Both the position numbers and the translations under genes were made by a program. Of a stretch of 64,000 nucleotides of DNA, positions 1-64,000 are shown in pieces. Under the pieces are notes generated by a model. That model made no database searches. It was not told the DNA's origin and saw only the letters and a list, made by a program, of their open reading frames with translations. Within the stretch, counting starts at the first letter, position 1; each line of letters begins with the position of its first letter. Source of the stretch: an uncultured Chryseobacterium sp. (GTDB taxonomy: Bacteria; Bacteroidota; Bacteroidia; Flavobacteriales; Weeksellaceae); assembly GCA_913775525.1 (NCBI GenBank), contig CAJYLH010000037.1:62001-126000 (forward strand), read 5' to 3'.

Positions 1-802
1 TTTATTCAATACCACTACGTTCACCGTGTACGCTATCGGTGCCAAGGGATGCCGCTCCCTGAAGCCTGCGACTGTTACTGTAGAAGTAATTCCGGAAATG
101 ACTTCGCCGCTGATGGATGTGGAAATGTGCATGGGAGACCGTGTTGTCCTGGATGCAGGAGCAGGAGCTAACTATACCTATCTGTGGAGTACCGGTGCAA
201 CGACCCAGACGATCAATGTAGATCAGTTGGGAGTATATACGGTAGCCGTTAACAACGGATATTGTACAAGAACATTTACTTCACATGTTATGGCCGCTGC
301 ATCACCGTTTATTTCAGGCCTGGATTACGGTAATAATACCCTTACCATTACTGCTGTAGGGCCAATGATCAATAATATGCCGACTACATTGGAATATTCA
401 GCCGACGGAGGGATCTCATGGCAGGCATCCAATGTGTTCACCAACTTACAGAATAATACCAATTACAATCTTCAGGTGAGAACTGTTGGAACCCATTGTG
501 TCGGGGCGCTTGATTTCTTCACATTGCAGATCAGCAATATCATTACTCCGAATCAGGATGGAATCAATGATGTCCTTGACCTGAGCGCTTTAGGAAATTT
601 CAAAAACTTTACCGGATCAGTGTATGACCGTTATGGTTCTGAGATCTTCAGGTTCACCAAACAGAATCCGGTATGGAATGGTACCGTAGGAGGGAAAAGG
701 CTTCCGACTGCCACATACTGGTATAAATTCAACTACGAATATCCGAAATCCAAAGCCCAGATGAACTGGTCAGGATGGATCATGCTTAAGAACAGAGAGT
801 AA
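1..802 (+). CDS. T9SS type B sorting domain surface protein, C-terminal part (5' truncated)
   Basis: The frame is open from base 2, so this is the 3' part of a larger gene that begins before the window. The visible ~267 residues hold Ig/PKD-like beta segments (LWSTGATT, then GVYTVAV, near residues 60-90), then a stretch seen in flavobacterial adhesins (LEYSADGGISWQ), and a C-terminal domain starting ITPNQDGINDVLD and ending WSGWIMLKNRE. That end matches the gliding-motility-associated (CHU_C, type B) sorting domain that directs proteins through the type IX secretion system to the cell surface. The protein at 48177-52376 has the same C-terminal architecture. The substrate or adhesive role cannot be told from this fragment. 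A strong terminator follows. Confidence 0.85.
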   Translation, partial: LFNTTTFTVYAIGAKGCRSLKPATVTVEVIPEMTSPLMDVEMCMGDRVVLDAGAGANYTYLWSTGATTQTINVDQLGVYTVAVNNGYCTRTFTSHVMAAASPFISGLDYGNNTLTITAVGPMINNMPTTLEYSADGGISWQASNVFTNLQNNTNYNLQVRTVGTHCVGALDFFTLQISNIITPNQDGINDVLDLSALGNFKNFTGSVYDRYGSEIFRFTKQNPVWNGTVGGKRLPTATYWYKFNYEYPKSKAQMNWSGWIMLKNRE

Positions 803-830
803 TAAGATACTTTGATAATGCATAAAAAAA

Positions 831-859
831 CCGGGACAGTACATTGTCCCGGTTTTTTT
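831..859. terminator. bidirectional intrinsic terminator
   Basis: Perfect 8-bp arms (831-838 and 845-852, ccgggaca/tgtcccgg) with a 6-nt loop, flanked by A7 on the left and T7 on the right. It can therefore end both the forward T9SS gene and the converging rsmA gene. Confidence 0.9.
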
Positions 860-886
860 ATTTTCTGATCTCGTCAATCGAATCTT

Positions 887-1657
887 TTACACATGTTCTT
901 TCCAAAGCTTTGTGAACATGATGAAATCCTCAACGCTCAGTTCTTCGGCCCTCTGATCCATAAATGGATGAGACTTAAGTGCTTCAGGGATATTCAGCGG
1001 TTTCAACGCATTGGAGAGCTTTTTTCTCCGCTGGTTAAACCCGGTTTTTACAATCTGTTTAAAAAGAACTTCATTTCCTGCAAGGCCTTCCTTTGGATTC
1101 CTGGTTAAACGGATGACCCCGGATTTTACTTTTGGGGGCGGATTAAATACGTTCTCATGGACCGTGAACATATACTTGACATCATAATAAGCCTGGATAA
1201 GAACCGTAAGGATACCATAGTCTTTTGTTCTAGGGACACCAGCGGTCCTTTCCGCTACCTCTTTCTGGAACATGCCCACCATTTCAGGGATCAGGGTATA
1301 ATGATCCACAATCTGAAACAGGATCTGTGAGGAAATATTGTAGGGGAAATTACCGATGATGGCCATCTGCTCACCATTATTAAAGCTGAAATCCTGTTTC
1401 AGGAAATCCCCTACAAAAGTGCTATCACTTACCTGGGCAAAATTGTTTTTCAGATACTCAATAGATTCGGTATCTATTTCTGCAAGGTAGATTTGCTGTT
1501 CTTTTTCAAGCAGGTATTTGGTGAGGACGCCCATTCCCGGTCCCACTTCCATGACGGTTTTGTAGCCATCAAAGCTCAGGCCTTCTACAATTTTTCTTGC
1601 GATATTTTCATCCGTCAGGAAATGCTGTCCGAGATGTTTTTTTGCTTTTACACTCAA
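887..1657 (-). CDS. rsmA: 16S rRNA (adenine(1518)-N6/adenine(1519)-N6)-dimethyltransferase RsmA
   Basis: 256 residues, normal length for RsmA/KsgA. It dimethylates two adjacent adenines in the 3' terminal hairpin of 16S rRNA using SAM, late in 30S assembly. Visible motifs: N-terminal KKHLGQHFLTD (residues 6-16), the SAM-binding glycine loop GPGMG (39-43) and the catalytic NFPY (103-106), a mild variant of the more usual NLPY. The C-terminal RRKKLSNALKPL segment is also typical. It is divergent from ftsX across a 91-bp gap and converges on the upstream surface-protein gene. The family assignment is secure. Confidence 0.97.
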   Translation of the reverse strand: MSVKAKKHLGQHFLTDENIARKIVEGLSFDGYKTVMEVGPGMGVLTKYLLEKEQQIYLAEIDTESIEYLKNNFAQVSDSTFVGDFLKQDFSFNNGEQMAIIGNFPYNISSQILFQIVDHYTLIPEMVGMFQKEVAERTAGVPRTKDYGILTVLIQAYYDVKYMFTVHENVFNPPPKVKSGVIRLTRNPKEGLAGNEVLFKQIVKTGFNQRRKKLSNALKPLNIPEALKSHPFMDQRAEELSVEDFIMFTKLWKEHV

Positions 1658-1748
1658 TACTTTTATGATTTTATTAACAATGATTTTTCCTTCTCCGGCC
1701 CCAAATTTCGGAAGTTTTTTTCTATTTTAGCCAAAAATTTTAATATTA

Positions 1749-2648
1749 ATGGCTAAATCTGTAGAAGAGTTTAACAAGAAAAGGCTTAGGTCCAGCAATA
1801 TTACGGTAGTGATCAGTATTGCCTTGGTATTATTTTTATTGGGATTGATGGGGCTTATTCTGATTAATGCTCAGAAATATTCCGATTATATCAAAGAACA
1901 GCTGGTGGTTAATGCTTATTTTGATGAAAATTTTGATGCTAAGGACTCTGTAAAGATTGCTAAGATGGAGGAGGAAACGTTTAAGGAAATCCAGACCTTA
2001 GCTCCCGTTAAAAAAGCGACTTATATTTCCAGGGAAATGGCTGCCAAAGAAGCTAAAGCCAGTATGGGAATAGACAGCGATGCCCTTTTTGAAGAAAATA
2101 TTTTCCCGTCTTCTGTAGAGATTGCCCTTAAACCGGAGTACGTTGATCCGGCTAAAATCGATGAAGCCATTAAAGTCATCAAATCCGTTCCCGGAATTGT
2201 AGATGTGAAAAATGACAGCACGCTGATGGTGGATGTTTACAATAATCTCAGCAGGATCCTCAAATGGATTTTCGGTTTTTCCATGCTGTTCCTGATTCTT
2301 GCCGTAGTACTGATTAACAACTCCATCCGTTTAAAAATATTCTCCAAAAGATTTATCATTAAAACCATGCAGCTGGTAGGGGCGAAAAGGAGGTTTATCC
2401 TTAAGCCGTTTATCATTGAAGCGGTTATTCTAGGAGTCATTGGTTCTGTAATCGGTCTGATGGCCCTTTGCGGTGTATGGTATTATTTTACAAGCCAGAT
2501 CGGTTCAGCATTCGTACAGGACAACAACCAGTATTTCTGGCTGGCATTGCTGGTATTGGGAATCGGGATTTTTATTACCGTCCTGAGCACCGTAGTGGCA
2601 ACATGGAGATTCCTGAGAACAAGCGTTGACGATTTATATTACTCTTAA
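1749..2648 (+). CDS. ftsX: cell division protein FtsX (permease-like)
   Basis: 299 residues. FtsX is the membrane partner of the ATPase FtsE and couples division to peptidoglycan hydrolase activation. The topology fits: one TM segment near residues 17-38, an extracytoplasmic domain to about 165, then three TM segments in the C-terminal half (about 167-190, 215-240, 262-285), with the FtsX/MacB core phrase IIKTMQLVGAKRRFILKPF between TM2 and TM3. ftsE is not in the window. The next gene starts 2 bp after the stop, so the pair is almost certainly co-transcribed. Confidence 0.95.
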   Translation: MAKSVEEFNKKRLRSSNITVVISIALVLFLLGLMGLILINAQKYSDYIKEQLVVNAYFDENFDAKDSVKIAKMEEETFKEIQTLAPVKKATYISREMAAKEAKASMGIDSDALFEENIFPSSVEIALKPEYVDPAKIDEAIKVIKSVPGIVDVKNDSTLMVDVYNNLSRILKWIFGFSMLFLILAVVLINNSIRLKIFSKRFIIKTMQLVGAKRRFILKPFIIEAVILGVIGSVIGLMALCGVWYYFTSQIGSAFVQDNNQYFWLALLVLGIGIFITVLSTVVATWRFLRTSVDDLYYS

Positions 2649-2650
2649 CA

Positions 2651-2947
2651 ATGAGCAAAAAAACAAATAAGTTTTCCGCTGCCTCTTATGGCAAAGAAAC
2701 TGAAACCCCGAAGGAAAGTCCGTTTTACTTCGGACCCCAAAACTTTAAATGGATGCTGATAGGCCTTGCCTTTATTGTCGTTGGTTTCCTTCTGATGATG
2801 GGTGCTGATGCCAATACGGTAGACGGAAAATATGATCCGAATTCATGGAATGACGGAATTTTTTCGATCCGGAGAATACGGATCGCGCCGCTATTTGTAG
2901 TGATAGGCTTTGTTATTGAAGGCTATGCTATTCTGAAGAGAAAATAG
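2651..2947 (+). CDS. DUF3098 small membrane protein
   Basis: 98 residues with a polar N-terminus of about 25 residues and two predicted TM helices (about 33-52 and 77-94) separated by a short extracytoplasmic loop containing DGKYDPNSWNDGIFSIRRI. The pattern FxFGPxNFKWMLIGLA followed by a second helix matches the DUF3098 family, which in Flavobacteriia usually sits between ftsX and uppP as it does here. Function is unknown. The position suggests an envelope or division role, which is inference from context only. Confidence 0.85.
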   Translation: MSKKTNKFSAASYGKETETPKESPFYFGPQNFKWMLIGLAFIVVGFLLMMGADANTVDGKYDPNSWNDGIFSIRRIRIAPLFVVIGFVIEGYAILKRK

Positions 2948-2966
2948 AAATAAACTTTTATTTTGA

Positions 2967-3034
2967 GATTGAGAAATTGAGAAATTCAGAATACCTTGTC
3001 TGAATTTCTGAGTTTCTTAATCTTTTAATTTTTT
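2967..3034 (+). terminator. long imperfect hairpin followed by a T-rich tract
   Basis: Two 24-nt arms, 2967-2990 and 2999-3022, pair at 21 of 24 positions around an 8-nt loop (11 bp next to the loop are perfect), followed by ttttaatttttt at 3023-3034. The form fits a terminator or attenuator between DUF3098 and uppP. Only about 10 nt separate its end from the uppP start codon, leaving no room for a usual promoter after it. Confidence 0.6.
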
Positions 3035-3043
3035 ACATACATT

Positions 3044-3862
3044 ATGGATATAATTAATGCAATAATCATTGCCATTATTGAGGGACTTACAGAATATCTT
3101 CCGATTTCATCTACAGCCCATATGGGTTTTACAGCCAGCCTGATGGGACTTCCGGAAGATGAATTTTTAAAAATGTTTCAGGTATCCATTCAGTTCGGGG
3201 CTATTTTATCGGTGGTAGTAGCTTATTGGAAAAAGTTCTTTGATTTCAGCAACCTCAGGTTTTATATTAAGCTGGGTTTTGCTGTCATTCCGGCTCTGGT
3301 ATTAGGGTATCTGTTTGATGATAAGATAGAAGCTGTTCTTGGCAACCAGATAGCTATATCATCTGTGCTGGTCTTAGGCGGGGTTGTCCTGCTTTTTGCC
3401 GACCGGTGGTTCAAGAATCCGAAAATTACAAACGAAAAAGATATCAGCATTAAAACTGCAGTTACGATAGGATTCTGGCAATGCCTGGCCATGATGCCCG
3501 GCACCAGCAGAAGCGCCGCTTCCATTATCGGAGGAATGACGCAGGTACTGACAAGGAAAGCCGCCGCAGAATTTTCTTTCTTCCTGGCGGTTCCTACCAT
3601 GCTGGCGGTGACTGTGTATTCCGTTTTTGTGAAAACGTGGGGAAAAGAAACGGCTACCCCGCAAAAAGGGTATGAAATGATCATGGCTTCACAGGACCAC
3701 ATGATCATCTTTATCATAGGAAATGTAGTGGCGTTCATTGTAGCCCTCATTGCTATCAAAGCATTTATCGGCGTACTGAATAAATATGGCTTCAAGCCGT
3801 GGGGATGGTACCGTATTTTCGTTGGTGTTGCATTGCTGATCTATTTTTATTGGTTTAAATAA
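3044..3862 (+). CDS. uppP: undecaprenyl-diphosphatase UppP (BacA)
   Basis: 272 residues, polytopic membrane protein. It dephosphorylates undecaprenyl pyrophosphate so that the lipid carrier for peptidoglycan and other surface polymers is recycled; overproduction gives bacitracin tolerance in other bacteria. Both signature motifs are present: EGLTEYLPISSTAH (residues 13-26) and MPGTSRSAAS (151-160). About seven or eight hydrophobic segments are visible. It lies in the ftsX - DUF3098 - uppP - truB cluster, a common flavobacterial order. The hairpin just upstream may modulate read-through into it. Confidence 0.97.
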   Translation: MDIINAIIIAIIEGLTEYLPISSTAHMGFTASLMGLPEDEFLKMFQVSIQFGAILSVVVAYWKKFFDFSNLRFYIKLGFAVIPALVLGYLFDDKIEAVLGNQIAISSVLVLGGVVLLFADRWFKNPKITNEKDISIKTAVTIGFWQCLAMMPGTSRSAASIIGGMTQVLTRKAAAEFSFFLAVPTMLAVTVYSVFVKTWGKETATPQKGYEMIMASQDHMIIFIIGNVVAFIVALIAIKAFIGVLNKYGFKPWGWYRIFVGVALLIYFYWFK

Positions 3863-3967
3863 TACGGTTAAAAAATAATCAGATAAATGCTCATATTCAT
3901 TTAGCTGAATGATTTTTCTGAATCGCATTGAGATGATCAACATCGCTAATAAATACATATCAACATA

Positions 3968-4510
3968 ATGAAACTGCATATTTTCGGAGCATCAGGAAGC
4001 GGAGTCACGACATTGGGGCGTGCTTTATCAGCAGAGACCGGATTACCCTATTTTGACAGTGATGGATATTTCTGGATCAAAACAGAAACACCTTTTACCG
4101 AAAAGCGAAATCCTGAGGAGAGAAACCGCATGATCATTGAAGACCTTCATAAAGCGGGAAACTGGATATTGGGCGGATCTACTTTTACATGGGGAAATAA
4201 TCTCTTCCCGGATTTTGACCTGGTAGTTTTTTTATATGTACCAGCCGGGATAAGGATGGAAAGACTGAAGAAAAGAGAATGGGAGAGGTACGGAGATGTC
4301 ATCTTCAAAGATGAAGAAAGATCAAGGCTGCATCAGGAGTTTATCATCTGGGCAGAAGGCTACGATTACAAGACTGAATTGCATAACAGAACCCTCAAGG
4401 CGCATGAAGCATGGCTGGAACAATTGAAATGCCCTGTCTTAAAAATAATGGGCACTCAATCGGTAGAGGAAACAGTACAGCTGGTTTTAGAAAAGATGTC
4501 AGTATTATAG
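3968..4510 (+). CDS. P-loop NTPase / small-molecule kinase-like (AAA family ATPase)
   Basis: 180 residues. The N-terminus MKLHIFGASGSGVTT carries a Walker A loop (GASGSGVT, residues 7-14) like those of adenylate or shikimate kinase-type enzymes. DLVVFLYVPAGIRMERLKKRE near residue 85 matches the helical R-x(6)-R lid region of NMP-kinase-like folds. Such proteins are usually annotated as adenylate kinase-like or AAA family ATPase; the substrate is not predictable. It sits 105 bp after uppP and 70 bp before truB on the same strand. Confidence 0.7.
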   Translation: MKLHIFGASGSGVTTLGRALSAETGLPYFDSDGYFWIKTETPFTEKRNPEERNRMIIEDLHKAGNWILGGSTFTWGNNLFPDFDLVVFLYVPAGIRMERLKKREWERYGDVIFKDEERSRLHQEFIIWAEGYDYKTELHNRTLKAHEAWLEQLKCPVLKIMGTQSVEETVQLVLEKMSVL

Positions 4511-4580
4511 GAGGCTTTGTTCTATACAGTCTGATCACAAAGAAATTAAATTTAATCCGAAAAGTATCATAGACGATAAG

Positions 4581-5315
4581 ATGACCGCAGAAGATTTACA
4601 GTCAGGACATATATTTTTATTGGACAAGCCGTTGGACTGGACATCTTTCCAGGCAGTCAATAAACTGAAATACAAACTTAAAAGGGAATTTAACCTACCG
4701 AAAAAATTTAAGATCGGTCATGCCGGCACACTGGATCCCAGAGCCACCGGGCTTTTGATTGTCTGCTGCGGGAAATTCACTAAGAATATCCCTGAAATAC
4801 AGGATGCACCGAAGGAATACTGGACCGAGATTAAAATAGGGGTTCAGACCGAGTCATATGATACTGAGAAGCCTGAAATCCTACATGAGGATATTTCTGA
4901 TATTTCCGAAGAGCAGATTAGGACTGCACTGGAAAAATTTGTAGGAGAGATCCAGCAGAAGCCGCCAGTCTTTTCAGCCATAAAAATTGACGGGAAGAGA
5001 GCTTATAATCTGGCCAGGGCCGGTGAAGAAGTGGAAATGAAATCACGGGCAACGACCATTTTATACATCAATGAAATTAAAATTGAACTTCCGTTCGTCC
5101 GTTTTACGGTAGGATGCTCGAAAGGGACTTACATCCGCAGCCTTGCCCATGATATCGGGCAGGAATTAGGAGTAGGCGCCTATCTGACCCAGCTGAGAAG
5201 GACCAAGATAGGAGATTATTCCGTAGAACAGGCAAACAGCCGTTTCCTGGAGAATGATTTTAGATTTAACGATACCGAATATATAAGCGATGCAGGAAAA
5301 AACGCGGATCAATAA
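4581..5315 (+). CDS. truB: tRNA pseudouridine(55) synthase TruB
   Basis: 244 residues. TruB converts U55 in the T-loop of nearly all tRNAs to pseudouridine. Visible motifs: LLDKPLDWTSFQAVNKLK at the N-terminus, GHAGTLDPRATGLL with the catalytic Asp52, KPPVFSAIKIDGKRAYNLAR, and CSKGTYIRSLAHDIG near residue 175. It is shorter than E. coli TruB because the C-terminal PUA domain is absent, as in many Bacteroidota. Its last 26 bases overlap the start of the next pseudouridine synthase gene, so the two are probably translated from one message. Confidence 0.97.
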   Translation: MTAEDLQSGHIFLLDKPLDWTSFQAVNKLKYKLKREFNLPKKFKIGHAGTLDPRATGLLIVCCGKFTKNIPEIQDAPKEYWTEIKIGVQTESYDTEKPEILHEDISDISEEQIRTALEKFVGEIQQKPPVFSAIKIDGKRAYNLARAGEEVEMKSRATTILYINEIKIELPFVRFTVGCSKGTYIRSLAHDIGQELGVGAYLTQLRRTKIGDYSVEQANSRFLENDFRFNDTEYISDAGKNADQ

Positions 5316-6015
5316 GTATTTATCGGAAATTGGCTACTGTTCAAGACGGGCCGCAGATAAACTTCTGGAAGAAGGAAGGATTAAGGTAAACGGAAAAGTG
5401 CCCGAGCTGGGAACGAAAATTTCAGATGAAGATGTTGTAGAAGTTGACGGAAAGCCTGTACGCGAGTCTCAGGAGAAACCGGTATACATTGCATTCAACA
5501 AACCCGTAGGCATTGTCTGTACCACAGATACCAGGCGCGAACAGAATAATATCATAGACTATATCAGCCATCCCCAGAGGATTTTTCCGATCGGAAGGCT
5601 GGATAAGCCGAGCGAAGGACTGATCCTGCTGACGAGTGACGGCGATATTGTCAACAAAATACTAAGGGCGCGAAACAATCACGAAAAAGAATATATTGTA
5701 CGGGTAGATAAGCCTATTACACCGAGGTTCCTGGATAAAATGCGCAACGGAGTTCCTATCCTGGATACGGTGACCAAAAAATGTGAAGTAGAGAAGATTG
5801 ATGAAATGAATTTCAGGATTGTACTTACCCAAGGGCTCAACCGGCAGATCCGCAGGATGTGTGAATATCTTGGCTATGAAGTGAAGAAACTGAAACGCAT
5901 CCGCATTATGAATATCATGTTAGACCTTCCGGTAGGTAAATGGAGGGACCTTACGGAACATGAGTTTTCAGCTCTGAATGCCCTTCTTGAAGATTCAAGC
6001 AAGACAGCAGACTAA
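5290..6015 (+). CDS. S4-domain pseudouridine synthase, RluF-like
   Basis: 241 residues. An S4 RNA-binding domain (about residues 4-60, TRINKYLSEIGYCSRRAADKL) is followed by an RsuA/RluB/E/F-type catalytic domain with the GRLDKPSEGLILLTSDGD motif; Asp105 is the predicted nucleophile. The start and the TQGLNRQIRRMCEYLGYEV segment resemble E. coli RluF, which modifies U2604 of 23S rRNA, but the exact target is inferred from similarity to memory only. It overlaps truB by 26 bp and converges on the HhH gene with a 45-bp gap and no clear terminator between them. Confidence 0.88.
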   Translation: MQEKTRINKYLSEIGYCSRRAADKLLEEGRIKVNGKVPELGTKISDEDVVEVDGKPVRESQEKPVYIAFNKPVGIVCTTDTRREQNNIIDYISHPQRIFPIGRLDKPSEGLILLTSDGDIVNKILRARNNHEKEYIVRVDKPITPRFLDKMRNGVPILDTVTKKCEVEKIDEMNFRIVLTQGLNRQIRRMCEYLGYEVKKLKRIRIMNIMLDLPVGKWRDLTEHEFSALNALLEDSSKTAD

Positions 6016-6060
6016 CTTTGATAGAGCTACAGATTATGGATGATACGATATCTTTACGGC

Positions 6061-7347
6061 TTATTTAAGATACCACTTCATCCTTTCTTCATATTCCGGC
6101 TTGAGTTTAAGAAATTTCCAGATTTTCTTGTCATTAGGTTCGCTGATACGGTAGTAAATGATTTTATCTGCGGAATATTTAAAATAGGGATGGTTCTTCA
6201 GCCACTCCTCCGGAGCTTCGGCAAGAGTGTATTTAGGAACATCAGATGTATTCAGTGGGGCAATGTTGATCAGTTTCTGCACCAGTTCCCGGTCAATATT
6301 ATAGGTCTGGAGGATCTGTTGCTTATTCATGAAGCCGCCGAGTTTTTTCCTGAACCCGATGATGGACCCGGCACTTCTTTCATCAAGGCCAAATTCCAGG
6401 AGCTGCCTGAATGTTATGGTATTCAGGTCTGTTTTCGAAAAATCCGTTTTTTCCTGTTGCGGAATTTTGTATACCATTTTATCTTTTGAATCCGCTGTTA
6501 CTGGATTCAGCCTGATGTACGGTTTCAGCTCCTCAAATTTTTCAGGTGACACCACGAAACATTTTTTAAGATCTTCAGTGGTCCTGAACTGGCCTTTCAG
6601 GACCTTATCACGGTAACTGATGATGGCCTGTGCCTGTTTTTCAGAAAATCCCAGACGCTGCCAGTCGTCTGCTGAAGCGGCATTAGGGTCAAAAGAAAAA
6701 TACCGGATTGCTGCTTTCTGATTGTTGAAAGTTTTGGCTGATGCAGGTGTTTTTTCCGGCAGTATAATGTAGGGCGCAAGCTTTTGATAATTTTCGTCAC
6801 TGATGATGAAACATTCCCTGAACTTTTCTTTGCTCAAGAAGCTGCCTCCGAGGTATTGTTTGTATTTCAGGATGGCCGCGGCCTGTTTTTCAGAGAATCC
6901 CATAGTTTGCCACTCCTGGCGGGAAAGATGATCGGGATTAAAAGCTCCCTGTACTGAAAGGATTCTTTTCTCAGCTTTCCTGTAGCTGTTATAGGTGTCT
7001 GCTCCTTTTTCCGGAAGAAGGATGTATTTTTCCAGCCTTGAGAATTGGTCTTCAGAAATGGCAAAACACTTTTTCAGCTGCTGCCGGGATGTAAAATGGC
7101 CGCCCACGACTTTTTTATACTTCAGGATCACGGCTGCCTGCGACGCTGAAAACCCGAGCTTCTGCCACTGCTTTACATCCAGATCGTTAGGATCAAATTC
7201 CGAGAATTTCGCCGGAATCGTATTTTTTGATATAAAGGTGACGCCGGAAAAATCTGCTTTTTCCCTCCCGGTATATTCCTGGAAGATCAGCAGGGCCATC
7301 AGGATAATCCCCAATACGCCCAGTTTTTGGTAATCATTTTTTTTCAT
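6061..7347 (-). CDS. tandem helix-hairpin-helix (ComEA-like) protein
   Basis: 428 residues. A short cytoplasmic N-terminus is followed by one hydrophobic segment (about residues 9-23), suggesting a membrane anchor facing the periplasm. Four copies of a ~60-residue module follow at about 51-111, 136-196, 218-280 and 303-365. Each has the plan D-xN...WQxLGFSxxQAxxILxYKxxLGGxFxSxExLxKCF(x)ISxxxFxxLxPYI, which is the HhH DNA-binding fold of ComEA type. A single ComEA HhH binds incoming DNA during competence; four in tandem suggest multivalent DNA binding outside the inner membrane, an inference. No other com genes are nearby. Confidence 0.8.
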   Translation of the reverse strand: MKKNDYQKLGVLGIILMALLIFQEYTGREKADFSGVTFISKNTIPAKFSEFDPNDLDVKQWQKLGFSASQAAVILKYKKVVGGHFTSRQQLKKCFAISEDQFSRLEKYILLPEKGADTYNSYRKAEKRILSVQGAFNPDHLSRQEWQTMGFSEKQAAAILKYKQYLGGSFLSKEKFRECFIISDENYQKLAPYIILPEKTPASAKTFNNQKAAIRYFSFDPNAASADDWQRLGFSEKQAQAIISYRDKVLKGQFRTTEDLKKCFVVSPEKFEELKPYIRLNPVTADSKDKMVYKIPQQEKTDFSKTDLNTITFRQLLEFGLDERSAGSIIGFRKKLGGFMNKQQILQTYNIDRELVQKLINIAPLNTSDVPKYTLAEAPEEWLKNHPYFKYSADKIIYYRISEPNDKKIWKFLKLKPEYEERMKWYLK

Positions 7348-7490
7348 CCTGATAAACTTAGAACTTTATCGTCAGAATATCAAAAAAACAATCTTAAAAT
7401 TTTGATATACAGGATATTTGGGTAGGATATGCGTGGTTTTTATTGACTGATTACATCAAAAAAAGAGCAAAAGCAAATATTTTAAAGGTG

Positions 7491-7835
7491 CTATTCTGTG
7501 TCCTTTTCTACCAGGGATTCCTTTAGCTTCAGAAGCTCAGCCTTTACAAATTCAAGCCGGTCGATCAGCGTAATGGTTTCGGAAATTCTGCTGTTGGTGG
7601 TCAGTGCTATCTTGGCTCCGTCCAGCGTATATCCTTTTTCCTTCACCAGGTGATAGATGATCTGAAGATTCTTAATATCTTCCGGGGTAAAGTACCGGTT
7701 TCCTTTTTTGTTTTTTTTAGGCTTGATAATCGGAAATTCCTGCTCCCAATAGCGTATAAGGGAAGTGTTTACGTCAAATGCCTTAGCCACTTCACCAATG
7801 GAATAATACAGTTTATCCGGGAGATTTATCTTCAT
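7491..7835 (-). CDS. MerR family transcriptional regulator
   Basis: 114 residues. Residues 8-75 form a MerR-type winged helix-turn-helix (YYSIGEVAKAFDVNTSLIRYWEQEF, then NKKGNRYFTPEDIKNLQII), followed by a short coiled-coil segment (about 85-110) for dimerisation. There is no effector-binding domain and no cysteine set for metal sensing, so the inducer is unknown. This short form is widespread in Flavobacteriia. It has a TATCTTTG -7 element 18 bp upstream on its own strand and is divergent from the AraC gene. Confidence 0.88.
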   Translation of the reverse strand: MKINLPDKLYYSIGEVAKAFDVNTSLIRYWEQEFPIIKPKKNKKGNRYFTPEDIKNLQIIYHLVKEKGYTLDGAKIALTTNSRISETITLIDRLEFVKAELLKLKESLVEKDTE

Positions 7836-7852
7836 TGTAGGATCGTAATGTT

Positions 7853-7860
7853 CAAAGATA
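7853..7860 (-). promoter_or_regulatory. -7 promoter element of the MerR gene
   Basis: On the minus strand this reads TATCTTTG, an exact match to the Bacteroidota TAnnTTTG -7 consensus, ending 18 bp before the MerR start codon. No clear TTG sits at the expected -33 distance. Confidence 0.55.
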
Positions 7861-7976
7861 AATATTTTTTGATTTTCATAAAGAATATATAGAGTGAAAT
7901 GTTAGTCTTTTGCGGGCTCCCGGGAAAAAGTCAGTGATGTTATTGAAACAATTGCTTTTGTTTTTGTTATTTTTGA

Positions 7977-8876
7977 ATGCAAAGAATAAACACGGTGGAT
8001 TCCATTTCAGTACTTAACATCAATCTGTTCCAGGGCGGGAAAAATACCTCCGACTTTTATTTCAGCACCCTGGAGAATCATCTGATCGTAGGCCACCGCC
8101 ATCTTGAAAAGCCGCACCGCCACGATTTTTATGCAACCATTCTGTTCACGGGCGGAACCGGCATCCATGAAATTGATTTCCAGAAATATGACGTTGCCAG
8201 GGGCAGCCTCTTTTTTATGTCACCCGGACAGATCCATAGCTGGGAACTTTCCCCGGATATAGAAGGATATATTTTCTTCTGTTCGCAGGATTTTTATGAG
8301 ATGCATTACGTGAGCCAGAAACTGAGGAACTTCCCTTTCTTCGGATCTGTACATTTCCCGCGGAAACTTCATCTGGACGATGATCATCTTAAACAGTACC
8401 TTGATAAAATCGTGGAACTGGAACATGAGTACAGGGCTCAGGACCTTATGAAAACCGGCCTCATATTATCTATATTATCACATATTTTTATTCTCTCGTC
8501 CAGGCTTTTTTCAAAAGATCTGGATTACCGGTCTCCATCTGCCGGTCTTTCTTATTTTAAGCATTACCAGGATTTTGAAGACCTTGTGGAAGAGCATTTT
8601 GCCCGTGAGAAATCCGTGGCCTTTTATGCAGCAAAACTGAATGTCTCGGCGAAGCACCTGAACCGCATTATCCAGACTGTTGTTCAGAAAACGGCAACTG
8701 AGGTCATTACGGATAGGGTAGTCCTGGAAGCCAAAAGGATGCTGATCCATCTGGATGAAAGCCTGGGTGAAATTTCCTTCCGGCTGGGATATGATGAATA
8801 TTCTTACTTTGTAAGGGTTTTCCGGAAATCTTCCGGTATGACGCCGACACAGTTTATCCGGAAGTACAAATCCTAG
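7977..8876 (+). CDS. AraC family transcriptional regulator
   Basis: 299 residues. An N-terminal cupin-like AraC ligand-binding domain (about residues 25-140, with KPHRHDFYATILFTGGTG and the FMSPGQIHSWEL turn) is joined to a C-terminal double HTH AraC domain (about 200-298; LNVSAKHLNRII and LGYDEYSYFVRVFRKSSGMTPTQF). Such proteins usually regulate transport or catabolism genes; the ligand is not predictable. Only 2 bp separate its stop from that of converging ccoG. A TATTTTTG box ends one base before the ATG (7968-7975), so if it is a promoter the message would be leaderless or start further in. Confidence 0.9.
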   Translation: MQRINTVDSISVLNINLFQGGKNTSDFYFSTLENHLIVGHRHLEKPHRHDFYATILFTGGTGIHEIDFQKYDVARGSLFFMSPGQIHSWELSPDIEGYIFFCSQDFYEMHYVSQKLRNFPFFGSVHFPRKLHLDDDHLKQYLDKIVELEHEYRAQDLMKTGLILSILSHIFILSSRLFSKDLDYRSPSAGLSYFKHYQDFEDLVEEHFAREKSVAFYAAKLNVSAKHLNRIIQTVVQKTATEVITDRVVLEAKRMLIHLDESLGEISFRLGYDEYSYFVRVFRKSSGMTPTQFIRKYKS

Positions 8877-8878
8877 GA

Positions 8879-10321
8879 TCACAGGGCAAGGGTAAAAGGA
8901 CCCTCAAAAACCGTCTCGAAAGTGTCCAGGAGTTTTCCTTTTTCATCATAGACTCCGATAGCGAGGTTCTGTTTGGAAAACCTGATCTCGTTTTCCGGGA
9001 ATGAAATATTGATGTTGCCTTTCAGGATCTGATCCCCTTTCAGAATAATTTTTTCGGATCCGAAAAATTCTATCCGTGCATGATCCGCATTAAGTACCTT
9101 TACCGTAAGTGTTTTTTGTTCGTTGGATTTATTCAGGAATGTGTAAATGAAGGTATTGCTGATTCTTCCGTCTTTAATAAAATACGTTGATCCCGCAGGT
9201 TTGATGAATTTTGCCTCCAGCGAACCTCTGTCGTACATCAGGAATCCCAGGAATCCGATCAGCATAATCAGGATCAAGCTGGTAGCTTTCATCCGTGAAG
9301 TAAACCTGAATTTTTCACGGTTTTCTATCTCGGCCTCCGTAGCATAGCGGATCAGGCCTTTGGGAAGGCCTACTTTTTCCATGACTTCATCACAGGCATC
9401 GATGCAGGCGGTACAATTGACGCATTCCAGCTGCTGGCCGTTTCTGATATCGATTCCGGTAGGGCATACCACCACGCATTGCTGGCATTCGATACAATCT
9501 CCTTTGCCTACTGCTTTTCTGTCTTCCTGATTCCTCCATTTGGAACGGTTTTCCCCTCTCCGGAAATCATAATATACATTGATGGTATTTTTGTCAATCA
9601 ATACCCCCTGAAGCCTTCCGTACGGGCAAACGAGCGTACATACCTGCTCGCGGAGCCATGCAAATACAAAATAAAACGTACCTGCAAAAGCTATCATTCC
9701 CAGGAACTTCAAAGGGTTTTCCACAGGTCCCCGGGCAATAATGCTGAAAACTTTTTCATATCCTACAATATACATGAACATGAAGTTGGTAATGACTACT
9801 GAGAGAACAGCAAATATAAACCATTTCAAAAGCCTTTTCCTCAGCTTTTCAGCGTTCCAATCCTGTCTGTCGAGCTTCATCTGCTTATTGCGGTCACCTT
9901 CAATCCAGAATTCCACTTTCCTGAAAACACTTTCCATAAAAATCGTCTGCGGACAAAGCCAGCCACAGAAGATCCTGCCGAAAACGACCGTAAAAAGCAT
10001 GACAAAAATTACAGACGTTACCGCTCCCAAAGCAAGGATGAAAAAATCCTGCAGGTAAAACGGCTGACCAAAAATGAAGAACGCCCGGTCAATCACATTA
10101 AACAGCAGGAAAGGATTGCCGTTAACCTTAACGAAGGGCAATCCGAAGAAAAGAGCAAGCAGCAGATAACTGGTGTAATTCCGGTAATTGGTAAATGTAC
10201 CTTTAGGCTTGCGGGGATACACCCATTTTCTCTTACCGGTTTCATCCATTGTTCCTACTGAATTTCTGAAATGGTGGGTATCTTGTGGACGGGCCTGAAA
10301 ATTGTCGGGTTGCATATTCAT
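8879..10321 (-). CDS. ccoG: cytochrome c oxidase accessory protein CcoG (FixG/RdxA)
   Basis: About 480 residues from the start chosen here. CcoG is an inner-membrane ferredoxin-like protein needed for cbb3 oxidase assembly, implicated in copper reduction. Visible: NapH-like membrane region with IFCGWLCPQTIFMESVFRKVE, two 4Fe-4S clusters (CIECQQCVVVCPTGIDIR and CVNCTACIDACDEVM), further TM helices, and a C-terminal Ig-like domain. The open frame extends 29 codons upstream to 10408, but that extension is not family-like, so the ATG at 10321 (MNMQPDNF) is preferred; 10315 is an alternative. The ccoNOP genes are not in this window. Confidence 0.93.
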   Translation of the reverse strand: MNMQPDNFQARPQDTHHFRNSVGTMDETGKRKWVYPRKPKGTFTNYRNYTSYLLLALFFGLPFVKVNGNPFLLFNVIDRAFFIFGQPFYLQDFFILALGAVTSVIFVMLFTVVFGRIFCGWLCPQTIFMESVFRKVEFWIEGDRNKQMKLDRQDWNAEKLRKRLLKWFIFAVLSVVITNFMFMYIVGYEKVFSIIARGPVENPLKFLGMIAFAGTFYFVFAWLREQVCTLVCPYGRLQGVLIDKNTINVYYDFRRGENRSKWRNQEDRKAVGKGDCIECQQCVVVCPTGIDIRNGQQLECVNCTACIDACDEVMEKVGLPKGLIRYATEAEIENREKFRFTSRMKATSLILIMLIGFLGFLMYDRGSLEAKFIKPAGSTYFIKDGRISNTFIYTFLNKSNEQKTLTVKVLNADHARIEFFGSEKIILKGDQILKGNINISFPENEIRFSKQNLAIGVYDEKGKLLDTFETVFEGPFTLAL

Positions 10322-10531
10322 CGTTTTTGCATCAATTAAGTAAGGGAAACTGTACGCCTTACGGTTAGTGCAAAGCTCATCAATATTGGTTTTTGTTGCT
10401 AATATCATCTTCGCTTTAAATAGGACTATTCGGACATTGTATTATCGGGTTTTATGATTATTTAATGAGAAAATAACTTTTGAACCTGACATTACAAATC
10501 GTAAATTGTACCCATCAAAATTTATGAAGCA

Positions 10532-11425
10532 ATGAAGAATATCTGGCGTGCCGGTTCGGTTGGTTTGGTTTTAGCATTAGTCAGTTGCAAATCACTAAAT
10601 ACTAATGCTATGTTTTATGAAGACATTCAGCCGGAAAAAGTTTCGGACCAGTTTACGTTTACGGAAGGCCCATCTTCCGACAGCGAAGGAAATGTATATT
10701 TTACGGATCAGCCCAATGATAAGATCTATTACTGGGACTGGAAAACAAATAAGGTAAACCATTTCATGGATCAGGCGGGAAGGGCGAACGGAACGCATTT
10801 CGACAAACATGATAACCTGATCACCTGCTCAGACCATAAAGGTGAAATCTGGAAAATATCAAAAGATAAAAAGGTGGAAATCCTCGTGAACCATTTTGAA
10901 GGCAAAAGGCTGAACGGTCCCAATGATCTCTGGAATGATGCCTTTGGCGGAATGTATTTTACCGATCCTTTGTATGAAAGGGATTACTGGGTGGATTTTA
11001 AACAGGAAATTCCTCACAAAAGTCTTTATTACCGGGATAAAGCAGGAAATGTAACCAAAATCGAGACATTTACACAGCCTAACGGTATTGTAGGGAGCGA
11101 GAAATTTAAAAAACTATATGTTTCCGATATTGATGCCGGCAAAACCTATGAATATGATATTCTGGGTGAAGGAAAGCTGTCTGAAAAGAAGCTGTTCTGT
11201 GAAATGGGCTCTGATGGGATGACGATAGACAAGCACGGCAATCTTTATCTGACCGGCGATGGTGTTCATGTGTTCAATCGGGAAGGAAAGAAAATCTATC
11301 ACATCCCGATCAAGGAAGACTGGACATCCAACGTTACCTTTGCAGGAAAGCATAACGACATCCTGTTTATTACCGCTACGAAATCAGTTTATACCTTACC
11401 TACAAAAGTGAAAGGAGTAAAATAG
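10532..11425 (+). CDS. SMP-30/gluconolactonase-like lipoprotein
   Basis: 297 residues. A signal peptide ends in the lipobox LVSC (Cys near residue 19), so it should be an envelope lipoprotein. The body is a six-bladed beta-propeller of the SMP-30/gluconolactonase/LRE family: FTEGPSSDSEGNVYFTDQPNDKIYYWD at the start, LNGPNDLWNDAFGGMYFTDP in the middle and DGMTIDKHGNLYLTGDGVHVF late, carrying the conserved Glu, Asn and Asp metal ligands. Members hydrolyse lactones or related esters; the natural substrate here is unknown. It is divergent from ccoG and ends at a strong terminator. Confidence 0.87.
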   Translation: MKNIWRAGSVGLVLALVSCKSLNTNAMFYEDIQPEKVSDQFTFTEGPSSDSEGNVYFTDQPNDKIYYWDWKTNKVNHFMDQAGRANGTHFDKHDNLITCSDHKGEIWKISKDKKVEILVNHFEGKRLNGPNDLWNDAFGGMYFTDPLYERDYWVDFKQEIPHKSLYYRDKAGNVTKIETFTQPNGIVGSEKFKKLYVSDIDAGKTYEYDILGEGKLSEKKLFCEMGSDGMTIDKHGNLYLTGDGVHVFNREGKKIYHIPIKEDWTSNVTFAGKHNDILFITATKSVYTLPTKVKGVK

Positions 11426-11441
11426 CCATACATCAAAAGAA

Positions 11442-11478
11442 AAAAGCCACAAAAATCAAACAGATTTTTGTGGCTTTT
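11442..11478. terminator. bidirectional terminator
   Basis: Sixteen-bp perfect arms (11442-11457 and 11463-11478) around a 5-nt loop, starting in A-rich and ending in T-rich sequence. It lies between the converging SMP-30 and PhzF-like genes and can serve both. Confidence 0.88.
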
Positions 11479-11483
11479 AAATT

Positions 11484-12293
11484 TTAAACCGGTAAATGGA
11501 TTTCACCGGACATGAATATAGCAGCATTGCTCCTTATGACGGTTAGGTCATCCTGCAACTCAACCTCCATGCTTCCCGTCCTTTCAGAACACTGGAATGC
11601 ATTGAGTACTTTTTTATTGAGCTTTAAAGTCCAGTATTTACACAGGAAACTCTGTACGCCTCCGGTTACCGGGTCTTCATCAGATCCTGACCATGGCCAG
11701 AAGTAGCGGTATTCAAAATCATAACCTTCTCTTTCCGAGCGGGCAGTGACCAAAACACCATTGATATCGGTATTAATGTTTTTCAGACGGTTAAAGTCAG
11801 GCTTCAGGGCCTGAAGGTCTGTGCTGCTGCCGATTTCTGCCAGTACGATGTTATGGTATTCGTTATAGGCACAGTCCAGTAGGTCTGTAATTCCAATAGC
11901 GTCGCTTATTTTCTCCGGAAGTACATACTGCTGTGTATCGTGTACAGGAAAGAACATTTCAATGCGGTCGGCATTTTTCAGTTCCAGGACAGTACCGGAA
12001 TATGTTTCAAAGGTAATGGCCTTCATTTCCGGATGTTCTGCAAACAGCACTTTTGCAGAGGCCATAGTCGCATGGCCGCACAACGGGATTTCCATCACCG
12101 GAGAGAAGTACCGGATCGCATAGCGGTTATGGTCTTTTTTGGTTACAAATGCCGTTTCAGAGAATCCGAACTCTTTCGCAATCAGAATCATGTTTTCCTC
12201 AGAAACCGGGGTTTCCAGGATACAGACACCGGCCTGGTTGCCTTTGAATAATTCGTCCGTAAAAGCATCTGCAATAAATGTTTTAACCTTCAT
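11484..12293 (-). CDS. PhzF family isomerase
   Basis: 269 residues with the diaminopimelate-epimerase-like fold of the PhzF family: VKTFIADAFTDELFKGNQAGVCIL at the N-terminus, KEFGFSETAFV with the predicted catalytic Glu46, PLCGHATMASAKVLF, and DPVTGGVQSFLCKYW in the C-terminal half. PhzF isomerises trans-2,3-dihydro-3-hydroxyanthranilate in phenazine producers, but most members lie outside phenazine clusters and have unknown substrates. No phz genes are present here, so no phenazine role should be assumed. It starts 12 bp after the helicase gene, probably in the same transcript. Confidence 0.88.
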   Translation of the reverse strand: MKVKTFIADAFTDELFKGNQAGVCILETPVSEENMILIAKEFGFSETAFVTKKDHNRYAIRYFSPVMEIPLCGHATMASAKVLFAEHPEMKAITFETYSGTVLELKNADRIEMFFPVHDTQQYVLPEKISDAIGITDLLDCAYNEYHNIVLAEIGSSTDLQALKPDFNRLKNINTDINGVLVTARSEREGYDFEYRYFWPWSGSDEDPVTGGVQSFLCKYWTLKLNKKVLNAFQCSERTGSMEVELQDDLTVIRSNAAIFMSGEIHLPV

Positions 12294-12305
12294 CCTCTCT
12301 GTATT

Positions 12306-13613
12306 TTAGTAAGCGACTTCCATTTTCACCTTTTTACCTTTCAGTTTTTCGCTGCTCAGTTTTTTTAATACTGTATTGACTTGAGTTCTGGCGACGGCTG
12401 CATAAGAGGTGGTATCTTTGACTTCGATCAGGCCGATATCCTCCTTCTGAAGTTCTCCTTTTTTAATTAGGTATCCAACAATATCTACCTTATTCACCTT
12501 ATCCTTTTTGCCTGCACTGATGTAAATGGTCTGGAATGGTGTTTTTTCGGGAACTTTATGGAAGCCTTGTACACTTTCCTCCGGAGTATCCTGTTTAATG
12601 AAAGGGAAATTTTCATCTTCCGTCATGATCAGATAGGCAAAGCCTTTGGCATTCATTCTCGCCGTCCGTCCATTCCTGTGGATAAATGCATCCTCTTTCG
12701 GCGGCAGCTGGTAATGCACGATGGACTCTACTTCAGGAACATCCAGGCCTCTTGCAGCCAGGTCGGTCGTGATCAGAATCCGGGCTGAATCATTCCTGAA
12801 TTTCAGCAGGGCACGTTCCCTCTCATCCTGTTCCATGCCACCGTGGAACGTTTCACGGTCAATACCTTTTTCTCTTAAAAGCTCAGAAATACGGTCCACT
12901 GCATCCCTGTGGTTGCAAAAGATAAGCGTTCTTTTATTCCCGATTTTACAGATCAGGCTGAAAAGGGTATCCAGCTTTTCCTCAGATATGGTCATTACTT
13001 TTCTGAGCTGGATATCAGGTTTTGCTTCATTGAGCTTCAGGAAGCTGACTGTTTTTTCATTTTTAAGCCCTGTAAATGCAGGGATCTCATCCATGGCGGT
13101 AGCGGACGTGAGGATTCTCTGGCTTAAGCCTTTCAGGGAATTGGAAATGAATTCCATATCATCATGAAATCCAAGTTCCAGGGCTTTGTCAAATTCATCA
13201 AGCACCAATGTCCGGATGCTTTTGGGGTCAAAATTATTGTTCCTCAAATGATACACCACCCTTCCCGGTGTACCAATCAGGACGGCGGGAGCTTCTGTTA
13301 AATTATTAACTTCAATCTTTTTATCATGGCCTCCGTAACAGACCGACACTTTGAAATCTGTGCCCATAGATTTAAATACCTGCTCGATCTGAAGGGCCAG
13401 TTCTCTTGCCGGCACCAGAATAATAGCCTGGATTCCCTGGGCATCCTTTGAAAGATTTCTCAGGACCGGAAATAAAAAAGCCAGCGTCTTACCGGAGCCC
13501 GTAGGAGAAAGCAACACAATGTCCTGCCCGTTTTCCGTTGCCTTATAAGCCGATTTCTGCATCTGATTCATATCCTGAATCTGGAGTTTCTGATAAATAG
13601 ATTGTAGTTCCAT
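12306..13613 (-). CDS. DEAD-box type RNA helicase, DbpA-like
   Basis: 435 residues. Helicase core motifs seen: Q-motif region, Walker A SPTGSGKT (36-43), PARELALQ, TPGR, motif II as DEFD (139-142) instead of DEAD, SAT, and LLITTDLAARGLDVPEV with HRNGRTAR. The C-terminal ~75 residues (TIYISAGKKDKVNKVDIVGYLIKKGELQKEDIG...) resemble the DbpA RNA-binding domain, which targets hairpin 92 of 23S rRNA during 50S assembly. The role in ribosome biogenesis is therefore likely but inferred. It is upstream of the PhzF-like gene with 12 bp between. Confidence 0.87.
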   Translation of the reverse strand: MELQSIYQKLQIQDMNQMQKSAYKATENGQDIVLLSPTGSGKTLAFLFPVLRNLSKDAQGIQAIILVPARELALQIEQVFKSMGTDFKVSVCYGGHDKKIEVNNLTEAPAVLIGTPGRVVYHLRNNNFDPKSIRTLVLDEFDKALELGFHDDMEFISNSLKGLSQRILTSATAMDEIPAFTGLKNEKTVSFLKLNEAKPDIQLRKVMTISEEKLDTLFSLICKIGNKRTLIFCNHRDAVDRISELLREKGIDRETFHGGMEQDERERALLKFRNDSARILITTDLAARGLDVPEVESIVHYQLPPKEDAFIHRNGRTARMNAKGFAYLIMTEDENFPFIKQDTPEESVQGFHKVPEKTPFQTIYISAGKKDKVNKVDIVGYLIKKGELQKEDIGLIEVKDTTSYAAVARTQVNTVLKKLSSEKLKGKKVKMEVAY

Positions 13614-13700
13614 GATGCAAAGGTAGGTGATTTTGTTTTTTCAGATACATTTCCGCTCCCTATTTAGACATACTCATCACCTTATTGTAAATTAAAATAA

Positions 13701-13731
13701 TTGTACTTGTGATAATTTTTTCGTAGTTTTG
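13701..13731 (+). promoter_or_regulatory. rpsA promoter (TTG-N20-TAGTTTTG)
   Basis: TTG at 13701-13703, a 20-bp spacer and TAGTTTTG at 13724-13731 match the Bacteroidota housekeeping promoter. It predicts a leader of about 115 nt before the rpsA start codon, long compared with the ~12-30 nt leaders predicted for most genes here. Confidence 0.75.
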
Positions 13732-13852
13732 CACCGCTTTTTGTGGCGAAAGGTTTGAAAAGCAAATAACTAACAATTAATTACTTCCGTATTTTTTAAT
13801 CCGCATTGATTCGAACCGTTAAGAAAGAAGGAATACAAATTTTATTAGAATT

Positions 13853-15649
13853 ATGTCAAAAGAGACAAATTCAGCAGAATTATTATTAAACCAAAACGTA
13901 GCACCTGAACAATTTGACTGGGATTCTTTCGAATCTGGTCTTGATGCTGATGCTAGAAAAGAAAAAAGCGATCTTGAGGAAATCTACAACGGATCTTTGA
14001 ACAACCTTGACGATAACGACGTATTGGTTGGGAAAGTAGTTAGATTAACGGACAAAGAAGCTATCGTAGACATCAACTTCAAATCTGAAGGTGTTATTTC
14101 TCTTAACGAATTCCGTTACAACCAAGGCCTTAAAGTAGGGGACGAGGTAGAAGTAATGGTAGACAGGAGAGAAGACAAAACCGGACAGCTACAGTTATCT
14201 CACAAAAAAGCAAGAACGCTTAAGGCATGGGATAAAGTAAACGAGCTTCACGAAACAGGTGAAATCGTAAACGGTTTTGTTAAGTCTAGAACTAAAGGAG
14301 GTATGATCGTTGACGTACACGGAATCGAAGCATTCTTACCAGGTTCTCAGATTGATGTTAAGCCAATTAAAGATTACGATCAGTTTGTTGGTAAGACTAT
14401 GGAGTTCAAAGTTGTAAAAATCAACCCTGAGTTCAAAAACGTAGTAGTATCACACAAAGCTCTGATCGAAGCAGATATCGAAGGTCAGAAAAAAGAAATC
14501 ATCGCTCAGCTTGAAAAAGGTCAGGTTCTTGAAGGTACTGTTAAGAATATTACTTCTTACGGTGTGTTCATCGACTTAGGAGGCGTAGACGGATTGATCC
14601 ACATTACAGACCTTTCTTGGTCTAGAGTGAACCATCCATCTGAAATCCTTGAAGACGGACAGACTGTGAAAGTGGTTATCCTTGACTTTGATGATGAGAA
14701 GACAAGAATCCAGTTAGGTATGAAGCAATTAGAAGCTCATCCTTGGGATGCTCTTTCTGCTGACTTAAAAGTTGGTGATAAAGTAAAAGGAAAAGTAGTA
14801 GTTCTTGCTGACTATGGTGCATTCGTAGAAATCGCTCCTGGTGTAGAAGGATTAATTCACGTTTCTGAAATGTCTTGGTCTACACACCTGAGATCTGCAG
14901 GTGATTTTGTAAAAGTAGGTGATGAAGTGGAAGCTGAAGTACTTACTTTAGACAGAGAGGACAGAAAAATTTCTCTTGGTATCAAGCAATTAAGCAAAGA
15001 TCCATGGGAAAATATCGAAGCTAAGTATCCGGTAGGATCTAAGCATGTAGGAACGGTAAGAAACTTCACCAACTTCGGAGTATTCGTAGAATTGGAAGAA
15101 GGGATCGACGGATTAATCTACATTTCTGATCTTTCTTGGACTAAGAAAATCAAGCACCCGTCTGAATTCTGTGCAGTTGGTGATAAATTAGATGTTGTAG
15201 TTCTTGAACTGGACATCCAAGCCAGAAGATTATCTCTAGGTCACAAACAATTGACTGACAATCCTTGGGATGCATTCGAAACTAAATATGCTGAAGGAAC
15301 CATTCATGCAGGTAAAGCTGTAGACGTTCACGATAAGGGAGCTTCTGTACAGTTTGAAGATGCTGAGGTTGAGGCATTCTGTCCTTCAAGATTATTAGAG
15401 AAAGAAGATGGATCTAAAATCAAGAAAGGAGAAGAAGCTGATTTCAAAGTAATTGAGTTCAACAAAGAATTCAAGAGAGTTGTAGTTTCCCACACAGGAA
15501 TTTTCAGAGATGAAGAGAAGAAAAACGTAAGAGAGTCTTCTAACAACAGATCAAACAATGTTTCATCATCTTCAAATGAAGAGAGATCTACTCTTGGAGA
15601 TATCGATGCATTAGCTGAACTTAAAAGAAAAATGGAAGAAGGTAAATAA
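13853..15649 (+). CDS. rpsA: 30S ribosomal protein S1
   Basis: 598 residues. S1 is a multi-domain RNA-binding protein of the small subunit. After an acidic N-terminal stretch of about 55 residues come repeated S1/OB modules, the later ones with the standard VKNITSYGVFIDLGGVDGLIHITDLSW and VRNFTNFGVFVELEEGIDGLIYISDLSW pattern (four clear copies plus two more divergent). The tail is Ser/Asn-rich and ends ALAELKRKMEEGK. Codon choice is visibly biased (tct, gta, aac and aag/aaa favoured) relative to its neighbours, as expected for a very highly expressed gene. Own promoter and terminator suggest a single-gene transcript. Confidence 0.97.
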   Translation: MSKETNSAELLLNQNVAPEQFDWDSFESGLDADARKEKSDLEEIYNGSLNNLDDNDVLVGKVVRLTDKEAIVDINFKSEGVISLNEFRYNQGLKVGDEVEVMVDRREDKTGQLQLSHKKARTLKAWDKVNELHETGEIVNGFVKSRTKGGMIVDVHGIEAFLPGSQIDVKPIKDYDQFVGKTMEFKVVKINPEFKNVVVSHKALIEADIEGQKKEIIAQLEKGQVLEGTVKNITSYGVFIDLGGVDGLIHITDLSWSRVNHPSEILEDGQTVKVVILDFDDEKTRIQLGMKQLEAHPWDALSADLKVGDKVKGKVVVLADYGAFVEIAPGVEGLIHVSEMSWSTHLRSAGDFVKVGDEVEAEVLTLDREDRKISLGIKQLSKDPWENIEAKYPVGSKHVGTVRNFTNFGVFVELEEGIDGLIYISDLSWTKKIKHPSEFCAVGDKLDVVVLELDIQARRLSLGHKQLTDNPWDAFETKYAEGTIHAGKAVDVHDKGASVQFEDAEVEAFCPSRLLEKEDGSKIKKGEEADFKVIEFNKEFKRVVVSHTGIFRDEEKKNVRESSNNRSNNVSSSSNEERSTLGDIDALAELKRKMEEGK

Positions 15650-15671
15650 TCTTTAACCATTCTTAATATTA

Positions 15672-15703
15672 AGAGCTGTTTCTGAATGAAACAGCTCTTT
15701 TTT
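15672..15703 (+). terminator. rpsA terminator
   Basis: Eleven-bp perfect arms (15672-15682, 15688-15698) around a 5-nt loop, followed by T5 and further T-rich sequence. Confidence 0.92.
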
Positions 15704-15870
15704 ATTTTTTTCCTTAATACAGGTTAAATTTTTTCGCTAAATTTTTATAGAGTAGATATATCATAAAGTGGTGTTTTTTATGGATATTATTGCTTTATAC
15801 TTTTATAGATATAAAATTTAAAATATTTATCGTTTTGATATTAAATATTTGTAATTTAGCGCCCTTATTA

Positions 15871-18486
15871 ATGGATATGAAGAAATTAGTTTTACCTGTT
15901 TTATTTGCTGTTTTTTCAGCATTTCCTTCTTCTTTGCGTGCTCAGGATAGTGAAAAGCTGATCAAGCAATATATTTCTCAACATACAATCAGAGATTATA
16001 AAAAATCGGATCTTACCGGTTTCATTATTGATAACGTAGATCCATCTTCATCTATGAATGGAGATGTCATCAAGATCCAGCAGACATATAAAGGCCTTCC
16101 TGTGTATGCTTCGGTAGGAACAGCTTTAGTCAAAGATGGCAGGGTTGCTTACTATACGGATAATTTTGTAAAAGATTATACGTCTGTATCTCCTGCTTCA
16201 GCGGGGATTACATCAGAAACGGCATTGCATAAAATAGCAGATGAATTGGGCAGGCCTGAGATTTCTCAAATGTCTGTGATGGCTTTTTTTGAAAAAGGCT
16301 TACATAAAAATTCTGCTGCTAAGCAGAGGCTTGTGTATACAAAAGATGCAGATAATAATTTGAAGCTGGCCTATGAGTATCTTTTGCATGAACCTAAAAC
16401 GTCAAATCACTGGAATATTCTTGTGGATGCTTCTACCGGAAAAATTTTAGAAAAACTAAACCTGAATCTTTCCTGCAACTTTGGTGATGGTGCTTATTCC
16501 CATGGTGAAAATACCGTAGCTTCTCTGCCACAAAACGAGGAATTCTACCAACCAGACCACAGCAATGCCAATTTTATCGCTTTAGCGCCGGATAATGCAA
16601 CATACAATGTGTTCCCTCTGCCTCTCGAAGCGCCTACATTCGGATCCAGATCAATAGTGAGCAATCCATGGATTCTTGCCTCATCACCCGAAGGATGGCA
16701 TTCTAATGTAACCAATCATTACACTATTACTAGAGGGAATAATGTCTATGCATACGACGATAAGGATGATGATGAAGATACATTCGGAACTTCTCCAAAT
16801 GGTGGAACAGCAAGAAATTTTGATTTTGCATACAATCCATCTGGTTTAACATATCTCAATCTGCCGGCTGCTACGACTAACTTATTCTACATAAGCAATA
16901 TGGTGCATGATATTTTCTATAAATTCGGTTTTACCGAATCTGCAAGAAATTTTCAGAGCAACAATTTTAACAATGGCGGATTGGATGATGACGAAGTTTT
17001 CGCAGAATCTCAGGATGGCGGAGGTTTTAATAATGCCAATTTTGCCTCGTATCCCGATAATTATAATCCCGTTATGCAGATGTATTTATGGCTGGGATCA
17101 AACCGCAAGGTATTTTACAATGCCCCTTCTGATGCTGTAGGAAGAATAGTGAATGCAGGGGCAGCTCAGTTTGGTTCAACTTTAAATGACATTGGAATTA
17201 CGGGAGATGTGAAATTAGCAAGTGCTATTACCGGATGTACCGCATTGCCTGCAGGTGAAATGACAGGCAAAATCGGTCTGATTGAAAGAGGAGGAGCATC
17301 AAGCTGTACCTTTACGGTTAAAGTTAAGAATGCACAGAATGCAGGAGCTATAGGTGTTATCATTTATAATAATACGGCCAATGGTTCTACATTAGGCAAT
17401 ATGAGTGGGACGGATAATACCATTACGATTCCTTCTGTTTTGATTACCAATGCGGAAGGAGAGTACATTAAATCGAAACTTGCTGCATCTATACCTGTAA
17501 ACTTATCGCTGAGAGCCGATACTAAATATGATGGAAGTTTTGATAACGGTATTGTAACACATGAGTATGGCCATGGAATTTCCAATAGGTTAACAGGCAC
17601 AGGGTATAACTGTCTTAATTCCGGAGCGGATAAGGAACAAATGGGAGAAGGCTGGTCTGACTTTTTCGCTTTAATGCTGACTAATAAACCTGGAGATAAT
17701 GCTTCGGTAGCCAGAGGAATGGGTACCTATCCTATAGGCCAGGCAACGAGCGGAGGGGGAATAAGACCTGCAAAGTACTCGCCTGATTTTTCTATTAATG
17801 GCTTTACTTATGATGATACTAACGGCATGGAATATACTGCTGCAAATGGAGCAATTGTTCCGGATGTACACTCTATAGGATTTGTATGGGCTTCAATGCT
17901 ATGGGATCTGCATTGGCAGTATGTCGCGAAATATGGTTATGCTTCAAATGTTACTTCCAATACAACTAATGGTAGTTCAAGAGTATTACAATTGGTAACT
18001 AATGCACTTAAATTACAGGTTTGTAATCCGACTTTTATTGACGGAAGAGAGGCTATTCTTACGGCTGATCAAAATACAACAGGAGGAGCTGACAGATGCA
18101 TGATCTGGAGAACTTTTGCCAAAAGAGGATTAGGTGTAGGTGCCAGTGCAGGAAGCAAAACAAATATCAACGACCAGATTGCAAGTTTTGCAGTTCCTTC
18201 AGACTGTGTACTGGCTACGGATGAAGTAAAGGCAGTGAAAAGCAATATTTCAATTTACCCGAATCCGGCAAGAAATGAATTCTTTATCAATTTCCCATCC
18301 AATACATTAGGAAAAGTAAGTGTGGAGATTTATGATATGTCAGGGAAATTGGTTTCGTCAGAAGATAAAATTTCTCCTGATGCCAAAAAGTCCATTGCTA
18401 CAGATAAGCTGGTAAGCGGAACTTACCTTGTGAAAATCAAAGGGCTAAACGTTGATTCAACGTCTAAAGTGATCATTAAAAAATAA
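15871..18486 (+). CDS. secreted M36 family metallopeptidase (fungalysin-type) with PA and T9SS type A sorting domains
   Basis: 871 residues from the chosen ATG. The signal peptide MDMKKLVLPVLFAVFSAFPSSLRAQ decides this start; the open frame runs on to 15790 but the extension lacks family features. Order: signal peptide, FTP-like propeptide (about 30-200), M36 catalytic region, an inserted PA domain (about 440-545, ALPAGEMTGKIGLIERG...CTFTVKVKNAQNAGAIGVI), zinc motif HEYGH at 564-568 with Glu593 in GEGWSD as third ligand, and a C-terminal type A sorting domain (SIYPNPARNEFFINF ... SGTYLVKIKG). It is predicted to be exported by T9SS and to degrade extracellular protein. It is AT-richer than the metabolic genes around it. 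Confidence 0.93.
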   Translation: MDMKKLVLPVLFAVFSAFPSSLRAQDSEKLIKQYISQHTIRDYKKSDLTGFIIDNVDPSSSMNGDVIKIQQTYKGLPVYASVGTALVKDGRVAYYTDNFVKDYTSVSPASAGITSETALHKIADELGRPEISQMSVMAFFEKGLHKNSAAKQRLVYTKDADNNLKLAYEYLLHEPKTSNHWNILVDASTGKILEKLNLNLSCNFGDGAYSHGENTVASLPQNEEFYQPDHSNANFIALAPDNATYNVFPLPLEAPTFGSRSIVSNPWILASSPEGWHSNVTNHYTITRGNNVYAYDDKDDDEDTFGTSPNGGTARNFDFAYNPSGLTYLNLPAATTNLFYISNMVHDIFYKFGFTESARNFQSNNFNNGGLDDDEVFAESQDGGGFNNANFASYPDNYNPVMQMYLWLGSNRKVFYNAPSDAVGRIVNAGAAQFGSTLNDIGITGDVKLASAITGCTALPAGEMTGKIGLIERGGASSCTFTVKVKNAQNAGAIGVIIYNNTANGSTLGNMSGTDNTITIPSVLITNAEGEYIKSKLAASIPVNLSLRADTKYDGSFDNGIVTHEYGHGISNRLTGTGYNCLNSGADKEQMGEGWSDFFALMLTNKPGDNASVARGMGTYPIGQATSGGGIRPAKYSPDFSINGFTYDDTNGMEYTAANGAIVPDVHSIGFVWASMLWDLHWQYVAKYGYASNVTSNTTNGSSRVLQLVTNALKLQVCNPTFIDGREAILTADQNTTGGADRCMIWRTFAKRGLGVGASAGSKTNINDQIASFAVPSDCVLATDEVKAVKSNISIYPNPARNEFFINFPSNTLGKVSVEIYDMSGKLVSSEDKISPDAKKSIATDKLVSGTYLVKIKGLNVDSTSKVIIKK

Positions 18487-18514
18487 ACGGATCAACTCCT
18501 TTATCTATAAAAAT

Positions 18515-18539
18515 ACTCCGGCTTGTCCGGAGTTTTTTT
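18515..18539 (+). terminator. terminator of the M36 protease gene
   Basis: Seven-bp perfect arms (18515-18521 and 18527-18533, actccgg/ccggagt), 5-nt loop, then a T7 run. Confidence 0.88.
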
Positions 18540-18566
18540 GTGAAATACCATTTCTTTTCAATGTCA

Positions 18567-18574
18567 TATCTTTG
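18567..18574 (+). promoter_or_regulatory. -7 promoter element of the EamA transporter gene
   Basis: TATCTTTG, an exact TAnnTTTG match, ends 22 bp before the ATG at 18597. It lies inside the longer open frame that begins at 18540, which argues against the upstream start. The nearest TTG is 26 bp upstream, too far to be a confident -33. Confidence 0.6.
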
Positions 18575-18596
18575 CGGGGTTAAAAAAACAATCGAG

Positions 18597-19583
18597 ATGA
18601 AAAAGAAAAGTATTTTAAAGGGAGTCCTTTTTGTAGGACTGGGAGCCAGTATATACGGTATGCTGGCTACGTTTGTTAAGATGGCTTATCATGAAGGGTA
18701 CACAACGTCGGAAGTTACTACATCACAATTTGCACTGGGGATAATCGGGCTTCTGATCCTCAATGTAATTCAGACTGCTGCGTCGAAAAAAGATTTACCG
18801 AAACCGAATTCCAGGGAAATAGGAAAGCTATTGCTGGCGGGTACTTCTCTAGGGTGTACAAGCCTGTTTTATTACATTGCAGTGCAATATATCAATGTTT
18901 CCATAGCTATTGTACTGCTCATGCAGTCGGTATGGTTCAGTGTGGTTGTGGAAAGTGTGATTACGAAAACTCTGCCGAATGTCAGAAAAGTTATTGCTAC
19001 CATCATAGTCCTTGTGGGGACAGTCCTGGCAACCAATCTGATCCATGCGGATATTGATCTGGACTGGCACGGGATATTCTGGGGGCTTATGGCAGCAGCG
19101 TCATATACTTTAACGATGTTTACATCTAATACCATAGCTACCCATCTTCCGGTATTCAGGAAGAGTATCATCATGCTTTGCGGAGGATCGGTTATCATCC
19201 TCTTATTCCTGTTTTTTGCTCAGATCGGCCCTCTGCACTCTGAGGTATTGAGATCATTCTACATGAATTTTACGGAAAATACCAGTCATATAAGAGCTTT
19301 TGACTATTCCATATTCTGGAAATATGGTTTTATTCTGGCCTTATTCGGAACCATTATTCCTCCGATCCTGTTCAATATCGGCTTTCCCGAGGCGGGACTG
19401 GGTTTAGGAAGCATTGTCTCCTCACTTGAATTGCCCGTATCTGTGACCATGGCTTTCGTACTGCTGGGTGAAAAAGTCCTCCTGATACAATGGATAGGAA
19501 TCATCCTCATCCTCTTTGCTATCGTGTTGATGAACCTGCCCGCAAAAAAAGATCTTCGTATCGCTGATGAACAGGTGTCGTAA
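18597..19583 (+). CDS. EamA/DMT family transporter
   Basis: 328 residues from the ATG at 18597. About ten hydrophobic segments arranged as two EamA halves: the first includes GLGASIYGMLATFVKMAYHEGYTTSEVTTSQFALG, the second ILALFGTIIPPILFNIGFPEAGLGLGSIVSSLELPVSVTMAFVLLGE, the typical end of EamA repeats. Members of the drug/metabolite transporter superfamily export amino acids, nucleotides or other metabolites; the substrate is unknown here. The start is supported by the promoter element and by MKKKSILKG just before TM1. It has its own terminator. Confidence 0.88.
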   Translation: MKKKSILKGVLFVGLGASIYGMLATFVKMAYHEGYTTSEVTTSQFALGIIGLLILNVIQTAASKKDLPKPNSREIGKLLLAGTSLGCTSLFYYIAVQYINVSIAIVLLMQSVWFSVVVESVITKTLPNVRKVIATIIVLVGTVLATNLIHADIDLDWHGIFWGLMAAASYTLTMFTSNTIATHLPVFRKSIIMLCGGSVIILLFLFFAQIGPLHSEVLRSFYMNFTENTSHIRAFDYSIFWKYGFILALFGTIIPPILFNIGFPEAGLGLGSIVSSLELPVSVTMAFVLLGEKVLLIQWIGIILILFAIVLMNLPAKKDLRIADEQVS

Positions 19584-19603
19584 CACTGAGAAAATAATCA
19601 AAG

Positions 19604-19628
19604 CCGTTTCTTTTGGAACGGTTTTTTT
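19604..19628 (+). terminator. terminator of the EamA gene
   Basis: Seven-bp arms (19604-19610 and 19615-19621; one G-T pair) with a tttt loop and a T7 run. Confidence 0.85.
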
Positions 19629-19651
19629 ATAACCATAATAAATTAAAAAAG

Positions 19652-20650
19652 ATGATTCAATCCTTTAAACTTGCTGCCATTAGAATTTTTCTGTGCGCTG
19701 CACCTGTATGGAGTTTTTCCCAGGTAAAGCCGTTGGATGCGATGCTGACTGAATACCAGTATCCTTTTCAGGTAGAGTATATGCAGCTCAATTCCCAAAA
19801 CAGCCTTCTTAAAATGGCTTACATGGACGTAAGGCCGAAAAAACCTAACGGGAAAACTATAATGCTTCTTCATGGCAAGAATTTTAACGGAGCGTATTGG
19901 AAACAGACTGCAAAAGACCTTTCTTCAAAAGGGTTCCGGGTGATCATACCGGATCAGATCGGTTTCGGAAAATCCTCAAAACCTCAGAGCTATCAGTTTT
20001 CCTTCTCACAGCTGGCGGAAAACACAAAGCTGATTTTAGACCAGCTAAATATTGATAAGGTTATTGTACTCGGACATTCCATGGGAGGCATGGTAGCGAC
20101 GCGATTTGTACTGCAATATCCGGAAAGGGTTCAGAAACTGATCCTGGAAAATCCTATCGGACTGGAAGATTATAAAACCTTTTCTTCCTATCAGGACATA
20201 GATAAAGCCTACCAGTCTGAACTTAAAAATACTGCGGAAACGTATAAGGCTTATCAGATGAAATTTTATTATGATAATCAATGGAAGACAGAATACCAGC
20301 CATGGCTGGATTTGATTGCAGGCTGGACTCTGCATCCCGACTATCCTAAAATTGCCTGGGATGCTGCACTTACTTCAGATATGATTTATAACCAGCCGGT
20401 ATGCTACGAGTTCAGAAACATTAGAGTCCCTGCACTGCTTATTATCGGAACGAGAGACAGGACAGCCATTGGGAAAGACAGGGCACCGAAAGAACTTCAG
20501 GAGAAAATGGGGCAGTACCAGGAATTGGGTAAAAAAACACAGAAGGAAATACCGGGATCAAAGCTTGTGGAGCTTGACAATGTAGGGCATCTTCCCCATA
20601 TTGAGGCCTATAACCGGTTCTGGAATGCTCTGTATGATTTTATAAAATAG
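19652..20650 (+). CDS. exported alpha/beta hydrolase
   Basis: 332 residues from the ATG at 19652; the preceding GTG in frame (19613) lies within the upstream terminator. A signal peptide (MIQSFKLAAIRIFLCAAPVWSFSQ) indicates export. Alpha/beta hydrolase fold features: oxyanion region MLLHGKNFNGAYW, nucleophile elbow GHSMGG with Ser143, acid residue in GTRDRTAIGK and the catalytic His in DNVGHLPHIEAYNRF. The family covers esterases, lactonases and haloalkane dehalogenase relatives, and the substrate cannot be told. It shares a bidirectional terminator with rplS. Confidence 0.9.
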   Translation: MIQSFKLAAIRIFLCAAPVWSFSQVKPLDAMLTEYQYPFQVEYMQLNSQNSLLKMAYMDVRPKKPNGKTIMLLHGKNFNGAYWKQTAKDLSSKGFRVIIPDQIGFGKSSKPQSYQFSFSQLAENTKLILDQLNIDKVIVLGHSMGGMVATRFVLQYPERVQKLILENPIGLEDYKTFSSYQDIDKAYQSELKNTAETYKAYQMKFYYDNQWKTEYQPWLDLIAGWTLHPDYPKIAWDAALTSDMIYNQPVCYEFRNIRVPALLIIGTRDRTAIGKDRAPKELQEKMGQYQELGKKTQKEIPGSKLVELDNVGHLPHIEAYNRFWNALYDFIK

Positions 20651-20699
20651 AAGTAATCTGAGAATGCTGCATTCATTTTCTAAAAACACAGCAAAAAGT

Positions 20700-20732
20700 A
20701 AAAGAGACTGTCCGGATGGAACAGTCTCTTTT
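20700..20732. terminator. bidirectional terminator between alpha/beta hydrolase and rplS
   Basis: Perfect 12-bp arms (20700-20711 and 20721-20732) with a 9-nt loop. The arm ends in A4/T4 provide a T-run for either strand. The two genes converge on it. Confidence 0.85.
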
Positions 20733-20752
20733 GGTATGTATTGTTGTCTGAA

Positions 20753-21109
20753 TTATTTCTTTTTGTAAGCAGCGTCTTTGATTCTTGCTTTCTTACCTCT
20801 AAGATCTCTGAAGTAGTAGATTCTTGATCTTCTAACTCTACCTTTTCTGTCAACTTCAATTTTCTGAAGTGCAGGCATGTTGATCGGGAATACTCTTTCA
20901 ACACCTACATCACCACTCATTTTTCTGATGGTAAATGTTTTTGTAGAACCTGTACCTCTTAATTGGATAACGGTTCCTTTGAAGAACTGAGTTCTTGTTT
21001 TCTGTCCTTCTTTAATCTCGTAATACACAGTGATGGTATCACCGGCTTTGAATTCAGGGAATTCTTTTTTTGTAATGTACTTGTCTTGTACGTACTTTAA
21101 TAAATCCAT
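20753..21109 (-). CDS. rplS: 50S ribosomal protein L19
   Basis: 118 residues, normal length. L19 sits at the subunit interface of the ribosome. Typical sequence: FKAGDTITVYYEIKEGQKTRTQFFKG, VIQLRGTGSTKTFTIRKMSGDVGVERVFP and GRVRRSRIYYFRDLRGKKARIKD. Codon use is biased as in rpsA. The promoter about 70 bp upstream matches the Bacteroidota consensus. trmD and rpsP, often next to rplS in other phyla, are not here. Confidence 0.97.
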   Translation of the reverse strand: MDLLKYVQDKYITKKEFPEFKAGDTITVYYEIKEGQKTRTQFFKGTVIQLRGTGSTKTFTIRKMSGDVGVERVFPINMPALQKIEVDRKGRVRRSRIYYFRDLRGKKARIKDAAYKKK

Positions 21110-21180
21110 TATTAATAAAAATAAATGTTTAAAAGCTAAGCAACTTACACGGGTATCGTCAGAGGTTGAATAACAGGTTG

Positions 21181-21212
21181 CAAATGTACAAAATACTTTT
21201 CAGATATTCCAA
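21181..21212 (-). promoter_or_regulatory. rplS promoter (TTG-N21-TACATTTG)
   Basis: On the minus strand, TTG at 21212-21210, a 21-bp spacer and TACATTTG at 21188-21181 match the Bacteroidota consensus. The predicted leader is about 65-70 nt. Confidence 0.75.
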
Positions 21213-21485
21213 ATAATTATTTCCAAATATCAATAATTATTCTTTTGTATAAAGTCCTGATAATTAATGGTTCATCATCAAATAATATTACTGCATACTA
21301 CAGATCGCCAAATAGTTTCTTATAAGAATAAGCTTATTAATATGCATAAAGGCTGTTTTTAGAATACGCTTGAGATCAGGAACAGATCTTTAGCAGATAT
21401 TAATGATACAATGAGTACATGCGCATCTTAATATTCTGACTGAAGTAAACCGCAATTCTGATTTTTCACTCTCAGCGAAAAACCT

Positions 21486-21493
21486 TATTTTTG
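21486..21493 (+). promoter_or_regulatory. -7 promoter element of purB
   Basis: TATTTTTG is an exact TAnnTTTG match ending 24 bp before the purB ATG. No TTG at the right distance is obvious. Confidence 0.55.
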
Positions 21494-21517
21494 CATATCT
21501 AAAAGTAATAAGAAAGA

Positions 21518-22945
21518 ATGAATTCCTACAAAAATCCATTGGAAGAGCGCTACTCCAGTGAAGAAATGTTATTTAATTTCTCACATAATAACAAATTCCG
21601 CACCTGGAGACAACTTTGGATCGCGCTTGCTGAAATCGAAAAAGATTTAGGCCTTGAGATTACCGATGAACAGATTGCAGAGCTGAAAGCCAATGCCGAG
21701 AATATCGATTACGACAAAGCAGCAGAGTATGAGAAAAAGTTCCGTCATGATGTGATGGCACACGTTCATACCTATGGTGATGTAGCTCCTTCGGCCAAAG
21801 GAATCATCCACCTTGGAGCAACTTCCGCATTTGTAGGAGATAATACAGATTTGATCCAGATCCGTGACGGACTTTTAATCCTGAAGAAAAAGCTCGTTAA
21901 CGTCATGAAGAATTTGGCGGATTTCGCTATTCAGTATAAAAACCTGCCTACATTAGGTTTTACGCACTTCCAGCCGGCTCAGCTGACAACCGTTGGAAAA
22001 AGGGCCACACTGTGGCTTCAGAGCCTGGTGCTGGACATTGAAGAGCTGGATTTCTTCCTGGAAACTTTACGCTTCAGAGGAGTGAAAGGAACTACAGGAA
22101 CGGCGGCCAGTTTCCTGGAGCTGTTCAACGGGGATTATTCAAAAGTGAAGCATCTGGATAAGGAGTTATCAAAGAGATTCGGCTTCGAAAAGGTGTTCGG
22201 GGTTTCCGGACAGACCTACGACCGTAAAATAGATGCTAAAGTAGTGGCTTTACTGGGAAATATCGCCCAGTCTGCCCATAAATTTACGAATGATTTACGT
22301 CTGCTTCAGAACCTGAAGGAAATTGAGGAACCATTTGAGAAAAACCAGATCGGTTCATCGGCAATGGCGTATAAGCGTAATCCGATGAGAAGCGAAAGGA
22401 TCGGAGCGCTCGCTAAATATGTGATGTCTCTCACGACCAGCTCTGCCATGGTAGCTTCAACCCAGTGGTTCGAAAGGACACTGGATGATTCCGCTAATAA
22501 AAGGTTAACCATTCCTCAGGCATTTTTGGCTGTTGATGCCATCCTGTTGATCTGGAATAATATTATGAACGGAATCGTAGTCTATCCGAACAGGATCAAC
22601 AAACATATCATGGACGAGCTTCCTTTCATGGCTACAGAATACATTATCATGGAAGAAGTGAAGGCCGGAGGAGACCGTCAGGAAATCCATGAGGTTATTA
22701 GGGTGCATTCGATGGAAGCTTCCAAGCAGGTAAAAGTAGAAGGTAAGGAAAACGACCTGATCGAAAGAATCCTGAACGATGATTCGTTAAAACTGGATAA
22801 ATCCAAACTGAAAGAAGTGCTGGATCCTAAGAACTTCATCGGTTTTGCTCCGGTACAGACGGAAGAATTTATTAAGAATGAAGTACAGCCGATCATTGAT
22901 CAGAATAAAGACCTGATCGGGCTCGAGGCTGATCTTAAAGTATAA
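21518..22945 (+). CDS. purB: adenylosuccinate lyase
   Basis: 475 residues. The enzyme splits fumarate from SAICAR and from adenylosuccinate in purine synthesis. The length and the start (NPLEERYSSEEMLFNFSHNNKFRTWRQLW) resemble the longer, eukaryote-like form of the family. Key motifs: GDVAPSAKGIIHLGATSAFVGDNTDL, the FTHFQPAQ region, and the flexible signature loop GSSAMAYKRNPMRSERI, where Ala replaces the Pro seen in many homologues. purL lies 2.2 kb downstream on the same strand but two unrelated genes intervene, so this is not a tight pur operon. Confidence 0.96.
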   Translation: MNSYKNPLEERYSSEEMLFNFSHNNKFRTWRQLWIALAEIEKDLGLEITDEQIAELKANAENIDYDKAAEYEKKFRHDVMAHVHTYGDVAPSAKGIIHLGATSAFVGDNTDLIQIRDGLLILKKKLVNVMKNLADFAIQYKNLPTLGFTHFQPAQLTTVGKRATLWLQSLVLDIEELDFFLETLRFRGVKGTTGTAASFLELFNGDYSKVKHLDKELSKRFGFEKVFGVSGQTYDRKIDAKVVALLGNIAQSAHKFTNDLRLLQNLKEIEEPFEKNQIGSSAMAYKRNPMRSERIGALAKYVMSLTTSSAMVASTQWFERTLDDSANKRLTIPQAFLAVDAILLIWNNIMNGIVVYPNRINKHIMDELPFMATEYIIMEEVKAGGDRQEIHEVIRVHSMEASKQVKVEGKENDLIERILNDDSLKLDKSKLKEVLDPKNFIGFAPVQTEEFIKNEVQPIIDQNKDLIGLEADLKV

Positions 22946-23032
22946 AGCAGTATGCAGTCTTTCGGGCTGCATATTTTATTTGTAAGCATTTCAGGATATA
23001 AAGATTTTTGTGTCATCATAAAATCCAGCAAA

Positions 23033-23992
23033 ATGAAAAAAATACTTATCGCCACATTACTGATCCCGATAATTACTTTTTCACAGAAGAAAGAGGTTCT
23101 GAATTATTTTAAGACCAAGGATTCTTTAGTGGGTGTTAGAAATTCCGCCGGTAAGATTATTGTTCCGGCACAGTTCAAAATTTTTTCCGATCTGAAAGAC
23201 GGCGAACCGGTACAAGGAGAGACCATCTATTTTGACGGCCCGAAAAAGAATGAAGTACCTGAGAAAAATGCATGGGGATATGTCTATGATAGAAAAGGAA
23301 GCTTCCTGTACAGGCCTTTCTTTTATGATAATGGTGCTGATTATTTTTCTGAAGGCGTCAGAAGATTCGTTAAGAATGGGAAGATAGGTTTTGCAGACAG
23401 AAACGGAAAAATGATCATACAGCCTGAACATGATTTCGTATCGCCGTTCAGGTATGGTTATGCTGCTTATTGTGACGGCTGCGACTGGGAAAAGACAGAA
23501 GAAGAGCATAAAGCCATTGTAGGCGGAACCTGGGGGGTCATGAATTTCAAAGGAGAAACCGTGCAGCCGGTAGCCAAATCCGAGAATACCATAGAAGTTA
23601 ACGGAAATCATTATCCTTATCCGTTTTCATACAGCAACAGAGAAAAGCAGATTCTGCAGTTTTTTGAAAAGCAAAATAGAAAAATATCGGATCTCTATTA
23701 CGTCAACTACTATGAGAAATTACCCGATGCCGACAAAAAACTATATTTTGAAATCGTAGAACGCCCAAAAGAAGACTTTTCTTTTTATCAGGTGAACGCT
23801 TATGACTACAGGAAAATAGAAGCCGGTTTGTCCGGGATGAGGTTTCTGGTTTCGGAGGATGGTAAAAAAGTCTTTGCACTGGAGTATGATGATGAACAAA
23901 TCCCTTTTGAACAATGGCTGCAACATCAGAGAGAGCAGGCTGAGAAATTTCAGGAGGAACATCCGGATCATCCGAATAAGTTAAGGGAGTGA
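23033..23992 (+). CDS. WG repeat-containing secreted protein
   Basis: 319 residues from the ATG that begins the signal peptide MKKILIATLLIPIITFSQ; the frame is open back to 22952 but the extension would bury the signal peptide. Residues about 25-190 hold irregular WG/KWG-like repeats (LVGVRNSAGKIIVPAQF, WGYVYDRKGSFLYRPFF, KIGFADRNGKMIIQPEHDFVSPFRYGYA, TWGVMNFKGETVQPV). The C-terminal third is charged and unassigned. Function is unknown; WG repeats are thought to form beta structures for protein contacts. It follows purB by 87 bp, possibly co-transcribed. Confidence 0.82.
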   Translation: MKKILIATLLIPIITFSQKKEVLNYFKTKDSLVGVRNSAGKIIVPAQFKIFSDLKDGEPVQGETIYFDGPKKNEVPEKNAWGYVYDRKGSFLYRPFFYDNGADYFSEGVRRFVKNGKIGFADRNGKMIIQPEHDFVSPFRYGYAAYCDGCDWEKTEEEHKAIVGGTWGVMNFKGETVQPVAKSENTIEVNGNHYPYPFSYSNREKQILQFFEKQNRKISDLYYVNYYEKLPDADKKLYFEIVERPKEDFSFYQVNAYDYRKIEAGLSGMRFLVSEDGKKVFALEYDDEQIPFEQWLQHQREQAEKFQEEHPDHPNKLRE

Positions 23993-24027
23993 TCTAATAA
24001 TATACATAATTTTATTAGATTTATTTT
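23992..24027 (+). terminator. probable terminator of the WG-repeat gene
   Basis: Nine-bp perfect arms (23992-24000 and 24012-24020) with an 11-nt loop, overlapping the stop codon and followed by T-rich sequence. It is AT-rich and therefore weak. Confidence 0.5.
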
Positions 24028-24076
24028 GAATAATAGTAACTTTACAGAGTTTTAAAATAGATGCTTGCAATTGTCC

Positions 24077-25081
24077 ATGTCTGAAAGTGAAGCCACATAT
24101 AAGAAACTGATTGATACCATAGGATTCACCCTGTTACAGGCAAGAGAAAATGCTGTGAATGCAATTAATCAGGAACTTGTAAAAGCCAACTGGGAAATTG
24201 GAAAACATATTGTGGAGTTTGAGCAGAAAGGAAAGGAGAAAGCACAATATGGCAGTTCTCTTCTAAACCATCTTTCCAAAGATTTGAAGAGGCAATATGG
24301 AAAAGGATTCGGAAAGAGCAATATTTATTTGTGCCGGCAGTTTTATCTGAAGTATCCAATTTTCCAGACAGTGTCCGGAAAATTGTCCTGGAGTCATTAC
24401 TCTGAATTACTGACTATTTCAGACCATAACGCAAGGGAATTTTATGAGAGCCAGGCAAAAAATGAGAACTGGAGCATCAGGGAAATGAAGAGGCAGATTA
24501 ATTCTTCTCTTTTTGAACGGCTTGCATTGAGTAAAGATAAAGAGACAATTCTGAATTTAGCAAAGAAAGGGCAGGGAATTACAGAGGCAAAAGACATCAT
24601 AAAGGATCCTTATATTTTCGAATTTCTAGGTATTCCTGAACAAAGTATCATTAAAGAACGCCAGTTGGAGAAAAAGCTGATTGATAATTTGCAGCATTTT
24701 TTACTTGAATTAGGAAAAGGATTTTCATTTGTTGCAAGACAATTTAAAATAACAGTTGATAATCAGCATTTTTACATTGACCTGGTATTTTACCACAGAA
24801 TCCTGAAATGTTTTGTACTGATTGATCTGAAGACGAAAAAGGTTAAACATCAGGATATAGGACAAATGAATCTATATCTTAATTATTTCAAAGAAGAAGA
24901 AAATACGGAAGGTGATGGTGAGCCTATAGGAATAATTATAGCCAAAGATAAACATGAGTTTTTGGTTAAATATGCTACAGGAGGGCTCTCAAACAAAATT
25001 TTCGTTTCTAAATATCAACTCTATTTACCGGATCAGAAAGTCCTTGAAAATAAAGTGAAAGAAATTATAAATCAGGAATGA
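24077..25081 (+). CDS. DUF1016 / YhcG-type PD-(D/E)XK nuclease
   Basis: 334 residues from the ATG at 24077 (a TTG four codons earlier is also open). The N-terminal DUF1016 helical domain (about residues 10-165: LLQARENAVNAINQELVKANWEIG...YGKGFGKSNIYLCRQFYLKYP) is followed by a C-terminal nuclease domain (about 180-330). The nuclease motif is FYIDLVFYHRILKCFVLIDLKTKK, giving the expected D...DLK spacing. YhcG-like proteins are predicted endonucleases often linked to restriction or mobile DNA, but the biological role is unsettled. No methylase, specificity subunit or integrase is nearby, so it is an orphan. Base composition is AT-richer than purL. Confidence 0.88.
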   Translation: MSESEATYKKLIDTIGFTLLQARENAVNAINQELVKANWEIGKHIVEFEQKGKEKAQYGSSLLNHLSKDLKRQYGKGFGKSNIYLCRQFYLKYPIFQTVSGKLSWSHYSELLTISDHNAREFYESQAKNENWSIREMKRQINSSLFERLALSKDKETILNLAKKGQGITEAKDIIKDPYIFEFLGIPEQSIIKERQLEKKLIDNLQHFLLELGKGFSFVARQFKITVDNQHFYIDLVFYHRILKCFVLIDLKTKKVKHQDIGQMNLYLNYFKEEENTEGDGEPIGIIIAKDKHEFLVKYATGGLSNKIFVSKYQLYLPDQKVLENKVKEIINQE

Positions 25082-25151
25082 AGGCAAATACAAGGTAAAT
25101 GGTTCCGTTTAAATAAAAATAAGTCTAATAATATATAATATCTGACATCTA

Positions 25152-28100
25152 ATGTCTCAAAACAAAAGAATTTTCGTAGAAAAAAGAGGAATTTTCGATG
25201 TGGAAAGTCCAAAAATTTTTGATGAAGTAAAAGCGGTTGTTCCATCGGTAAAAAGCGTAAAAGTATACAACGTATACGATATCTTCGGATTGAATGAAAG
25301 TGAGTTTGAAAAAGTAGTCAACAGTACTTTCGTAGATCCGGTTACGGATATCCTGCACACCGGTAATCCTGCACAGGGAATGCATTTCGCGATGGAATTT
25401 TTACCGGGTCAGTATGACCAGCGTGCAGATTCTGCGCAGCAGTGTATAGCTTTGCTGACCGAAAATGAGAAATCCAAAGTAAGGAGCGGAAAACTCATTG
25501 AATTGGATGGGGTATCTGAGGATGAACTGTCTGCGATCAAGGACCTGCTCATCAATAAAGTGGAGTCACAGGAAAAAGACCTGTCTATCCTGAATATTCC
25601 GGCAGAGGAAGCGCCGTCAAAAGTGATTATCCATGACAATTTCATCAGCTTCGATGATGCACAGCTGGAAAATTTCTACAACAACCATGGCTTTGCCTTA
25701 GGACTGGACGATCTGAAATTCATTCAGGAATATTTTAAGTCTGAACAGAGAAATCCTACCGAGACCGAACTGAAAGTTCTGGACACTTATTGGAGCGACC
25801 ATTGCCGCCACACGACATTTGAAACAGAATTATCAAACATTGAATTTGACGGACAGTTTAAACATACGCTGGAAACCATCTTCAATGACTATATCGAAAA
25901 AAGAAAATTCTTAGGCCGCGAGCTGAAGCCGATTTCCTTAATGGATCTTGCTACGGTTTGCGCCAGGTATTTCCATAAAACAGGCAATCTGGAAAATCTG
26001 GTGGTCTCTGATGAGATCAATGCCTGTACCATTCAGATTGAAGCGGAATACGACGGTAAAAAAGAGCCGTGGTATTTACTGTTTAAGAATGAAACCCACA
26101 ACCACCCGACGGAAATTGAACCCTTTGGAGGCGCTTCAACATGCCTTGGAGGGGCTATCCGAGACCCTTTGTCAGGACGTTCTTTCGTATTCCAGGCCAT
26201 GAGATTAACCGGTGCTGCCGATGTATTGGAGCCGGTGGATAAGACATTACCGGGGAAACTGCCTCAGAAAACGATTACCAGACAGGCTGCTAACGGATAC
26301 TCTTCTTACGGGAACCAGATTGGCCTGGCCACGACTATGGTCTCTGAAATCTATGACGAAGGCTACAAGGCCAAGAGAATGGAAGTCGGTTTCGTTGCCG
26401 GTGCCGTTCCGGTAGACTGGGTAAGGCGTGAAAAGCCGGCCAATGGAGATTCGATCATCATTTTAGGAGGCGCTACAGGGCGTGACGGTGTTGGAGGTGC
26501 CAGCGGAAGCTCAAAAGAGCAGGATGAAACCTCTATCCATACCATGAGTTCTGAAGTGCAGAAAGGAAATGCCGTTGAAGAACGTAAAATCCAGCGTTTA
26601 TTCAGGAATCCTGAAGTAACGAAGCTGATCAAGAAATCAAATGACTTTGGCGCAGGAGGTGTTTCCGTAGCTATTGGTGAAATTGCAGATTCTCTTGAAG
26701 TAAACCTGGATGTATTGCCTTTAAAATATGAAGGACTGAACGGGACCGAGCTTGCTATTTCTGAATCTCAGGAAAGAATGGCTGTGGTGGTAGATCCTCA
26801 GGATAAAGAAGCCTTCATCAGGTTCTGTGAAGCAGAAAATATTGTTGCCGTTGAAGTGGCCAGAGTAACCGATTCCGGAAGGATGCAGATGTTTTGGAAA
26901 GGCGATAAAATTGTTGATCTTTCAAGGGCTTTCTTGGACACCAATGGATGTTCCAAAACACAGGAGGTGAAAATCACCCATCTTGATGAAGTTAAAGAAG
27001 ATACACAGGCTTTCAGCGAAGAAAACTTCCTGAAGATATTAGGCGATAAAAATGTGGCTTCCCAGAAAGGCTTGCTGGAAATGTTTGATTCTTCCATTGG
27101 AGCTACTACCGTAGCAATGCCTTTGGGTGGAAAATACCAGCAGACTCTGATGGAAGGCAGTGTTCAGACCCTTCCGGTTCTGGGCGCAAAAGATATTGAA
27201 ACCGTTTCCCTGGCCAGCTGGGGCTTTGATGCGGAGATCTCCAAACAGAACTCATTGTTGGGTGCTTCTTATGCCGTACTGGAAAGTGTAGCGAAAATTG
27301 TAGCGATGGGCGGCGATTACAGGAATATCAGGTTGAGCTTCCAGGAGTACTTTGAGAAACTTGGGCAGAACCCTGAGAAATGGGGTAAACCGCTGGCTTC
27401 CTTATTAGGGGCATATGATGCGCAGATGAATCTCGGTCTCGCGGCCATCGGAGGAAAAGATTCCATGAGCGGTACGTACCAGGACCTGAATGTTCCGCCA
27501 ACATTGATTTCATTCGCATGCGCTAATGGAGAAAAGAAAAACATTATTTCTCCTGAATTTAAACAGGCAGGAAATAAAATTTATCTGTTCAGCCACAAGG
27601 CACAGGAAAACGGACTGCCGGATTATAATACGCTTAAATCTGTTTTTGAATTCATCTTTGAAAATATCAAAGCCGGAAAAATCATTTCCGTAAAAACAAT
27701 AAAAGAAGGTGGAGTAGCCGTGGCTTTGGCAAAAATGAGCTTTGGAAACCGTTTGGGGGCAGACATTACGGCTGATGAAAATATATTGCTGACTAAAAAT
27801 ATCGGCAGCTTTATAGTTGAATCTACACAAGAATTGGGCTTTGCAGAACTTAAGCTTATCGGATCAGTCAATGATTCAAAAAATCTCAAGATCAACGGTT
27901 CTGAATTTACCATTGAGAAATTGCTCGCTGCAAATACCCATACTTTTGAGAACCTTTTCCCGACGGCTGAAAAAGAAAAAATAACGGTAGAACTGGACGG
28001 AAAACTGAATTCAGTCAATCCGAGGAATATCATCATTAAAAAACATGGAATCGCGCAGCCGAAAGTATTCGCTCCGGTATTTCCCGGAACCAACTGCGAG

Positions 28101-28847
28101 TATGATACGCTGAATGCATTTGCAAAAGAAGGAGCCGCCATAAGCAGCCTGCCGCTCATCAATATCAATCACCAGCTGTTGGAGGAGAGTATTGATGCCT
28201 GGGTAAAGGAGATTAACACCTCACAGATTTTAGCCTTCTCAGGAGGATTCTCTGCCGGTGATGAACCCGATGGGTCAGCAAAATTCATCGTGAATGTGCT
28301 GAAAAATGAAAAGATGAAAAATGCCGTTCACGAACTGCTGGAGAGAGACGGGATGATTATCGGGATCTGCAACGGATTCCAGGCGTTAGTGAAGTCAGGA
28401 TTGCTCCCATACGGAAGGGTTAAAGATCTGGATGAGCATTCTCCGACACTGGCTCATAATGCAATCAGAAGGCATATTTCCCAGATGGTGAATGTAAAAG
28501 TTGTCAATGATGAATCGCCTTGGTTAAAAGGAATGAAAGACCAGGTATTTACCATCCCGATTTCCCATGGGGAAGGCCGTTTCATAGCCTCCGAAGAAGA
28601 AATTCAGAAGCTGTATGAAAATGGACAGATTGCTACACAATACCTGGATCTGGAAGGAAATATTGCCCACGGAATGCCATTCAATCCTAACAATTCACTG
28701 TTCGGTATTGAAGGAATCACCAGTACCTGTGGTAAAATCTTCGGAAGGATGGGCCATCCGGAGCGTTTTGCAGAAGGATTGATGAAAAACATTCCTACCG
28801 CAAACTACCATAACATATTCAGGAATGGGGTTGAATATTTCAAATAA
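25152..28847 (+). CDS. purL: phosphoribosylformylglycinamidine synthase (large fused type)
   Basis: 1231 residues, the single-chain PurL in which synthetase and glutaminase are fused. It makes FGAM from FGAR, ATP and glutamine in purine synthesis. Visible: an N-terminal PurS-like domain, the FGAM synthetase core with YWSDHCRHTTF and FKNETHNHPTEIEPFGGA, a second AIRS-like half (GGKDSMSGTY), and a C-terminal class I glutaminase with FAPVFPGTNCEYD, nucleophile Cys1073 in IIGICNGFQ, and the His/Glu pair in PISHGEGRF. Complete and intact. The promoter of the downstream TA-like pair begins within its last 20 bases. Confidence 0.97.
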   Translation: MSQNKRIFVEKRGIFDVESPKIFDEVKAVVPSVKSVKVYNVYDIFGLNESEFEKVVNSTFVDPVTDILHTGNPAQGMHFAMEFLPGQYDQRADSAQQCIALLTENEKSKVRSGKLIELDGVSEDELSAIKDLLINKVESQEKDLSILNIPAEEAPSKVIIHDNFISFDDAQLENFYNNHGFALGLDDLKFIQEYFKSEQRNPTETELKVLDTYWSDHCRHTTFETELSNIEFDGQFKHTLETIFNDYIEKRKFLGRELKPISLMDLATVCARYFHKTGNLENLVVSDEINACTIQIEAEYDGKKEPWYLLFKNETHNHPTEIEPFGGASTCLGGAIRDPLSGRSFVFQAMRLTGAADVLEPVDKTLPGKLPQKTITRQAANGYSSYGNQIGLATTMVSEIYDEGYKAKRMEVGFVAGAVPVDWVRREKPANGDSIIILGGATGRDGVGGASGSSKEQDETSIHTMSSEVQKGNAVEERKIQRLFRNPEVTKLIKKSNDFGAGGVSVAIGEIADSLEVNLDVLPLKYEGLNGTELAISESQERMAVVVDPQDKEAFIRFCEAENIVAVEVARVTDSGRMQMFWKGDKIVDLSRAFLDTNGCSKTQEVKITHLDEVKEDTQAFSEENFLKILGDKNVASQKGLLEMFDSSIGATTVAMPLGGKYQQTLMEGSVQTLPVLGAKDIETVSLASWGFDAEISKQNSLLGASYAVLESVAKIVAMGGDYRNIRLSFQEYFEKLGQNPEKWGKPLASLLGAYDAQMNLGLAAIGGKDSMSGTYQDLNVPPTLISFACANGEKKNIISPEFKQAGNKIYLFSHKAQENGLPDYNTLKSVFEFIFENIKAGKIISVKTIKEGGVAVALAKMSFGNRLGADITADENILLTKNIGSFIVESTQELGFAELKLIGSVNDSKNLKINGSEFTIEKLLAANTHTFENLFPTAEKEKITVELDGKLNSVNPRNIIIKKHGIAQPKVFAPVFPGTNCEYDTLNAFAKEGAAISSLPLININHQLLEESIDAWVKEINTSQILAFSGGFSAGDEPDGSAKFIVNVLKNEKMKNAVHELLERDGMIIGICNGFQALVKSGLLPYGRVKDLDEHSPTLAHNAIRRHISQMVNVKVVNDESPWLKGMKDQVFTIPISHGEGRFIASEEEIQKLYENGQIATQYLDLEGNIAHGMPFNPNNSLFGIEGITSTCGKIFGRMGHPERFAEGLMKNIPTANYHNIFRNGVEYFK

Positions 28848-28862
28848 ATTTTTATAAATTTG
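28831..28862 (+). promoter_or_regulatory. promoter of the TA-like pair (TTG-N21-TAAATTTG)
   Basis: TTG at 28831-28833 (inside the 3' end of purL), a 21-bp spacer and TAAATTTG at 28855-28862 match the full Bacteroidota consensus. The -7 element ends 21 bp before the ATG at 28884, so the pair can be transcribed independently of purL. Confidence 0.75.
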
Positions 28863-28883
28863 TTAGTATAAACCACTCATAAT

Positions 28884-29105
28884 ATGAACGTTTCAGGAAT
28901 AAAAATAGAAAAAAACTCAAATGGGACATTGAAGACGGTCACTTTTGATTTAGAAAAATACGGCAAGATTTTACAGCCTATTTTGGAAGATCTAGGCGTA
29001 TGGGAAGATAGCCGGCTTCAAAAAAAGTTTTATTCTTTAGATGAAGCAAAAACTGAAACAAAAAGGCGCTTGACTGAAATATGCAGGAAAGACAAACTAT
29101 CGTAG
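28884..29105 (+). CDS. small protein, candidate antitoxin of a type II TA-like pair
   Basis: 73 residues: beta-rich start MNVSGIKIEKNSNGTLKTVTFDLEKYG, then ILQPILEDLG and a charged helical tail ending RRLTEICRKDKLS. The first part resembles small Bacteroidota proteins with a Phd/RelB-like plan (conserved opening strands, then D..KYG..I), but I cannot assign a named family. Support for an antitoxin role is contextual: small size, first position, a 25-bp overlap with the downstream gene, its own promoter, and lower GC than purL. Antitoxins of this type usually repress their own promoter, an untested inference here. Confidence 0.6.
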   Translation: MNVSGIKIEKNSNGTLKTVTFDLEKYGKILQPILEDLGVWEDSRLQKKFYSLDEAKTETKRRLTEICRKDKLS

Positions 29106-29413
29106 TTAGTGAAGACGTTTTAGATTATTTGGCTGAACTCTCATATGTGTTGTTTAAAAATGGTTACTTTGACTACTTTGAAAATGCTTTACAATATGCG
29201 GATGGTATTTATGATGACATATTTAAATACATTTATGTTGCAAAACATATTAAAGTACCTGTAAAACACAAAGATTTTGGAGACTTTTATTTTGTAATAA
29301 AAGCAAACAGACGTACTGCGTGGCATGTTTATTTTATTGAGAAAAGTAACAAATATTATATCACTAAAATATTGAATAACCATTTGGAAACGGCAAGGTT
29401 CCTGAATATATAA
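29081..29413 (+). CDS. RelE/ParE-like small protein, candidate toxin
   Basis: 110 residues. The order of elements is an N-terminal helix pair (VVSEDVLDYLAELSYVLFKNGYF...ENALQYADGIYDDIFKYI), a middle loop with HKDFGDFYFVIKANRRTAWHVYF, and the ending YYITKILNNHLETARFLNI. The strand-rich C-terminal half ending in I-NNH and an aromatic/basic core is reminiscent of RelE/ParE-superfamily toxins from Bacteroidota, which cleave mRNA on the ribosome or act on gyrase. The start overlaps the partner by 25 bp, giving translational coupling. The family call is from remembered resemblance and is not certain. Confidence 0.6.
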   Translation: MQERQTIVVSEDVLDYLAELSYVLFKNGYFDYFENALQYADGIYDDIFKYIYVAKHIKVPVKHKDFGDFYFVIKANRRTAWHVYFIEKSNKYYITKILNNHLETARFLNI

Positions 29414-29439
29414 CAAAATAAATCTATGTTTATTCTTAG

Positions 29440-29469
29440 AAAATGGCTGTCATGTATGACAGCCATTTT
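29440..29469 (+). terminator. terminator of the TA-like pair
   Basis: Thirteen-bp perfect arms (29440-29452 and 29457-29469) with a tgta loop, ending in T5. Confidence 0.88.
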
Positions 29470-29483
29470 TGTGATCTGTCTCT

Positions 29484-29516
29484 AAACCTAACGGGTTTAC
29501 AAAACCCGTTAGGTTT
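29484..29516. repeat. 15-bp perfect palindrome, possible dispersed intergenic repeat
   Basis: Arms 29484-29498 (aaacctaacgggttt) and 29502-29516 are perfect inverted copies around a 3-nt loop. It lies 14 bp after a full terminator, so it is not needed to end the TA transcript. The cctaacgggttt core resembles short palindromes I remember from Flavobacteriia intergenic regions; only one copy was noticed here. Confidence 0.65.
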
Positions 29517-29555
29517 GATTATTGTATCATCATTCATCATCTAAAATTACTGTTG

Positions 29556-29969
29556 ATGAATGTAAATAACAATAATACCAACAACAAAATAATTGTCATC
29601 CAGGGCAGTCATTTTAGTGATCTGCAGGGGTTTTATGAAGAGGCCTCAAAGATCTTCATGAAAGATGCCGGCTGGAAAATCGGGACACTGGACGGTTTTG
29701 ATGATATCCTGTATGGTGGTTTTGGTGTTGTTGAGAACGGGGAGCATGTGACTGTTATCTGGAAAGAGGCCCGTAAATCAGAACAGGATCTGGGTATGGA
29801 AGCTACAAAAGCGTTTTACGAACATAAAATCCATCAGGGAAAGCCTTTTAATACACAGTTGATCCAACAGAAACTGGATGATCTGATCAATGGAAAAGGA
29901 CAGACTTTATTTGAAATTTTGGTTGAGATTATAGAATCCCATCAAAATATTACCTTAATTTTGAACTGA
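29556..29969 (+). CDS. barstar family protein
   Basis: 137 residues. After a short Asn-rich N-terminus, residues 10-137 fit the barstar fold: IIVIQGSHFSDLQGFYEEASKIF, then LDGFDDILYGGFGVVENGEHVTVIWKEARKSEQDLG, and the C-terminal GQTLFEILVEIIESHQNITLIL. Barstar binds and inhibits barnase-type ribonucleases. No barnase or T6SS/LXG toxin gene is nearby, so this is an orphan immunity-type protein. The start is the ATG at 29556; a TTG directly before it is also open. The SGNH hydrolase gene starts 9 bp after its stop. Confidence 0.88.
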   Translation: MNVNNNNTNNKIIVIQGSHFSDLQGFYEEASKIFMKDAGWKIGTLDGFDDILYGGFGVVENGEHVTVIWKEARKSEQDLGMEATKAFYEHKIHQGKPFNTQLIQQKLDDLINGKGQTLFEILVEIIESHQNITLILN

Positions 29970-29978
29970 AAATATACT

Positions 29979-30650
29979 ATGGCTGATGACCACAAGGCCA
30001 GAACGATTACATTTAAAACAATGAAGAAAATGAGGTATGGATTATTCTTTGGAGACAGCATCACTTATGGGGAATATGATGGCGTATTCGGGGGCTGGGT
30101 GGATATTCTGAAGCGGTATGCCTTGCAGAAATACAATGAAGGAAGCCATGAGCTGATCCTGTTTAACCTGGGAATCGGTGGCGAGACAACCGAAGGCCTT
30201 GTAAAGCGGATTTCCTATGAAATGGATGCCAGGAATGCGGCAGACGGAAATATTGTTTTTATCGGTTATGGCGCCAATGACCTTGCCGTAAAGAATGGGA
30301 ATCAGATGGTAAATCCGGAACTATTTGAACAGAATATATTGTCTGCTGTTCAGAAAGCCAGACAGTATGCTGAAGATATTTACCTCATAAACATCATTCC
30401 GTTTTCACAACGTGTAGATGGAGTCGTAGTGGCTTCAGGAAAGCTGAGAACGAATGATGAAGCGGTAAGATACAACATGATCTTGAAAAAGATAGCCCTT
30501 GAAAGGGAAGGCCTTCACTACATTGATTTTTATGCTGCATTTGAACAGGATAAGGAACTCCTTCTTTCTCCGGACGGGGTGCATCCTAATGAAAAAGGGT
30601 ATGGCATGATGGCTGAAATGATGATCCCTGTCATTGAGCACTATCTCTGA
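29979..30650 (+). CDS. SGNH/GDSL-type hydrolase
   Basis: 223 residues from 29979; starts at 30021 (MKKMRYGLFF) or 30030 are plausible and closer to family length. Block I GDSIT with the predicted nucleophile Ser27, block II Gly in NLGIGGETTEGL, block III GYGAND, and block V SPDGVHPNEKGYGMM with the Asp-x-x-His pair are all present. Members are esterases, lipases or carbohydrate acetylesterases. No signal peptide is seen, so it is probably cytoplasmic. The 9-bp gap to the barstar gene suggests co-transcription, though no functional link is known. Confidence 0.9.
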   Translation: MADDHKARTITFKTMKKMRYGLFFGDSITYGEYDGVFGGWVDILKRYALQKYNEGSHELILFNLGIGGETTEGLVKRISYEMDARNAADGNIVFIGYGANDLAVKNGNQMVNPELFEQNILSAVQKARQYAEDIYLINIIPFSQRVDGVVVASGKLRTNDEAVRYNMILKKIALEREGLHYIDFYAAFEQDKELLLSPDGVHPNEKGYGMMAEMMIPVIEHYL

Positions 30651-30706
30651 ATATGAATTCACTTACAACAGTGGCATAAAGATCCGGTCTTGGATAAACC
30701 CAAGTA

Positions 30707-31069
30707 TTAAAAGATATTGGCGATATACTTTCCGTAAACTATGATTCCCACCACCACAGAAGCCATGGCCATCAGAAGCACAGCACCTGCGGCAACATCT
30801 TTGATAAACCCGATTCTTTTATCGAATTCAGGATGAACCATATCACACATCTTCTCAATAGACGTGTTGATCATTTCTGTAGCCAGAACTGCAAAAGACA
30901 CGAGAAGGATGATCGCGGTATCGTATAATGAAAGTCGGAAATAAAAAATCAGTACAATATTCACGGCAAAAGCAAGAAGTTCAATCCGGAAATTCCGTTC
31001 ACTTTTCATGATGAGGAAAACACCCCGGAAAGCATTCAGGAAACTCTTATGGACAGGAGGTTTTCGCAT
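30707..31069 (-). CDS. dgkA: diacylglycerol kinase family protein (DgkA-like)
   Basis: 120 residues with three TM helices. The signature EMINTSIEKMCDMVHPEFDKRIGFIKDVAAGAVL contains the conserved Glu, Asn-Thr, Glu and Lys-Asp-x-Ala-Ala residues of the small integral-membrane kinases that phosphorylate diacylglycerol or undecaprenol. Which lipid is used here is unknown; uppP elsewhere in the window acts on the same lipid carrier pool. It is divergent from the 31155 gene with a TATATTTG element 17 bp before its start. Confidence 0.92.
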   Translation of the reverse strand: MRKPPVHKSFLNAFRGVFLIMKSERNFRIELLAFAVNIVLIFYFRLSLYDTAIILLVSFAVLATEMINTSIEKMCDMVHPEFDKRIGFIKDVAAGAVLLMAMASVVVGIIVYGKYIANIF

Positions 31070-31085
31070 CGGGTGATTTTTTTCA

Positions 31086-31093
31086 CAAATATA
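31086..31093 (-). promoter_or_regulatory. -7 promoter element of dgkA
   Basis: Minus strand TATATTTG, exact TAnnTTTG match, ending 17 bp upstream of the dgkA start codon. Confidence 0.55.
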
Positions 31094-31127
31094 GAATAAG
31101 TATTCCGAGATTGTCCTGCTTATCAGT

Positions 31128-31135
31128 TATCTTTG
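31128..31135 (+). promoter_or_regulatory. -7 promoter element of the 31155 gene
   Basis: TATCTTTG, exact TAnnTTTG match, ending 19 bp before the ATG at 31155; divergent from the dgkA element. Confidence 0.55.
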
Positions 31136-31154
31136 GGAATGATAATTGAAATCC

Positions 31155-31754
31155 ATGAAAAAAAATCTGTTAGCCTTATTGCTGGTCCTGCTGTCCACAG
31201 CAGCATTTTCGCAGGACTACAAAGCTAAGATCGGTCAATCGGCCTGTGAATGTTTTAAAAAAGTGAAAGCAGAAAACCCCGACCCGGGAACACTTGAAAC
31301 GAAGCTGGGATTCTGTATCATCAATGCTGCGGAACCTTATGCCAAGCAGCTCAAAAACGACTATAACCTGGATATCCTGCGCGATGAGTCTTCAGAAAGC
31401 GGAAAGCTGATTGCTACCTTGATCCTGAAAGAGTGTCCTGACCTCTTTATGGAAATGGTGGAAAATGAAAAAAAGGATGATACCTCGGAAAAGTCCGCTG
31501 AACGATCAGTCAGCGGTACCGTTACCCGGATAGAGAAAGACGGTTTTATTGCATTTCATATCCTGGGAGAAGACGGCAATCTGACAAAGCTGTACTGGGT
31601 AACCTCTGTACAGTCGGGGTTAGACCTGCCAAAAGAATATCCATCGCTGCTGCATAAAAAAGTTACGGCGAGATATTACAGGACTGAAATATTTGATTCC
31701 GGATTAAATGCTTACAGAAATCTGAATATAATCTCTGCAATGAAAAAAGATTAA
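31155..31754 (+). CDS. hypothetical exported protein with four cysteines
   Basis: 199 residues from the ATG that opens the signal peptide MKKNLLALLLVLLSTAAFSQ; the upstream TTG at 31146 is not needed. The mature N-terminal half has a helical part with spaced cysteines (ACECFKKV, GFCIINAA, KECPDLF) that may form disulfides. The C-terminal part (about 118-199: SGTVTRIEKDGFIAFHILGEDGNLTKLYWV...VTARYYRTEIFD) looks like a small beta/OB-like domain. I do not recognise a family. It ends 83 bp before dnaN. Confidence 0.72.
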   Translation: MKKNLLALLLVLLSTAAFSQDYKAKIGQSACECFKKVKAENPDPGTLETKLGFCIINAAEPYAKQLKNDYNLDILRDESSESGKLIATLILKECPDLFMEMVENEKKDDTSEKSAERSVSGTVTRIEKDGFIAFHILGEDGNLTKLYWVTSVQSGLDLPKEYPSLLHKKVTARYYRTEIFDSGLNAYRNLNIISAMKKD

Positions 31755-31808
31755 CGGTCTTTGTGAAAAACTCCTTTGATTATTTTTTTTAATCTGTTTT
31801 CTATTTGT

Positions 31809-31816
31809 TATATTTG
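31809..31816 (+). promoter_or_regulatory. -7 promoter element of dnaN
   Basis: TATATTTG, exact match to TAnnTTTG, ending 21 bp before the dnaN ATG. Confidence 0.6.
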
Positions 31817-31837
31817 TAAAAATTTATTTTTAAATCT

Positions 31838-32968
31838 ATGAAATTTATTATTTCAAGTGGTGAACTTCAGAAGGCTTTACAAACTGTAAGTGGCGTAATA
31901 TCAAGTTCTCAGTCGAGACCGATTTTAGAAAACTATCTTTTTGAATTAGACGGAAACAACGTTACCATTACAGCATCTGATGGCGAAACGACTCTGGTGA
32001 CTTCCCTTGAGGTAAGGTCTGATGATTCGGGTAAATTTGCTGTACCGGCCAAAATCTTTCAGGATTTTATCAAGACCTACGGCGAGCAGCCTCTTACATT
32101 GTCTGTGAAAGACAATGCAGAAGGTACCGGGAGCCAGCTTGAAATTTTAGATGAAAAAGACAACTTTGCCGTGGCACTGGATAACGCAGATGATTATCCG
32201 GAACTTCCGGAATTCGATGCTTCACAGAGTGTGACCATGTCAGCCGGAGTTTTGTCTGAAGCATTAACCAACACCCTTTTTGCAACCAGCAACGATTCCC
32301 TTCGTCCGGTAATGACAGGAGTATTGTTCCAGTTTGGAGAAAACGAGACCAACTTTGTATCTACAGACTCCCACCGACTGGTCGTATATAAGAGAATTGA
32401 CCTGATGAATGCCGAACCTATGGAATTCATCATGCCTAAAAAGCCGCTGAATATCTTTAAAAATATCCTTGCCAGCTCTAACGATGACGTAACCATTGAT
32501 TTCAATGAGAATATGGCACGTTTCACTTTTGGAAAGCATACCTGGATCTGTAGGCTCATCGACGGGAAATACCCGAACTATACTGCGGTAATTCCAAAAG
32601 AGAACCCGAACGTCCTTACGATCAACAGGAATCTTCTTTTGGGCGCTATTAAAAGAGCCTCCATCATGTCCAATAAATCAACCAATCAGGTAAGATTCAA
32701 GCTTTCAGGGAATATTCTTCACCTTCATGCAGAAGACACAGAATATGCAAACAAAGCGGATATGCAGATCCCTTGTGATTATAACGGTGAAGATATCAAC
32801 ATCGGTTTCAGTTCCAAGTTTTTAACGGAGATGTTAACCATCCTGGGTTCAGACGATATTACGATGAAAATGTCTCAGCCTAACAGACCGGGAATCATTG
32901 AACCTCTGGACGGTCTTGAAGAAAATGAAAATATCCTGATGTTATCTATGCCGGTAATCGGATTGTAA
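31838..32968 (+). CDS. dnaN: DNA polymerase III subunit beta (sliding clamp)
   Basis: 376 residues, usual length. The beta clamp encircles DNA and tethers the replicative polymerase and repair proteins. Typical segments: FIISSGELQKALQTVSGVISSSQSRPILENYLF at the start, ATSNDSLRPVMTGVLFQF in the middle domain, and the C-terminal SQPNRPGIIEPL...ENILMLSMPVIGL, where the final motif is the normal MP(M/V)-type end of the clamp. dnaA and recF are not adjacent, as is common in Bacteroidota. Own promoter element and terminator. Confidence 0.98.
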   Translation: MKFIISSGELQKALQTVSGVISSSQSRPILENYLFELDGNNVTITASDGETTLVTSLEVRSDDSGKFAVPAKIFQDFIKTYGEQPLTLSVKDNAEGTGSQLEILDEKDNFAVALDNADDYPELPEFDASQSVTMSAGVLSEALTNTLFATSNDSLRPVMTGVLFQFGENETNFVSTDSHRLVVYKRIDLMNAEPMEFIMPKKPLNIFKNILASSNDDVTIDFNENMARFTFGKHTWICRLIDGKYPNYTAVIPKENPNVLTINRNLLLGAIKRASIMSNKSTNQVRFKLSGNILHLHAEDTEYANKADMQIPCDYNGEDINIGFSSKFLTEMLTILGSDDITMKMSQPNRPGIIEPLDGLEENENILMLSMPVIGL

Positions 32969-32990
32969 CAGGACAAGGTTTTAATATACA

Positions 32991-33020
32991 AGAGGTTTTG
33001 AATTCAAAGCCTCTTTTTTT
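32991..33020 (+). terminator. dnaN terminator
   Basis: Ten-bp arms (32991-33000 and 33005-33014; one G-T pair) with an aatt loop and a following T7 run. Confidence 0.87.
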
Positions 33021-33255
33021 ATGTCTGCGGGTATAATGAGATGAAATGGGTATGATAATTACTTGTATGAAGAATTAAAAAACACCCTGGTCTCAAATCA
33101 TTTTCAGGTAAGGAAATCATTATAAAAAATCAATATTCATGATCTGAAACAGCCGGATAAATTTCGCTGTTTCTCAAAAAAACACGACATTTGTAGGCGG
33201 AAAATACCTGCTGGTATCGGTACAAAATTCAAACAAAAATTTTCAAAATATAAAA

Positions 33256-35658
33256 ATGAAAATATCAAACAACTGGCTGAAAGACTTTATCAAAACGGAA
33301 CTGAAGACGGAAAGAATAGGAGAGTTCCTTACCGATATCGGTCTTGAAGTGGAAGGTATAGACAAATTTGAAAGCGTAAAAGGAAGTCTTGAAGGTATTG
33401 TCGTAGGAAAAGTCCTTACCTGCGAAAAGCATCCCAATGCAGATAAACTTAAAAAAACAACCGTTGACGTAGGCAGCGGAAAAGTACTGCATATTGTTTG
33501 CGGTGCACCAAATGTAGAAGCGGGACAAACTGTTCCTGTAGCAGTAGTCGGAACAAAAATCTACGATAAGTCCGGAAGCTTTTTTGAAATCAAGGAAGCT
33601 AAAATAAGGGGAGAGGTTTCCCAGGGAATGATCTGTGCAGAAGATGAATTGGGATTAAGCGATGATCATGGCGGCATTATGGTGCTGGATGAAGATAAAT
33701 ATGAAGTGGGGAAAAACTTTGCCGATTATTTCGAGCTTTCCAATGATGAGGTATTTGAAATCGGCCTGACTCCGAACAGGACGGATGCCATGTCACATTA
33801 CGGGGTTGCCCGTGACCTGCATGCCTACCTTTCCACCAATCAGCAGAAATCCCAGTTTGAAAAACTGTCTTCCGAAAGCCTGCAGAGTGAAGACTCCCAT
33901 GAATTTACCTCGGAAGTGGAAAATGCGGAATTATGTCCGAGGTATATCGGAGCCGTAATCAGGGATGTTAAAGTTGCCGATTCTCCGGACTGGCTGAAAA
34001 ACAGGCTTAAAGCCATTGGTTTGAGCCCGATCAACAATATCGTGGATATTACCAACTATATCCTTCATGGCTATGGCCAGCCGCTTCATGCCTTTGATGC
34101 CGATAAAATTGCAGATCAGAAAGTGAAAGTCGGAGTTGTTAAGGAAGGAACCAAATTCACGACCCTGGATGGAGTGGAAAGGACATTGAACGGTTCTGAG
34201 ATCATGATCAAGGACGGGAAAGACCAGCCGATGTGCATTGCCGGAGTCTTCGGAGGTGCCTATTCCGGTGTTTCCGCAGAAACGGTTAATATTTTCCTGG
34301 AAAGTGCCTATTTCAACCCGGTAGCGGTACGGAAGGCAGCTAAAGCCCACGGACTGAATACCGATGCATCATTCAGGTTTGAAAGAGGTGTGGACCCGAA
34401 TATTACCAGAACCGCCATTACCCATGCCATTAAATTGATCCAGGAACTGGCAGAAGGAAAGCTGACGGGAGAATTGCTGGAACAATACCCGAAAAAAATA
34501 GAAGACAGCTACGTGATTTTGCGTTTTTCTAAAATTGAACAGATCTTAGGAACAAAAATTCACCGTGAAAAAGTAAAGGAAATATTGAAAGCGCTGGATA
34601 TCCAGGTGCTGAATGAAATCCAGAACGGATTCGAAGTATCTGTACCGGCTTACCGGGCAGATGTTACCCGTGAAATTGATGTTATTGAGGAAATTCTGAG
34701 GATTTACGGATACAATAAAATTGATGCCCCGCAGAAAATATCGTTCACGCCGGTGAAACTGAACGCCAAAGATCAGGATGAGCTGGAAAATAACTGGGCA
34801 AGAAGCCTTCAGGCATTAGGCTTTAATGAAGTGATGAATAACTCGCTTACTTCAGTAAAAGATGAGACCGATGCCGTTAAGCTTTTGAATCCGTTGAGCG
34901 GTGACCTGGCATTTATGCGGAAATCATTGCTGGAAGGCCTTCTTCAGAATGCAGTGTACAATATCAACCGTAAAAATGCGGATATTAAATTCTTTGAATT
35001 CGGTAAGATTTACCATAAGAAAGAAAAATACCTGGAGCGGAAACAACTTGCCATGCTGGTAACCGGCAGGGAAGTGGCAGAAAACTGGCTGCAGCCTAAA
35101 TCTGCAGTAAGCTTTTACAACCTGAAGGCGTATGTTAAGGTATTGCTGGAAAAACTACAGGCAGATTACACGGAAACAGCATTGTCAGACGAAAGGTTCT
35201 CAGACGCTCTGTCCTATGAAGTAAAGGGTAAAACCCTGGTAAGGATAGGAAAAGTGTCTCCAGCATTGCTGAAGGAATACGATATCGACCAGGATTGTTT
35301 CTATGCTGAAATCGAGCTGGAATACGCACAGGAACTGAGGTCAGGAAATGAACTGAAATTTATGGATATTCCTAAGTTCAATACCATCAGGAGAGATCTT
35401 GCACTGCTGATCGATAAAAACATCAGTTATCAGGACCTTTACCGTACAGCAAAAAACAACAAGTCCCGTTTTATTAAAAACATTAATCTGTTTGATGTAT
35501 ACGAAGGGAAAAATCTTCCGGAAGGCAAGAAATCTTATGCCATGAGTTTTGAACTCCTGAACGAAGAGAAAACCCTGGAAGAAAAAGAAATATCCGCTGT
35601 GATGGATAGTCTGATCAAATCTTTCCAGAAAGAATTCAATGCGGAACTGAGATCCTAA
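33256..35658 (+). CDS. pheT: phenylalanine--tRNA ligase subunit beta
   Basis: 800 residues. With the alpha subunit (not in the window) it charges tRNA-Phe. Domains in order: N-terminal MKISNNWLKDFIK, tRNA-binding OB fold (about 40-155, GIVVGKVLTCEKHPNADKL...HIVCGAPNV), B3/B4 editing domain (about 210-390, NNIVDITNYILHGYGQPLHAFDADKI), B5 domain (about 405-480), the catalytic-like core, and a C-terminal anticodon-binding FDX-ACB domain (about 710-800, RRDLALLIDKNISYQDL). Complete. A terminator follows. Confidence 0.97.
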   Translation: MKISNNWLKDFIKTELKTERIGEFLTDIGLEVEGIDKFESVKGSLEGIVVGKVLTCEKHPNADKLKKTTVDVGSGKVLHIVCGAPNVEAGQTVPVAVVGTKIYDKSGSFFEIKEAKIRGEVSQGMICAEDELGLSDDHGGIMVLDEDKYEVGKNFADYFELSNDEVFEIGLTPNRTDAMSHYGVARDLHAYLSTNQQKSQFEKLSSESLQSEDSHEFTSEVENAELCPRYIGAVIRDVKVADSPDWLKNRLKAIGLSPINNIVDITNYILHGYGQPLHAFDADKIADQKVKVGVVKEGTKFTTLDGVERTLNGSEIMIKDGKDQPMCIAGVFGGAYSGVSAETVNIFLESAYFNPVAVRKAAKAHGLNTDASFRFERGVDPNITRTAITHAIKLIQELAEGKLTGELLEQYPKKIEDSYVILRFSKIEQILGTKIHREKVKEILKALDIQVLNEIQNGFEVSVPAYRADVTREIDVIEEILRIYGYNKIDAPQKISFTPVKLNAKDQDELENNWARSLQALGFNEVMNNSLTSVKDETDAVKLLNPLSGDLAFMRKSLLEGLLQNAVYNINRKNADIKFFEFGKIYHKKEKYLERKQLAMLVTGREVAENWLQPKSAVSFYNLKAYVKVLLEKLQADYTETALSDERFSDALSYEVKGKTLVRIGKVSPALLKEYDIDQDCFYAEIELEYAQELRSGNELKFMDIPKFNTIRRDLALLIDKNISYQDLYRTAKNNKSRFIKNINLFDVYEGKNLPEGKKSYAMSFELLNEEKTLEEKEISAVMDSLIKSFQKEFNAELRS

Positions 35659-35684
35659 AAGATTCTTCAGTATTTATAAAACAG

Positions 35685-35709
35685 AACGGGCCTTTGGCCC
35701 GTTTTTTAT
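35685..35709 (+). terminator. pheT terminator
   Basis: Eight-bp perfect arms (35685-35692 and 35696-35703, aacgggcc/ggcccgtt), a ttt loop and a T-run. Confidence 0.9.
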
Positions 35710-35784
35710 TGTATGCCTATAGCAATGGCATCAGAGTAGATCGTGCTTCTGTCAGCCGTTCCCGCAAATAAAATAAAATTTCCG

Positions 35785-35792
35785 TACATTTG
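35785..35792 (+). promoter_or_regulatory. -7 promoter element of the META lipoprotein gene
   Basis: TACATTTG, exact TAnnTTTG match, ending 22 bp before the start codon. Confidence 0.55.
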
Positions 35793-35814
35793 ATAAGATC
35801 TAAAAAAGAAACCA

Positions 35815-36225
35815 ATGAAAAACCTTTTTTTAAGTATATGTGCAGCTGCCGTTCTGGCATCCTGCGGAAGCATGACAAGTGCCTCTGCTTCTAAAGTAGG
35901 CAAATCCCAGCCGTCGCTGGCCAACACGAAATGGACACTGGCAGATAATGTAAAAGGCAAAGTTCCTACCCTTAATATTGAAGGAGAAAGAGTAAATGGG
36001 AATGCCGGATGCAACAGTTATTTCGGAACAGCAAGACTCGATGCCTCCAGCGGAAGTTTTTCTGCATCCCAGATTGGATCTACAAAAATGATGTGCGATA
36101 ACATCAGTGTGGAGAAAAATTTCCTGGATATGATGGCCAAAGCCAATAAATATGTCGTTTCAGGAAATACACTTGAACTGTACCAGGACAACCTTTTATT
36201 GCTAAAATTCAACAAATCTGAATAA
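35815..36225 (+). CDS. META domain lipoprotein (HslJ-like)
   Basis: 136 residues. The signal peptide ends in LASC (lipobox Cys17), so it is a predicted lipoprotein. The mature part is a META domain: LANTKWTLADNVKGKVPTLNIEGERVNGNAGCNSYFG, then SQIGSTKMMCDN and LELYQDNLLLLKF. The NGxAGCNxY and TxMMC phrases are the family hallmarks. The E. coli relative HslJ is linked to heat and novobiocin resistance, but the biochemical function is unknown. Single-gene unit with own promoter element and terminator. Confidence 0.9.
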   Translation: MKNLFLSICAAAVLASCGSMTSASASKVGKSQPSLANTKWTLADNVKGKVPTLNIEGERVNGNAGCNSYFGTARLDASSGSFSASQIGSTKMMCDNISVEKNFLDMMAKANKYVVSGNTLELYQDNLLLLKFNKSE

Positions 36226-36227
36226 AA

Positions 36228-36267
36228 CATGAAAGGCCCGGATGAATAAACATCCGGGCCTTTCATG
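36228..36267 (+). terminator. terminator of the META lipoprotein gene
   Basis: Seventeen-bp perfect arms (36228-36244 and 36251-36267) with an aataaa loop, followed by ttttaat. Unusually long and stable. Confidence 0.85.
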
Positions 36268-36408
36268 TTTTAATATTTATATTGTTTATCCATTATCATG
36301 CAGGACGGGAATGCCGGCAATACAATTTCAATTCCATACGATATCGACAGGCGTAAACAATAAAAGGAACCCGTTTGAGTCCCTTTTGTATGTTGAATAA
36401 AGATTTTC

Positions 36409-36651
36409 TTATTCTTCGTCTTCTTCGTCATCGTATTTAGCCAGCTCTTCATCGCACCATTTGAATGCAGCTTCTACTACTTTAGTCGCTTCATCTGCCA
36501 TAGTTTCTTCATCGTCCCCTTCCAGATCATCCAGCCATTCTACTTCTTCCTCTTCCACATTCAGGATAAACCTTGGATATTCAGTATGTACAACGAATAA
36601 ATCTTCTGGAAATTCCGAATTATCTGCTAATAAAAACTTTGGTAATTTCAT
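36409..36651 (-). CDS. small highly acidic conserved protein
   Basis: 80 residues. An N-terminal part with aliphatic strands (MKLPKFLLADNSEFPEDLFVVHTEYPRFILNV) is followed by an acidic run (EEEEVEWLDDLEGDDEETM), an amphipathic helix (VVEAAFKWCDEELAKY) and a terminal DDEEDEE tail. I do not recognise a named family, though similar small acidic proteins are common in Flavobacteriia. Coding support: a TATCTTTG element 25 bp upstream and a clear composition bias toward Glu/Asp. Function unknown. Confidence 0.8.
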   Translation of the reverse strand: MKLPKFLLADNSEFPEDLFVVHTEYPRFILNVEEEEVEWLDDLEGDDEETMADEATKVVEAAFKWCDEELAKYDDEEDEE

Positions 36652-36675
36652 TTTTTTAATGTTTTAACGTTAAAC

Positions 36676-36683
36676 CAAAGATA
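36676..36683 (-). promoter_or_regulatory. -7 promoter element of the small acidic gene
   Basis: Minus strand TATCTTTG, exact TAnnTTTG match, ending 25 bp before the start codon at 36651. It lies in the 38-bp gap after the membrane protein gene. Confidence 0.55.
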
Positions 36684-36689
36684 ATAAAA

Positions 36690-38009
36690 TTATTGATATT
36701 TGTTCTTGTGGATTTTAATTTTTTGAAAAACTTTATAATGTGTTAATGTAGTTCTTTTAAGCGTGTCTTCCGGTGTTTTTACTACTGTAATTCTGGGATT
36801 TACCGTACTGATGAGCTCGGCCGTCTGGCCGCCTTCCATATCATCCGGGCCATTGACGTAAAACTTGAGTACAGCAGTTTCCAGCTTTTCAGATTGTAGG
36901 TACCGGCTTATTTCTTTTCTGTTCTCCAGGTAATTGCCCCGTGAAAGCCAGGTGAAAATACCTCCGGTCATGAGGCTTAATGCTCCTATCACATAGACTT
37001 TGAGCGAAAAAATGTTGAACAGCTTCCGGAAGTAGATGATCCATACAGGAAAGCTGAACGGTGCCAGAAGCCTGTAATCCAGCGGATCCATCGGATAAAA
37101 AAACTGGACCAGGAACGTGCAGACTATGCCTGTACCACCAATGAAAATGAAGTACCACTCGGTCTGATTCAGCCTGTACCTGATGAAAAGCGAAATCATA
37201 AAAAGAATATTGACACAGCCTAAACCATAAATCCCATAATTGACGATACCGCCACCCGGACTGGCAATATGGATGAACGGATTAAAAGCAGTGCATAAGC
37301 CCTGGAAAAGTTCCGTTAAAAGCTCGGGAATATTCTGAGAGCCATCTTGCAGTACATTTTTAATATAATCCCGGGTAAAATAATCAATGAAAAGAAACTT
37401 GTACGCTACAACATATACACAGGCTAAGGCAGCCGATACGGTAAAGGCAGCCGAATAATTTTTACGCCGGCTAATTAGACCGAAAAGCCCCGATGCCCCG
37501 ATAATAAATAATGCATTATAACGGATCGTATACATCAGGATCAATAAAAAGGAAAGATAGAAGACTGCTTTCCGCAAGGATAGTTTTTCCCGTAAAACCA
37601 GGTCCGAAACATACAGAAAGATAAAAATAAACGGAAGAATGAACGCTTCGCTCAGCGTAAAGGAAAAGATAGATACGAAGCTGAACAATGAACCGGTTAT
37701 CAGTACCTCCCGAAAATAAAACTTCTTTTTCCATGCAAAAAAGAAGATACCCAAAAGCGATACGATCCCGATGATTTTACTGCTCCAGAATTCATCCGTC
37801 CCTAAAAAAGTGAATAGCCTGATGGCTGCGGGATAGCCGGGTGGGGCAATGGTATTGTCTATGGCCGGCAGGCGGCTGGCAAAGCGCATAAAACGAATAG
37901 AGTCCGGGGTAATCCTGCCTTTTTCATTCAGCAGAAAACGCAAAATGGTCATCATTACCGTAATGATGACCAATGCTGCCTGAATATATTTTTCTTTGAA
38001 TTTAATCAC
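36690..38009 (-). CDS. polytopic membrane protein, GT-C glycosyltransferase-like
   Basis: 439 residues with about ten hydrophobic segments and a soluble C-terminal tail of ~70 residues. The first periplasmic loop contains TPDSIRFMRFASRL and IAPPGYPAAIRLF, reminiscent of the acidic-Ser and PPGYP loop motifs of GT39/ArnT-type lipid-linked sugar transferases. This supports a GT-C fold acting on an undecaprenyl- or polyprenyl-linked sugar, but the catalytic Asp pair is not clear and the call is tentative. It precedes the small acidic gene by 38 bp on the same strand. Confidence 0.65.
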   Translation of the reverse strand: MIKFKEKYIQAALVIITVMMTILRFLLNEKGRITPDSIRFMRFASRLPAIDNTIAPPGYPAAIRLFTFLGTDEFWSSKIIGIVSLLGIFFFAWKKKFYFREVLITGSLFSFVSIFSFTLSEAFILPFIFIFLYVSDLVLREKLSLRKAVFYLSFLLILMYTIRYNALFIIGASGLFGLISRRKNYSAAFTVSAALACVYVVAYKFLFIDYFTRDYIKNVLQDGSQNIPELLTELFQGLCTAFNPFIHIASPGGGIVNYGIYGLGCVNILFMISLFIRYRLNQTEWYFIFIGGTGIVCTFLVQFFYPMDPLDYRLLAPFSFPVWIIYFRKLFNIFSLKVYVIGALSLMTGGIFTWLSRGNYLENRKEISRYLQSEKLETAVLKFYVNGPDDMEGGQTAELISTVNPRITVVKTPEDTLKRTTLTHYKVFQKIKIHKNKYQ

Positions 38010-38075
38010 GGTTCTCCGTTATCATGTTCCAGGAAACTTTATAGATTTGGTAATGCAGCGGGAGTATATGCCACA

Positions 38076-38969
38076 TTATTTTAAAAACATTTTAGACACT
38101 TTTTCCGCCTTTTTGCTCTCAGCATAATCATAGAATCCCTCCCCAGATTTTACACCCAGTTTTCCCGCCATGACCATGTTGACCAGCAATGGGTTCGGAG
38201 CATATTTTGGATTTTTGAAACCGTCATACATAACGTTCAGGATAGCCAGGCAAACATCCAGCCCGATAAAATCTGCCAGCTGAAGCGGTCCCATCGGATG
38301 GGCCATGCCCAGTTTCATTACCGTATCGATTTCCTCAACGCCTGCAACACCGTTGTACAACGTTTCAATAGACTCATTGATCATCGGCATTAAAATCCTG
38401 TTGGCTACAAATCCTGGATAGTCATTTACCTCTACAGGCACTTTCCCTAAGGTTTTGCTCATGTCATACACCGCATCAAACGTTTCTTTTGAAGTAGAGT
38501 ATCCTTTGATGATTTCCACCAGCTTCATGATAGGAACAGGATTCATAAAATGCATCCCGATTACCTTGTCCGCTCTTTTGGTAGCCGCAGCAATTTTAGT
38601 GATGGAAATAGAGGATGTATTGGTTGCCAGAATACAGTGCTCCGGAGCGAATTCATCCATCTGCCCGAAGATTTTCAGTTTCAGGTCCTGGTTTTCCGTA
38701 GCCGCTTCCACAATCAGGTCAGCATTTCCTGCTGCTTCCTGAAGCGCTGTAAAAGTGGTGATATTGCCTAATGTTTCTGCTTTCTGTTCTTCGGTAAGGT
38801 TTCCCTTTGCAATTATTCTGTCAAGATTGGTGGTAATCGTTTTCAGGCCTCTGTCCAAAGCTTCCTGGGATACATCTACCAGATTAACTTTAAAACCGCT
38901 TTGCGCAAAGGTATGTGCAATACCGTTCCCCATAGTTCCTGCACCGATAACTACAATGTTTTGAATCAT
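38076..38969 (-). CDS. 3-hydroxyacyl-CoA dehydrogenase (3-hydroxybutyryl-CoA dehydrogenase type)
   Basis: 297 residues. The NAD-binding Rossmann start VIGAGTMGNGIAHTFAQSG, the catalytic His in IGMHFMNPVPIMKLVEII, the dehydrogenase signature DYPGFVANRILMPMINE and the C-terminal helical domain (MGPLQLADFIGLDVCL, KSGEGFYDY) are all present. It interconverts (S)-3-hydroxyacyl-CoA and 3-ketoacyl-CoA; the stand-alone short form acts on short chains in butyrate-type or fatty acid metabolism. No thiolase or crotonase lies next to it. The 38990 gene precedes it by 20 bp on the same strand, suggesting co-transcription. Confidence 0.95.
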   Translation of the reverse strand: MIQNIVVIGAGTMGNGIAHTFAQSGFKVNLVDVSQEALDRGLKTITTNLDRIIAKGNLTEEQKAETLGNITTFTALQEAAGNADLIVEAATENQDLKLKIFGQMDEFAPEHCILATNTSSISITKIAAATKRADKVIGMHFMNPVPIMKLVEIIKGYSTSKETFDAVYDMSKTLGKVPVEVNDYPGFVANRILMPMINESIETLYNGVAGVEEIDTVMKLGMAHPMGPLQLADFIGLDVCLAILNVMYDGFKNPKYAPNPLLVNMVMAGKLGVKSGEGFYDYAESKKAEKVSKMFLK

Positions 38970-38989
38970 TTTTCCTTATTTAATTAAAA

Positions 38990-39400
38990 TTATTTTTTAT
39001 AGACCGTTAGGTTTCTTGCTCTGGAAAGATCTGCTTTTTTTATGGTCTCACTGCCATTAAAATTAACCATCCCGTCGCTTTCTTTTTTCCTTGAATTGTT
39101 CTGGGCATCAATGGCCGCTTTCAAGCCTTTCATCAGGTTCGTTTTCTGCGTTCCGGACAGCCTGTCGGTATCAATATATAGGTTATATTCTCCTTCACGC
39201 CCCAGTCCGCTTTGCTTGAGGATTTCCAGGGTGCTTACCTTGTTCTTTTTCTTAAAGCTGTTCAGGTAATCCATCACAGGTTTTTCAGATGGCGTTCCGC
39301 AGCAGACGCTGGCATAGCCGACCTGAAGGTAATTTTCGCTTTTCTGTGCAAAGATAGTTGCGAAGCTGAATATGCAGGATAATATCAATAGCTTTTTCAT
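38990..39400 (-). CDS. hypothetical exported protein
   Basis: 136 residues beginning with a signal peptide (MKKLLILSCIFSFATIFAQ). The mature protein has a CC pair (YASVCCGTPSEKPVMDYL), a charged helical middle and an ending NLTVYKK. It contains phrases such as GREGEYNLYIDTDRLSGTQKTNLM but I do not recognise a family. It is followed 20 bp later by the dehydrogenase gene and preceded by the beta-lactamase gene 51 bp upstream, so all three may share a transcript. Confidence 0.75.
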   Translation of the reverse strand: MKKLLILSCIFSFATIFAQKSENYLQVGYASVCCGTPSEKPVMDYLNSFKKKNKVSTLEILKQSGLGREGEYNLYIDTDRLSGTQKTNLMKGLKAAIDAQNNSRKKESDGMVNFNGSETIKKADLSRARNLTVYKK

Positions 39401-39451
39401 AACAGGATTTGTTTTAGGTGATTTCGTGTGCTTAAAATTAAGCTTTAAATT

Positions 39452-40330
39452 TTACTTATTCAAATCATCCCAGACGGCTTTGGAAATATCTGAGATTATC
39501 CGGCAGTTCACCGCGTCAGATTCCGTTGAATTGCTTACCAGTACAGCAATTGCATAATGGTTTCCATTTGGTAAAGTGACAATGGCAATTTCATTTTCAG
39601 CTCCGGTTAATCCCGCATTGTTTTTTCCTGAAGCTCCCGTTTTTCTGGCCACAGGTGTATTTTTCGGGAGCTGCTCTACTATTTTATTCATCCCTGTTGA
39701 GGTGGAAAGCATTATTTTCATCAGGTAAGCGGTGGATTTTTCAGACAGAAGTTTTCCGTCATAAAACTTTTTAAGAACATCAGCAGCAGATTTTGCTGTA
39801 GTATAATTAGAGTACTGGGCATTCCAGTCTTTGTGCATTTGCGCTTCGCTATAACGGATCTGAAAGTCTTTCACACCTTTGGAATCCATGAACTTCTGAA
39901 CATGTTCTGTTCCTCCCAGGAGATTCAGCAGGATATCGCAGCCATTATTGTCGCTTTTGGCTACAGTCATTTCCAGGATTTCACTCACCGGAACACCCGG
40001 ATTTCCATCCGGATACAGGTCTCTGAGCGGGGACCAGGTATTTTTAAGCAGATTGGAGGCATTAAGCGGAATTTTCTGATCCAGTGACAGCTTCCCCTGA
40101 TCTACAAGATCCAGGACTGTCGCTGCAATATGAAACTTGAAAACACTCTGCATGGGTAGTTTTCGATCTGCATTTTTATGGTAGGTAAACCCGTTTTCAA
40201 TACCCAGGACAGAAATGCCCACGGTGGCTTTTTTATTGCCGATAATGGATTGTATTTTCTGGTTCAGAACGGTTTGCTGACCGAATGTACATATAGAGAC
40301 CAGAAGCGAAAGGATGCATAATTTTTTCAT
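39452..40330 (-). CDS. class A beta-lactamase (CIA/CGA/PER-like branch)
   Basis: 292 residues with a signal peptide (MKKLCILSLLVSICTFGQQ). The active-site set is complete: S62-V-F-K65, S126-D-N128, Glu162 in the omega loop (SEAQMH) and K230-T-G232. The SEAQMH omega-loop form and QSVFKFH around the nucleophile fit the A2 subclass found as chromosomal enzymes in Chryseobacterium (CIA, CGA) and in PER. Those enzymes hydrolyse penicillins and cephalosporins, some with extended spectrum; the actual spectrum here is unknown. No regulator of the ampR/blaR type or mobile element is adjacent, so it looks intrinsic. Confidence 0.94.
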   Translation of the reverse strand: MKKLCILSLLVSICTFGQQTVLNQKIQSIIGNKKATVGISVLGIENGFTYHKNADRKLPMQSVFKFHIAATVLDLVDQGKLSLDQKIPLNASNLLKNTWSPLRDLYPDGNPGVPVSEILEMTVAKSDNNGCDILLNLLGGTEHVQKFMDSKGVKDFQIRYSEAQMHKDWNAQYSNYTTAKSAADVLKKFYDGKLLSEKSTAYLMKIMLSTSTGMNKIVEQLPKNTPVARKTGASGKNNAGLTGAENEIAIVTLPNGNHYAIAVLVSNSTESDAVNCRIISDISKAVWDDLNK

Positions 40331-40341
40331 AGGGTAATAAT

Positions 40342-40370
40342 AAAAAAAATCCTTCTGAAAAGAAGGATTT
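40342..40370 (-). terminator. terminator of the DUF5362-like gene
   Basis: Ten-bp perfect arms (40347-40356 and 40361-40370) with a gaaa loop; on the minus strand it ends in a T-run (A run at 40342-40349). Confidence 0.87.
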
Positions 40371-40389
40371 AGATGTAAAATAATATGTT

Positions 40390-40854
40390 TTATCTGATAT
40401 TGCCCATGCCGGCAATTCCCATAAACATGCCTGCAATAATGGCTAAGATGTAAAGCCCGACCATGATAATGGTGAGGATGCCGATAAACTTATAATGCGA
40501 TTTCAGGTACTCAAATGCCTGGGTAAGGCTTGCCTGGTTATTGGAATTGACAGCCGTTTTCATATGGGAACCGAACCTGTACAGGTAATTGACCGGAATG
40601 AAATATAAGGCTGCAATAACCAGGTAGATCAGTGAAAAAACCAGTCCGCCTCCCATAGGCATCACGCTGTTGTAAGAGCTCATAGAGGCACCTACAAACA
40701 TCATGAATACAGCAGCCAGGATCATAAACCCGATGCCGATGTACCCTAATATGGCTAGAAAAGTAGTCCACTTTGCTGCTTCAGCAAGAAAAAGTTTTGA
40801 TGAAGCATCAATTCTGAGCTCATCAAACTGTTCAAAAGGTGATTGATTGTCCAT
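40390..40854 (-). CDS. DUF5362-like membrane protein
   Basis: 154 residues with four hydrophobic segments (about 29-54, 67-89 and two near 118-150 that may be one long hairpin). An amphipathic N-terminus carries LRIDASSKLFLAEAAKWTTFLAILGYIGIGF, and the loop between TM2 and TM3 has YLYRFGSHMKTAVNSNNQASLTQAFEYLKSHYKFIGI. That pattern resembles DUF5362. Function is unknown. Own terminator; about 90 bp before its start is a 7-bp inverted repeat of unclear meaning. Confidence 0.75.
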   Translation of the reverse strand: MDNQSPFEQFDELRIDASSKLFLAEAAKWTTFLAILGYIGIGFMILAAVFMMFVGASMSSYNSVMPMGGGLVFSLIYLVIAALYFIPVNYLYRFGSHMKTAVNSNNQASLTQAFEYLKSHYKFIGILTIIMVGLYILAIIAGMFMGIAGMGNIR

Positions 40855-41085
40855 GTTAATTTTTTTTAGTTATTATATTACCAAAATACTTAATTATCTG
40901 AAACTTGGCAATAGTCTCCGATATTATTTTTCCTCCGGGGCCAAAACCTTCGGAGGATTTTTACTATTCAAAATTATATTTTCAATGACACAAAATGATC
41001 TGGATCTTTTTCCGGTTCCTGTTTCCTATTGAAATACACATTTATAAAGGGTAAAAATATACATCAGCAGACCGGTGGATCAGTA

Positions 41086-42816
41086 TTATTTCAGCTCAAA
41101 ATAATTCAGGTTGAGTCCGTTGTTCTCAAAAACAATCCTGATCTTATTTTCTCCTTTCTTCAGATGGATACTCTTTACGGTAAAGCTTTTCCATTTTTCG
41201 TTGCCTCCTGTTGGTGGCAGAGAAACAGAGGCCAGCTTATTTCCGGTGCTGTCTTCAATCCTGATTTTTGCATTATTTGGCGATGCATAACGGATTTCAG
41301 CCGTATAATTTCTATCGGATGCAGACTGAATGGTATACTGCATCCATTCACCGGTCTCCGTTTTGCCTACATAATACCGGTTGGTTATCTGATCATGGCA
41401 GGAATAAATATCCACACCATCGTTCCTCATCTGGTTTCCTGAGTTCCATTCCGATCTTTTGGCAGGATCGCTCACCCAGAGGTTAATATAGTCCTTGTCC
41501 AGGTAGGCAGAACCCATTCTTCCAAGGTCATATTCTGATGCGAAAATCCTTCCGGGAGCCTGATGGTTTGTAAACGGCAGGGTAGAGGCATCTGTAGTCT
41601 GCCTGAACATCGCATCAATCACATCTTTTTTAATTTCCACGCGTTCGAATTGGTAGCCTTCTGCAATGTCCATCAGTGCTTTGGTGGCAAATTCCCTTGA
41701 CGGTTTTTTACCCCCGTTCTTCCAGTAATCAAGAAGTGTCTGATATTCAGGCGTCATTTTTACATTGGTGATGCCGGCAATATTATCAATCTTTTTCATA
41801 GGCCAGAACGCATAGCCGATATTGTGTTGATCCAGCAACTGGATCAGTTCCGTAAACCAGACATTGGAATTTTCACCGGTTTCTCCCAGCCAGATCGGTG
41901 CATTATGCTTATTTCTGAGGTCGAGCGCAAACTTAAGCGTTGCATCGTCATTGTTATTCCAGTATTTATGGAAGCTGAATACCATATTGTTGTCCCATAG
42001 CTGGGGAAGCCCGTTATAATTATTTCCCCATCCGTTCCCTTCAATGATGATGATGTGTTTTTTATCAGCTTCACGAATGGCTTGTGTGATTTCCTTCTGA
42101 AGTTTCCAGAGCGGTGCATTGGACATTTCATCTGTTCCGTTCGGGTTTTTGCCCGTAAAATTAATATTCGGCTCGTTAATCAGGTCATAGCCACCGATCC
42201 AGGGTTCATCCTTGTACCTTTCGGCCAGCTTCTTCCACAGCGCTATAGTTTTTCTTTGGTTTTCAGGGCTTTCCCACAGGGACGGTTTGGATTTGTCATT
42301 ATCGGAAATATTGACGTCATTCCCCTGGCCGCCAGGAGCGGCATGAAGGTCCAGGATCAGGTACATCTTATTTTCTGCACACCATTTCAGAAGGTCATCC
42401 GTCATCCTGAAGCCTTCCTCAAGCCAGGTATCCTTGCCTTTTACCAGTTCCTGTTCTATAGGAAACGTGTACAGGTTATAGTGCATAGGCAACCTGATGG
42501 AATTGAATCCTGCCTGCTTTAAAAAGTCGATATCTTTTTTGGTAATGCCATTTTTCAGGTATGCCTGATAGAACTTCTTCATTCCGTCTTCACCGGTAAG
42601 TTCTGCAATTTTTTCTTTGATCTTATATTGTGGGCCTGCAAAATCAGCGGTTTTCAGCATGTAACCTTCCTGGAGCATCCATCCACCAGGCCCTAAGCCC
42701 CTAAGCTGAATATTTTCACCTTTGTCGTTCACAATTTTCTGGCCGCTCGTTTTTAAAAGCTGTGATGTCCCAAATTGAGACAATAATAAAGCGGATAATG
42801 CGATAGCTCTTTTCAT
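41086..42816 (-). CDS. secreted GH5 family glycoside hydrolase with C-terminal carbohydrate-binding-like domain
   Basis: 576 residues. A signal peptide (MKRAIALSALLLSQFGTSQ) is followed by a GH5 TIM barrel (about 25-390): FNSIRLPMHYNLY, LILDLHAAPGGQGND, acid/base Glu215 in YDLINEPN and nucleophile Glu312 in IWLGETGEN. The last ~150 residues (from PFTNHQAPGRIFASEYDLGRMG to the FENNGLNLNYFELK end) resemble a CBM6/35-like beta-sandwich. GH5 enzymes cleave beta-glucans, mannans or related polymers; the specificity is not readable here. It has no T9SS sorting domain. A TATATTTG element lies 58 bp upstream of its start. Confidence 0.92.
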   Translation of the reverse strand: MKRAIALSALLLSQFGTSQLLKTSGQKIVNDKGENIQLRGLGPGGWMLQEGYMLKTADFAGPQYKIKEKIAELTGEDGMKKFYQAYLKNGITKKDIDFLKQAGFNSIRLPMHYNLYTFPIEQELVKGKDTWLEEGFRMTDDLLKWCAENKMYLILDLHAAPGGQGNDVNISDNDKSKPSLWESPENQRKTIALWKKLAERYKDEPWIGGYDLINEPNINFTGKNPNGTDEMSNAPLWKLQKEITQAIREADKKHIIIIEGNGWGNNYNGLPQLWDNNMVFSFHKYWNNNDDATLKFALDLRNKHNAPIWLGETGENSNVWFTELIQLLDQHNIGYAFWPMKKIDNIAGITNVKMTPEYQTLLDYWKNGGKKPSREFATKALMDIAEGYQFERVEIKKDVIDAMFRQTTDASTLPFTNHQAPGRIFASEYDLGRMGSAYLDKDYINLWVSDPAKRSEWNSGNQMRNDGVDIYSCHDQITNRYYVGKTETGEWMQYTIQSASDRNYTAEIRYASPNNAKIRIEDSTGNKLASVSLPPTGGNEKWKSFTVKSIHLKKGENKIRIVFENNGLNLNYFELK

Positions 42817-42873
42817 AATGGTTTGATTATTTAATATGAGGAGATTTGTTTAAAGAAATTTAATTATTGCAGA

Positions 42874-42881
42874 CAAATATA
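42874..42881 (-). promoter_or_regulatory. -7 promoter element of the GH5 gene
   Basis: Minus strand TATATTTG, exact TAnnTTTG match, ending 58 bp before the GH5 start codon. No clear -33. Confidence 0.45.
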
Positions 42882-43101
42882 TTTAAAAATTATTCATCAC
42901 CTGATCATTTTAATCAGAAAATCAATGTAAGTGGTAGAATATATATTTTATACTGCATTAAATTGGTTCAATTGCTGTTTTGAGATATATAATTTACTAT
43001 TTTCTGATCTATACTCCTGATTTACTGCAAAAAAAATATATATAAATGATAATTGTTTATATATTTACGCGCTGAAAATGCACTGCAAAAACTGAATAAG
43101 A

Positions 43102-43662
43102 ATGAAAAATGAATTCTCTGATCAGCTGATCCGAATGGCAGCCTGTGATCAATCAGTACGGGAACGACTCCTGAAAGAGAATGCACTACGAGGAGGCTAC
43201 CATCCGGAAATGGAAAGCGTTCACCGCGAAAATACTGGCAGATTAAAAGCAATCATTGCTGAAATCGGATTTCCTACCATCTCAAAAGTTGGAGAAGAGG
43301 CCGCTGACGCCGCATGGCTGATTGTTCAGCATTCCATCGGAGACCCGGATTTTATGAAAGATTCATACCGGGAAATGCTGGACAGCCGGATGGACATTAA
43401 TCCCGCCAATCTGGCTTTTCTGTTTGACCGCATTCAGTATTTTCAGGGGGAACCTCAGAAATACGGTACGCAGCTCAACGCAGATGGAAGCATCTATCCG
43501 GTTGTGGATAAAGATCAGCTCAATACTTTAAGACTGGAAAATAACCTTCCGGCTTTACCGCAGGACAGGGTCGCTGATATCCTCCCGGCAGATCAGATAG
43601 AACAGCTGGAAAATCAAAATCCGGATTATATACTCTGGAGAAAGGATGCTGGCTGGAAATAA
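43102..43662 (+). CDS. DUF6624 domain protein
   Basis: 186 residues, no signal peptide. The phrases KVGEEAADAAWLIVQHSIGDPDFMKDSYREML, NLAFLFDRIQYFQGEPQKYGTQLN and the Asp/Arg-rich end fit the DUF6624 family as I remember it. Function is unknown, though the conserved His and the YGTQ motif suggest an enzyme. The Crp/Fnr regulator gene begins 14 bp downstream and a VOC gene follows. Confidence 0.8.
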   Translation: MKNEFSDQLIRMAACDQSVRERLLKENALRGGYHPEMESVHRENTGRLKAIIAEIGFPTISKVGEEAADAAWLIVQHSIGDPDFMKDSYREMLDSRMDINPANLAFLFDRIQYFQGEPQKYGTQLNADGSIYPVVDKDQLNTLRLENNLPALPQDRVADILPADQIEQLENQNPDYILWRKDAGWK

Positions 43663-43676
43663 TCTAATCTTCTGAT

Positions 43677-44222
43677 ATGCTGGAACAATTCGGATCTTTT
43701 TCAGAAGCTGAGGCCCAGCTTTTCCATACGATGCTCATAAAGAAATCTGTGAAAAAAAATGAAATGCTGGTAATGCATGGTGAAATTTCAAAGTCCATAT
43801 TCTTTGTCAGAAAAGGCTCCTTCTACCAGTCTTACTTCAGTGAAGATTGTGAACAGGCCATGATTACGGATCTGTATACGGAAAATGAATGGCTTTTTAA
43901 TGCGGACAGCCTGATCAACCAGACCCCTTCAAGATCAGACATTACCTGTTTTGCTGATGCTGAGGTTGCTGAACTGACGCTGGAAAAACTGCATCAGCTG
44001 ATTGCTTTTTCCCCCAATTTTCTGTTGCTGAATAAAATATTTAATGCATTAAGTTCTAAAATAGGTTTTTACGACGAAAATATGAACCCTGCCAGGAAGT
44101 ATAATTATATACTTTCTTCAAGACCTCAGCTGTTACAGGCATTTCCCTTGTCTATGATCGCTTCTTATCTTAAAATAAGGCCTGAAACATTGAGCAGGGT
44201 AAGGGCAAACATCAGTATTTGA
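43677..44222 (+). CDS. Crp/Fnr family transcriptional regulator
   Basis: 181 residues. A cNMP-binding-like beta-roll (about 1-115: LLVMHGEISKSIFFVRKGSFYQSYF) is followed by a helix and a shortened C-terminal HTH (about 150-181, FPLSMIASYLKIRPETLSRVR). The cysteines for an Fe-S cluster are absent and the ligand pocket is degenerate, as in many Bacteroidota Crp-like proteins that act without cAMP. The regulon is unknown; the flanking DUF6624 and VOC genes may belong to it. Confidence 0.9.
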   Translation: MLEQFGSFSEAEAQLFHTMLIKKSVKKNEMLVMHGEISKSIFFVRKGSFYQSYFSEDCEQAMITDLYTENEWLFNADSLINQTPSRSDITCFADAEVAELTLEKLHQLIAFSPNFLLLNKIFNALSSKIGFYDENMNPARKYNYILSSRPQLLQAFPLSMIASYLKIRPETLSRVRANISI

Positions 44223-44274
44223 TTTCAGTCAAGTGACGGTATGGCAAATTATGGTGATATTTGATCAAAAAAAT

Positions 44275-44631
44275 ATGATCGAAAGTATAATCCCAAAACT
44301 GCCGATGCGTCAGAAGGCAATTACAGAAAAGTTCTATACTGACTTAGGGTTTGAAACCTCACAGGGCGGATTCCCGCATTACCTGATGATGAAAAACGGA
44401 ACTGTAGAAATTCATTTCTTTGAATTTAAGGATCTTGTTCCGGAACAGAATTACGGTCAGATTTATCTCCGCTGTTCCGGTTTGGAAAAGCTCTATACCC
44501 TTTATATGGAGCGTGGAATTAAAATTCATCCGGCAGGAAGCCTAAGCAGTAAACCATGGGGACAGAAAGAATTTTCCATCCTTGACCCTGATAATAATCT
44601 GATTACATTAGGTGAGGCGACAGATTTTTAA
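44275..44631 (+). CDS. VOC family protein (bleomycin resistance protein-like)
   Basis: 118 residues from the ATG at 44275; a GTG at 44233 would add 14 residues that are not family-like. MIESIIPKLPMRQKAITEKFYTDLGFET, then MMKNGTVEIHFFEFKDLVPEQN and the ending QKEFSILDPDNNLITLGEA form the paired beta-alpha-beta-beta-beta modules of the vicinal oxygen chelate fold, in the bleomycin-binding subgroup. Members bind hydrophobic antibiotics or act as metal-dependent enzymes. Binding of bleomycin by this protein is not shown. It is in line with DUF6624 and Crp. Confidence 0.88.
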   Translation: MIESIIPKLPMRQKAITEKFYTDLGFETSQGGFPHYLMMKNGTVEIHFFEFKDLVPEQNYGQIYLRCSGLEKLYTLYMERGIKIHPAGSLSSKPWGQKEFSILDPDNNLITLGEATDF

Positions 44632-44664
44632 TGCGGATAAAGCACAAGGTTCAATATCAACCAC

Positions 44665-44687
44665 AAACCCTCCGGTCAGGAGGGTTT
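44665..44687. terminator. weak hairpin after the VOC gene
   Basis: Nine-bp perfect arms (44665-44673 and 44679-44687) around a 5-nt loop, followed by only a short T-run. It lies between the converging VOC and Gfo/Idh genes. Confidence 0.55.
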
Positions 44688-44730
44688 AATGTATATTTAG
44701 GATCTGTTAAAGATGATCAATGTAATACTC

Positions 44731-45705
44731 CTATTTTGAGGATGGAGAAATAAGTTTCATGATTTCCAGCGCAACTTTCAGGGCTTCGGTACCGTCTTCC
44801 AGCGAAACTTCCACATTTTTGTTATTGACGATGGCATCAGCGAAAGAATTCAGTTCGTCCAGAATCGCGTTGTTGGCCTGGATGTTTGGGTATTCAAATA
44901 AAATCTGGTTTTTCTCGCCGTCTGAATTTTCGATGATCATATCAAATGGAGTAGGCTGTTCCGGAGCCTCTTTCATACGGATTACTTCTGCTTTCTTCTC
45001 CAGGAAATCTACGGAAATATAGGCGTCTTTCTGGAAGAAGCGGCTTTTCCTCATGGCCTTCATGGATATTCTGGATGTGGTAAGGTTGGCTACGCATCCG
45101 TTTTCAAATTCAATTCTCGCATTGGCTATATCCGGGGTCTTGCTTACAACGCAAACGCCACTGGCATGAATGCTCTTTACCTTTGATTTTACAAGGCTCA
45201 GCAGGATATCCAGGTCATGGATCATCAGGTCGAGTACCACAGAAACATCTGTTCCGCGCGGATTAAATTCTGCCAGACGGTGGATTTCTATGAACATCGG
45301 ATCCTTAATGTATTCTTTTGTCGCCATGAATGCAGGGTTATACCGCTCTACATGGCCTACCTGTGCCTTAATGCCGTTTTCATGGCACATCCTGAGGATT
45401 TCTTCTGCTTCCTGCAGGGTTTGTGTTACTGGTTTTTCGATAAAGAAATGAAGCCCCTTACGGATGGCCTGTAAAGCATAGTCGTAATGATAAATAGTAG
45501 GGGTTACGATGTCCAGCATATCGATCTGGTCCAGAAGATCATCAAAATGCTCAAAATACCGGTATCCGAATTCAGCTTCCAGCTTCCTGCCGTTTTCGGC
45601 ATCTTTGTCGTGAAACCCAACCAGTTCATATTGTTCCGACTGGTTCAGAAGCCGTAAATGTATTTTGCCCAGGTGTCCGGCACCTACCAAACCTGCTTTT
45701 AACAT
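44731..45705 (-). CDS. Gfo/Idh/MocA family oxidoreductase
   Basis: 324 residues. An N-terminal Rossmann domain (KAGLVGAGHLGKIHLRLL, GxGxxG at residues 7-12) is followed by the EKPVTQTLQEAEEIL motif with the catalytic-type Lys near residue 95 and a C-terminal alpha/beta domain (VGHVERYNPAF; LDLMIHDLDILLSLV). These enzymes oxidise or reduce sugars or sugar nucleotides with NAD(P); the HVERYNP and MIHDLDI phrases recall sugar-nucleotide dehydrogenases for surface polysaccharide. The substrate is not proven. It is divergent from pcm across 131 bp. Confidence 0.9.
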   Translation of the reverse strand: MLKAGLVGAGHLGKIHLRLLNQSEQYELVGFHDKDAENGRKLEAEFGYRYFEHFDDLLDQIDMLDIVTPTIYHYDYALQAIRKGLHFFIEKPVTQTLQEAEEILRMCHENGIKAQVGHVERYNPAFMATKEYIKDPMFIEIHRLAEFNPRGTDVSVVLDLMIHDLDILLSLVKSKVKSIHASGVCVVSKTPDIANARIEFENGCVANLTTSRISMKAMRKSRFFQKDAYISVDFLEKKAEVIRMKEAPEQPTPFDMIIENSDGEKNQILFEYPNIQANNAILDELNSFADAIVNNKNVEVSLEDGTEALKVALEIMKLISPSSK

Positions 45706-45772
45706 AGTCCTTTAAAATTTCGGTAAAGATAATCATTTTATAAATCCGGAGAGCAGTACAAGGCTTTTAAGG

Positions 45773-45803
45773 TTGATCCGTACCGATTGTTTTACTACTT
45801 TTG
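45773..45803 (+). promoter_or_regulatory. pcm promoter (TTG-N20-TACTTTTG)
   Basis: TTG at 45773-45775, a 20-bp spacer and TACTTTTG at 45796-45803 fully match the Bacteroidota consensus. The -7 element includes part of the upstream TTG codon at 45801, so the ATG at 45837 must be the true start. Confidence 0.8.
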
Positions 45804-45836
45804 TGCCTTACTATTGTGATTCCAAACTATGACCCC

Positions 45837-46490
45837 ATGATGCATGATTCGTTTGTCCATAAAGGAAAAAGAAAGATTTTGGTTGACTATCTCCGGCATA
45901 GGATCGGAATTTCCGATGAAAACGTGCTTTCAGCCATGAATGACGTTCCCCGGCACCTGTTCATTGAAAGTATCTTTGAAGATTATGCTTATGAAGACCG
46001 TGCATTCCCTATTCTGGCCCATCAGACCATTTCCCATCCCTCAACCGTAGCGGAGCAGACGGAGCTCCTGCAGGTGAAGTCCGGTGAGAAAATCCTGGAA
46101 ATCGGGACAGGCTGCGGGTACCAGACTGCCGTTCTTCTGGCTATGAAAGCTCAGGTATATACTGTGGAGAGACAGAAAGACCTGTTTGATTTTTCAAAGA
46201 AAAAACTGAGGGAACTAGGAATGTACCCGAAATTCCAGAGTTTTGGGGATGGCTTTGCAGGGCTCCCGACTTTTGCCCCGTTTGACAAGATTATTGTTAC
46301 CTGTGGTGCGTCCGTTCTTCCTACCGAATTGCTGAAACAGCTCAAAGTGGGCGGCACCATGGTCATTCCGTTAGGTCCTACCGATGAACAGGTGCTATAC
46401 CGCTTTACCAAAGTGTCGCAGACCGAGTTTGAAAAAGAAGAGTTCGGGGCATACAAATTTGTGCCTATGCTTGGTAATACCAATCAGTAA
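45837..46490 (+). CDS. pcm: protein-L-isoaspartate(D-aspartate) O-methyltransferase
   Basis: 217 residues from the ATG at 45837 (a second ATG follows directly). PIMT methylates isoaspartyl residues in aged proteins with SAM, starting their repair. Motifs: MNDVPRHLFIESIFEDYAYEDRAFPILAHQTISHPSTVA, the SAM loop LEIGTGCGYQTAVLLAM, and DKIIVTCGASVLPTELLKQLKVGGTMVIPLG. The start is set by the promoter, which overlaps an earlier TTG in frame. It ends at a strong terminator. Confidence 0.96.
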   Translation: MMHDSFVHKGKRKILVDYLRHRIGISDENVLSAMNDVPRHLFIESIFEDYAYEDRAFPILAHQTISHPSTVAEQTELLQVKSGEKILEIGTGCGYQTAVLLAMKAQVYTVERQKDLFDFSKKKLRELGMYPKFQSFGDGFAGLPTFAPFDKIIVTCGASVLPTELLKQLKVGGTMVIPLGPTDEQVLYRFTKVSQTEFEKEEFGAYKFVPMLGNTNQ

Positions 46491-46506
46491 TTATCATTTT
46501 ACATAA

Positions 46507-46548
46507 AAAACAGATCAGGACTTAAATTTTTAAGTCCTGATCTGTTTT
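46507..46548 (+). terminator. pcm terminator
   Basis: Eighteen-bp perfect arms (46507-46524 and 46531-46548) around a 6-nt loop, ending in T4. Confidence 0.85.
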
Positions 46549-46680
46549 AGCTGGTGATGAACGGCTTTCAGGAAAAAAATCCAGAGAATTTATTTATAAA
46601 TTGTACCAGAGCAGATATCTTGGGTCATAGTTTGCTTATACTATTTTTTCAGGTTCATCCTGATGATAAAAAATACCATA

Positions 46681-47661
46681 ATGAAAGTATTCATCACTAA
46701 AAAAATTCCTGAAATAGGGATGAAGATGCTGGAAGAGGCGGGGATGGAAATCATTCTTCCGGAAAATCGAGATCTTACCCGTCATGAATGGCTGGAATAT
46801 TGCCGCGAAGCGGATGCCGTTCTGAATGTCGGTAGCGGGTTCCGGTATGACAGGGCTTTCTTTGAGCGTTGCCCGAATGTTCAGGCTATTGCTTTGTATT
46901 CTGTGGGCTTTGACCATGTGGATGTGTGGGAAGCGAACCGCAAAAATGTTCCGGTAGGAAATACGCCTGATGTACTGAGCAGGGCTACTTCGGATGTCGC
47001 CTTTTTACTTATGCAGTCTGTTGCAAGGAGGGCCAGCTATAATTTTGAGAAAGTAAGGGCGGGTAACTGGACAGATTTCGATCCCATGCATGCTCTGGGA
47101 CAGGAATTATATGGTAAAACCCTTGGGGTTTTCGGGCTGGGCAGGATCGGCTTTGAGATGGCACTTAAAGCACAGCGGGCTTTTGATATGAAGATCGTTT
47201 ATCATAACCGTCACCGCAATGAAAAGTCAGAGAAGCTTCTTGATGCCCATTATGTCTCTTTCGATGAGCTGGTTGAAGTTTCGGATGTGCTTAGTATCCA
47301 TGCTAATTTTAATCCTGATCACAAAGGTATTTTCAATCATTCCGTCTTTGAAAGAATGAAGCCCGGATCAATATTCATCAATACGGCGCGGGGAGGATTT
47401 CATCAGCAGGAAGACCTGTATGAAGCCCTGGTTTCAGGACAGATCTGGGGGGCGGGCCTTGATGTTACCGATCCTGAACCTATGGTACCGGATGATCCTT
47501 TGCTGCAGCACTCAAGAGTGTGCGTGCTTCCGCATATTGGCTCAGCTACACGCGAAGCGCGGAATGGCATGGCACGTATTGCCGCCCTGAATATCATTGC
47601 ATATTCGCATGGGGAGATAATGCCGTATTGCGTGAATCCTGAAATTTATTCCCGAAGATAG
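46681..47661 (+). CDS. NAD(P)-dependent D-2-hydroxyacid dehydrogenase
   Basis: 326 residues from the ATG at 46681 (46663 would add six residues). Typical of the glycerate/glyoxylate-hydroxypyruvate dehydrogenase group: MKVFITKKIPEIGMKMLEEAG, ALYSVGFDHVDV, the nucleotide loop GVFGLGRIG, catalytic Arg in INTARGG, Glu in TDPEPM and His in LPHIGSAT. It reduces 2-keto acids or oxidises D-2-hydroxyacids; glycerate/hydroxypyruvate is the likely pair but unproven. Stand-alone gene. Confidence 0.93.
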   Translation: MKVFITKKIPEIGMKMLEEAGMEIILPENRDLTRHEWLEYCREADAVLNVGSGFRYDRAFFERCPNVQAIALYSVGFDHVDVWEANRKNVPVGNTPDVLSRATSDVAFLLMQSVARRASYNFEKVRAGNWTDFDPMHALGQELYGKTLGVFGLGRIGFEMALKAQRAFDMKIVYHNRHRNEKSEKLLDAHYVSFDELVEVSDVLSIHANFNPDHKGIFNHSVFERMKPGSIFINTARGGFHQQEDLYEALVSGQIWGAGLDVTDPEPMVPDDPLLQHSRVCVLPHIGSATREARNGMARIAALNIIAYSHGEIMPYCVNPEIYSRR

Positions 47662-47714
47662 CAGAAGCTTGGAACTATTTTTGATTTTAACAGTATACAC
47701 TAAATAACAATCTT

Positions 47715-48008
47715 ATGATATCAGAAAACAGCCCTGAAGAACAGGAAAGAAAACTAGAGCAGATGGATTACAGTCCGGGAGAAGATATTTTTAATCAGGA
47801 AGAACATATTCCGATTGACGGTGACGGAAATCCTATTCCGGATGAGGTGGCCGATGAGGACGAGATAGACAAAGGACTGGATATCCCCGGTACTGAAGAT
47901 GACGAAGTTGTCGATAACAATGGCCTTGATGATGAGGAAAATGACTACTGGAGCATCAGTGACAATGATGATAACCATGAAGAAGAAAATACAGACTTGA
48001 TCCGTTAA
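47715..48008 (+). CDS. small acidic protein, function unknown
   Basis: 97 residues, very rich in Asp and Glu (for example DEVADEDEIDKGLDIPGTEDDEVV and DDNHEEENTD), with almost no hydrophobic core, so it is probably disordered. A terminator overlaps its stop codon, which supports it as a real gene. It is unlike the acidic protein at 36409-36651, which has an ordered N-terminal part. No family recognised. Confidence 0.75.
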   Translation: MISENSPEEQERKLEQMDYSPGEDIFNQEEHIPIDGDGNPIPDEVADEDEIDKGLDIPGTEDDEVVDNNGLDDEENDYWSISDNDDNHEEENTDLIR

Positions 48009-48034
48009 CCTTACTGAATTCAGTAAGGTTTTTT
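48007..48034 (+). terminator. terminator of the small acidic gene
   Basis: Ten-bp perfect arms (48007-48016 and 48021-48030, aaccttactg/cagtaaggtt) with an aatt loop; the left arm begins inside the stop codon and a T-run follows. Confidence 0.85.
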
Positions 48035-48176
48035 ATATTTCACCATATTGGGTATTTATTTGTGTTTATTTCATTCATATTAATTTATTTTTAAATAGAA
48101 AAAAATAATAATTGAGTATGATTATGAATAATAAAAAATATCTATTTTTATTTCTGTTTAGAGATAGTTTTTATAT

Positions 48177-51100
48177 ATGGTTAGATTTATACATTTTATT
48201 TTAGTGTGTATTGGAATATCGGTATGTGCGCAAACTCAGACCCATGTTAAAGTTAAAGATGCTTCAGGCAATGAAAGTTTTAACGTAACCTGCACCAATA
48301 CGCTCGATTCTAACGGATGCCTGCCACTTCACGTGGAGTATCCAGTTCTTAAGGAAACAACAGGCTACCAGGTAAGCCAGGAAACCTATAATCCAGCAAC
48401 TGCATTCAACCAGGGGACGGCCCTGAATGCCAATTACGATGATGTCTTTGCCAAAAAACTGGATCTGCCTTTCAAATTCTGCTTTTACAATCAGTATTAT
48501 GAATCTCTGGTTGTAGGATCCAACGGTATGATTACTTTTGATCTCAGTCAGTTGGGTCAAATCAATTATCCGAATGTTCAGGGACAGAATCCGAATGTCA
48601 ACCTTCCTAAAAATGCCGTTTTCGGAGTGTATCATGATATGGTATTTTCTGCCTCGGATCCTTCTGAAATTTATTATTCTATTACAGGGACGGCACCGTA
48701 CAGGAAATTTATCATCAGTTTCTATGAAGGAAGAATCGCAGGATGTACTGACCGTTCTTCTTCACAGATTGTCCTTAATGAAACCACCAATGTCATCGAT
48801 GTTTTTGTGGATAAGAAACCACTTCCATGCCCGACAAGGAAATTTGAAAATGCACTGATCGGAATTATCAACAGCAGCGGTACGGAAGGGATCTCGCCGG
48901 CTTCCAGGAATACAGGAAATTGGCAGGCTTCACAGGAAGCATGGAGGTTTACCCCCACCGGAAATGTCATTCAGCCTCAGGTAACATGGACCAATGCTGC
49001 GGGACAGACCGTAGCTACCGGAATCCAGACTACAGTGTGTCCATCTCAGAATGAAATATACACCGCTAATGTAGTGTTCAACAGCTGCGGAAATGGTACA
49101 CTCACCTTAACGGATGATTTTCCGGTGACATTTGATGCAACATACCCAGCTGCAAAAAACTTTACCCAGAATATTTGTGGCAACACTCCGGTCAACGTCA
49201 GCCTGAACAGTTTTCAGCAGAACCTGACTTCCCAGAACCCGGCGAACTTTAATTTCAGCTTTTATACGACTTTGCAGAATGCGCAGACCGGTCAGAACTC
49301 ATTGGCAAATAACTACACGGTCAGTTCAAACACGGTCCTGTATGTGCGGATACAGAATCCTGCCGTCCCGGGCTGTTTCAGGACAGCAGTACTCACCCTG
49401 AATTTCCTGACCAGGAACCTTCTCAAAAACACTGTGGAAATCTGTGATACCAATAATGACGGTACAGAAACAGGATATGACCTTTCCTCTATAGCAGGAG
49501 AACTCTTTCCGCCGGGGACTTCCGGCTATTCCTACCATCTAAGCCAGTCTGATGCACAGAATAATAGCAATGCGGTCACTGCCGCTATCATTACCGCCAA
49601 TACCAATCTTTGGGTGAGGCTTCAGGATGGTTCATGTACGTATATTCTGGGACCTGTCCATTTCCAGTTCAGGCCCGGTGCTAATATTAATACACCGATT
49701 ACCTATCCGTATACGACCTGTGATATCAATGCGGATAATAAGGAGCCTTTTGATTTTGCAGTTAATATCGGACCGTTGATCAGCAGTCAGCAGGGCGTAA
49801 CATTCAGCGCTTACGAGACTTATGCTGCTGCAATTGCAGGCTCAGCACCGGCGCTGGGAAGCATCAAAGAGGGGCAATATCCTGTTTTCATAAGGGTTCA
49901 GACCCCGAACGGGTGTTTTGCCATAGCGCAGGTAAATATGAATGTCACTTTTACGAAAATAGAGGCTAATGAAAAGAATGAATACATCTGTTTCAACGGG
50001 ACCGATGACATCAGTGTTAACCTGAATACCCTTTCAGCCGGTATGCTTATTTCACCGGCAACAGTGCCCGTCACTGAATTTTATGCAGGTTACAATGAAG
50101 CCATGGCCGGGACGACTCCTGTCAGCCCGAACCAGACCATCACCACGAATGGAAATTTTGTTACCCAAACCTATTATGTACGGTTTGAAATTTCAGACCA
50201 GTGTTTTACCGTGAGGCCGATCAATATCAATCTTGTCCATCCTGTTGCCGTACAGTCCAGCTTTACCGTATGCGATATCAACAATAATAATTCTGAAAAT
50301 ATTCAGCTGAACCAGTTTTCTGCAGCCATTATCGGAACACAGAATGCTTCTGCGGTGTTCTACCTCACACAAGGCAATGCCCAGAACGGAACCAATCCTG
50401 TTAATGCCATTACCCTGAACGGTACCCAGCAGGTCTTTGTTAAGGTCACTTCGTACAACTGTTCGCAGGTATATCCGATAACGGTGGGTCTGGTATCGAC
50501 TCCGGCAGTGAACTCACCAGTGACGGTTACGCTCAGCAACATCTGCGACAATAATAATGACGGTACGGAAGTCTACAATCTTACACTGGCTCAGCCACAG
50601 ATATACAGCGGATCTAACGTTACATTTACTTATTACACTTCATATAATCCTTCTACCCAGACTTTTTCGGGTGAAATTACCAATCCTTCTCAATTTCCGG
50701 TGCAGGGAAATGCTACGGTATATGTAAAGGTTAAATTCAACAACAACGAATGTTTTTCTGCCGCCCAGCTGAACATCCAGATGACGTTCCTTCCGCCGGT
50801 AGTGCTGAACAATGCCGTCCTCAGCATCTGTGATGCGAACTTTGACCTGAATGAAACTTTCCAGCTGAATACTGCCACAACACAGCTATTTATAGCTTCA
50901 CAGAATACACAGCCCGTATCCAATATGACCATTACGTACTATAATACGGCTGCTGATGCCAATGCGGGAAGTGCTTCTGCGCAGATTGGCAGTTCGGTTA
51001 CGACCAATGTGTCTACAGTGACGGTCTGGGCAAGGTTCCAGTCCAAAACCACAGGTTGTTACTCTGTAGCATCTATTCAGCTGAATACGTATTTTCCGCC

Positions 51101-52376
51101 AAAAGCAATTAATTCAACCATTACGGTCTGTGATGAAAACCTGGACGGAAGCTATGAAGTCAACCTGCTGAACTATACCAGCCAGATGGTAGACCTGCCT
51201 AATGTAACGAACACATTTGCTTTTTATCTTACCCAGCAGGATGCACAGAACAATACCAATCCTATTGCCAACCCGCAAAACTTTTCCGCACAGCCGTTCC
51301 CGGCTCAGGTATGGGTGAAAGTCCAGAATCTGCCCGGCTGTAGCGATATTGCCAGTGTAAGTTTTGTGTTCGGAAATAAGGTGGTCCTTCAGAATGCAGG
51401 GCCTTTCCAGCTGAATAATGTGTGTGATGCAGGCAATGACGGGATTGAAAATATGAATCTTAAGCAGTTTGAAAGCCAGATGTATACAGGATCTAATGCG
51501 ACATTCACGTATTATGCTTCACTGGCTGATCTTAATGCCGGCACCAATGTCATTGCCAATCCCGATGCCTATCCGTTTAATCAGAATACGGGACCTAACA
51601 CGATCTACATCAAAGTAAGTGTGCCGGGATTGTGTCCGGAAAAAGCATTGATCAACCTGTCGCTTAAACCAACGCCTGTATTTGATATTCCGGATCAGTA
51701 TATTTGCCCGGATGGCTCGCTTACCTATACACTTAATGTAGAAAATTATGTCATTACAGGCTATACCTGGACCAATCCTTCCGGTCAGGTTGTCTCTACA
51801 ACCAATACTTTGTCAGGGGTTAATGCGACGGGGACATATACTGTTACGGTAACGGCATCTAACGGATGTTCCCACACCGATACTTTTGCCCTGAAGTATT
51901 ATGATGTTCCGGTCATCGAAAAGCTGGTTGCAGACGGTAATGCCTTTACTGTTTTTGCTACCGGGTCCCAGCCGATCCTCTATTCTATAGACGGACTCAC
52001 CTGGCAGACCGGAAATGTATTTTACAACCTTCCTACCGGAATTACCACATTCTATGTGAAATATGCAGAAGGAAAATGCATCATCAAGCAGGACGGAGTC
52101 ATCCTGGATATCAAAAATGCCATTACCCCTAACGGTGACGGTAAAAATGACCAATGGGTCGTTAAAAACCTACATGTTTTCGGAAGCAAAATGACGAATG
52201 TTAAAGTCTTCGACCGTTACCAGGCGCTGATCTTCGAGCAGAATACCAATACGCAGATCGTGTGGGACGGTACCATACAGGGAAGGGCTATTCCTACGTC
52301 CAGCTACTGGTATGTGATCACATTACCGGATGGAAGGACGTTTACGGGATGGATTCTGGTGAAGAACAATAATTAA
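48177..52376 (+). CDS. T9SS type B sorting domain surface protein with ~95-residue repeats
   Basis: 1399 residues. A signal peptide (VRFIHFILVCIGISVCAQ) is followed by an N-terminal lectin-like domain (about 60-260, DLPFKFCFYNQYYESLVVGSNGMITFD). At least eight tandem modules of 89-100 residues start near residues 332, 420, 514, 603, 698, 788, 883, 983 and 1081. Each opens with a C-D-x-N-x-D-G-like phrase and continues F/Y-Y-x-T plus a V-K/R-V phrase with a second Cys. A PKD-like segment (about 1165-1235) precedes the C-terminal sorting domain (ITPNGDGKNDQW ... WILVKNNN). Predicted long cell-surface adhesin exported by T9SS. Ligand unknown. Confidence 0.93.
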   Translation: MVRFIHFILVCIGISVCAQTQTHVKVKDASGNESFNVTCTNTLDSNGCLPLHVEYPVLKETTGYQVSQETYNPATAFNQGTALNANYDDVFAKKLDLPFKFCFYNQYYESLVVGSNGMITFDLSQLGQINYPNVQGQNPNVNLPKNAVFGVYHDMVFSASDPSEIYYSITGTAPYRKFIISFYEGRIAGCTDRSSSQIVLNETTNVIDVFVDKKPLPCPTRKFENALIGIINSSGTEGISPASRNTGNWQASQEAWRFTPTGNVIQPQVTWTNAAGQTVATGIQTTVCPSQNEIYTANVVFNSCGNGTLTLTDDFPVTFDATYPAAKNFTQNICGNTPVNVSLNSFQQNLTSQNPANFNFSFYTTLQNAQTGQNSLANNYTVSSNTVLYVRIQNPAVPGCFRTAVLTLNFLTRNLLKNTVEICDTNNDGTETGYDLSSIAGELFPPGTSGYSYHLSQSDAQNNSNAVTAAIITANTNLWVRLQDGSCTYILGPVHFQFRPGANINTPITYPYTTCDINADNKEPFDFAVNIGPLISSQQGVTFSAYETYAAAIAGSAPALGSIKEGQYPVFIRVQTPNGCFAIAQVNMNVTFTKIEANEKNEYICFNGTDDISVNLNTLSAGMLISPATVPVTEFYAGYNEAMAGTTPVSPNQTITTNGNFVTQTYYVRFEISDQCFTVRPININLVHPVAVQSSFTVCDINNNNSENIQLNQFSAAIIGTQNASAVFYLTQGNAQNGTNPVNAITLNGTQQVFVKVTSYNCSQVYPITVGLVSTPAVNSPVTVTLSNICDNNNDGTEVYNLTLAQPQIYSGSNVTFTYYTSYNPSTQTFSGEITNPSQFPVQGNATVYVKVKFNNNECFSAAQLNIQMTFLPPVVLNNAVLSICDANFDLNETFQLNTATTQLFIASQNTQPVSNMTITYYNTAADANAGSASAQIGSSVTTNVSTVTVWARFQSKTTGCYSVASIQLNTYFPPKAINSTITVCDENLDGSYEVNLLNYTSQMVDLPNVTNTFAFYLTQQDAQNNTNPIANPQNFSAQPFPAQVWVKVQNLPGCSDIASVSFVFGNKVVLQNAGPFQLNNVCDAGNDGIENMNLKQFESQMYTGSNATFTYYASLADLNAGTNVIANPDAYPFNQNTGPNTIYIKVSVPGLCPEKALINLSLKPTPVFDIPDQYICPDGSLTYTLNVENYVITGYTWTNPSGQVVSTTNTLSGVNATGTYTVTVTASNGCSHTDTFALKYYDVPVIEKLVADGNAFTVFATGSQPILYSIDGLTWQTGNVFYNLPTGITTFYVKYAEGKCIIKQDGVILDIKNAITPNGDGKNDQWVVKNLHVFGSKMTNVKVFDRYQALIFEQNTNTQIVWDGTIQGRAIPTSSYWYVITLPDGRTFTGWILVKNNN

Positions 52377-52395
52377 GGCTTAACATCATACCAGA

Positions 52396-52439
52396 TGTCT
52401 TTCGCGCGGCAACGAAGTTGCCGCGCGAAAGACATTTTT
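52396..52439 (+). terminator. 18-bp GC-rich perfect palindrome, probable terminator
   Basis: Perfect 18-nt arms (52396-52413 and 52417-52434) with a gaa loop and a short T5 tail. The core cgcgcggcaac is far more GC-rich than its surroundings. It ends the surface-protein transcript but may also be a dispersed repeat, since a ttcgcgcggc core recurs at 62155. Confidence 0.75.
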
Positions 52440-52637
52440 AAGGTTTGGTGATTCATCATGTTTTAGAAGATAAGAGTTGAAAATCAGCATATTATGATTT
52501 GGATAGTAAGTGCAGCGTATGCAGAGATCATTCTGCTTCTGTTGGCTTTTCCATTTTGAAGGAATTTTCAGGCTTTTGTTTGCTTGGTATTTTCTAATTT
52601 GAATATCTTTAAAACCTTGAATTTAAAATCACAGACT

Positions 52638-54638
52638 TTGAATACGACCATCACATTCCAGGAACAGATCCGGCAGGGCATACCGGCAGAACTGCCCCAG
52701 CCGAAACCATACGATACTACCATCAACCATGCCCCGAAAAGGAAAGAAATTTTAGGTGAAGAGGAGAAAAAACTCGCTTTAAAAAATGCGTTACGGTATT
52801 TTGAGCCTGAATTCCATGCTGAGCTGTTGCCTGAATTCAGGGCGGAGCTGGAACAGTATGGCAGGATTTATATGTACCGCTTCCGTCCGGACTATGAGAT
52901 GAAGGCAAGGCCGGTTTCAGAATATCCGGGAAAATCTGAGCAGGCGAAAGCGATCATGCTGATGATCCAGAACAACCTGGATTACGCCGTTGCGCAGCAT
53001 CCGCATGAGCTGATTACGTACGGTGGAAACGGAGCCGTATTTTCCAACTGGGCCCAGTACCTCCTGACGATGAAGTACCTTTCGGAAATGAGCGATGAAC
53101 AGACGCTTGTGATGTATTCAGGCCATCCGATGGGACTGTTTCCATCCCATAAGGATGCACCGAGGGTGGTGGTGACCAATGGAATGGTGATCCCGAATTA
53201 TTCAAAGCCTGATGACTGGGAGAAATTCAATGCATTAGGCGTATCGCAGTATGGGCAGATGACCGCAGGAAGCTATATGTACATCGGCCCGCAGGGCATT
53301 GTTCATGGAACCACGATCACGGTGCTGAATGCCTTCAGGAAAATTAAAAAAGAACCGAAAGGCGGACTGTTTGTAACGTCAGGATTAGGCGGAATGAGCG
53401 GTGCACAGCCTAAAGCCGGCACTATTGCCGGATGTGTGACGGTGTGTGCGGAAGTCAATCCTAAAATTACTAAAATCCGTCATGACCAGAAATGGGTCAA
53501 TGAAATCTATGATAACCTGGAAGAATTGACACAAAGAGTCAGAAAAGCACAGCAGCAGAAAGAAACTGTTTCCCTTGCGTATTTAGGGAATATTGTTGAG
53601 GTGTGGGAAAAATTTGACCAGGAAGATTTACGCATCGATATCGGTTCAGACCAGACCTCGCTTCATAACCCTTGGGCAGGCGGATATTATCCTGCGGGCC
53701 AGAGTTTTGAAGAATCCAATGCGATGATGGCTGAAAATCCAGAGCTGTTTAAGGAAAATGTTCAGGAAAGCCTGAGAAGGCATGGCGAAGCCATTAATAA
53801 ACACACGGCAAAAGGAACCTACTTTTTCGATTATGGGAATGCCTTCCTGCTGGAAGCATCCAGGGCAGGGGCAGATGTTATGGCAGAGCGTCCTTCGCTT
53901 GGTCGGGAATTCAGGTATCCGAGTTATGTACAGGACATTATGGGGCCGATGTGCTTTGATTACGGCTTCGGGCCGTTCCGTTGGGTATGTGCAAGCGGAA
54001 AGCCGGAAGATTTGCAGAAAACCGATGAAATCGCCTGCCGTGTGCTGGAAGAAATTCAGCAGCATTCTCCTGAAGAGATCCAGCAGCAGATGAAAGACAA
54101 CATCCAGTGGATCAAAGGGGCGCAGGAAAACAACCTTGTTGTAGGTTCCCAGGCAAGAATCCTGTATGCCGATGCGGAAGGAAGGATGAAAATTGCGGAA
54201 GCATTCAATAAGGCGATCAGGAATGGGGAAATAGGACCGGTAGTGTTAGGGCGTGACCATCATGATGTTTCCGGAACGGATTCTCCTTACAGGGAAACCT
54301 CCAATATCTATGACGGGTCAAGGTTTACCGCCGATATGGCCATCCATAACGTCATCGGCGACAGTTTCCGTGGCGCAACCTGGGTGTCCATCCATAATGG
54401 CGGCGGCGTAGGCTGGGGCGAAGTGATCAACGGAGGTTTCGGGATGCTGATGGATGGCAGCGATGATGCGGACCGCAGACTGAAATCCATGCTGTTCTGG
54501 GATGTAAACAATGGGATCTCCAGAAGAAGCTGGGCGAGGAATGAAGGCGCTATTTTCGCGATTAAAAGAGCGATGGAAGCCGAACCCAACTTAAAAGTGA
54601 CGCTTCCGAATTTCGTGGACGAAAACCTTCTGTCCTAA
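52638..54638 (+). CDS. hutU: urocanate hydratase (long form)
   Basis: About 666 residues. It converts urocanate to imidazolonepropionate in histidine breakdown. Seen: QGIPAELPQPKPYDTTINHAPKRKEIL near the start, the NAD-binding GLGGMSGAQPKA and the active-site segment MGPMCFDYGFGPFRWVC. It is longer than the ~555-residue proteobacterial form. No ATG lies in frame before the conserved N-terminus, so the start must be TTG; 52638 (LNTTITFQEQ) fits family length best, with TTG codons at 52584 and 52617 as alternatives. hutH, hutI and hutG are not in this window. Confidence 0.92.
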   Translation: MNTTITFQEQIRQGIPAELPQPKPYDTTINHAPKRKEILGEEEKKLALKNALRYFEPEFHAELLPEFRAELEQYGRIYMYRFRPDYEMKARPVSEYPGKSEQAKAIMLMIQNNLDYAVAQHPHELITYGGNGAVFSNWAQYLLTMKYLSEMSDEQTLVMYSGHPMGLFPSHKDAPRVVVTNGMVIPNYSKPDDWEKFNALGVSQYGQMTAGSYMYIGPQGIVHGTTITVLNAFRKIKKEPKGGLFVTSGLGGMSGAQPKAGTIAGCVTVCAEVNPKITKIRHDQKWVNEIYDNLEELTQRVRKAQQQKETVSLAYLGNIVEVWEKFDQEDLRIDIGSDQTSLHNPWAGGYYPAGQSFEESNAMMAENPELFKENVQESLRRHGEAINKHTAKGTYFFDYGNAFLLEASRAGADVMAERPSLGREFRYPSYVQDIMGPMCFDYGFGPFRWVCASGKPEDLQKTDEIACRVLEEIQQHSPEEIQQQMKDNIQWIKGAQENNLVVGSQARILYADAEGRMKIAEAFNKAIRNGEIGPVVLGRDHHDVSGTDSPYRETSNIYDGSRFTADMAIHNVIGDSFRGATWVSIHNGGGVGWGEVINGGFGMLMDGSDDADRRLKSMLFWDVNNGISRRSWARNEGAIFAIKRAMEAEPNLKVTLPNFVDENLLS

Positions 54639-54655
54639 ACAGGAGATTTACTGCC

Positions 54656-55666
54656 GTGTATTCAAAACTGAAACCTGCGGGATTGTTGCTGCTGTTTGTG
54701 CTGATGGCTTTTTACAGCCTTCAGGATATTCAGCTTGTTTATCCTTCCTATTTCCCTGTTCCGGCTTATGATTTCAAAGCCCGTCCGTTACAACGTGCGG
54801 TCATACAGCTGGGCAGGAAACTGTTTTACGATCCTGTGTTGTCGCGGAGCAATACCGTTTCCTGTTCTTCCTGCCATCAGCAGGAGCATGCTTTCTCCGA
54901 TGCCGGCAACCGCCTGAGCAAAGGTATTGAAGACGGAATAGGAGACCGCAATTCGCCGGCGATTTTTAATTTGGCGTGGCAAAAGACATTCATGTGGGAC
55001 GGTTCGGTGGGAAATATCGATGTGCAGGCTTTGGCGCCTATTAACCATCCTAAAGAAATGGGGGAGGACATCAATGTAGTAGTCCGTAAGCTGAATGCCT
55101 CCAAAGCCTACAGGACATTGTTCTACAGGAGTTTCGGAGATAGTCTGGCTACTGCGGAACGGGCGATGAAAGCCCTTTCTCAGTTTCAGCTTACCATTGT
55201 GTCTGCCAATTCAAAATATGACCGGGTAAAGCAGGGAAAGACAACGTTCACCAAAAAGGAAATAAAGGGGTATGAACTGTTCCGCAAAAACTGCAATGCC
55301 TGCCATACCGAACCGCTGTTTGCAGGGTATGGTTTCGCCAATAACGGACTTCCTGTAAATCCTGATCTCAAAGATTACGGCAAATGGAACAAAACCATGG
55401 AACCTCAGGACCGGCTGATGTTCAAGATTCCCAGCCTGAGAAACCTGGCGTATACCTACCCGTATATGCATGACGGCCGCTTCGGGACATTGCATGAGGT
55501 TCTGGAGCATTATGAAAAAGGAATCATAAAAAGCCCTGGGTTAGCGAAGGAACTTCAGCAGTTGATTGTATTCAACGCAGAAGAAAAAGAAGCCCTGCTG
55601 GCTTTTCTGGCCACCCTGAATGATTCCACTCTGGTTTCAGACAGCAGTTTCCGGAAGCCTGAATAG
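54656..55666 (+). CDS. di-haem cytochrome c peroxidase family protein
   Basis: 336 residues, starting with GTG, preceded by an aggag 10 bases before it. An N-terminal anchor or signal (LLLLFVLMAFYSL) is followed by two haem c sites: CSSCH (first half) and CNACH (second half), and RLMFKIPSLRNLAYTYPYMHDGRFGTL with a likely axial Met. This is the MauG/CcpA-type fold that reduces hydrogen peroxide or oxidises other substrates. It follows hutU by 17 bp, so is probably in the same transcript, although no pathway link is known. Confidence 0.9.
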   Translation: MYSKLKPAGLLLLFVLMAFYSLQDIQLVYPSYFPVPAYDFKARPLQRAVIQLGRKLFYDPVLSRSNTVSCSSCHQQEHAFSDAGNRLSKGIEDGIGDRNSPAIFNLAWQKTFMWDGSVGNIDVQALAPINHPKEMGEDINVVVRKLNASKAYRTLFYRSFGDSLATAERAMKALSQFQLTIVSANSKYDRVKQGKTTFTKKEIKGYELFRKNCNACHTEPLFAGYGFANNGLPVNPDLKDYGKWNKTMEPQDRLMFKIPSLRNLAYTYPYMHDGRFGTLHEVLEHYEKGIIKSPGLAKELQQLIVFNAEEKEALLAFLATLNDSTLVSDSSFRKPE

Positions 55667-55924
55667 TCCTCATATGCTTACATCAGTTTTATATTACTGA
55701 ACCTAATTTAAATTAGTGATCATTGAAAACAAAACGGACTGTAATGGAAAAGCAGGCTTATCGCAGACGATTATCTTTTTGTTTATCAATCACCAGTTCA
55801 AAATATATTATCTTCCCTGCAGTAGTGGGATGAAAACAAAATCTGCTGAAGCTTTAAAACGATTTTGCTTTAAATCTGAAGTTCGGATTCGGGAACAATA
55901 AAAAAATAGATGTCCATTTTTCGG
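55667..55924 (+). other. spacer with no recognised gene
   Basis: Between the peroxidase gene and the promoter at 55925. It contains a 61-codon open frame (55716-55901) without family features or a promoter, which I do not regard as coding. No repeat or terminator was recognised. Confidence 0.5.
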
Positions 55925-55956
55925 TTGTAAACTCCCTTAGCATCTTTCTAATTTTG
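55925..55956 (+). promoter_or_regulatory. promoter of the PEP mutase-like/ada pair (TTG-N21-TAATTTTG)
   Basis: TTG at 55925-55927, a 21-bp spacer and TAATTTTG at 55949-55956 fit the Bacteroidota consensus fully. The -7 element contains the TTG codon at 55954, so the ATG at 55969 must be the true start; the leader is then only about 7-12 nt. Confidence 0.8.
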
Positions 55957-55968
55957 AACAAAAAAATT

Positions 55969-56733
55969 ATGATCAGCTTTAAACAGTTACATTATGGTGA
56001 AGAACCATTACTTTTGGGCAATGTTTGGAATGTGGAAAGTGCAAAAGCATACGAAAAACTAGGGTATAAGGCATTGGCAACATCCAGTATGGCAGTGGCA
56101 CTTAGTTTGGGATATGAGGATGGAGAGCGGATGACCTTTGAAGAATATTTTTATATCATTAAGAGGATCAAGGCTTCTGTATCAATTCCGCTTTCAGTAG
56201 ATCTGGAATCCGGGTACGGGTTTGAAAATGATACAGTTGTTTCCAACATCATTAAGCTTACAGAGGCGGGAGTATCGGGAATTAATATTGAAGATACAAA
56301 GGTTATTGATGGAACACGAAGATTAACAGACAGAAATACTTTGTACGAAAAACTGAATGATATTTTTATACAACTGGGAGAATACAGGGACCGGGTATTT
56401 ATCAATATCCGTACAGATCCTTTTTTACTGAATCTTGAAAACGCGTTGGAAGAAACGTTAGCAAGAATACCCTTGTTTGAAAAGCTTAATGCTGATGGCA
56501 TTTTTGTTCCGGGAATAACTTCTGAAAATGACATCCGAACAGTTACGGCATCTACCTCCCTTCCGGTGAATGTGATGGGTATGCGTGATCTCCCGGATTT
56601 TGATCACCTTAAAGAATTAGGAGTGAAAAGGATTACGTCAGGTGCTTTTATGTACGCACATATTTACCGGGAAATGGAAAAGGCAGGCCGGGCCATTACA
56701 GATGAGAAAAACTTTTCAAAACTCTTTATATAA
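55969..56733 (+). CDS. isocitrate lyase/PEP mutase family protein
   Basis: 254 residues from the ATG at 55969. A TIM-barrel of the ICL/PEPM superfamily: LLLGNVWNVESAKAYEKLGYKALATSSMAVA, the Mg-binding phrase SVDLESGYG, GINIEDTKV, INIRTDPFL and LPVNVMGMRDLPDFDHLKELGVKRITSGAFMY. The isocitrate lyase KKCGH motif is absent, so the reaction may be phosphonate mutase-like, oxaloacetate hydrolase-like or 2-methylisocitrate lyase-like. It is 2 bp from the ada gene, so the pair share one message. Why it pairs with alkylation repair is unknown. Confidence 0.88.
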   Translation: MISFKQLHYGEEPLLLGNVWNVESAKAYEKLGYKALATSSMAVALSLGYEDGERMTFEEYFYIIKRIKASVSIPLSVDLESGYGFENDTVVSNIIKLTEAGVSGINIEDTKVIDGTRRLTDRNTLYEKLNDIFIQLGEYRDRVFINIRTDPFLLNLENALEETLARIPLFEKLNADGIFVPGITSENDIRTVTASTSLPVNVMGMRDLPDFDHLKELGVKRITSGAFMYAHIYREMEKAGRAITDEKNFSKLFI

Positions 56734-56735
56734 TC

Positions 56736-57779
56736 ATGGAGCTCACGGAAAAAATAATGTATGAGGCTTCTTATACCAAAGACGTTTCATTTGAAGGAAT
56801 ATTCTGGATGGGGGTCAAAACCACGGGAATATTCTGTAGACCTACCTGCACAGCAAGGAAGCCAAAATTTGAAAATGTAGAGTTTTTTTTCAATACCAAA
56901 GAGGCAATGCTAAAAGGGTATCGCCCGTGTAAAGTGTGCCGACCTTTGGAAAACCTTGATGCAACAACGCAGTATATCAAAGAATTGCTTAAAGAAATTA
57001 CGGATGACCCAACACTGAAGCTTAAAAATTATGATCTTGTACAAAGAGGCCTGGAACCGGCTACCGTCCGCAGATGGTTTTTGAAACACCATGGAATCAC
57101 GTTTCATGCTTTCCAGAGGATGTCAAAACTCAATACGGCTTTCAAAAAGCTTCGTCAGGGAGAATCCGTTACAGAAGTAGCCTTTGATATGGGATATGAT
57201 AGCCTGAGCGGTTTTAACGAGGGGTTTAAAAATATTTTTGGGGTATCTCCTAAAAATACTCCCATGGAAAAGGTCATTGACCTTAAGAGAATAGAAACCA
57301 TGCTGGGAACCATGATCGCCTGCGCCGATGAGCACGGAATCTGCCTTCTGGAGTTTTCAGACAGGAAAGCGCTTCCCACAGAGCTGAAAAGTATTGCAGA
57401 ATATTTTAAGGCGAATATTATCCAGGGAGAAAATCCTCACTTTATCACTCTGGAAGAAGAACTGAAAGAGTATTTCGAAGGAAGGAGAACCCAGTTCTCC
57501 GTTCCGCTTTCTCCCGTAGGAACCGATTTCCAGAAAGAGGTATGGACGGTTCTGCAGGAAATTCCTTACGGAACAACAAGGACGTACCAAGAACAGGCCA
57601 ATATTCTGGGAAATCGCAAATCTGTACGGGCCGTAGCCAATGCCAACGGACTGAATAAAATATCCATTATCATACCCTGTCACCGCGTAATCGGGAGTAA
57701 CGGACATTTAACCGGTTATGGAGGAGGAATCTGGAGGAAACAAAAGCTGCTGGAACTGGAAAAGGCTATTTTATTCTAG
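56736..57779 (+). CDS. ada: bifunctional Ada: DNA methyltransferase repair and AraC-type activator
   Basis: 347 residues, close to E. coli Ada (354). Order: N-terminal zinc-Cys4 domain (about 1-75) with FCRPTC (Cys34, Cys38) and CKVC (Cys65, Cys68), where Cys34 is the predicted methyl phosphotriester acceptor; AraC-type HTH (about 80-175; VTEVAFDMGYDSLSGFNEGFKNIFG); and the C-terminal O6-methylguanine transferase with the acceptor Cys315 in IIPCHRVIG. It removes methyl groups from DNA and, once methylated, can switch on adaptive-response genes. Co-transcribed with the PEP mutase-like gene 2 bp upstream. Confidence 0.95.
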   Translation: MELTEKIMYEASYTKDVSFEGIFWMGVKTTGIFCRPTCTARKPKFENVEFFFNTKEAMLKGYRPCKVCRPLENLDATTQYIKELLKEITDDPTLKLKNYDLVQRGLEPATVRRWFLKHHGITFHAFQRMSKLNTAFKKLRQGESVTEVAFDMGYDSLSGFNEGFKNIFGVSPKNTPMEKVIDLKRIETMLGTMIACADEHGICLLEFSDRKALPTELKSIAEYFKANIIQGENPHFITLEEELKEYFEGRRTQFSVPLSPVGTDFQKEVWTVLQEIPYGTTRTYQEQANILGNRKSVRAVANANGLNKISIIIPCHRVIGSNGHLTGYGGGIWRKQKLLELEKAILF

Positions 57780-57824
57780 AACTAAGTAAATTAAAAATTT
57801 TTGCTTTAAATAGATATGTTACTA

Positions 57825-57914
57825 CCGTTGGTGTGTGCATCTTGTCCGTACCATTTTAAGAATTAATATTTAAGTGTTGTAAGAAAGAACGAGCTTTGAA
57901 ACTCGCGCCAACGG
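57825..57914. repeat. short inverted repeat near the 3' end of the GIY-YIG gene
   Basis: A 7-bp inverted pair, ccgttgg at 57825-57831 and ccaacgg at 57908-57914, frames 76 bp between ada and the GIY-YIG stop. Short enough to be chance; noted because the gene's other side carries the large repeat array. Confidence 0.3.
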
Positions 57915-57926
57915 AGAGAGCATGGA

Positions 57927-58220
57927 TCATCTTTTAAAACTTTTTTTCGCCAGATTCGGTAAATCTTCAAACCGCCCTTCTATAAGTGCAGTCTTTTTCG
58001 CCTGTGACCATTTTTTAATTTTCTTTTCAAATAGAATGGCCTGACTGATATCGGTAAAAGCACAGTAGTAAACCAGTTGTAGAGGTCTTCTTGTAGAGGT
58101 ATATGAGCCGAAGTATTTTCCGTCCTGGTGTTCATCAAACCGTTTATAAACATTTTCTGTAACGCCTGTATAATAGGTATTATCTGAACACAGCAATATA
58201 TAAACAAAGGAAGTTTGCAT
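57927..58220 (-). CDS. stand-alone GIY-YIG nuclease domain protein
   Basis: 97 residues, single domain. Catalytic layout of GIY-YIG nucleases (UvrC-N type) is present: Tyr7 in FVYILL, YYTG (17-19 region) for the YIG part, Arg27 (YKRFDEH), His31 and Glu65 (ILFEKKIKKW). Small proteins of this type (UPF0213/YhbQ-like) have unclear biological roles; some cleave branched or flapped DNA in vitro. The gene reads away from the repeat array, whose edge is about 100 bp upstream of its start. No clear promoter element was found. Confidence 0.88.
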   Translation of the reverse strand: MQTSFVYILLCSDNTYYTGVTENVYKRFDEHQDGKYFGSYTSTRRPLQLVYYCAFTDISQAILFEKKIKKWSQAKKTALIEGRFEDLPNLAKKSFKR

Positions 58221-58318
58221 TGCATAAAAATAGCGAATATCTTGATGGGATTATACTATTGGCATGTGTTTAAATACATTTATATATGCTTTAAACAATT
58301 ACAATTAGAAAAATATTT

Positions 58319-59115
58319 TTCCGTCCGTTCAAGTACGAAAAGAAATGGAGTGTATCGAGAACTTGTTGAAAAGGATCACACTTTTGTTTGTTAATCACCG
58401 GTTCTCGATACATTTTTCTCCGCGTTGCTGCGAAAAAAACTCGAACTGACGGGGCCGCAGTGTTTGTCAGGGATAGATTTCCGTTGTTGTCTGTTCTAGT
58501 ATGCAACGAAGTGGAGTGTATCGAGAACTTGTTCAAAAGGATTATGTTTTGTCTGCAATTCACTGGTTCTCGATACATTTTTCTCCGCGTTGCTGCAAAA
58601 AAAACTCGAACTGACGGTGCCGCAGTGTTTGTCAGGGATCTATTTCCGTCGTCGTCAGTTCGAGTGCGCAACGAAGTGGAGCGTATCGAGAACTTGTTGA
58701 AAAGGATCACACTTTTGTTTGTCAATCACCGGTTCTCGATACATTTTTCTCCGCTTTGCTGCGAAAAACACTCGAACTGACGGGGCCGCAGTGTCTGTCA
58801 GGGATAGATTTCCGCAGCCGTCAGTTCGAGTACGCAACGAAGTGGAGCGTATCGAGAACTTGTTGAAAAGGATCACACTTTTGTTTGTCAATCACCGGTT
58901 CTCGATACATTTTTCTCCGCGATGCTGCGAAAAAAACTCGAACTGACGGGGCCGCAGTGTTTGTCAGGGATAGATTTCCGCAGCCGTCAGTTCGAGTGCG
59001 CAACGCAGTGGAGTGTATCGAGAACTTGTTGAAAAGAAGTGCTGATCTGCCTGTTACACACCGGTTCTGGATACATTTTTCTCCGCTTTGCTGAGAAAAC
59101 ACTCAAACGGACGGA
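58319..59115. repeat. array of ~166-bp repeats, each with two inverted repeats
   Basis: Units begin with tatcgagaacttgtt at 58353, 58519, 58684, 58850 and 59016 (spacing 166, 165, 166, 166; the last is partial). Each holds IR-A, tatcgagaac...gttctcgata (58353-58362/58401-58410 in unit 1, 38-nt loop), and IR-B, actcgaactgacgg...ccgtcagttcgagt (14-bp perfect at 58770-58783/58818-58831). Loops diverge in units 2 and 5 while IR-A arms stay intact (one mismatch in unit 5); units 3 and 4 are nearly identical. The outer edges carry a diverged IR-B form (ccgtccgttcaagt at 58321; actcaaacggacgg at 59101). GC content is above the surroundings. No unique spacers, so not CRISPR. Confidence 0.92.
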
Positions 59116-59159
59116 GCAGAAATTATTATTATATGATTGATTTATCGACTGTTCATAAC

Positions 59160-59186
59160 AAAAAAAGCCCGGAAAATCCGGGCTTT
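59160..59186 (-). terminator. lpdA terminator
   Basis: Ten-bp perfect arms (59164-59173 and 59177-59186) with an aaa loop; on the minus strand the run of A at 59160-59166 becomes the T-run after the hairpin. Confidence 0.88.
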
Positions 59187-59219
59187 ACTATATTAAATGA
59201 TTAATAATGATATTAGTCC

Positions 59220-60608
59220 TTAGATATGGATCACCTCACCGTAAGCAGCAGCGGCAGCTTCCATAATCGCTTCGGAAACGGTCGGGTGCGGGTGGATAGA
59301 CTTGATGATCTCATGGCCTGTGGTCTCCAGTTTCCTGGCTACTACAGCTTCTGCAACCATATCGGTAACACCGTCACCGATCATGTGGCAACCTAACCAC
59401 TCTCCGTATTTGGCATCGAAAATTACTTTGATGAAACCGTCGGTATTTCCATTGGCTGTTGCTTTTCCGCTGGCAGAAAGAGGGAACTTCCCTACTTTGA
59501 TTTCATACCCTTTTTCTTTAGCCTGCTTTTCAGTAAGGCCTACGGAAGCTACTTCCGGATGGCAATATGTACATCCTGGGATGTTGCCGTAGTCGATTTT
59601 TTCTACGTGCATTCCCTTGATCTTTTCCACACAGGTGATTCCTTCTGCGGAAGCAACGTGTGCCAGGGCCTGGGTAGGGATGATATCCCCGATCGCATAA
59701 TATCCCGGTACGGAAGTTTCATACCATTCGTTGACCAGTACCCTTCCTTTGTCTGTCTGGATGCCCACTTCTTCAAGGCCAATATTCTCGATGTTCGCAG
59801 CAATTCCTACCGCAGACAATAAGATATCCGCTTCCAGAGTGATGTTGCCTTTAGCTGTTTTCACAGTCGCCTTCACTCCTTCTCCGCTTGTATCCACACT
59901 TTCTACAGATGCATTGGTCATGATCTCAATTCCGGTCTTCTTAAGGGACTTCTCTAAATGTTTAGAGATTTCCTCATCTTCCACAGGAACGATGTTCGGC
60001 ATGAATTCAACCACAGTTACTTTAGTCCCCATCGTGTTATAGAAATCGGCAAACTCAACTCCGATAGCTCCGGAACCTACTACGATCATAGATTTCGGTT
60101 GTTCAGGTAAAGACAATGCCTGTCGGTATCCGATTACTTTTTTACCGTCCTGAGGCAGGTTCGGTAATTCTCTGGAACGGGCTCCCGTAGCGATGATGAT
60201 ATGGGTACCGGTATATTCCGTTACTTTACCTTCCTGATCGGTTACAGAAACTTTTTTGCCCTTCTGAACTTTCGCTGTTCCCAGAATGACATCGATTTTA
60301 TTTTTTTTCATCAGGAATTCAATCCCTTTGCTCATTTTGTTCGCTACACCACGGCTTCTCTGAATAACATTCGGGAATTCAAAGCTTCCTTCTACTTTAT
60401 TCAGTCCGTAATCTTCAGCATGGTTGATATAATGAAATACCTGAGCCGATTTCAGCAAAGCTTTAGTAGGAATACATCCCCAGTTCAGGCAGATCCCTCC
60501 AAGGTTTTCTTTTTCGATGATCGCAGTCTTGAAACCCAGCTGTGCCGCTCTGATTGCTGTAACGTATCCACCAGGACCACTTCCGATGACAATAATATCG
60601 TAGTTCAT
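59220..60608 (-). CDS. lpdA: dihydrolipoyl dehydrogenase
   Basis: 462 residues from the ATG at 60608; the open frame extends 39 codons upstream to 60725 but the family begins at MNYDIIVIGSGPGGYV, so the extension is rejected. It is the FAD E3 subunit that reoxidises dihydrolipoyl groups in pyruvate and 2-oxoglutarate dehydrogenases and the glycine cleavage system. Seen: FAD loop GSGPGG, redox disulfide Cys40/Cys45 in GGICLNWGCIPTK, NAD loop VVGSGAIGVEFADF, and the active-site HPHPTVSEA. Stand-alone here, with no E1/E2 genes adjacent. Confidence 0.96.
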   Translation of the reverse strand: MNYDIIVIGSGPGGYVTAIRAAQLGFKTAIIEKENLGGICLNWGCIPTKALLKSAQVFHYINHAEDYGLNKVEGSFEFPNVIQRSRGVANKMSKGIEFLMKKNKIDVILGTAKVQKGKKVSVTDQEGKVTEYTGTHIIIATGARSRELPNLPQDGKKVIGYRQALSLPEQPKSMIVVGSGAIGVEFADFYNTMGTKVTVVEFMPNIVPVEDEEISKHLEKSLKKTGIEIMTNASVESVDTSGEGVKATVKTAKGNITLEADILLSAVGIAANIENIGLEEVGIQTDKGRVLVNEWYETSVPGYYAIGDIIPTQALAHVASAEGITCVEKIKGMHVEKIDYGNIPGCTYCHPEVASVGLTEKQAKEKGYEIKVGKFPLSASGKATANGNTDGFIKVIFDAKYGEWLGCHMIGDGVTDMVAEAVVARKLETTGHEIIKSIHPHPTVSEAIMEAAAAAYGEVIHI

Positions 60609-60697
60609 TAGTATAAAATTTTTATGCGAATTTAAGGAAAAAATATCGGATAAGAAATGAAAAAGCAACCGGTAAAGGCTGCTTCTGTGTTTTGAAT

Positions 60698-62011
60698 TTA
60701 TTTTTTGCTGTAGGAGACCCTCCATACGATTCCGCTTACATCGTCTGCTACCAGTAACGATCCGTCAGCAAGCTGCAGCACGCCTACAGGACGTCCGTAC
60801 ACATCACCTTTTTCCTTATCCGCTATAAAGCCTGTTAAAAACGGCTCATAGGATCCGGAAGCCTTTCCATTGGCAAACGGCACAAATGCAACCTGATACC
60901 CGGCCAGTGAAGATCGGTTCCACGATCCGTGCTGCCCGATGAAAGCCCCGTTTTTATACTTCTGTGGGAATTGGGTTCCTGTATAAAAAGCTAGTCCAAG
61001 CGATGCGGTGTGGGCACCCAGCGGCACATCAGGAACAATAGTCTTGGCCACCAGATCAGGTCTCTCGCCTTTTCTTCTCGGGTCTTCATGATTTCCGAAA
61101 TAGGCATACGGCCAGCCGTAAAATGCTCCTTTCTTAACGCTGGTCAGGTAATCCGGAACCAGTTCGTCGCCCAGCTCATCTCTTTCATTCACTACGGTCC
61201 ACAATGCTCCTGTTGCCGGATTCCAGCTCATCCCCACCGGATTCCTGAGTCCTGAGGCAAAGATCACTTCCCCGCTTCCGTCAGGATTTATTTCCAGTAT
61301 ATTGGCTCTCCGTACTTCGTTTTCCATTCCGTTTTCGCCTACATTACTTCCCGAGCCTACCGAAACATAGATTTTCGACTGGTCTTTATTGGCAATTAAA
61401 TTTCGTGTCCAGTGATTGTTATAGCCTCCGGCCGGAAGGTTCAGGATTTTCTTTCCCGGCTGGGATATTTTCAGCTCTCCCTGTTGGTAAGGATACATCC
61501 AAAGCCCGTCTGTATTGGCAACATAGAATTTATCCTTGATGATCAGCATCCCGTAAGGCTGGTTGAGATTGTCCAGGAAAACGGAAGATGTTTCCGGAAT
61601 ACCGTCTTTATCAGCATCCCTGTATACCAATATCCTGTTGGCCGATTTACCGTTCACTTCCGCACCGCTCTTTCCGCTGATGTCATTTTTAACTTTCTCT
61701 GTAGCGGACCGTTCAGAGTTGGATAACACCACAAAGACATCTCCATTAGGTGCCTGAATCATGTTCCTCGGACTTTTGATATTTTCCGCAAAGCGGGTAA
61801 CGGTAAAGCCTTCAGGAGCCGTCGGAGCTTTTCCTGCCGGCCATCCGATCACATTGCTGAATTTATTTTTGGCCCCTTTTTCATCGGGCGCCGGAAGTTT
61901 CAGGGTATCGGTCTGGGTAGCCACTTCACTTTTGGATGTGGTATCCTGCTTTTTCTGGTCTTTACAGCCAGCCAGCAAAACCATAACAGATGGTAGAAGG
62001 TATTTTTTCAT
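60698..62011 (-). CDS. PQQ-dependent sugar dehydrogenase-like lipoprotein (sorbosone dehydrogenase type)
   Basis: 437 residues. The signal peptide ends in LAGC (lipobox Cys16), then a Lys/Asp/Thr-rich linker. The body is the GSDH beta-propeller: PEGFTVTRFAENIKSPRNMIQAPNGDVFVVLSNSE, NHWTRNLIANKDQSKIYVSVGSGSNVGENG, ASGLRNPVGMSWNPATGALWTVVNERDELGDELVPDYL and SWNRSSLAGYQVAFVPF. Members oxidise aldose sugars with PQQ in the periplasm. Whether the organism makes or imports PQQ is not shown here, and the substrate is unknown. It is 89 bp upstream of lpdA on the same strand. Confidence 0.9.
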   Translation of the reverse strand: MKKYLLPSVMVLLAGCKDQKKQDTTSKSEVATQTDTLKLPAPDEKGAKNKFSNVIGWPAGKAPTAPEGFTVTRFAENIKSPRNMIQAPNGDVFVVLSNSERSATEKVKNDISGKSGAEVNGKSANRILVYRDADKDGIPETSSVFLDNLNQPYGMLIIKDKFYVANTDGLWMYPYQQGELKISQPGKKILNLPAGGYNNHWTRNLIANKDQSKIYVSVGSGSNVGENGMENEVRRANILEINPDGSGEVIFASGLRNPVGMSWNPATGALWTVVNERDELGDELVPDYLTSVKKGAFYGWPYAYFGNHEDPRRKGERPDLVAKTIVPDVPLGAHTASLGLAFYTGTQFPQKYKNGAFIGQHGSWNRSSLAGYQVAFVPFANGKASGSYEPFLTGFIADKEKGDVYGRPVGVLQLADGSLLVADDVSGIVWRVSYSKK

Positions 62012-62144
62012 AGGTAAAAGTAATTTTTAATCGGTGGATAGAATATTTCCTATCTCTGTTACAAAAACCATTCCCTGTTTTGGAAAGAAAGAAATGCGGT
62101 GGTTTGATCAGCTAAAGGCAAAAATTGATACATTCACCATTCAC

Positions 62145-62185
62145 CCTTTTAATTTTCGCGCGGCCTCCGGCCGAAAATTAAAAGG
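62145..62185 (-). terminator. long palindrome, probable terminator of the sialidase-like gene
   Basis: Fourteen-bp perfect arms (62145-62158 and 62172-62185, ccttttaattttcg and its complement) around an internal GC-rich cggcctccgg segment. It sits after the stop of the 62208 gene on the minus strand and is A/T-flanked. It shares the ttcgcgcggc core with the palindrome at 52396-52434. Confidence 0.6.
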
Positions 62186-62207
62186 AATTCAAAATATCCC
62201 ATTTACA

Positions 62208-63239
62208 TTATTGTATAACAGCATGTACAATACTCTTCCTGTTCCACGTATACGAGATATGAATTGTCCCGTCAGACGCCTGGATCACAGAAGGATAGGA
62301 ATATTCATCACCGTCTTTGCCGTTTTCCAGCACCAGCACATCTTTCCATTGCTGACCGTCTTTTGAAATGGCCACATTGAGTTTCGTCCGTCCTTCCCAC
62401 CAGTTTTTCCCGCTGATCTCAGGATTATACACGATGAGCAGCCAGTTATTCTTTAGCCGGATGGCATCAGTCCCCGAATTGGGATTGGCAAGGCTGGTTT
62501 CTTCCCAAAGCGTCCACTGCTTTCCGTGGTCATAGGAAAACGAAGTCATCACTTTGTTGTTCTGGCTCCGGGCAAGGAGCTGAAGTGTGCCGTTCCTGTG
62601 CTCAATAATGCTGGGCTGGATGACCTGCACATCTTTCTGGCTGTAGTTAACGGGAATAATTTTCCAGGTTTTTCCCCGGTCAGTACTCCACTCGAGATGG
62701 ACTTTCCAGTTCTTTTCGGTAAATTCCTTGCTGGAGGGTGAAACAAGGTCTCCGTTACGAAGCATCAGCGGACGGTTCTTCACCGGCCCTATCAGGCCTT
62801 TCAGTTCCTGAGCTTCCGACCAGCTTTTTCCGTTATCAGCTGAGGTTTTGAACCACCCGCTCCAAGCCCTTGGATTGGGTCCTGCTTTATAAAACAAAAG
62901 TACCGAATCTGTTTTTGGGAGGGTATATAATACAGGATTCCACGCAGGATAAATCGTATTATCGGTTACTTTCCCATCGGCAACAGCTTCGGGAACAGAC
63001 CAGTTCCGATGATTCCATCCGGACAGCCAGATTTTTACTGAAGGGTCTCCTTCATGATCACCTCCGAACCACGAACAGAGGATGTTCCCATCTTTTGTTT
63101 CCGTTAATGTGGACGCATGGCACTGACGGAATCCCGCCGTGTTTTCCGTAAATATTTTTTCCCTGGACACTAAGACCGGCTGATAGCTCGTACAGGAAGC
63201 CAATAGAAAAAATAAACATATTAAAATCCAGGTTTTCAT
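62208..63239 (-). CDS. sialidase-like BNR/Asp-box beta-propeller lipoprotein
   Basis: 343 residues. The lipobox LASC (Cys16) follows MKTWILICLFFLLASC. Residues 30-343 form a six-bladed BNR propeller with Asp-boxes SADNGKSW, STDRGKTW and SYDHGKQW, plus a degenerate fourth, and the phrases HASTLTETKDGNILCSWFGGDHEGDPSVKIWLS and LLFYKAGPNPRAWSG. The family includes exo-alpha-sialidases and other BNR enzymes (some are glycan lyases or rhamnosidases), so sialic acid is not proven as substrate. Its start overlaps the GH3 stop codon by one base (TGATG), indicating coupled translation. Confidence 0.85.
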   Translation of the reverse strand: MKTWILICLFFLLASCTSYQPVLVSREKIFTENTAGFRQCHASTLTETKDGNILCSWFGGDHEGDPSVKIWLSGWNHRNWSVPEAVADGKVTDNTIYPAWNPVLYTLPKTDSVLLFYKAGPNPRAWSGWFKTSADNGKSWSEAQELKGLIGPVKNRPLMLRNGDLVSPSSKEFTEKNWKVHLEWSTDRGKTWKIIPVNYSQKDVQVIQPSIIEHRNGTLQLLARSQNNKVMTSFSYDHGKQWTLWEETSLANPNSGTDAIRLKNNWLLIVYNPEISGKNWWEGRTKLNVAISKDGQQWKDVLVLENGKDGDEYSYPSVIQASDGTIHISYTWNRKSIVHAVIQ

Positions 63240-64000
63240 CAGTAGACCGTTATATTCTGCTTCAGAGGCAGGTTTTTCGACGAATTGCCTACCATAATCC
63301 GGTAGGTTCCTTTTTCCACCGCCCAGTTCATCTTTTCATTAAGGAACTGCAGCTGCTGTACGGGAAGTTCGATCATTACCTGTCTGGATTCTCCCGGTTG
63401 TAAATGGACTTTTTGAAAGCCTTTCAGCTCAATAACCGGCCGGGAAACCGAAGCCAGGAGGTCTTTAACATACAGCTGGACAACTTCGCTGCCTGCTTTT
63501 GACCCCGTATTTTTTACCGTTACCTGTGCCTGTATGGTGTCAGACTGAGCATATCCTGACCGGTTAAGCTTCAGGTCAGAGATTTCAAATGTGGTATAAC
63601 TTAATCCGAAACCGAACGGATACAAAGGCTCGCCGCTCAGGTCATAATAATCGTTTCCTCTTCCGGTAGGATGATGGTTGTAGCTCAGCGGAAGCTGTCC
63701 TTCCTCAACCGGGAAGGTCAACGGAAGCTTGCCTGAAGGGTTCTCTGCTCCGAAAAGTATTTTAGCAACGGCATTCCCCCCTTCTTCGCCGGGATACCAT
63801 ACATCCAAAATAGCCCCGACCCTGTCTTTCCAGGAAGTTGTCTTAATGGCTGAACCTCCTATCAATACTACGGTTACCGGCTTATTCAGCTTGGAAACTT
63901 CGCTGATGAATGCTTCCTGGTTACCCGGCAGGCTCAACGAGGACCTGTCCTGGAATTCCCCTTCATGAATGCCTGCCGCAATGATGATGTAATCAGCATT
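63239..64000 (-). CDS. glycoside hydrolase family 3 (beta-glucosidase-like), C-terminal part (5' truncated)
   Basis: About 253 residues visible; the frame is open to the window end, so the N-terminal TIM barrel lies outside. Visible: IIIAAGIHEGEFQDRSSLSLPGNQEAF of the C-terminal sandwich domain, the YPGEEGGNAVAKILFGAENPSGKLPLTFP segment typical of the GH3 family, and the fibronectin III-like module (VKNTGSKAGSEVVQLYVKD ... GTYRIMVGNSS). GH3 enzymes release glucose or other sugars from glucosides or xylosides. Overlaps the sialidase-like start by one base. Exact specificity not determinable. Confidence 0.92.
   Translation of the reverse strand, partial: NADYIIIAAGIHEGEFQDRSSLSLPGNQEAFISEVSKLNKPVTVVLIGGSAIKTTSWKDRVGAILDVWYPGEEGGNAVAKILFGAENPSGKLPLTFPVEEGQLPLSYNHHPTGRGNDYYDLSGEPLYPFGFGLSYTTFEISDLKLNRSGYAQSDTIQAQVTVKNTGSKAGSEVVQLYVKDLLASVSRPVIELKGFQKVHLQPGESRQVMIELPVQQLQFLNEKMNWAVEKGTYRIMVGNSSKNLPLKQNITVY

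Follow-up and report, generated by a model that had tools for sequence, protein, structure and literature searches.

The 64,000-nucleotide window from an uncultured Chryseobacterium sp. that we analyzed carries a compact tandem array of inverted repeats, which raises the question of the family to which these repeats belong and of the enzyme, if any, that spreads or maintains them. The original prediction saw REP/BIME logic here, and this comparison holds: the hairpins are tagged, inverted, and alternating, and the family is extragenic, dispersed, and variable in copy number. It was unable to place the array in a family and missed the key neighbor, a GIY-YIG nuclease gene. In our reading, the array is probably a BIME-like tandem cluster of REP dimers, with the adjoining GIY-YIG protein as the dedicated partner nuclease of the repeat class; that this protein cuts or copies the repeats we infer.

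Tandem Repeats Finder places the array at 58321-59114 with a period of 166 and a score of 1180, as one of the two arrays that it reports across the window at the default score. Positions 58321-59115 comprise five complete 132-bp imperfect palindromes and four spacers of 33-34 nt (Table 1). The units are spaced at 165, 166, and 166 bp, in agreement with the five units at 165-166 bp described at the outset, but the last unit is complete rather than partial. Both inverted repeats reported earlier are present, IR-A (tgtatcgagaac/gttctcgataca) with arms 37-38 nt apart and IR-B (actcgaactgacgg/ccgtcagttcgagt) with arms 34-36 nt apart, and units 3 and 4 are almost identical, as had been noticed. Each 132-bp element is an inverted pair of CGTC-tagged, REP-like hairpins that starts near CCGTC and ends near GACGG, the diverged edges being the exception. 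Its outer arms are ~14 nt long and its inner arms ~12 nt, each side having a shorter self-complementary stretch between the two arms, and the loop is ~38 nt. A half-element reads CGTC, a 5-nt arm, GAG, an inner hairpin, TCGA, and the complementary arm; in the window, the halves measure 41-51 nt, and each combines an outer arm of 4-5 bp with an internal loop and an additional inner hairpin. Along the array, plus halves alternate with minus halves. All eight matches of a strict tag-plus-hairpin pattern in the 64-kb window lie within the array and start with CGTC, one of the four tags that the pattern permits. We regard the 132-bp element as the natural unit because two other genomes of the genus contain it as solitary copies that extend from CGTC to GACG. 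The diverged form said to be common to the two outer edges is found over 15 nt (87% complementary), and the symmetric frame that it was taken to form consists of the left arm of element 1 and the right arm of element 5. Open reading frames run through the array on both strands and are taken as by-products of the repeat. None of the Rfam matches listed over 57600-59800 reaches its gathering score, and neither a CRISPR nor a described RNA family is recognized there; the sub-threshold matches were judged to be chance.

Table 1. Features of the array and its surroundings in the window (forward-strand positions, 1 to 64,000)
Feature	Position	Strand	Description
G087 extra block of elements, other side of the GIY-YIG gene	57800..57834		Absent in the window; from alignment of L052 with L193
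Stand-alone GIY-YIG nuclease gene	57927..58220	-	97 aa, UPF0213 type; Pfam PF01541, 62.7 bits
Element 1	58321..58452		Inverted pair of CGTC-tagged hairpins (132 bp) with a diverged outer left arm
Spacer 1	58453..58485		33 nt
Element 2	58486..58617		Left half degenerate
Spacer 2	58618..58651		34 nt
Element 3	58652..58783		96.2% identity to element 4
Spacer 3	58784..58817		34 nt
Element 4	58818..58949		Halves 58819-58859 (plus) and 58898-58948 (minus) both fit the tagged-hairpin pattern
Spacer 4	58950..58983		34 nt
Element 5	58984..59115		Complete; right half degenerate

The idea that arms stay intact while loops drift holds in part. In the array itself, divergence affects the outer arms at the two array edges and, in element 2, the outer left arm; one inner arm of element 5 contains a mismatch. 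We compared 51 complete copies, 16 from one genome and 35 from another. Their major-base frequency averages 0.954 and 0.987 for the left and right inner arms, 0.836 and 0.948 for the left and right outer arms, 0.851 for the loop, and 0.835 and 0.945 for the left and right in-between parts. Arms no better kept than loops had been named beforehand as evidence against a conserved paired structure. This describes the outer left arm (0.836 vs 0.851); the other three arms are better kept than the loop. Two-sided changes are nearly absent among the 51 copies (two outer and one inner), and a search for covariation within the window family found none. Between families, the arms differ in their letters and are nonetheless complementary: in a search that did not require complementarity, the 4-nt arms pair perfectly in 42% of 274 distinct halves, compared with a mean of 6.6% and a maximum of 11.7% when the arms, of which there are 19 different ones among these halves, are dealt out anew. 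Single-stranded DNA folding gives z scores of -1.94, -4.80, -6.85, -5.16, and -2.27 for elements 1-5, and the elements are predicted to fold more than expected by chance. For the better copies, the predicted single-strand structure is either a long hairpin or a cruciform with four arms, the CGTC tags lying at the outer ends. Over 186 distinct halves, folding of the inner parts was better than that of shuffles, with a mean z of -2.83; 59% fall below -2, and some do not fold at all.

The window family is not confined to this locus. The genome from which the window derives (G000; 4.11 Mb in 45 contigs) carries it at further loci on contigs C12, C23 (three places), C24, C25, and C36. The notion that the array could be unique to its locus, put forward at the outset as a possible refutation, fails because related copies exist at these loci and in other genomes of the genus. 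The arrays fetched from G000 sit outside reading frames of at least 150 codons, and dimers occur in the loci read; the family is dispersed, mostly extragenic, and frequently dimeric. At the same loci in G000 and a complete relative, G087, unit number is 4 vs 3 (C25) and 3 vs 6 (C24), so that array length differs between the two species compared. The array can also be present or absent at a conserved gene pair: the flanks of the C25 array are ~850 nt apart in G000 and 58-80 nt apart, without a repeat, in 5 of 28 other genomes read at this locus, and these five empty gene pairs contain no pattern match. The extra block of elements that G087 carries near window position 57833 may be a new insertion there or, equally, reflect a loss in the window genome. 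The window array, a remnant on C12, and one C23 array join flanks from separate G087 loci (L052, L043, and L048 vs L193, L196, and L197), which makes the arrays joints of rearrangement, unless the draft is misassembled at these points. Contigs C23 and C36 start within such repeats.

The near identity of elements 3 and 4 and the differing unit numbers in the two species are what would be expected of a passive satellite, in which an old palindrome was duplicated in tandem by chance with no partner enzyme involved. As a full explanation this is refuted, and we consider it extremely improbable; tandem duplication leaves unexplained the dispersed copies, the association with one gene family across phyla, and the match between repeat type and nuclease clade described below. 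It stands as the way in which arrays grow. Two further arrays on C36 (L049, 2196-3278 and 8632-9738) belong to a related subfamily with CGTCACTTCGAG arms and spacers longer than those of the window array. About 5 kb separates the two, a stretch with several genes, one of which is HNH-like by eye only. Within the window, 55735-55830 holds a degenerate element remnant between two genes, a place where G087 keeps about two elements.

The partner that we propose is encoded next to the array, the start codon of its gene lying 100 bp away. The GIY-YIG domain is the only one recognized in the 97 residues, and the PDB relatives of the protein (1zg2/1ywl) are UPF0213 proteins. In an alignment of relatives, Y7, Y17, G19, R27, H31, E65, and K69 are each found in 105-109 of the 110 rows. 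The protein thus has the domain with the catalytic Tyr, Arg, and Glu of the UPF0213/YhbQ family, features that it shares with YhbQ of Escherichia coli, YazA of Bacillus subtilis, and eukaryotic SLX1. SLX1, a structure-specific endonuclease, is by profile the nearest solved enzyme of known activity (E 8e-4). The nuclease domain also occurs in the GIY-YIG homing endonucleases (I-TevI and kin), whose genes are carried by an element that they may mobilize. The window gene differs in standing free among other genes, between hairpin repeats and with no sign of an intron or intein, and the NCBIfam group I intron endonuclease model scores 15 bits on its product against a cut-off of 56. A second PF01541 match in G000 lies in a 600-codon open frame, and among the array loci found in this genome, only that of the window has a GIY-YIG gene adjoining.

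We examined the flanks of related GIY-YIG genes for tagged repeats. The relatives were the best 80 of 212 in other genomes; 78 of these 80 loci include at least 150 nt of sequence on each side of the gene. Repeats were scored either by a tag, an arm, GAG or AAG, an inner part, CGA, and the complementary arm or, alternatively, by a tag with a stem of at least 7 and a loop of 3-6; the pattern was written after the flanks of part of the first two locus sets had been read. A 400-nt search to each side of the gene finds tagged repeats in both directions at 63 of the 78 loci and in at least one direction at 77, compared with 24 and 454 of 9,392 shifted anchors at the same loci, which overlap one another and are not independent. 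The one exception among these 78 Bacteroidota loci, L076, has the core motif on both sides all the same. A motif-free count agrees: in 64 of the 80 loci, more 11-mers are common to the two 400-nt flanks than in any shifted control from that locus, and at least 10 are shared in 60 of 80 loci vs 23 of 2,663 controls. The remaining 16 loci, two of them at contig edges, are not above their own controls. When a different gene served as the control in 28 genomes of the genus (L279-L306), a set that leaves out L277 and L278, where that gene adjoins an array, the pattern was found in none. Around the nuclease gene, the genus loci have repeats on both sides in 24 of 30 cases and on at least one side in all 30; this set includes the locus of the window, and some of its species may also be in the first set. 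Most of the nearer relatives have GTATCGAG, or the complement of this motif, close by the gene, with only sporadic occurrences farther out in 5 kb; in more distant relatives, the flanking repeat is a different one built on the same logic, TGTC-AGGTC-GAGCGCAGTCGA-GACC. Tags at the related loci are CGTC, TGTC, or CCTC, and the repeats lie a median of 51 and 39 nt from the gene (n=78). In Flavobacterium (L077 and L082), the gene is inside one element, between its left and right halves. Repeats occur on both sides in 78 of a set of 109 loci. In 45 of these 78, the tags nearest the gene face outward, with the gene enclosed by an inverted pair, and the other orientations account for 33 (14, 12, and 7). 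The association of gene and repeats is a direct observation.

The closest described repeats are those of the CGTC-tagged REP superfamily, which have a CGTC (or TGTC, CCTC) tag at one end of the palindrome, are often dimeric, and are known from five phyla, with Bacteroidetes among the hosts (Di Nocera, De Gregorio, Rocco 2013, PMC3733652). The families measure 20-40 bp, with a stem of 8-9 bp that begins with A-T, a loop of 4-5 nt, and a short tail, mostly CCA. The window elements share the tag at one palindrome end, and they differ in their 41-51 nt halves, their second, inner hairpin, the lack of a CCA tail, and the presence of tandem 132-bp dimers with a candidate partner nuclease. Since the window lacks the published short single stem, we class its repeats as a long relative that appears to work alike, not as a proven member. 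Short single-stem CGTC repeats are found beside the GIY-YIG genes of Azospirillum, Sinorhizobium, Shinella, Rhizobium, and Neisseria. The same paper lists Azospirillum lipoferum and Sinorhizobium meliloti as carriers of CGTC repeats and equates the CGTC-1 repeats of the Neisseriae with dRS3; the repeats that we find beside GIY-YIG genes in these organisms are of the CGTC class. Its authors conclude that CGTC repeats apparently have no dedicated transposase and that their mobile form may have vanished early.

Architecture of this kind, with dimers and alternating arrays, could also result from a RAYT transposase (HUH, Y1) encoded elsewhere that spreads classical REPs or REPINs, the GIY-YIG gene being incidental. 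The window array shares with BIMEs (PMC2817692) regularly spaced hairpins of alternating orientation, and differs in its sequence class and partner enzyme. With REPIN/RAYT systems, or REPtrons, it shares inverted hairpin doublets and an enzyme gene near its own repeats, with types matched to enzyme clades, but the tag described there is GTAG, not CGTC, and the enzyme is an HUH tyrosine transposase, not a GIY-YIG protein (Bertels and Rainey 2011, PMC3116915). G000 does have two Y1_Tnp genes; neither has a matching repeat nearby, by nhmmer (L050, L051) or by pattern (L039, L040), so that the defining feature of a REPtron, a Y1 HUH gene flanked by cognate repeats, is absent from this genome. We rejected the RAYT link on these grounds. 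GIY-YIG enzymes and HUH tyrosine transposases differ in chemistry and fold, and 63 of 78 GIY-YIG loci have the repeats on both sides of the gene. The paper that defined the CGTC class likewise found no tyrosine transposase gene flanked by CGTC repeats (PMC3733652). This strongly weakened explanation now seems to us very unlikely.

The association of GIY-YIG genes with tagged repeats extends beyond Bacteroidota. In a first set of plasmid and chromid loci, 19 of 53 hit records picked for variety, the pattern finds repeats on both sides at nine, inspection by eye adds a tenth (L220), and nine have none. Among the positive loci are A. lipoferum 4B, with CGTC-ATCCCCGC-GAAG-GCGGGGAT-CCAG, S. meliloti, and the cyanobacterium Planktothrix. 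The nine without tagged repeats include one E. coli YhbQ locus, one B. subtilis YazA locus, and three from Cupriavidus; YhbQ and YazA, examined at one locus each, differ from the window protein in this respect. With the pattern frozen, 10 of 10 further loci were positive, 6 of them on both sides; these were the only loci fetched after the pattern was fixed, chosen from 42 hit records for organism variety, and several come from a record or genus already present in the first set. The query for these ten was a Rhizobium protein that is itself repeat-flanked, so what they test is its clade rather than GIY-YIG genes in general. They include Neisseria gonorrhoeae, with CGTCATTCCCGC...GCGGGAAT (dRS3). 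In Planktothrix (L232, 1501-1785), a GIY-YIG gene with TGTCATTCTGAG repeats lies between the genes for an MmeI-like enzyme and, as annotated, drmA of a DISARM system.

When repeat type was mapped on a tree of 110 proteins, 9 changes sufficed compared with a mean of 52.4 after shuffling, and none of 200 shuffles was as low; the tree has few columns and long branches, shared ancestry remains in the test, and rows L124 and L126, labeled by compound repeats, are possibly mislabeled. Eight of the eleven rows labeled repeat-less form one supported group, and YhbQ and YazA fall in the repeat-less group. As judged from these sequences, repeat type follows nuclease clade. These data bear on the idea that the GIY-YIG gene is a passenger or regulated neighbor, with the repeats controlling its transcript (as terminator, attenuator, or nuclease target) or with the gene captured once between two repeats, and that its product has an ordinary repair role like that of YhbQ. 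The short distance between repeat and gene fits such a role. So does the stability of gene context within lineages, as nine Chryseobacterium loci share one common chromosomal context, which indicates that movement of the gene is rare. The tracking of nuclease clade by repeat type and the grouping of the eight repeat-less relatives argue against it, as does the fact that the repeat family adjoining the gene is also dispersed away from it.

The joint presence or absence of gene and repeats at the conserved sufB-sufC pair argues further against a passenger. In A. lipoferum 4B (L221, 1354-1972), a GIY-YIG gene with repeats on both sides splits sufB from sufC; in the 96% identical Azospirillum ramasamyi, the two genes are 91 nt apart, with neither gene nor repeats between them. 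Ten more listed Azospirillum records have a similarly shortened sufB-sufC span according to the listing. Shinella sp. PSBB067 (L241, ~1450-1880) has a GIY-YIG gene and inverted CGTC repeats of its own in the same gap, and the listing for four Sinorhizobium records gives a span ~430 nt shorter. As the genes and CGTC repeats of A. lipoferum 4B and Shinella sp. PSBB067 differ, they apparently represent independent arrivals at one site. Taken together, we judge the passenger explanation unlikely. At the junctions read (the window near 57833 vs G087, A. lipoferum vs A. ramasamyi, and C25 vs the five empty gene pairs), no clear target-site duplication was found.

Copy number in the genus correlates with the nuclease. 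Across 148 genus genomes, the median number of copies of the motif GTATCGAGAA is 34 for the 23 that encode a close nuclease (at least 78% identity) vs 4 for the 125 others (Mann-Whitney p 5e-11, in a test that ignores kinship of the genomes); the reversed motif, as a control, gives 5 and 8. There are counter-examples: 17 of the 125 hold at least 15 copies, and 3 of the 23 hold fewer. More distant GIY-YIG matches occur in 92 of the 125, bringing the genomes with any match to 115 of 148, so the 125 are not nuclease-free. This comparison speaks to the converse proposal that the nuclease restrains the repeats, cleaving extruded cruciforms as SbcCD does for palindromes and residing beside them as a selfish or addictive pair. 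Kinship to the structure-specific SLX1, the four-armed fold of the element, and the differing unit numbers at the same loci would suit such a role. Restraint predicts fewer copies with the gene, and the genus comparison gives more. We consider this proposal improbable, with the reservation that cleavage can serve spread or restraint and that sequence separates the two poorly.

Returning to the partner nuclease, we envisage the following route. The enzyme would recognize its cognate hairpin or cruciform during replication or extrusion and cut at or near the CGTC tag, after which host repair would copy or re-insert the element. A repeat pair, with or without a gene between its halves, would then behave as a miniature mobile element, and arrays would lengthen and shorten through slippage or recombination (unequal exchange) between tandem units. 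GIY-YIG enzymes hydrolyze DNA and are not known to rejoin it, so re-insertion would need host enzymes, a difference from RAYTs. In more general terms, we lean toward a second, independently evolved REP-mobilizing system in which UPF0213-type GIY-YIG proteins are dedicated CGTC-REP enzymes in Bacteroidota, alpha-, beta-, and gammaproteobacteria, and cyanobacteria, acting on hairpins or cruciforms without HUH chemistry; YhbQ and YazA would be repeat-less relatives, possibly domesticated.

The open literature, which excludes most subscription papers and all bioRxiv preprints, yielded no link between GIY-YIG proteins and bacterial REPs. There, the only paper found to mention both GIY-YIG and extragenic sequences is, going by its title, a Moraxella carriage study; searches for GIY-YIG with miniature inverted repeats returned nothing on bacterial REPs by title, YhbQ together with GIY-YIG was not found, and the letters of the window repeat brought up no title on bacterial repeats among the matches listed. 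A Bacteroidetes RAYT subclass with atypical flanking structures appears in a 2018 survey of HUH enzymes, whose text does not mention GIY (PMC6006769); a 2021 TnpAREP paper mentions neither CGTC nor GIY (PMC8266576). Our data suggest the GIY-YIG nuclease as the best candidate for the missing partner that spreads or maintains CGTC repeats. If this is correct, the question of the missing transposase can be tested with one small protein and one hairpin oligonucleotide. UPF0213 proteins would gain a biological role, a REP system would be based on an enzyme unrelated to RAYTs, and the occurrence of arrays at rearrangement joints and assembly breaks would be easier to explain.

Larger composite repeats were seen in another genome, G114 (L202, L204, L206, L209, and L247-L259), in which many dispersed REP dimers lie within ~180-bp MITE-like repeats with the ends CCCGTTGTGCATTTTG...CAAAATGCACAACGGG. 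The pattern is weaker in G059 (L211, L214), and one MITE-like copy (L263) has the same ends with another filling.
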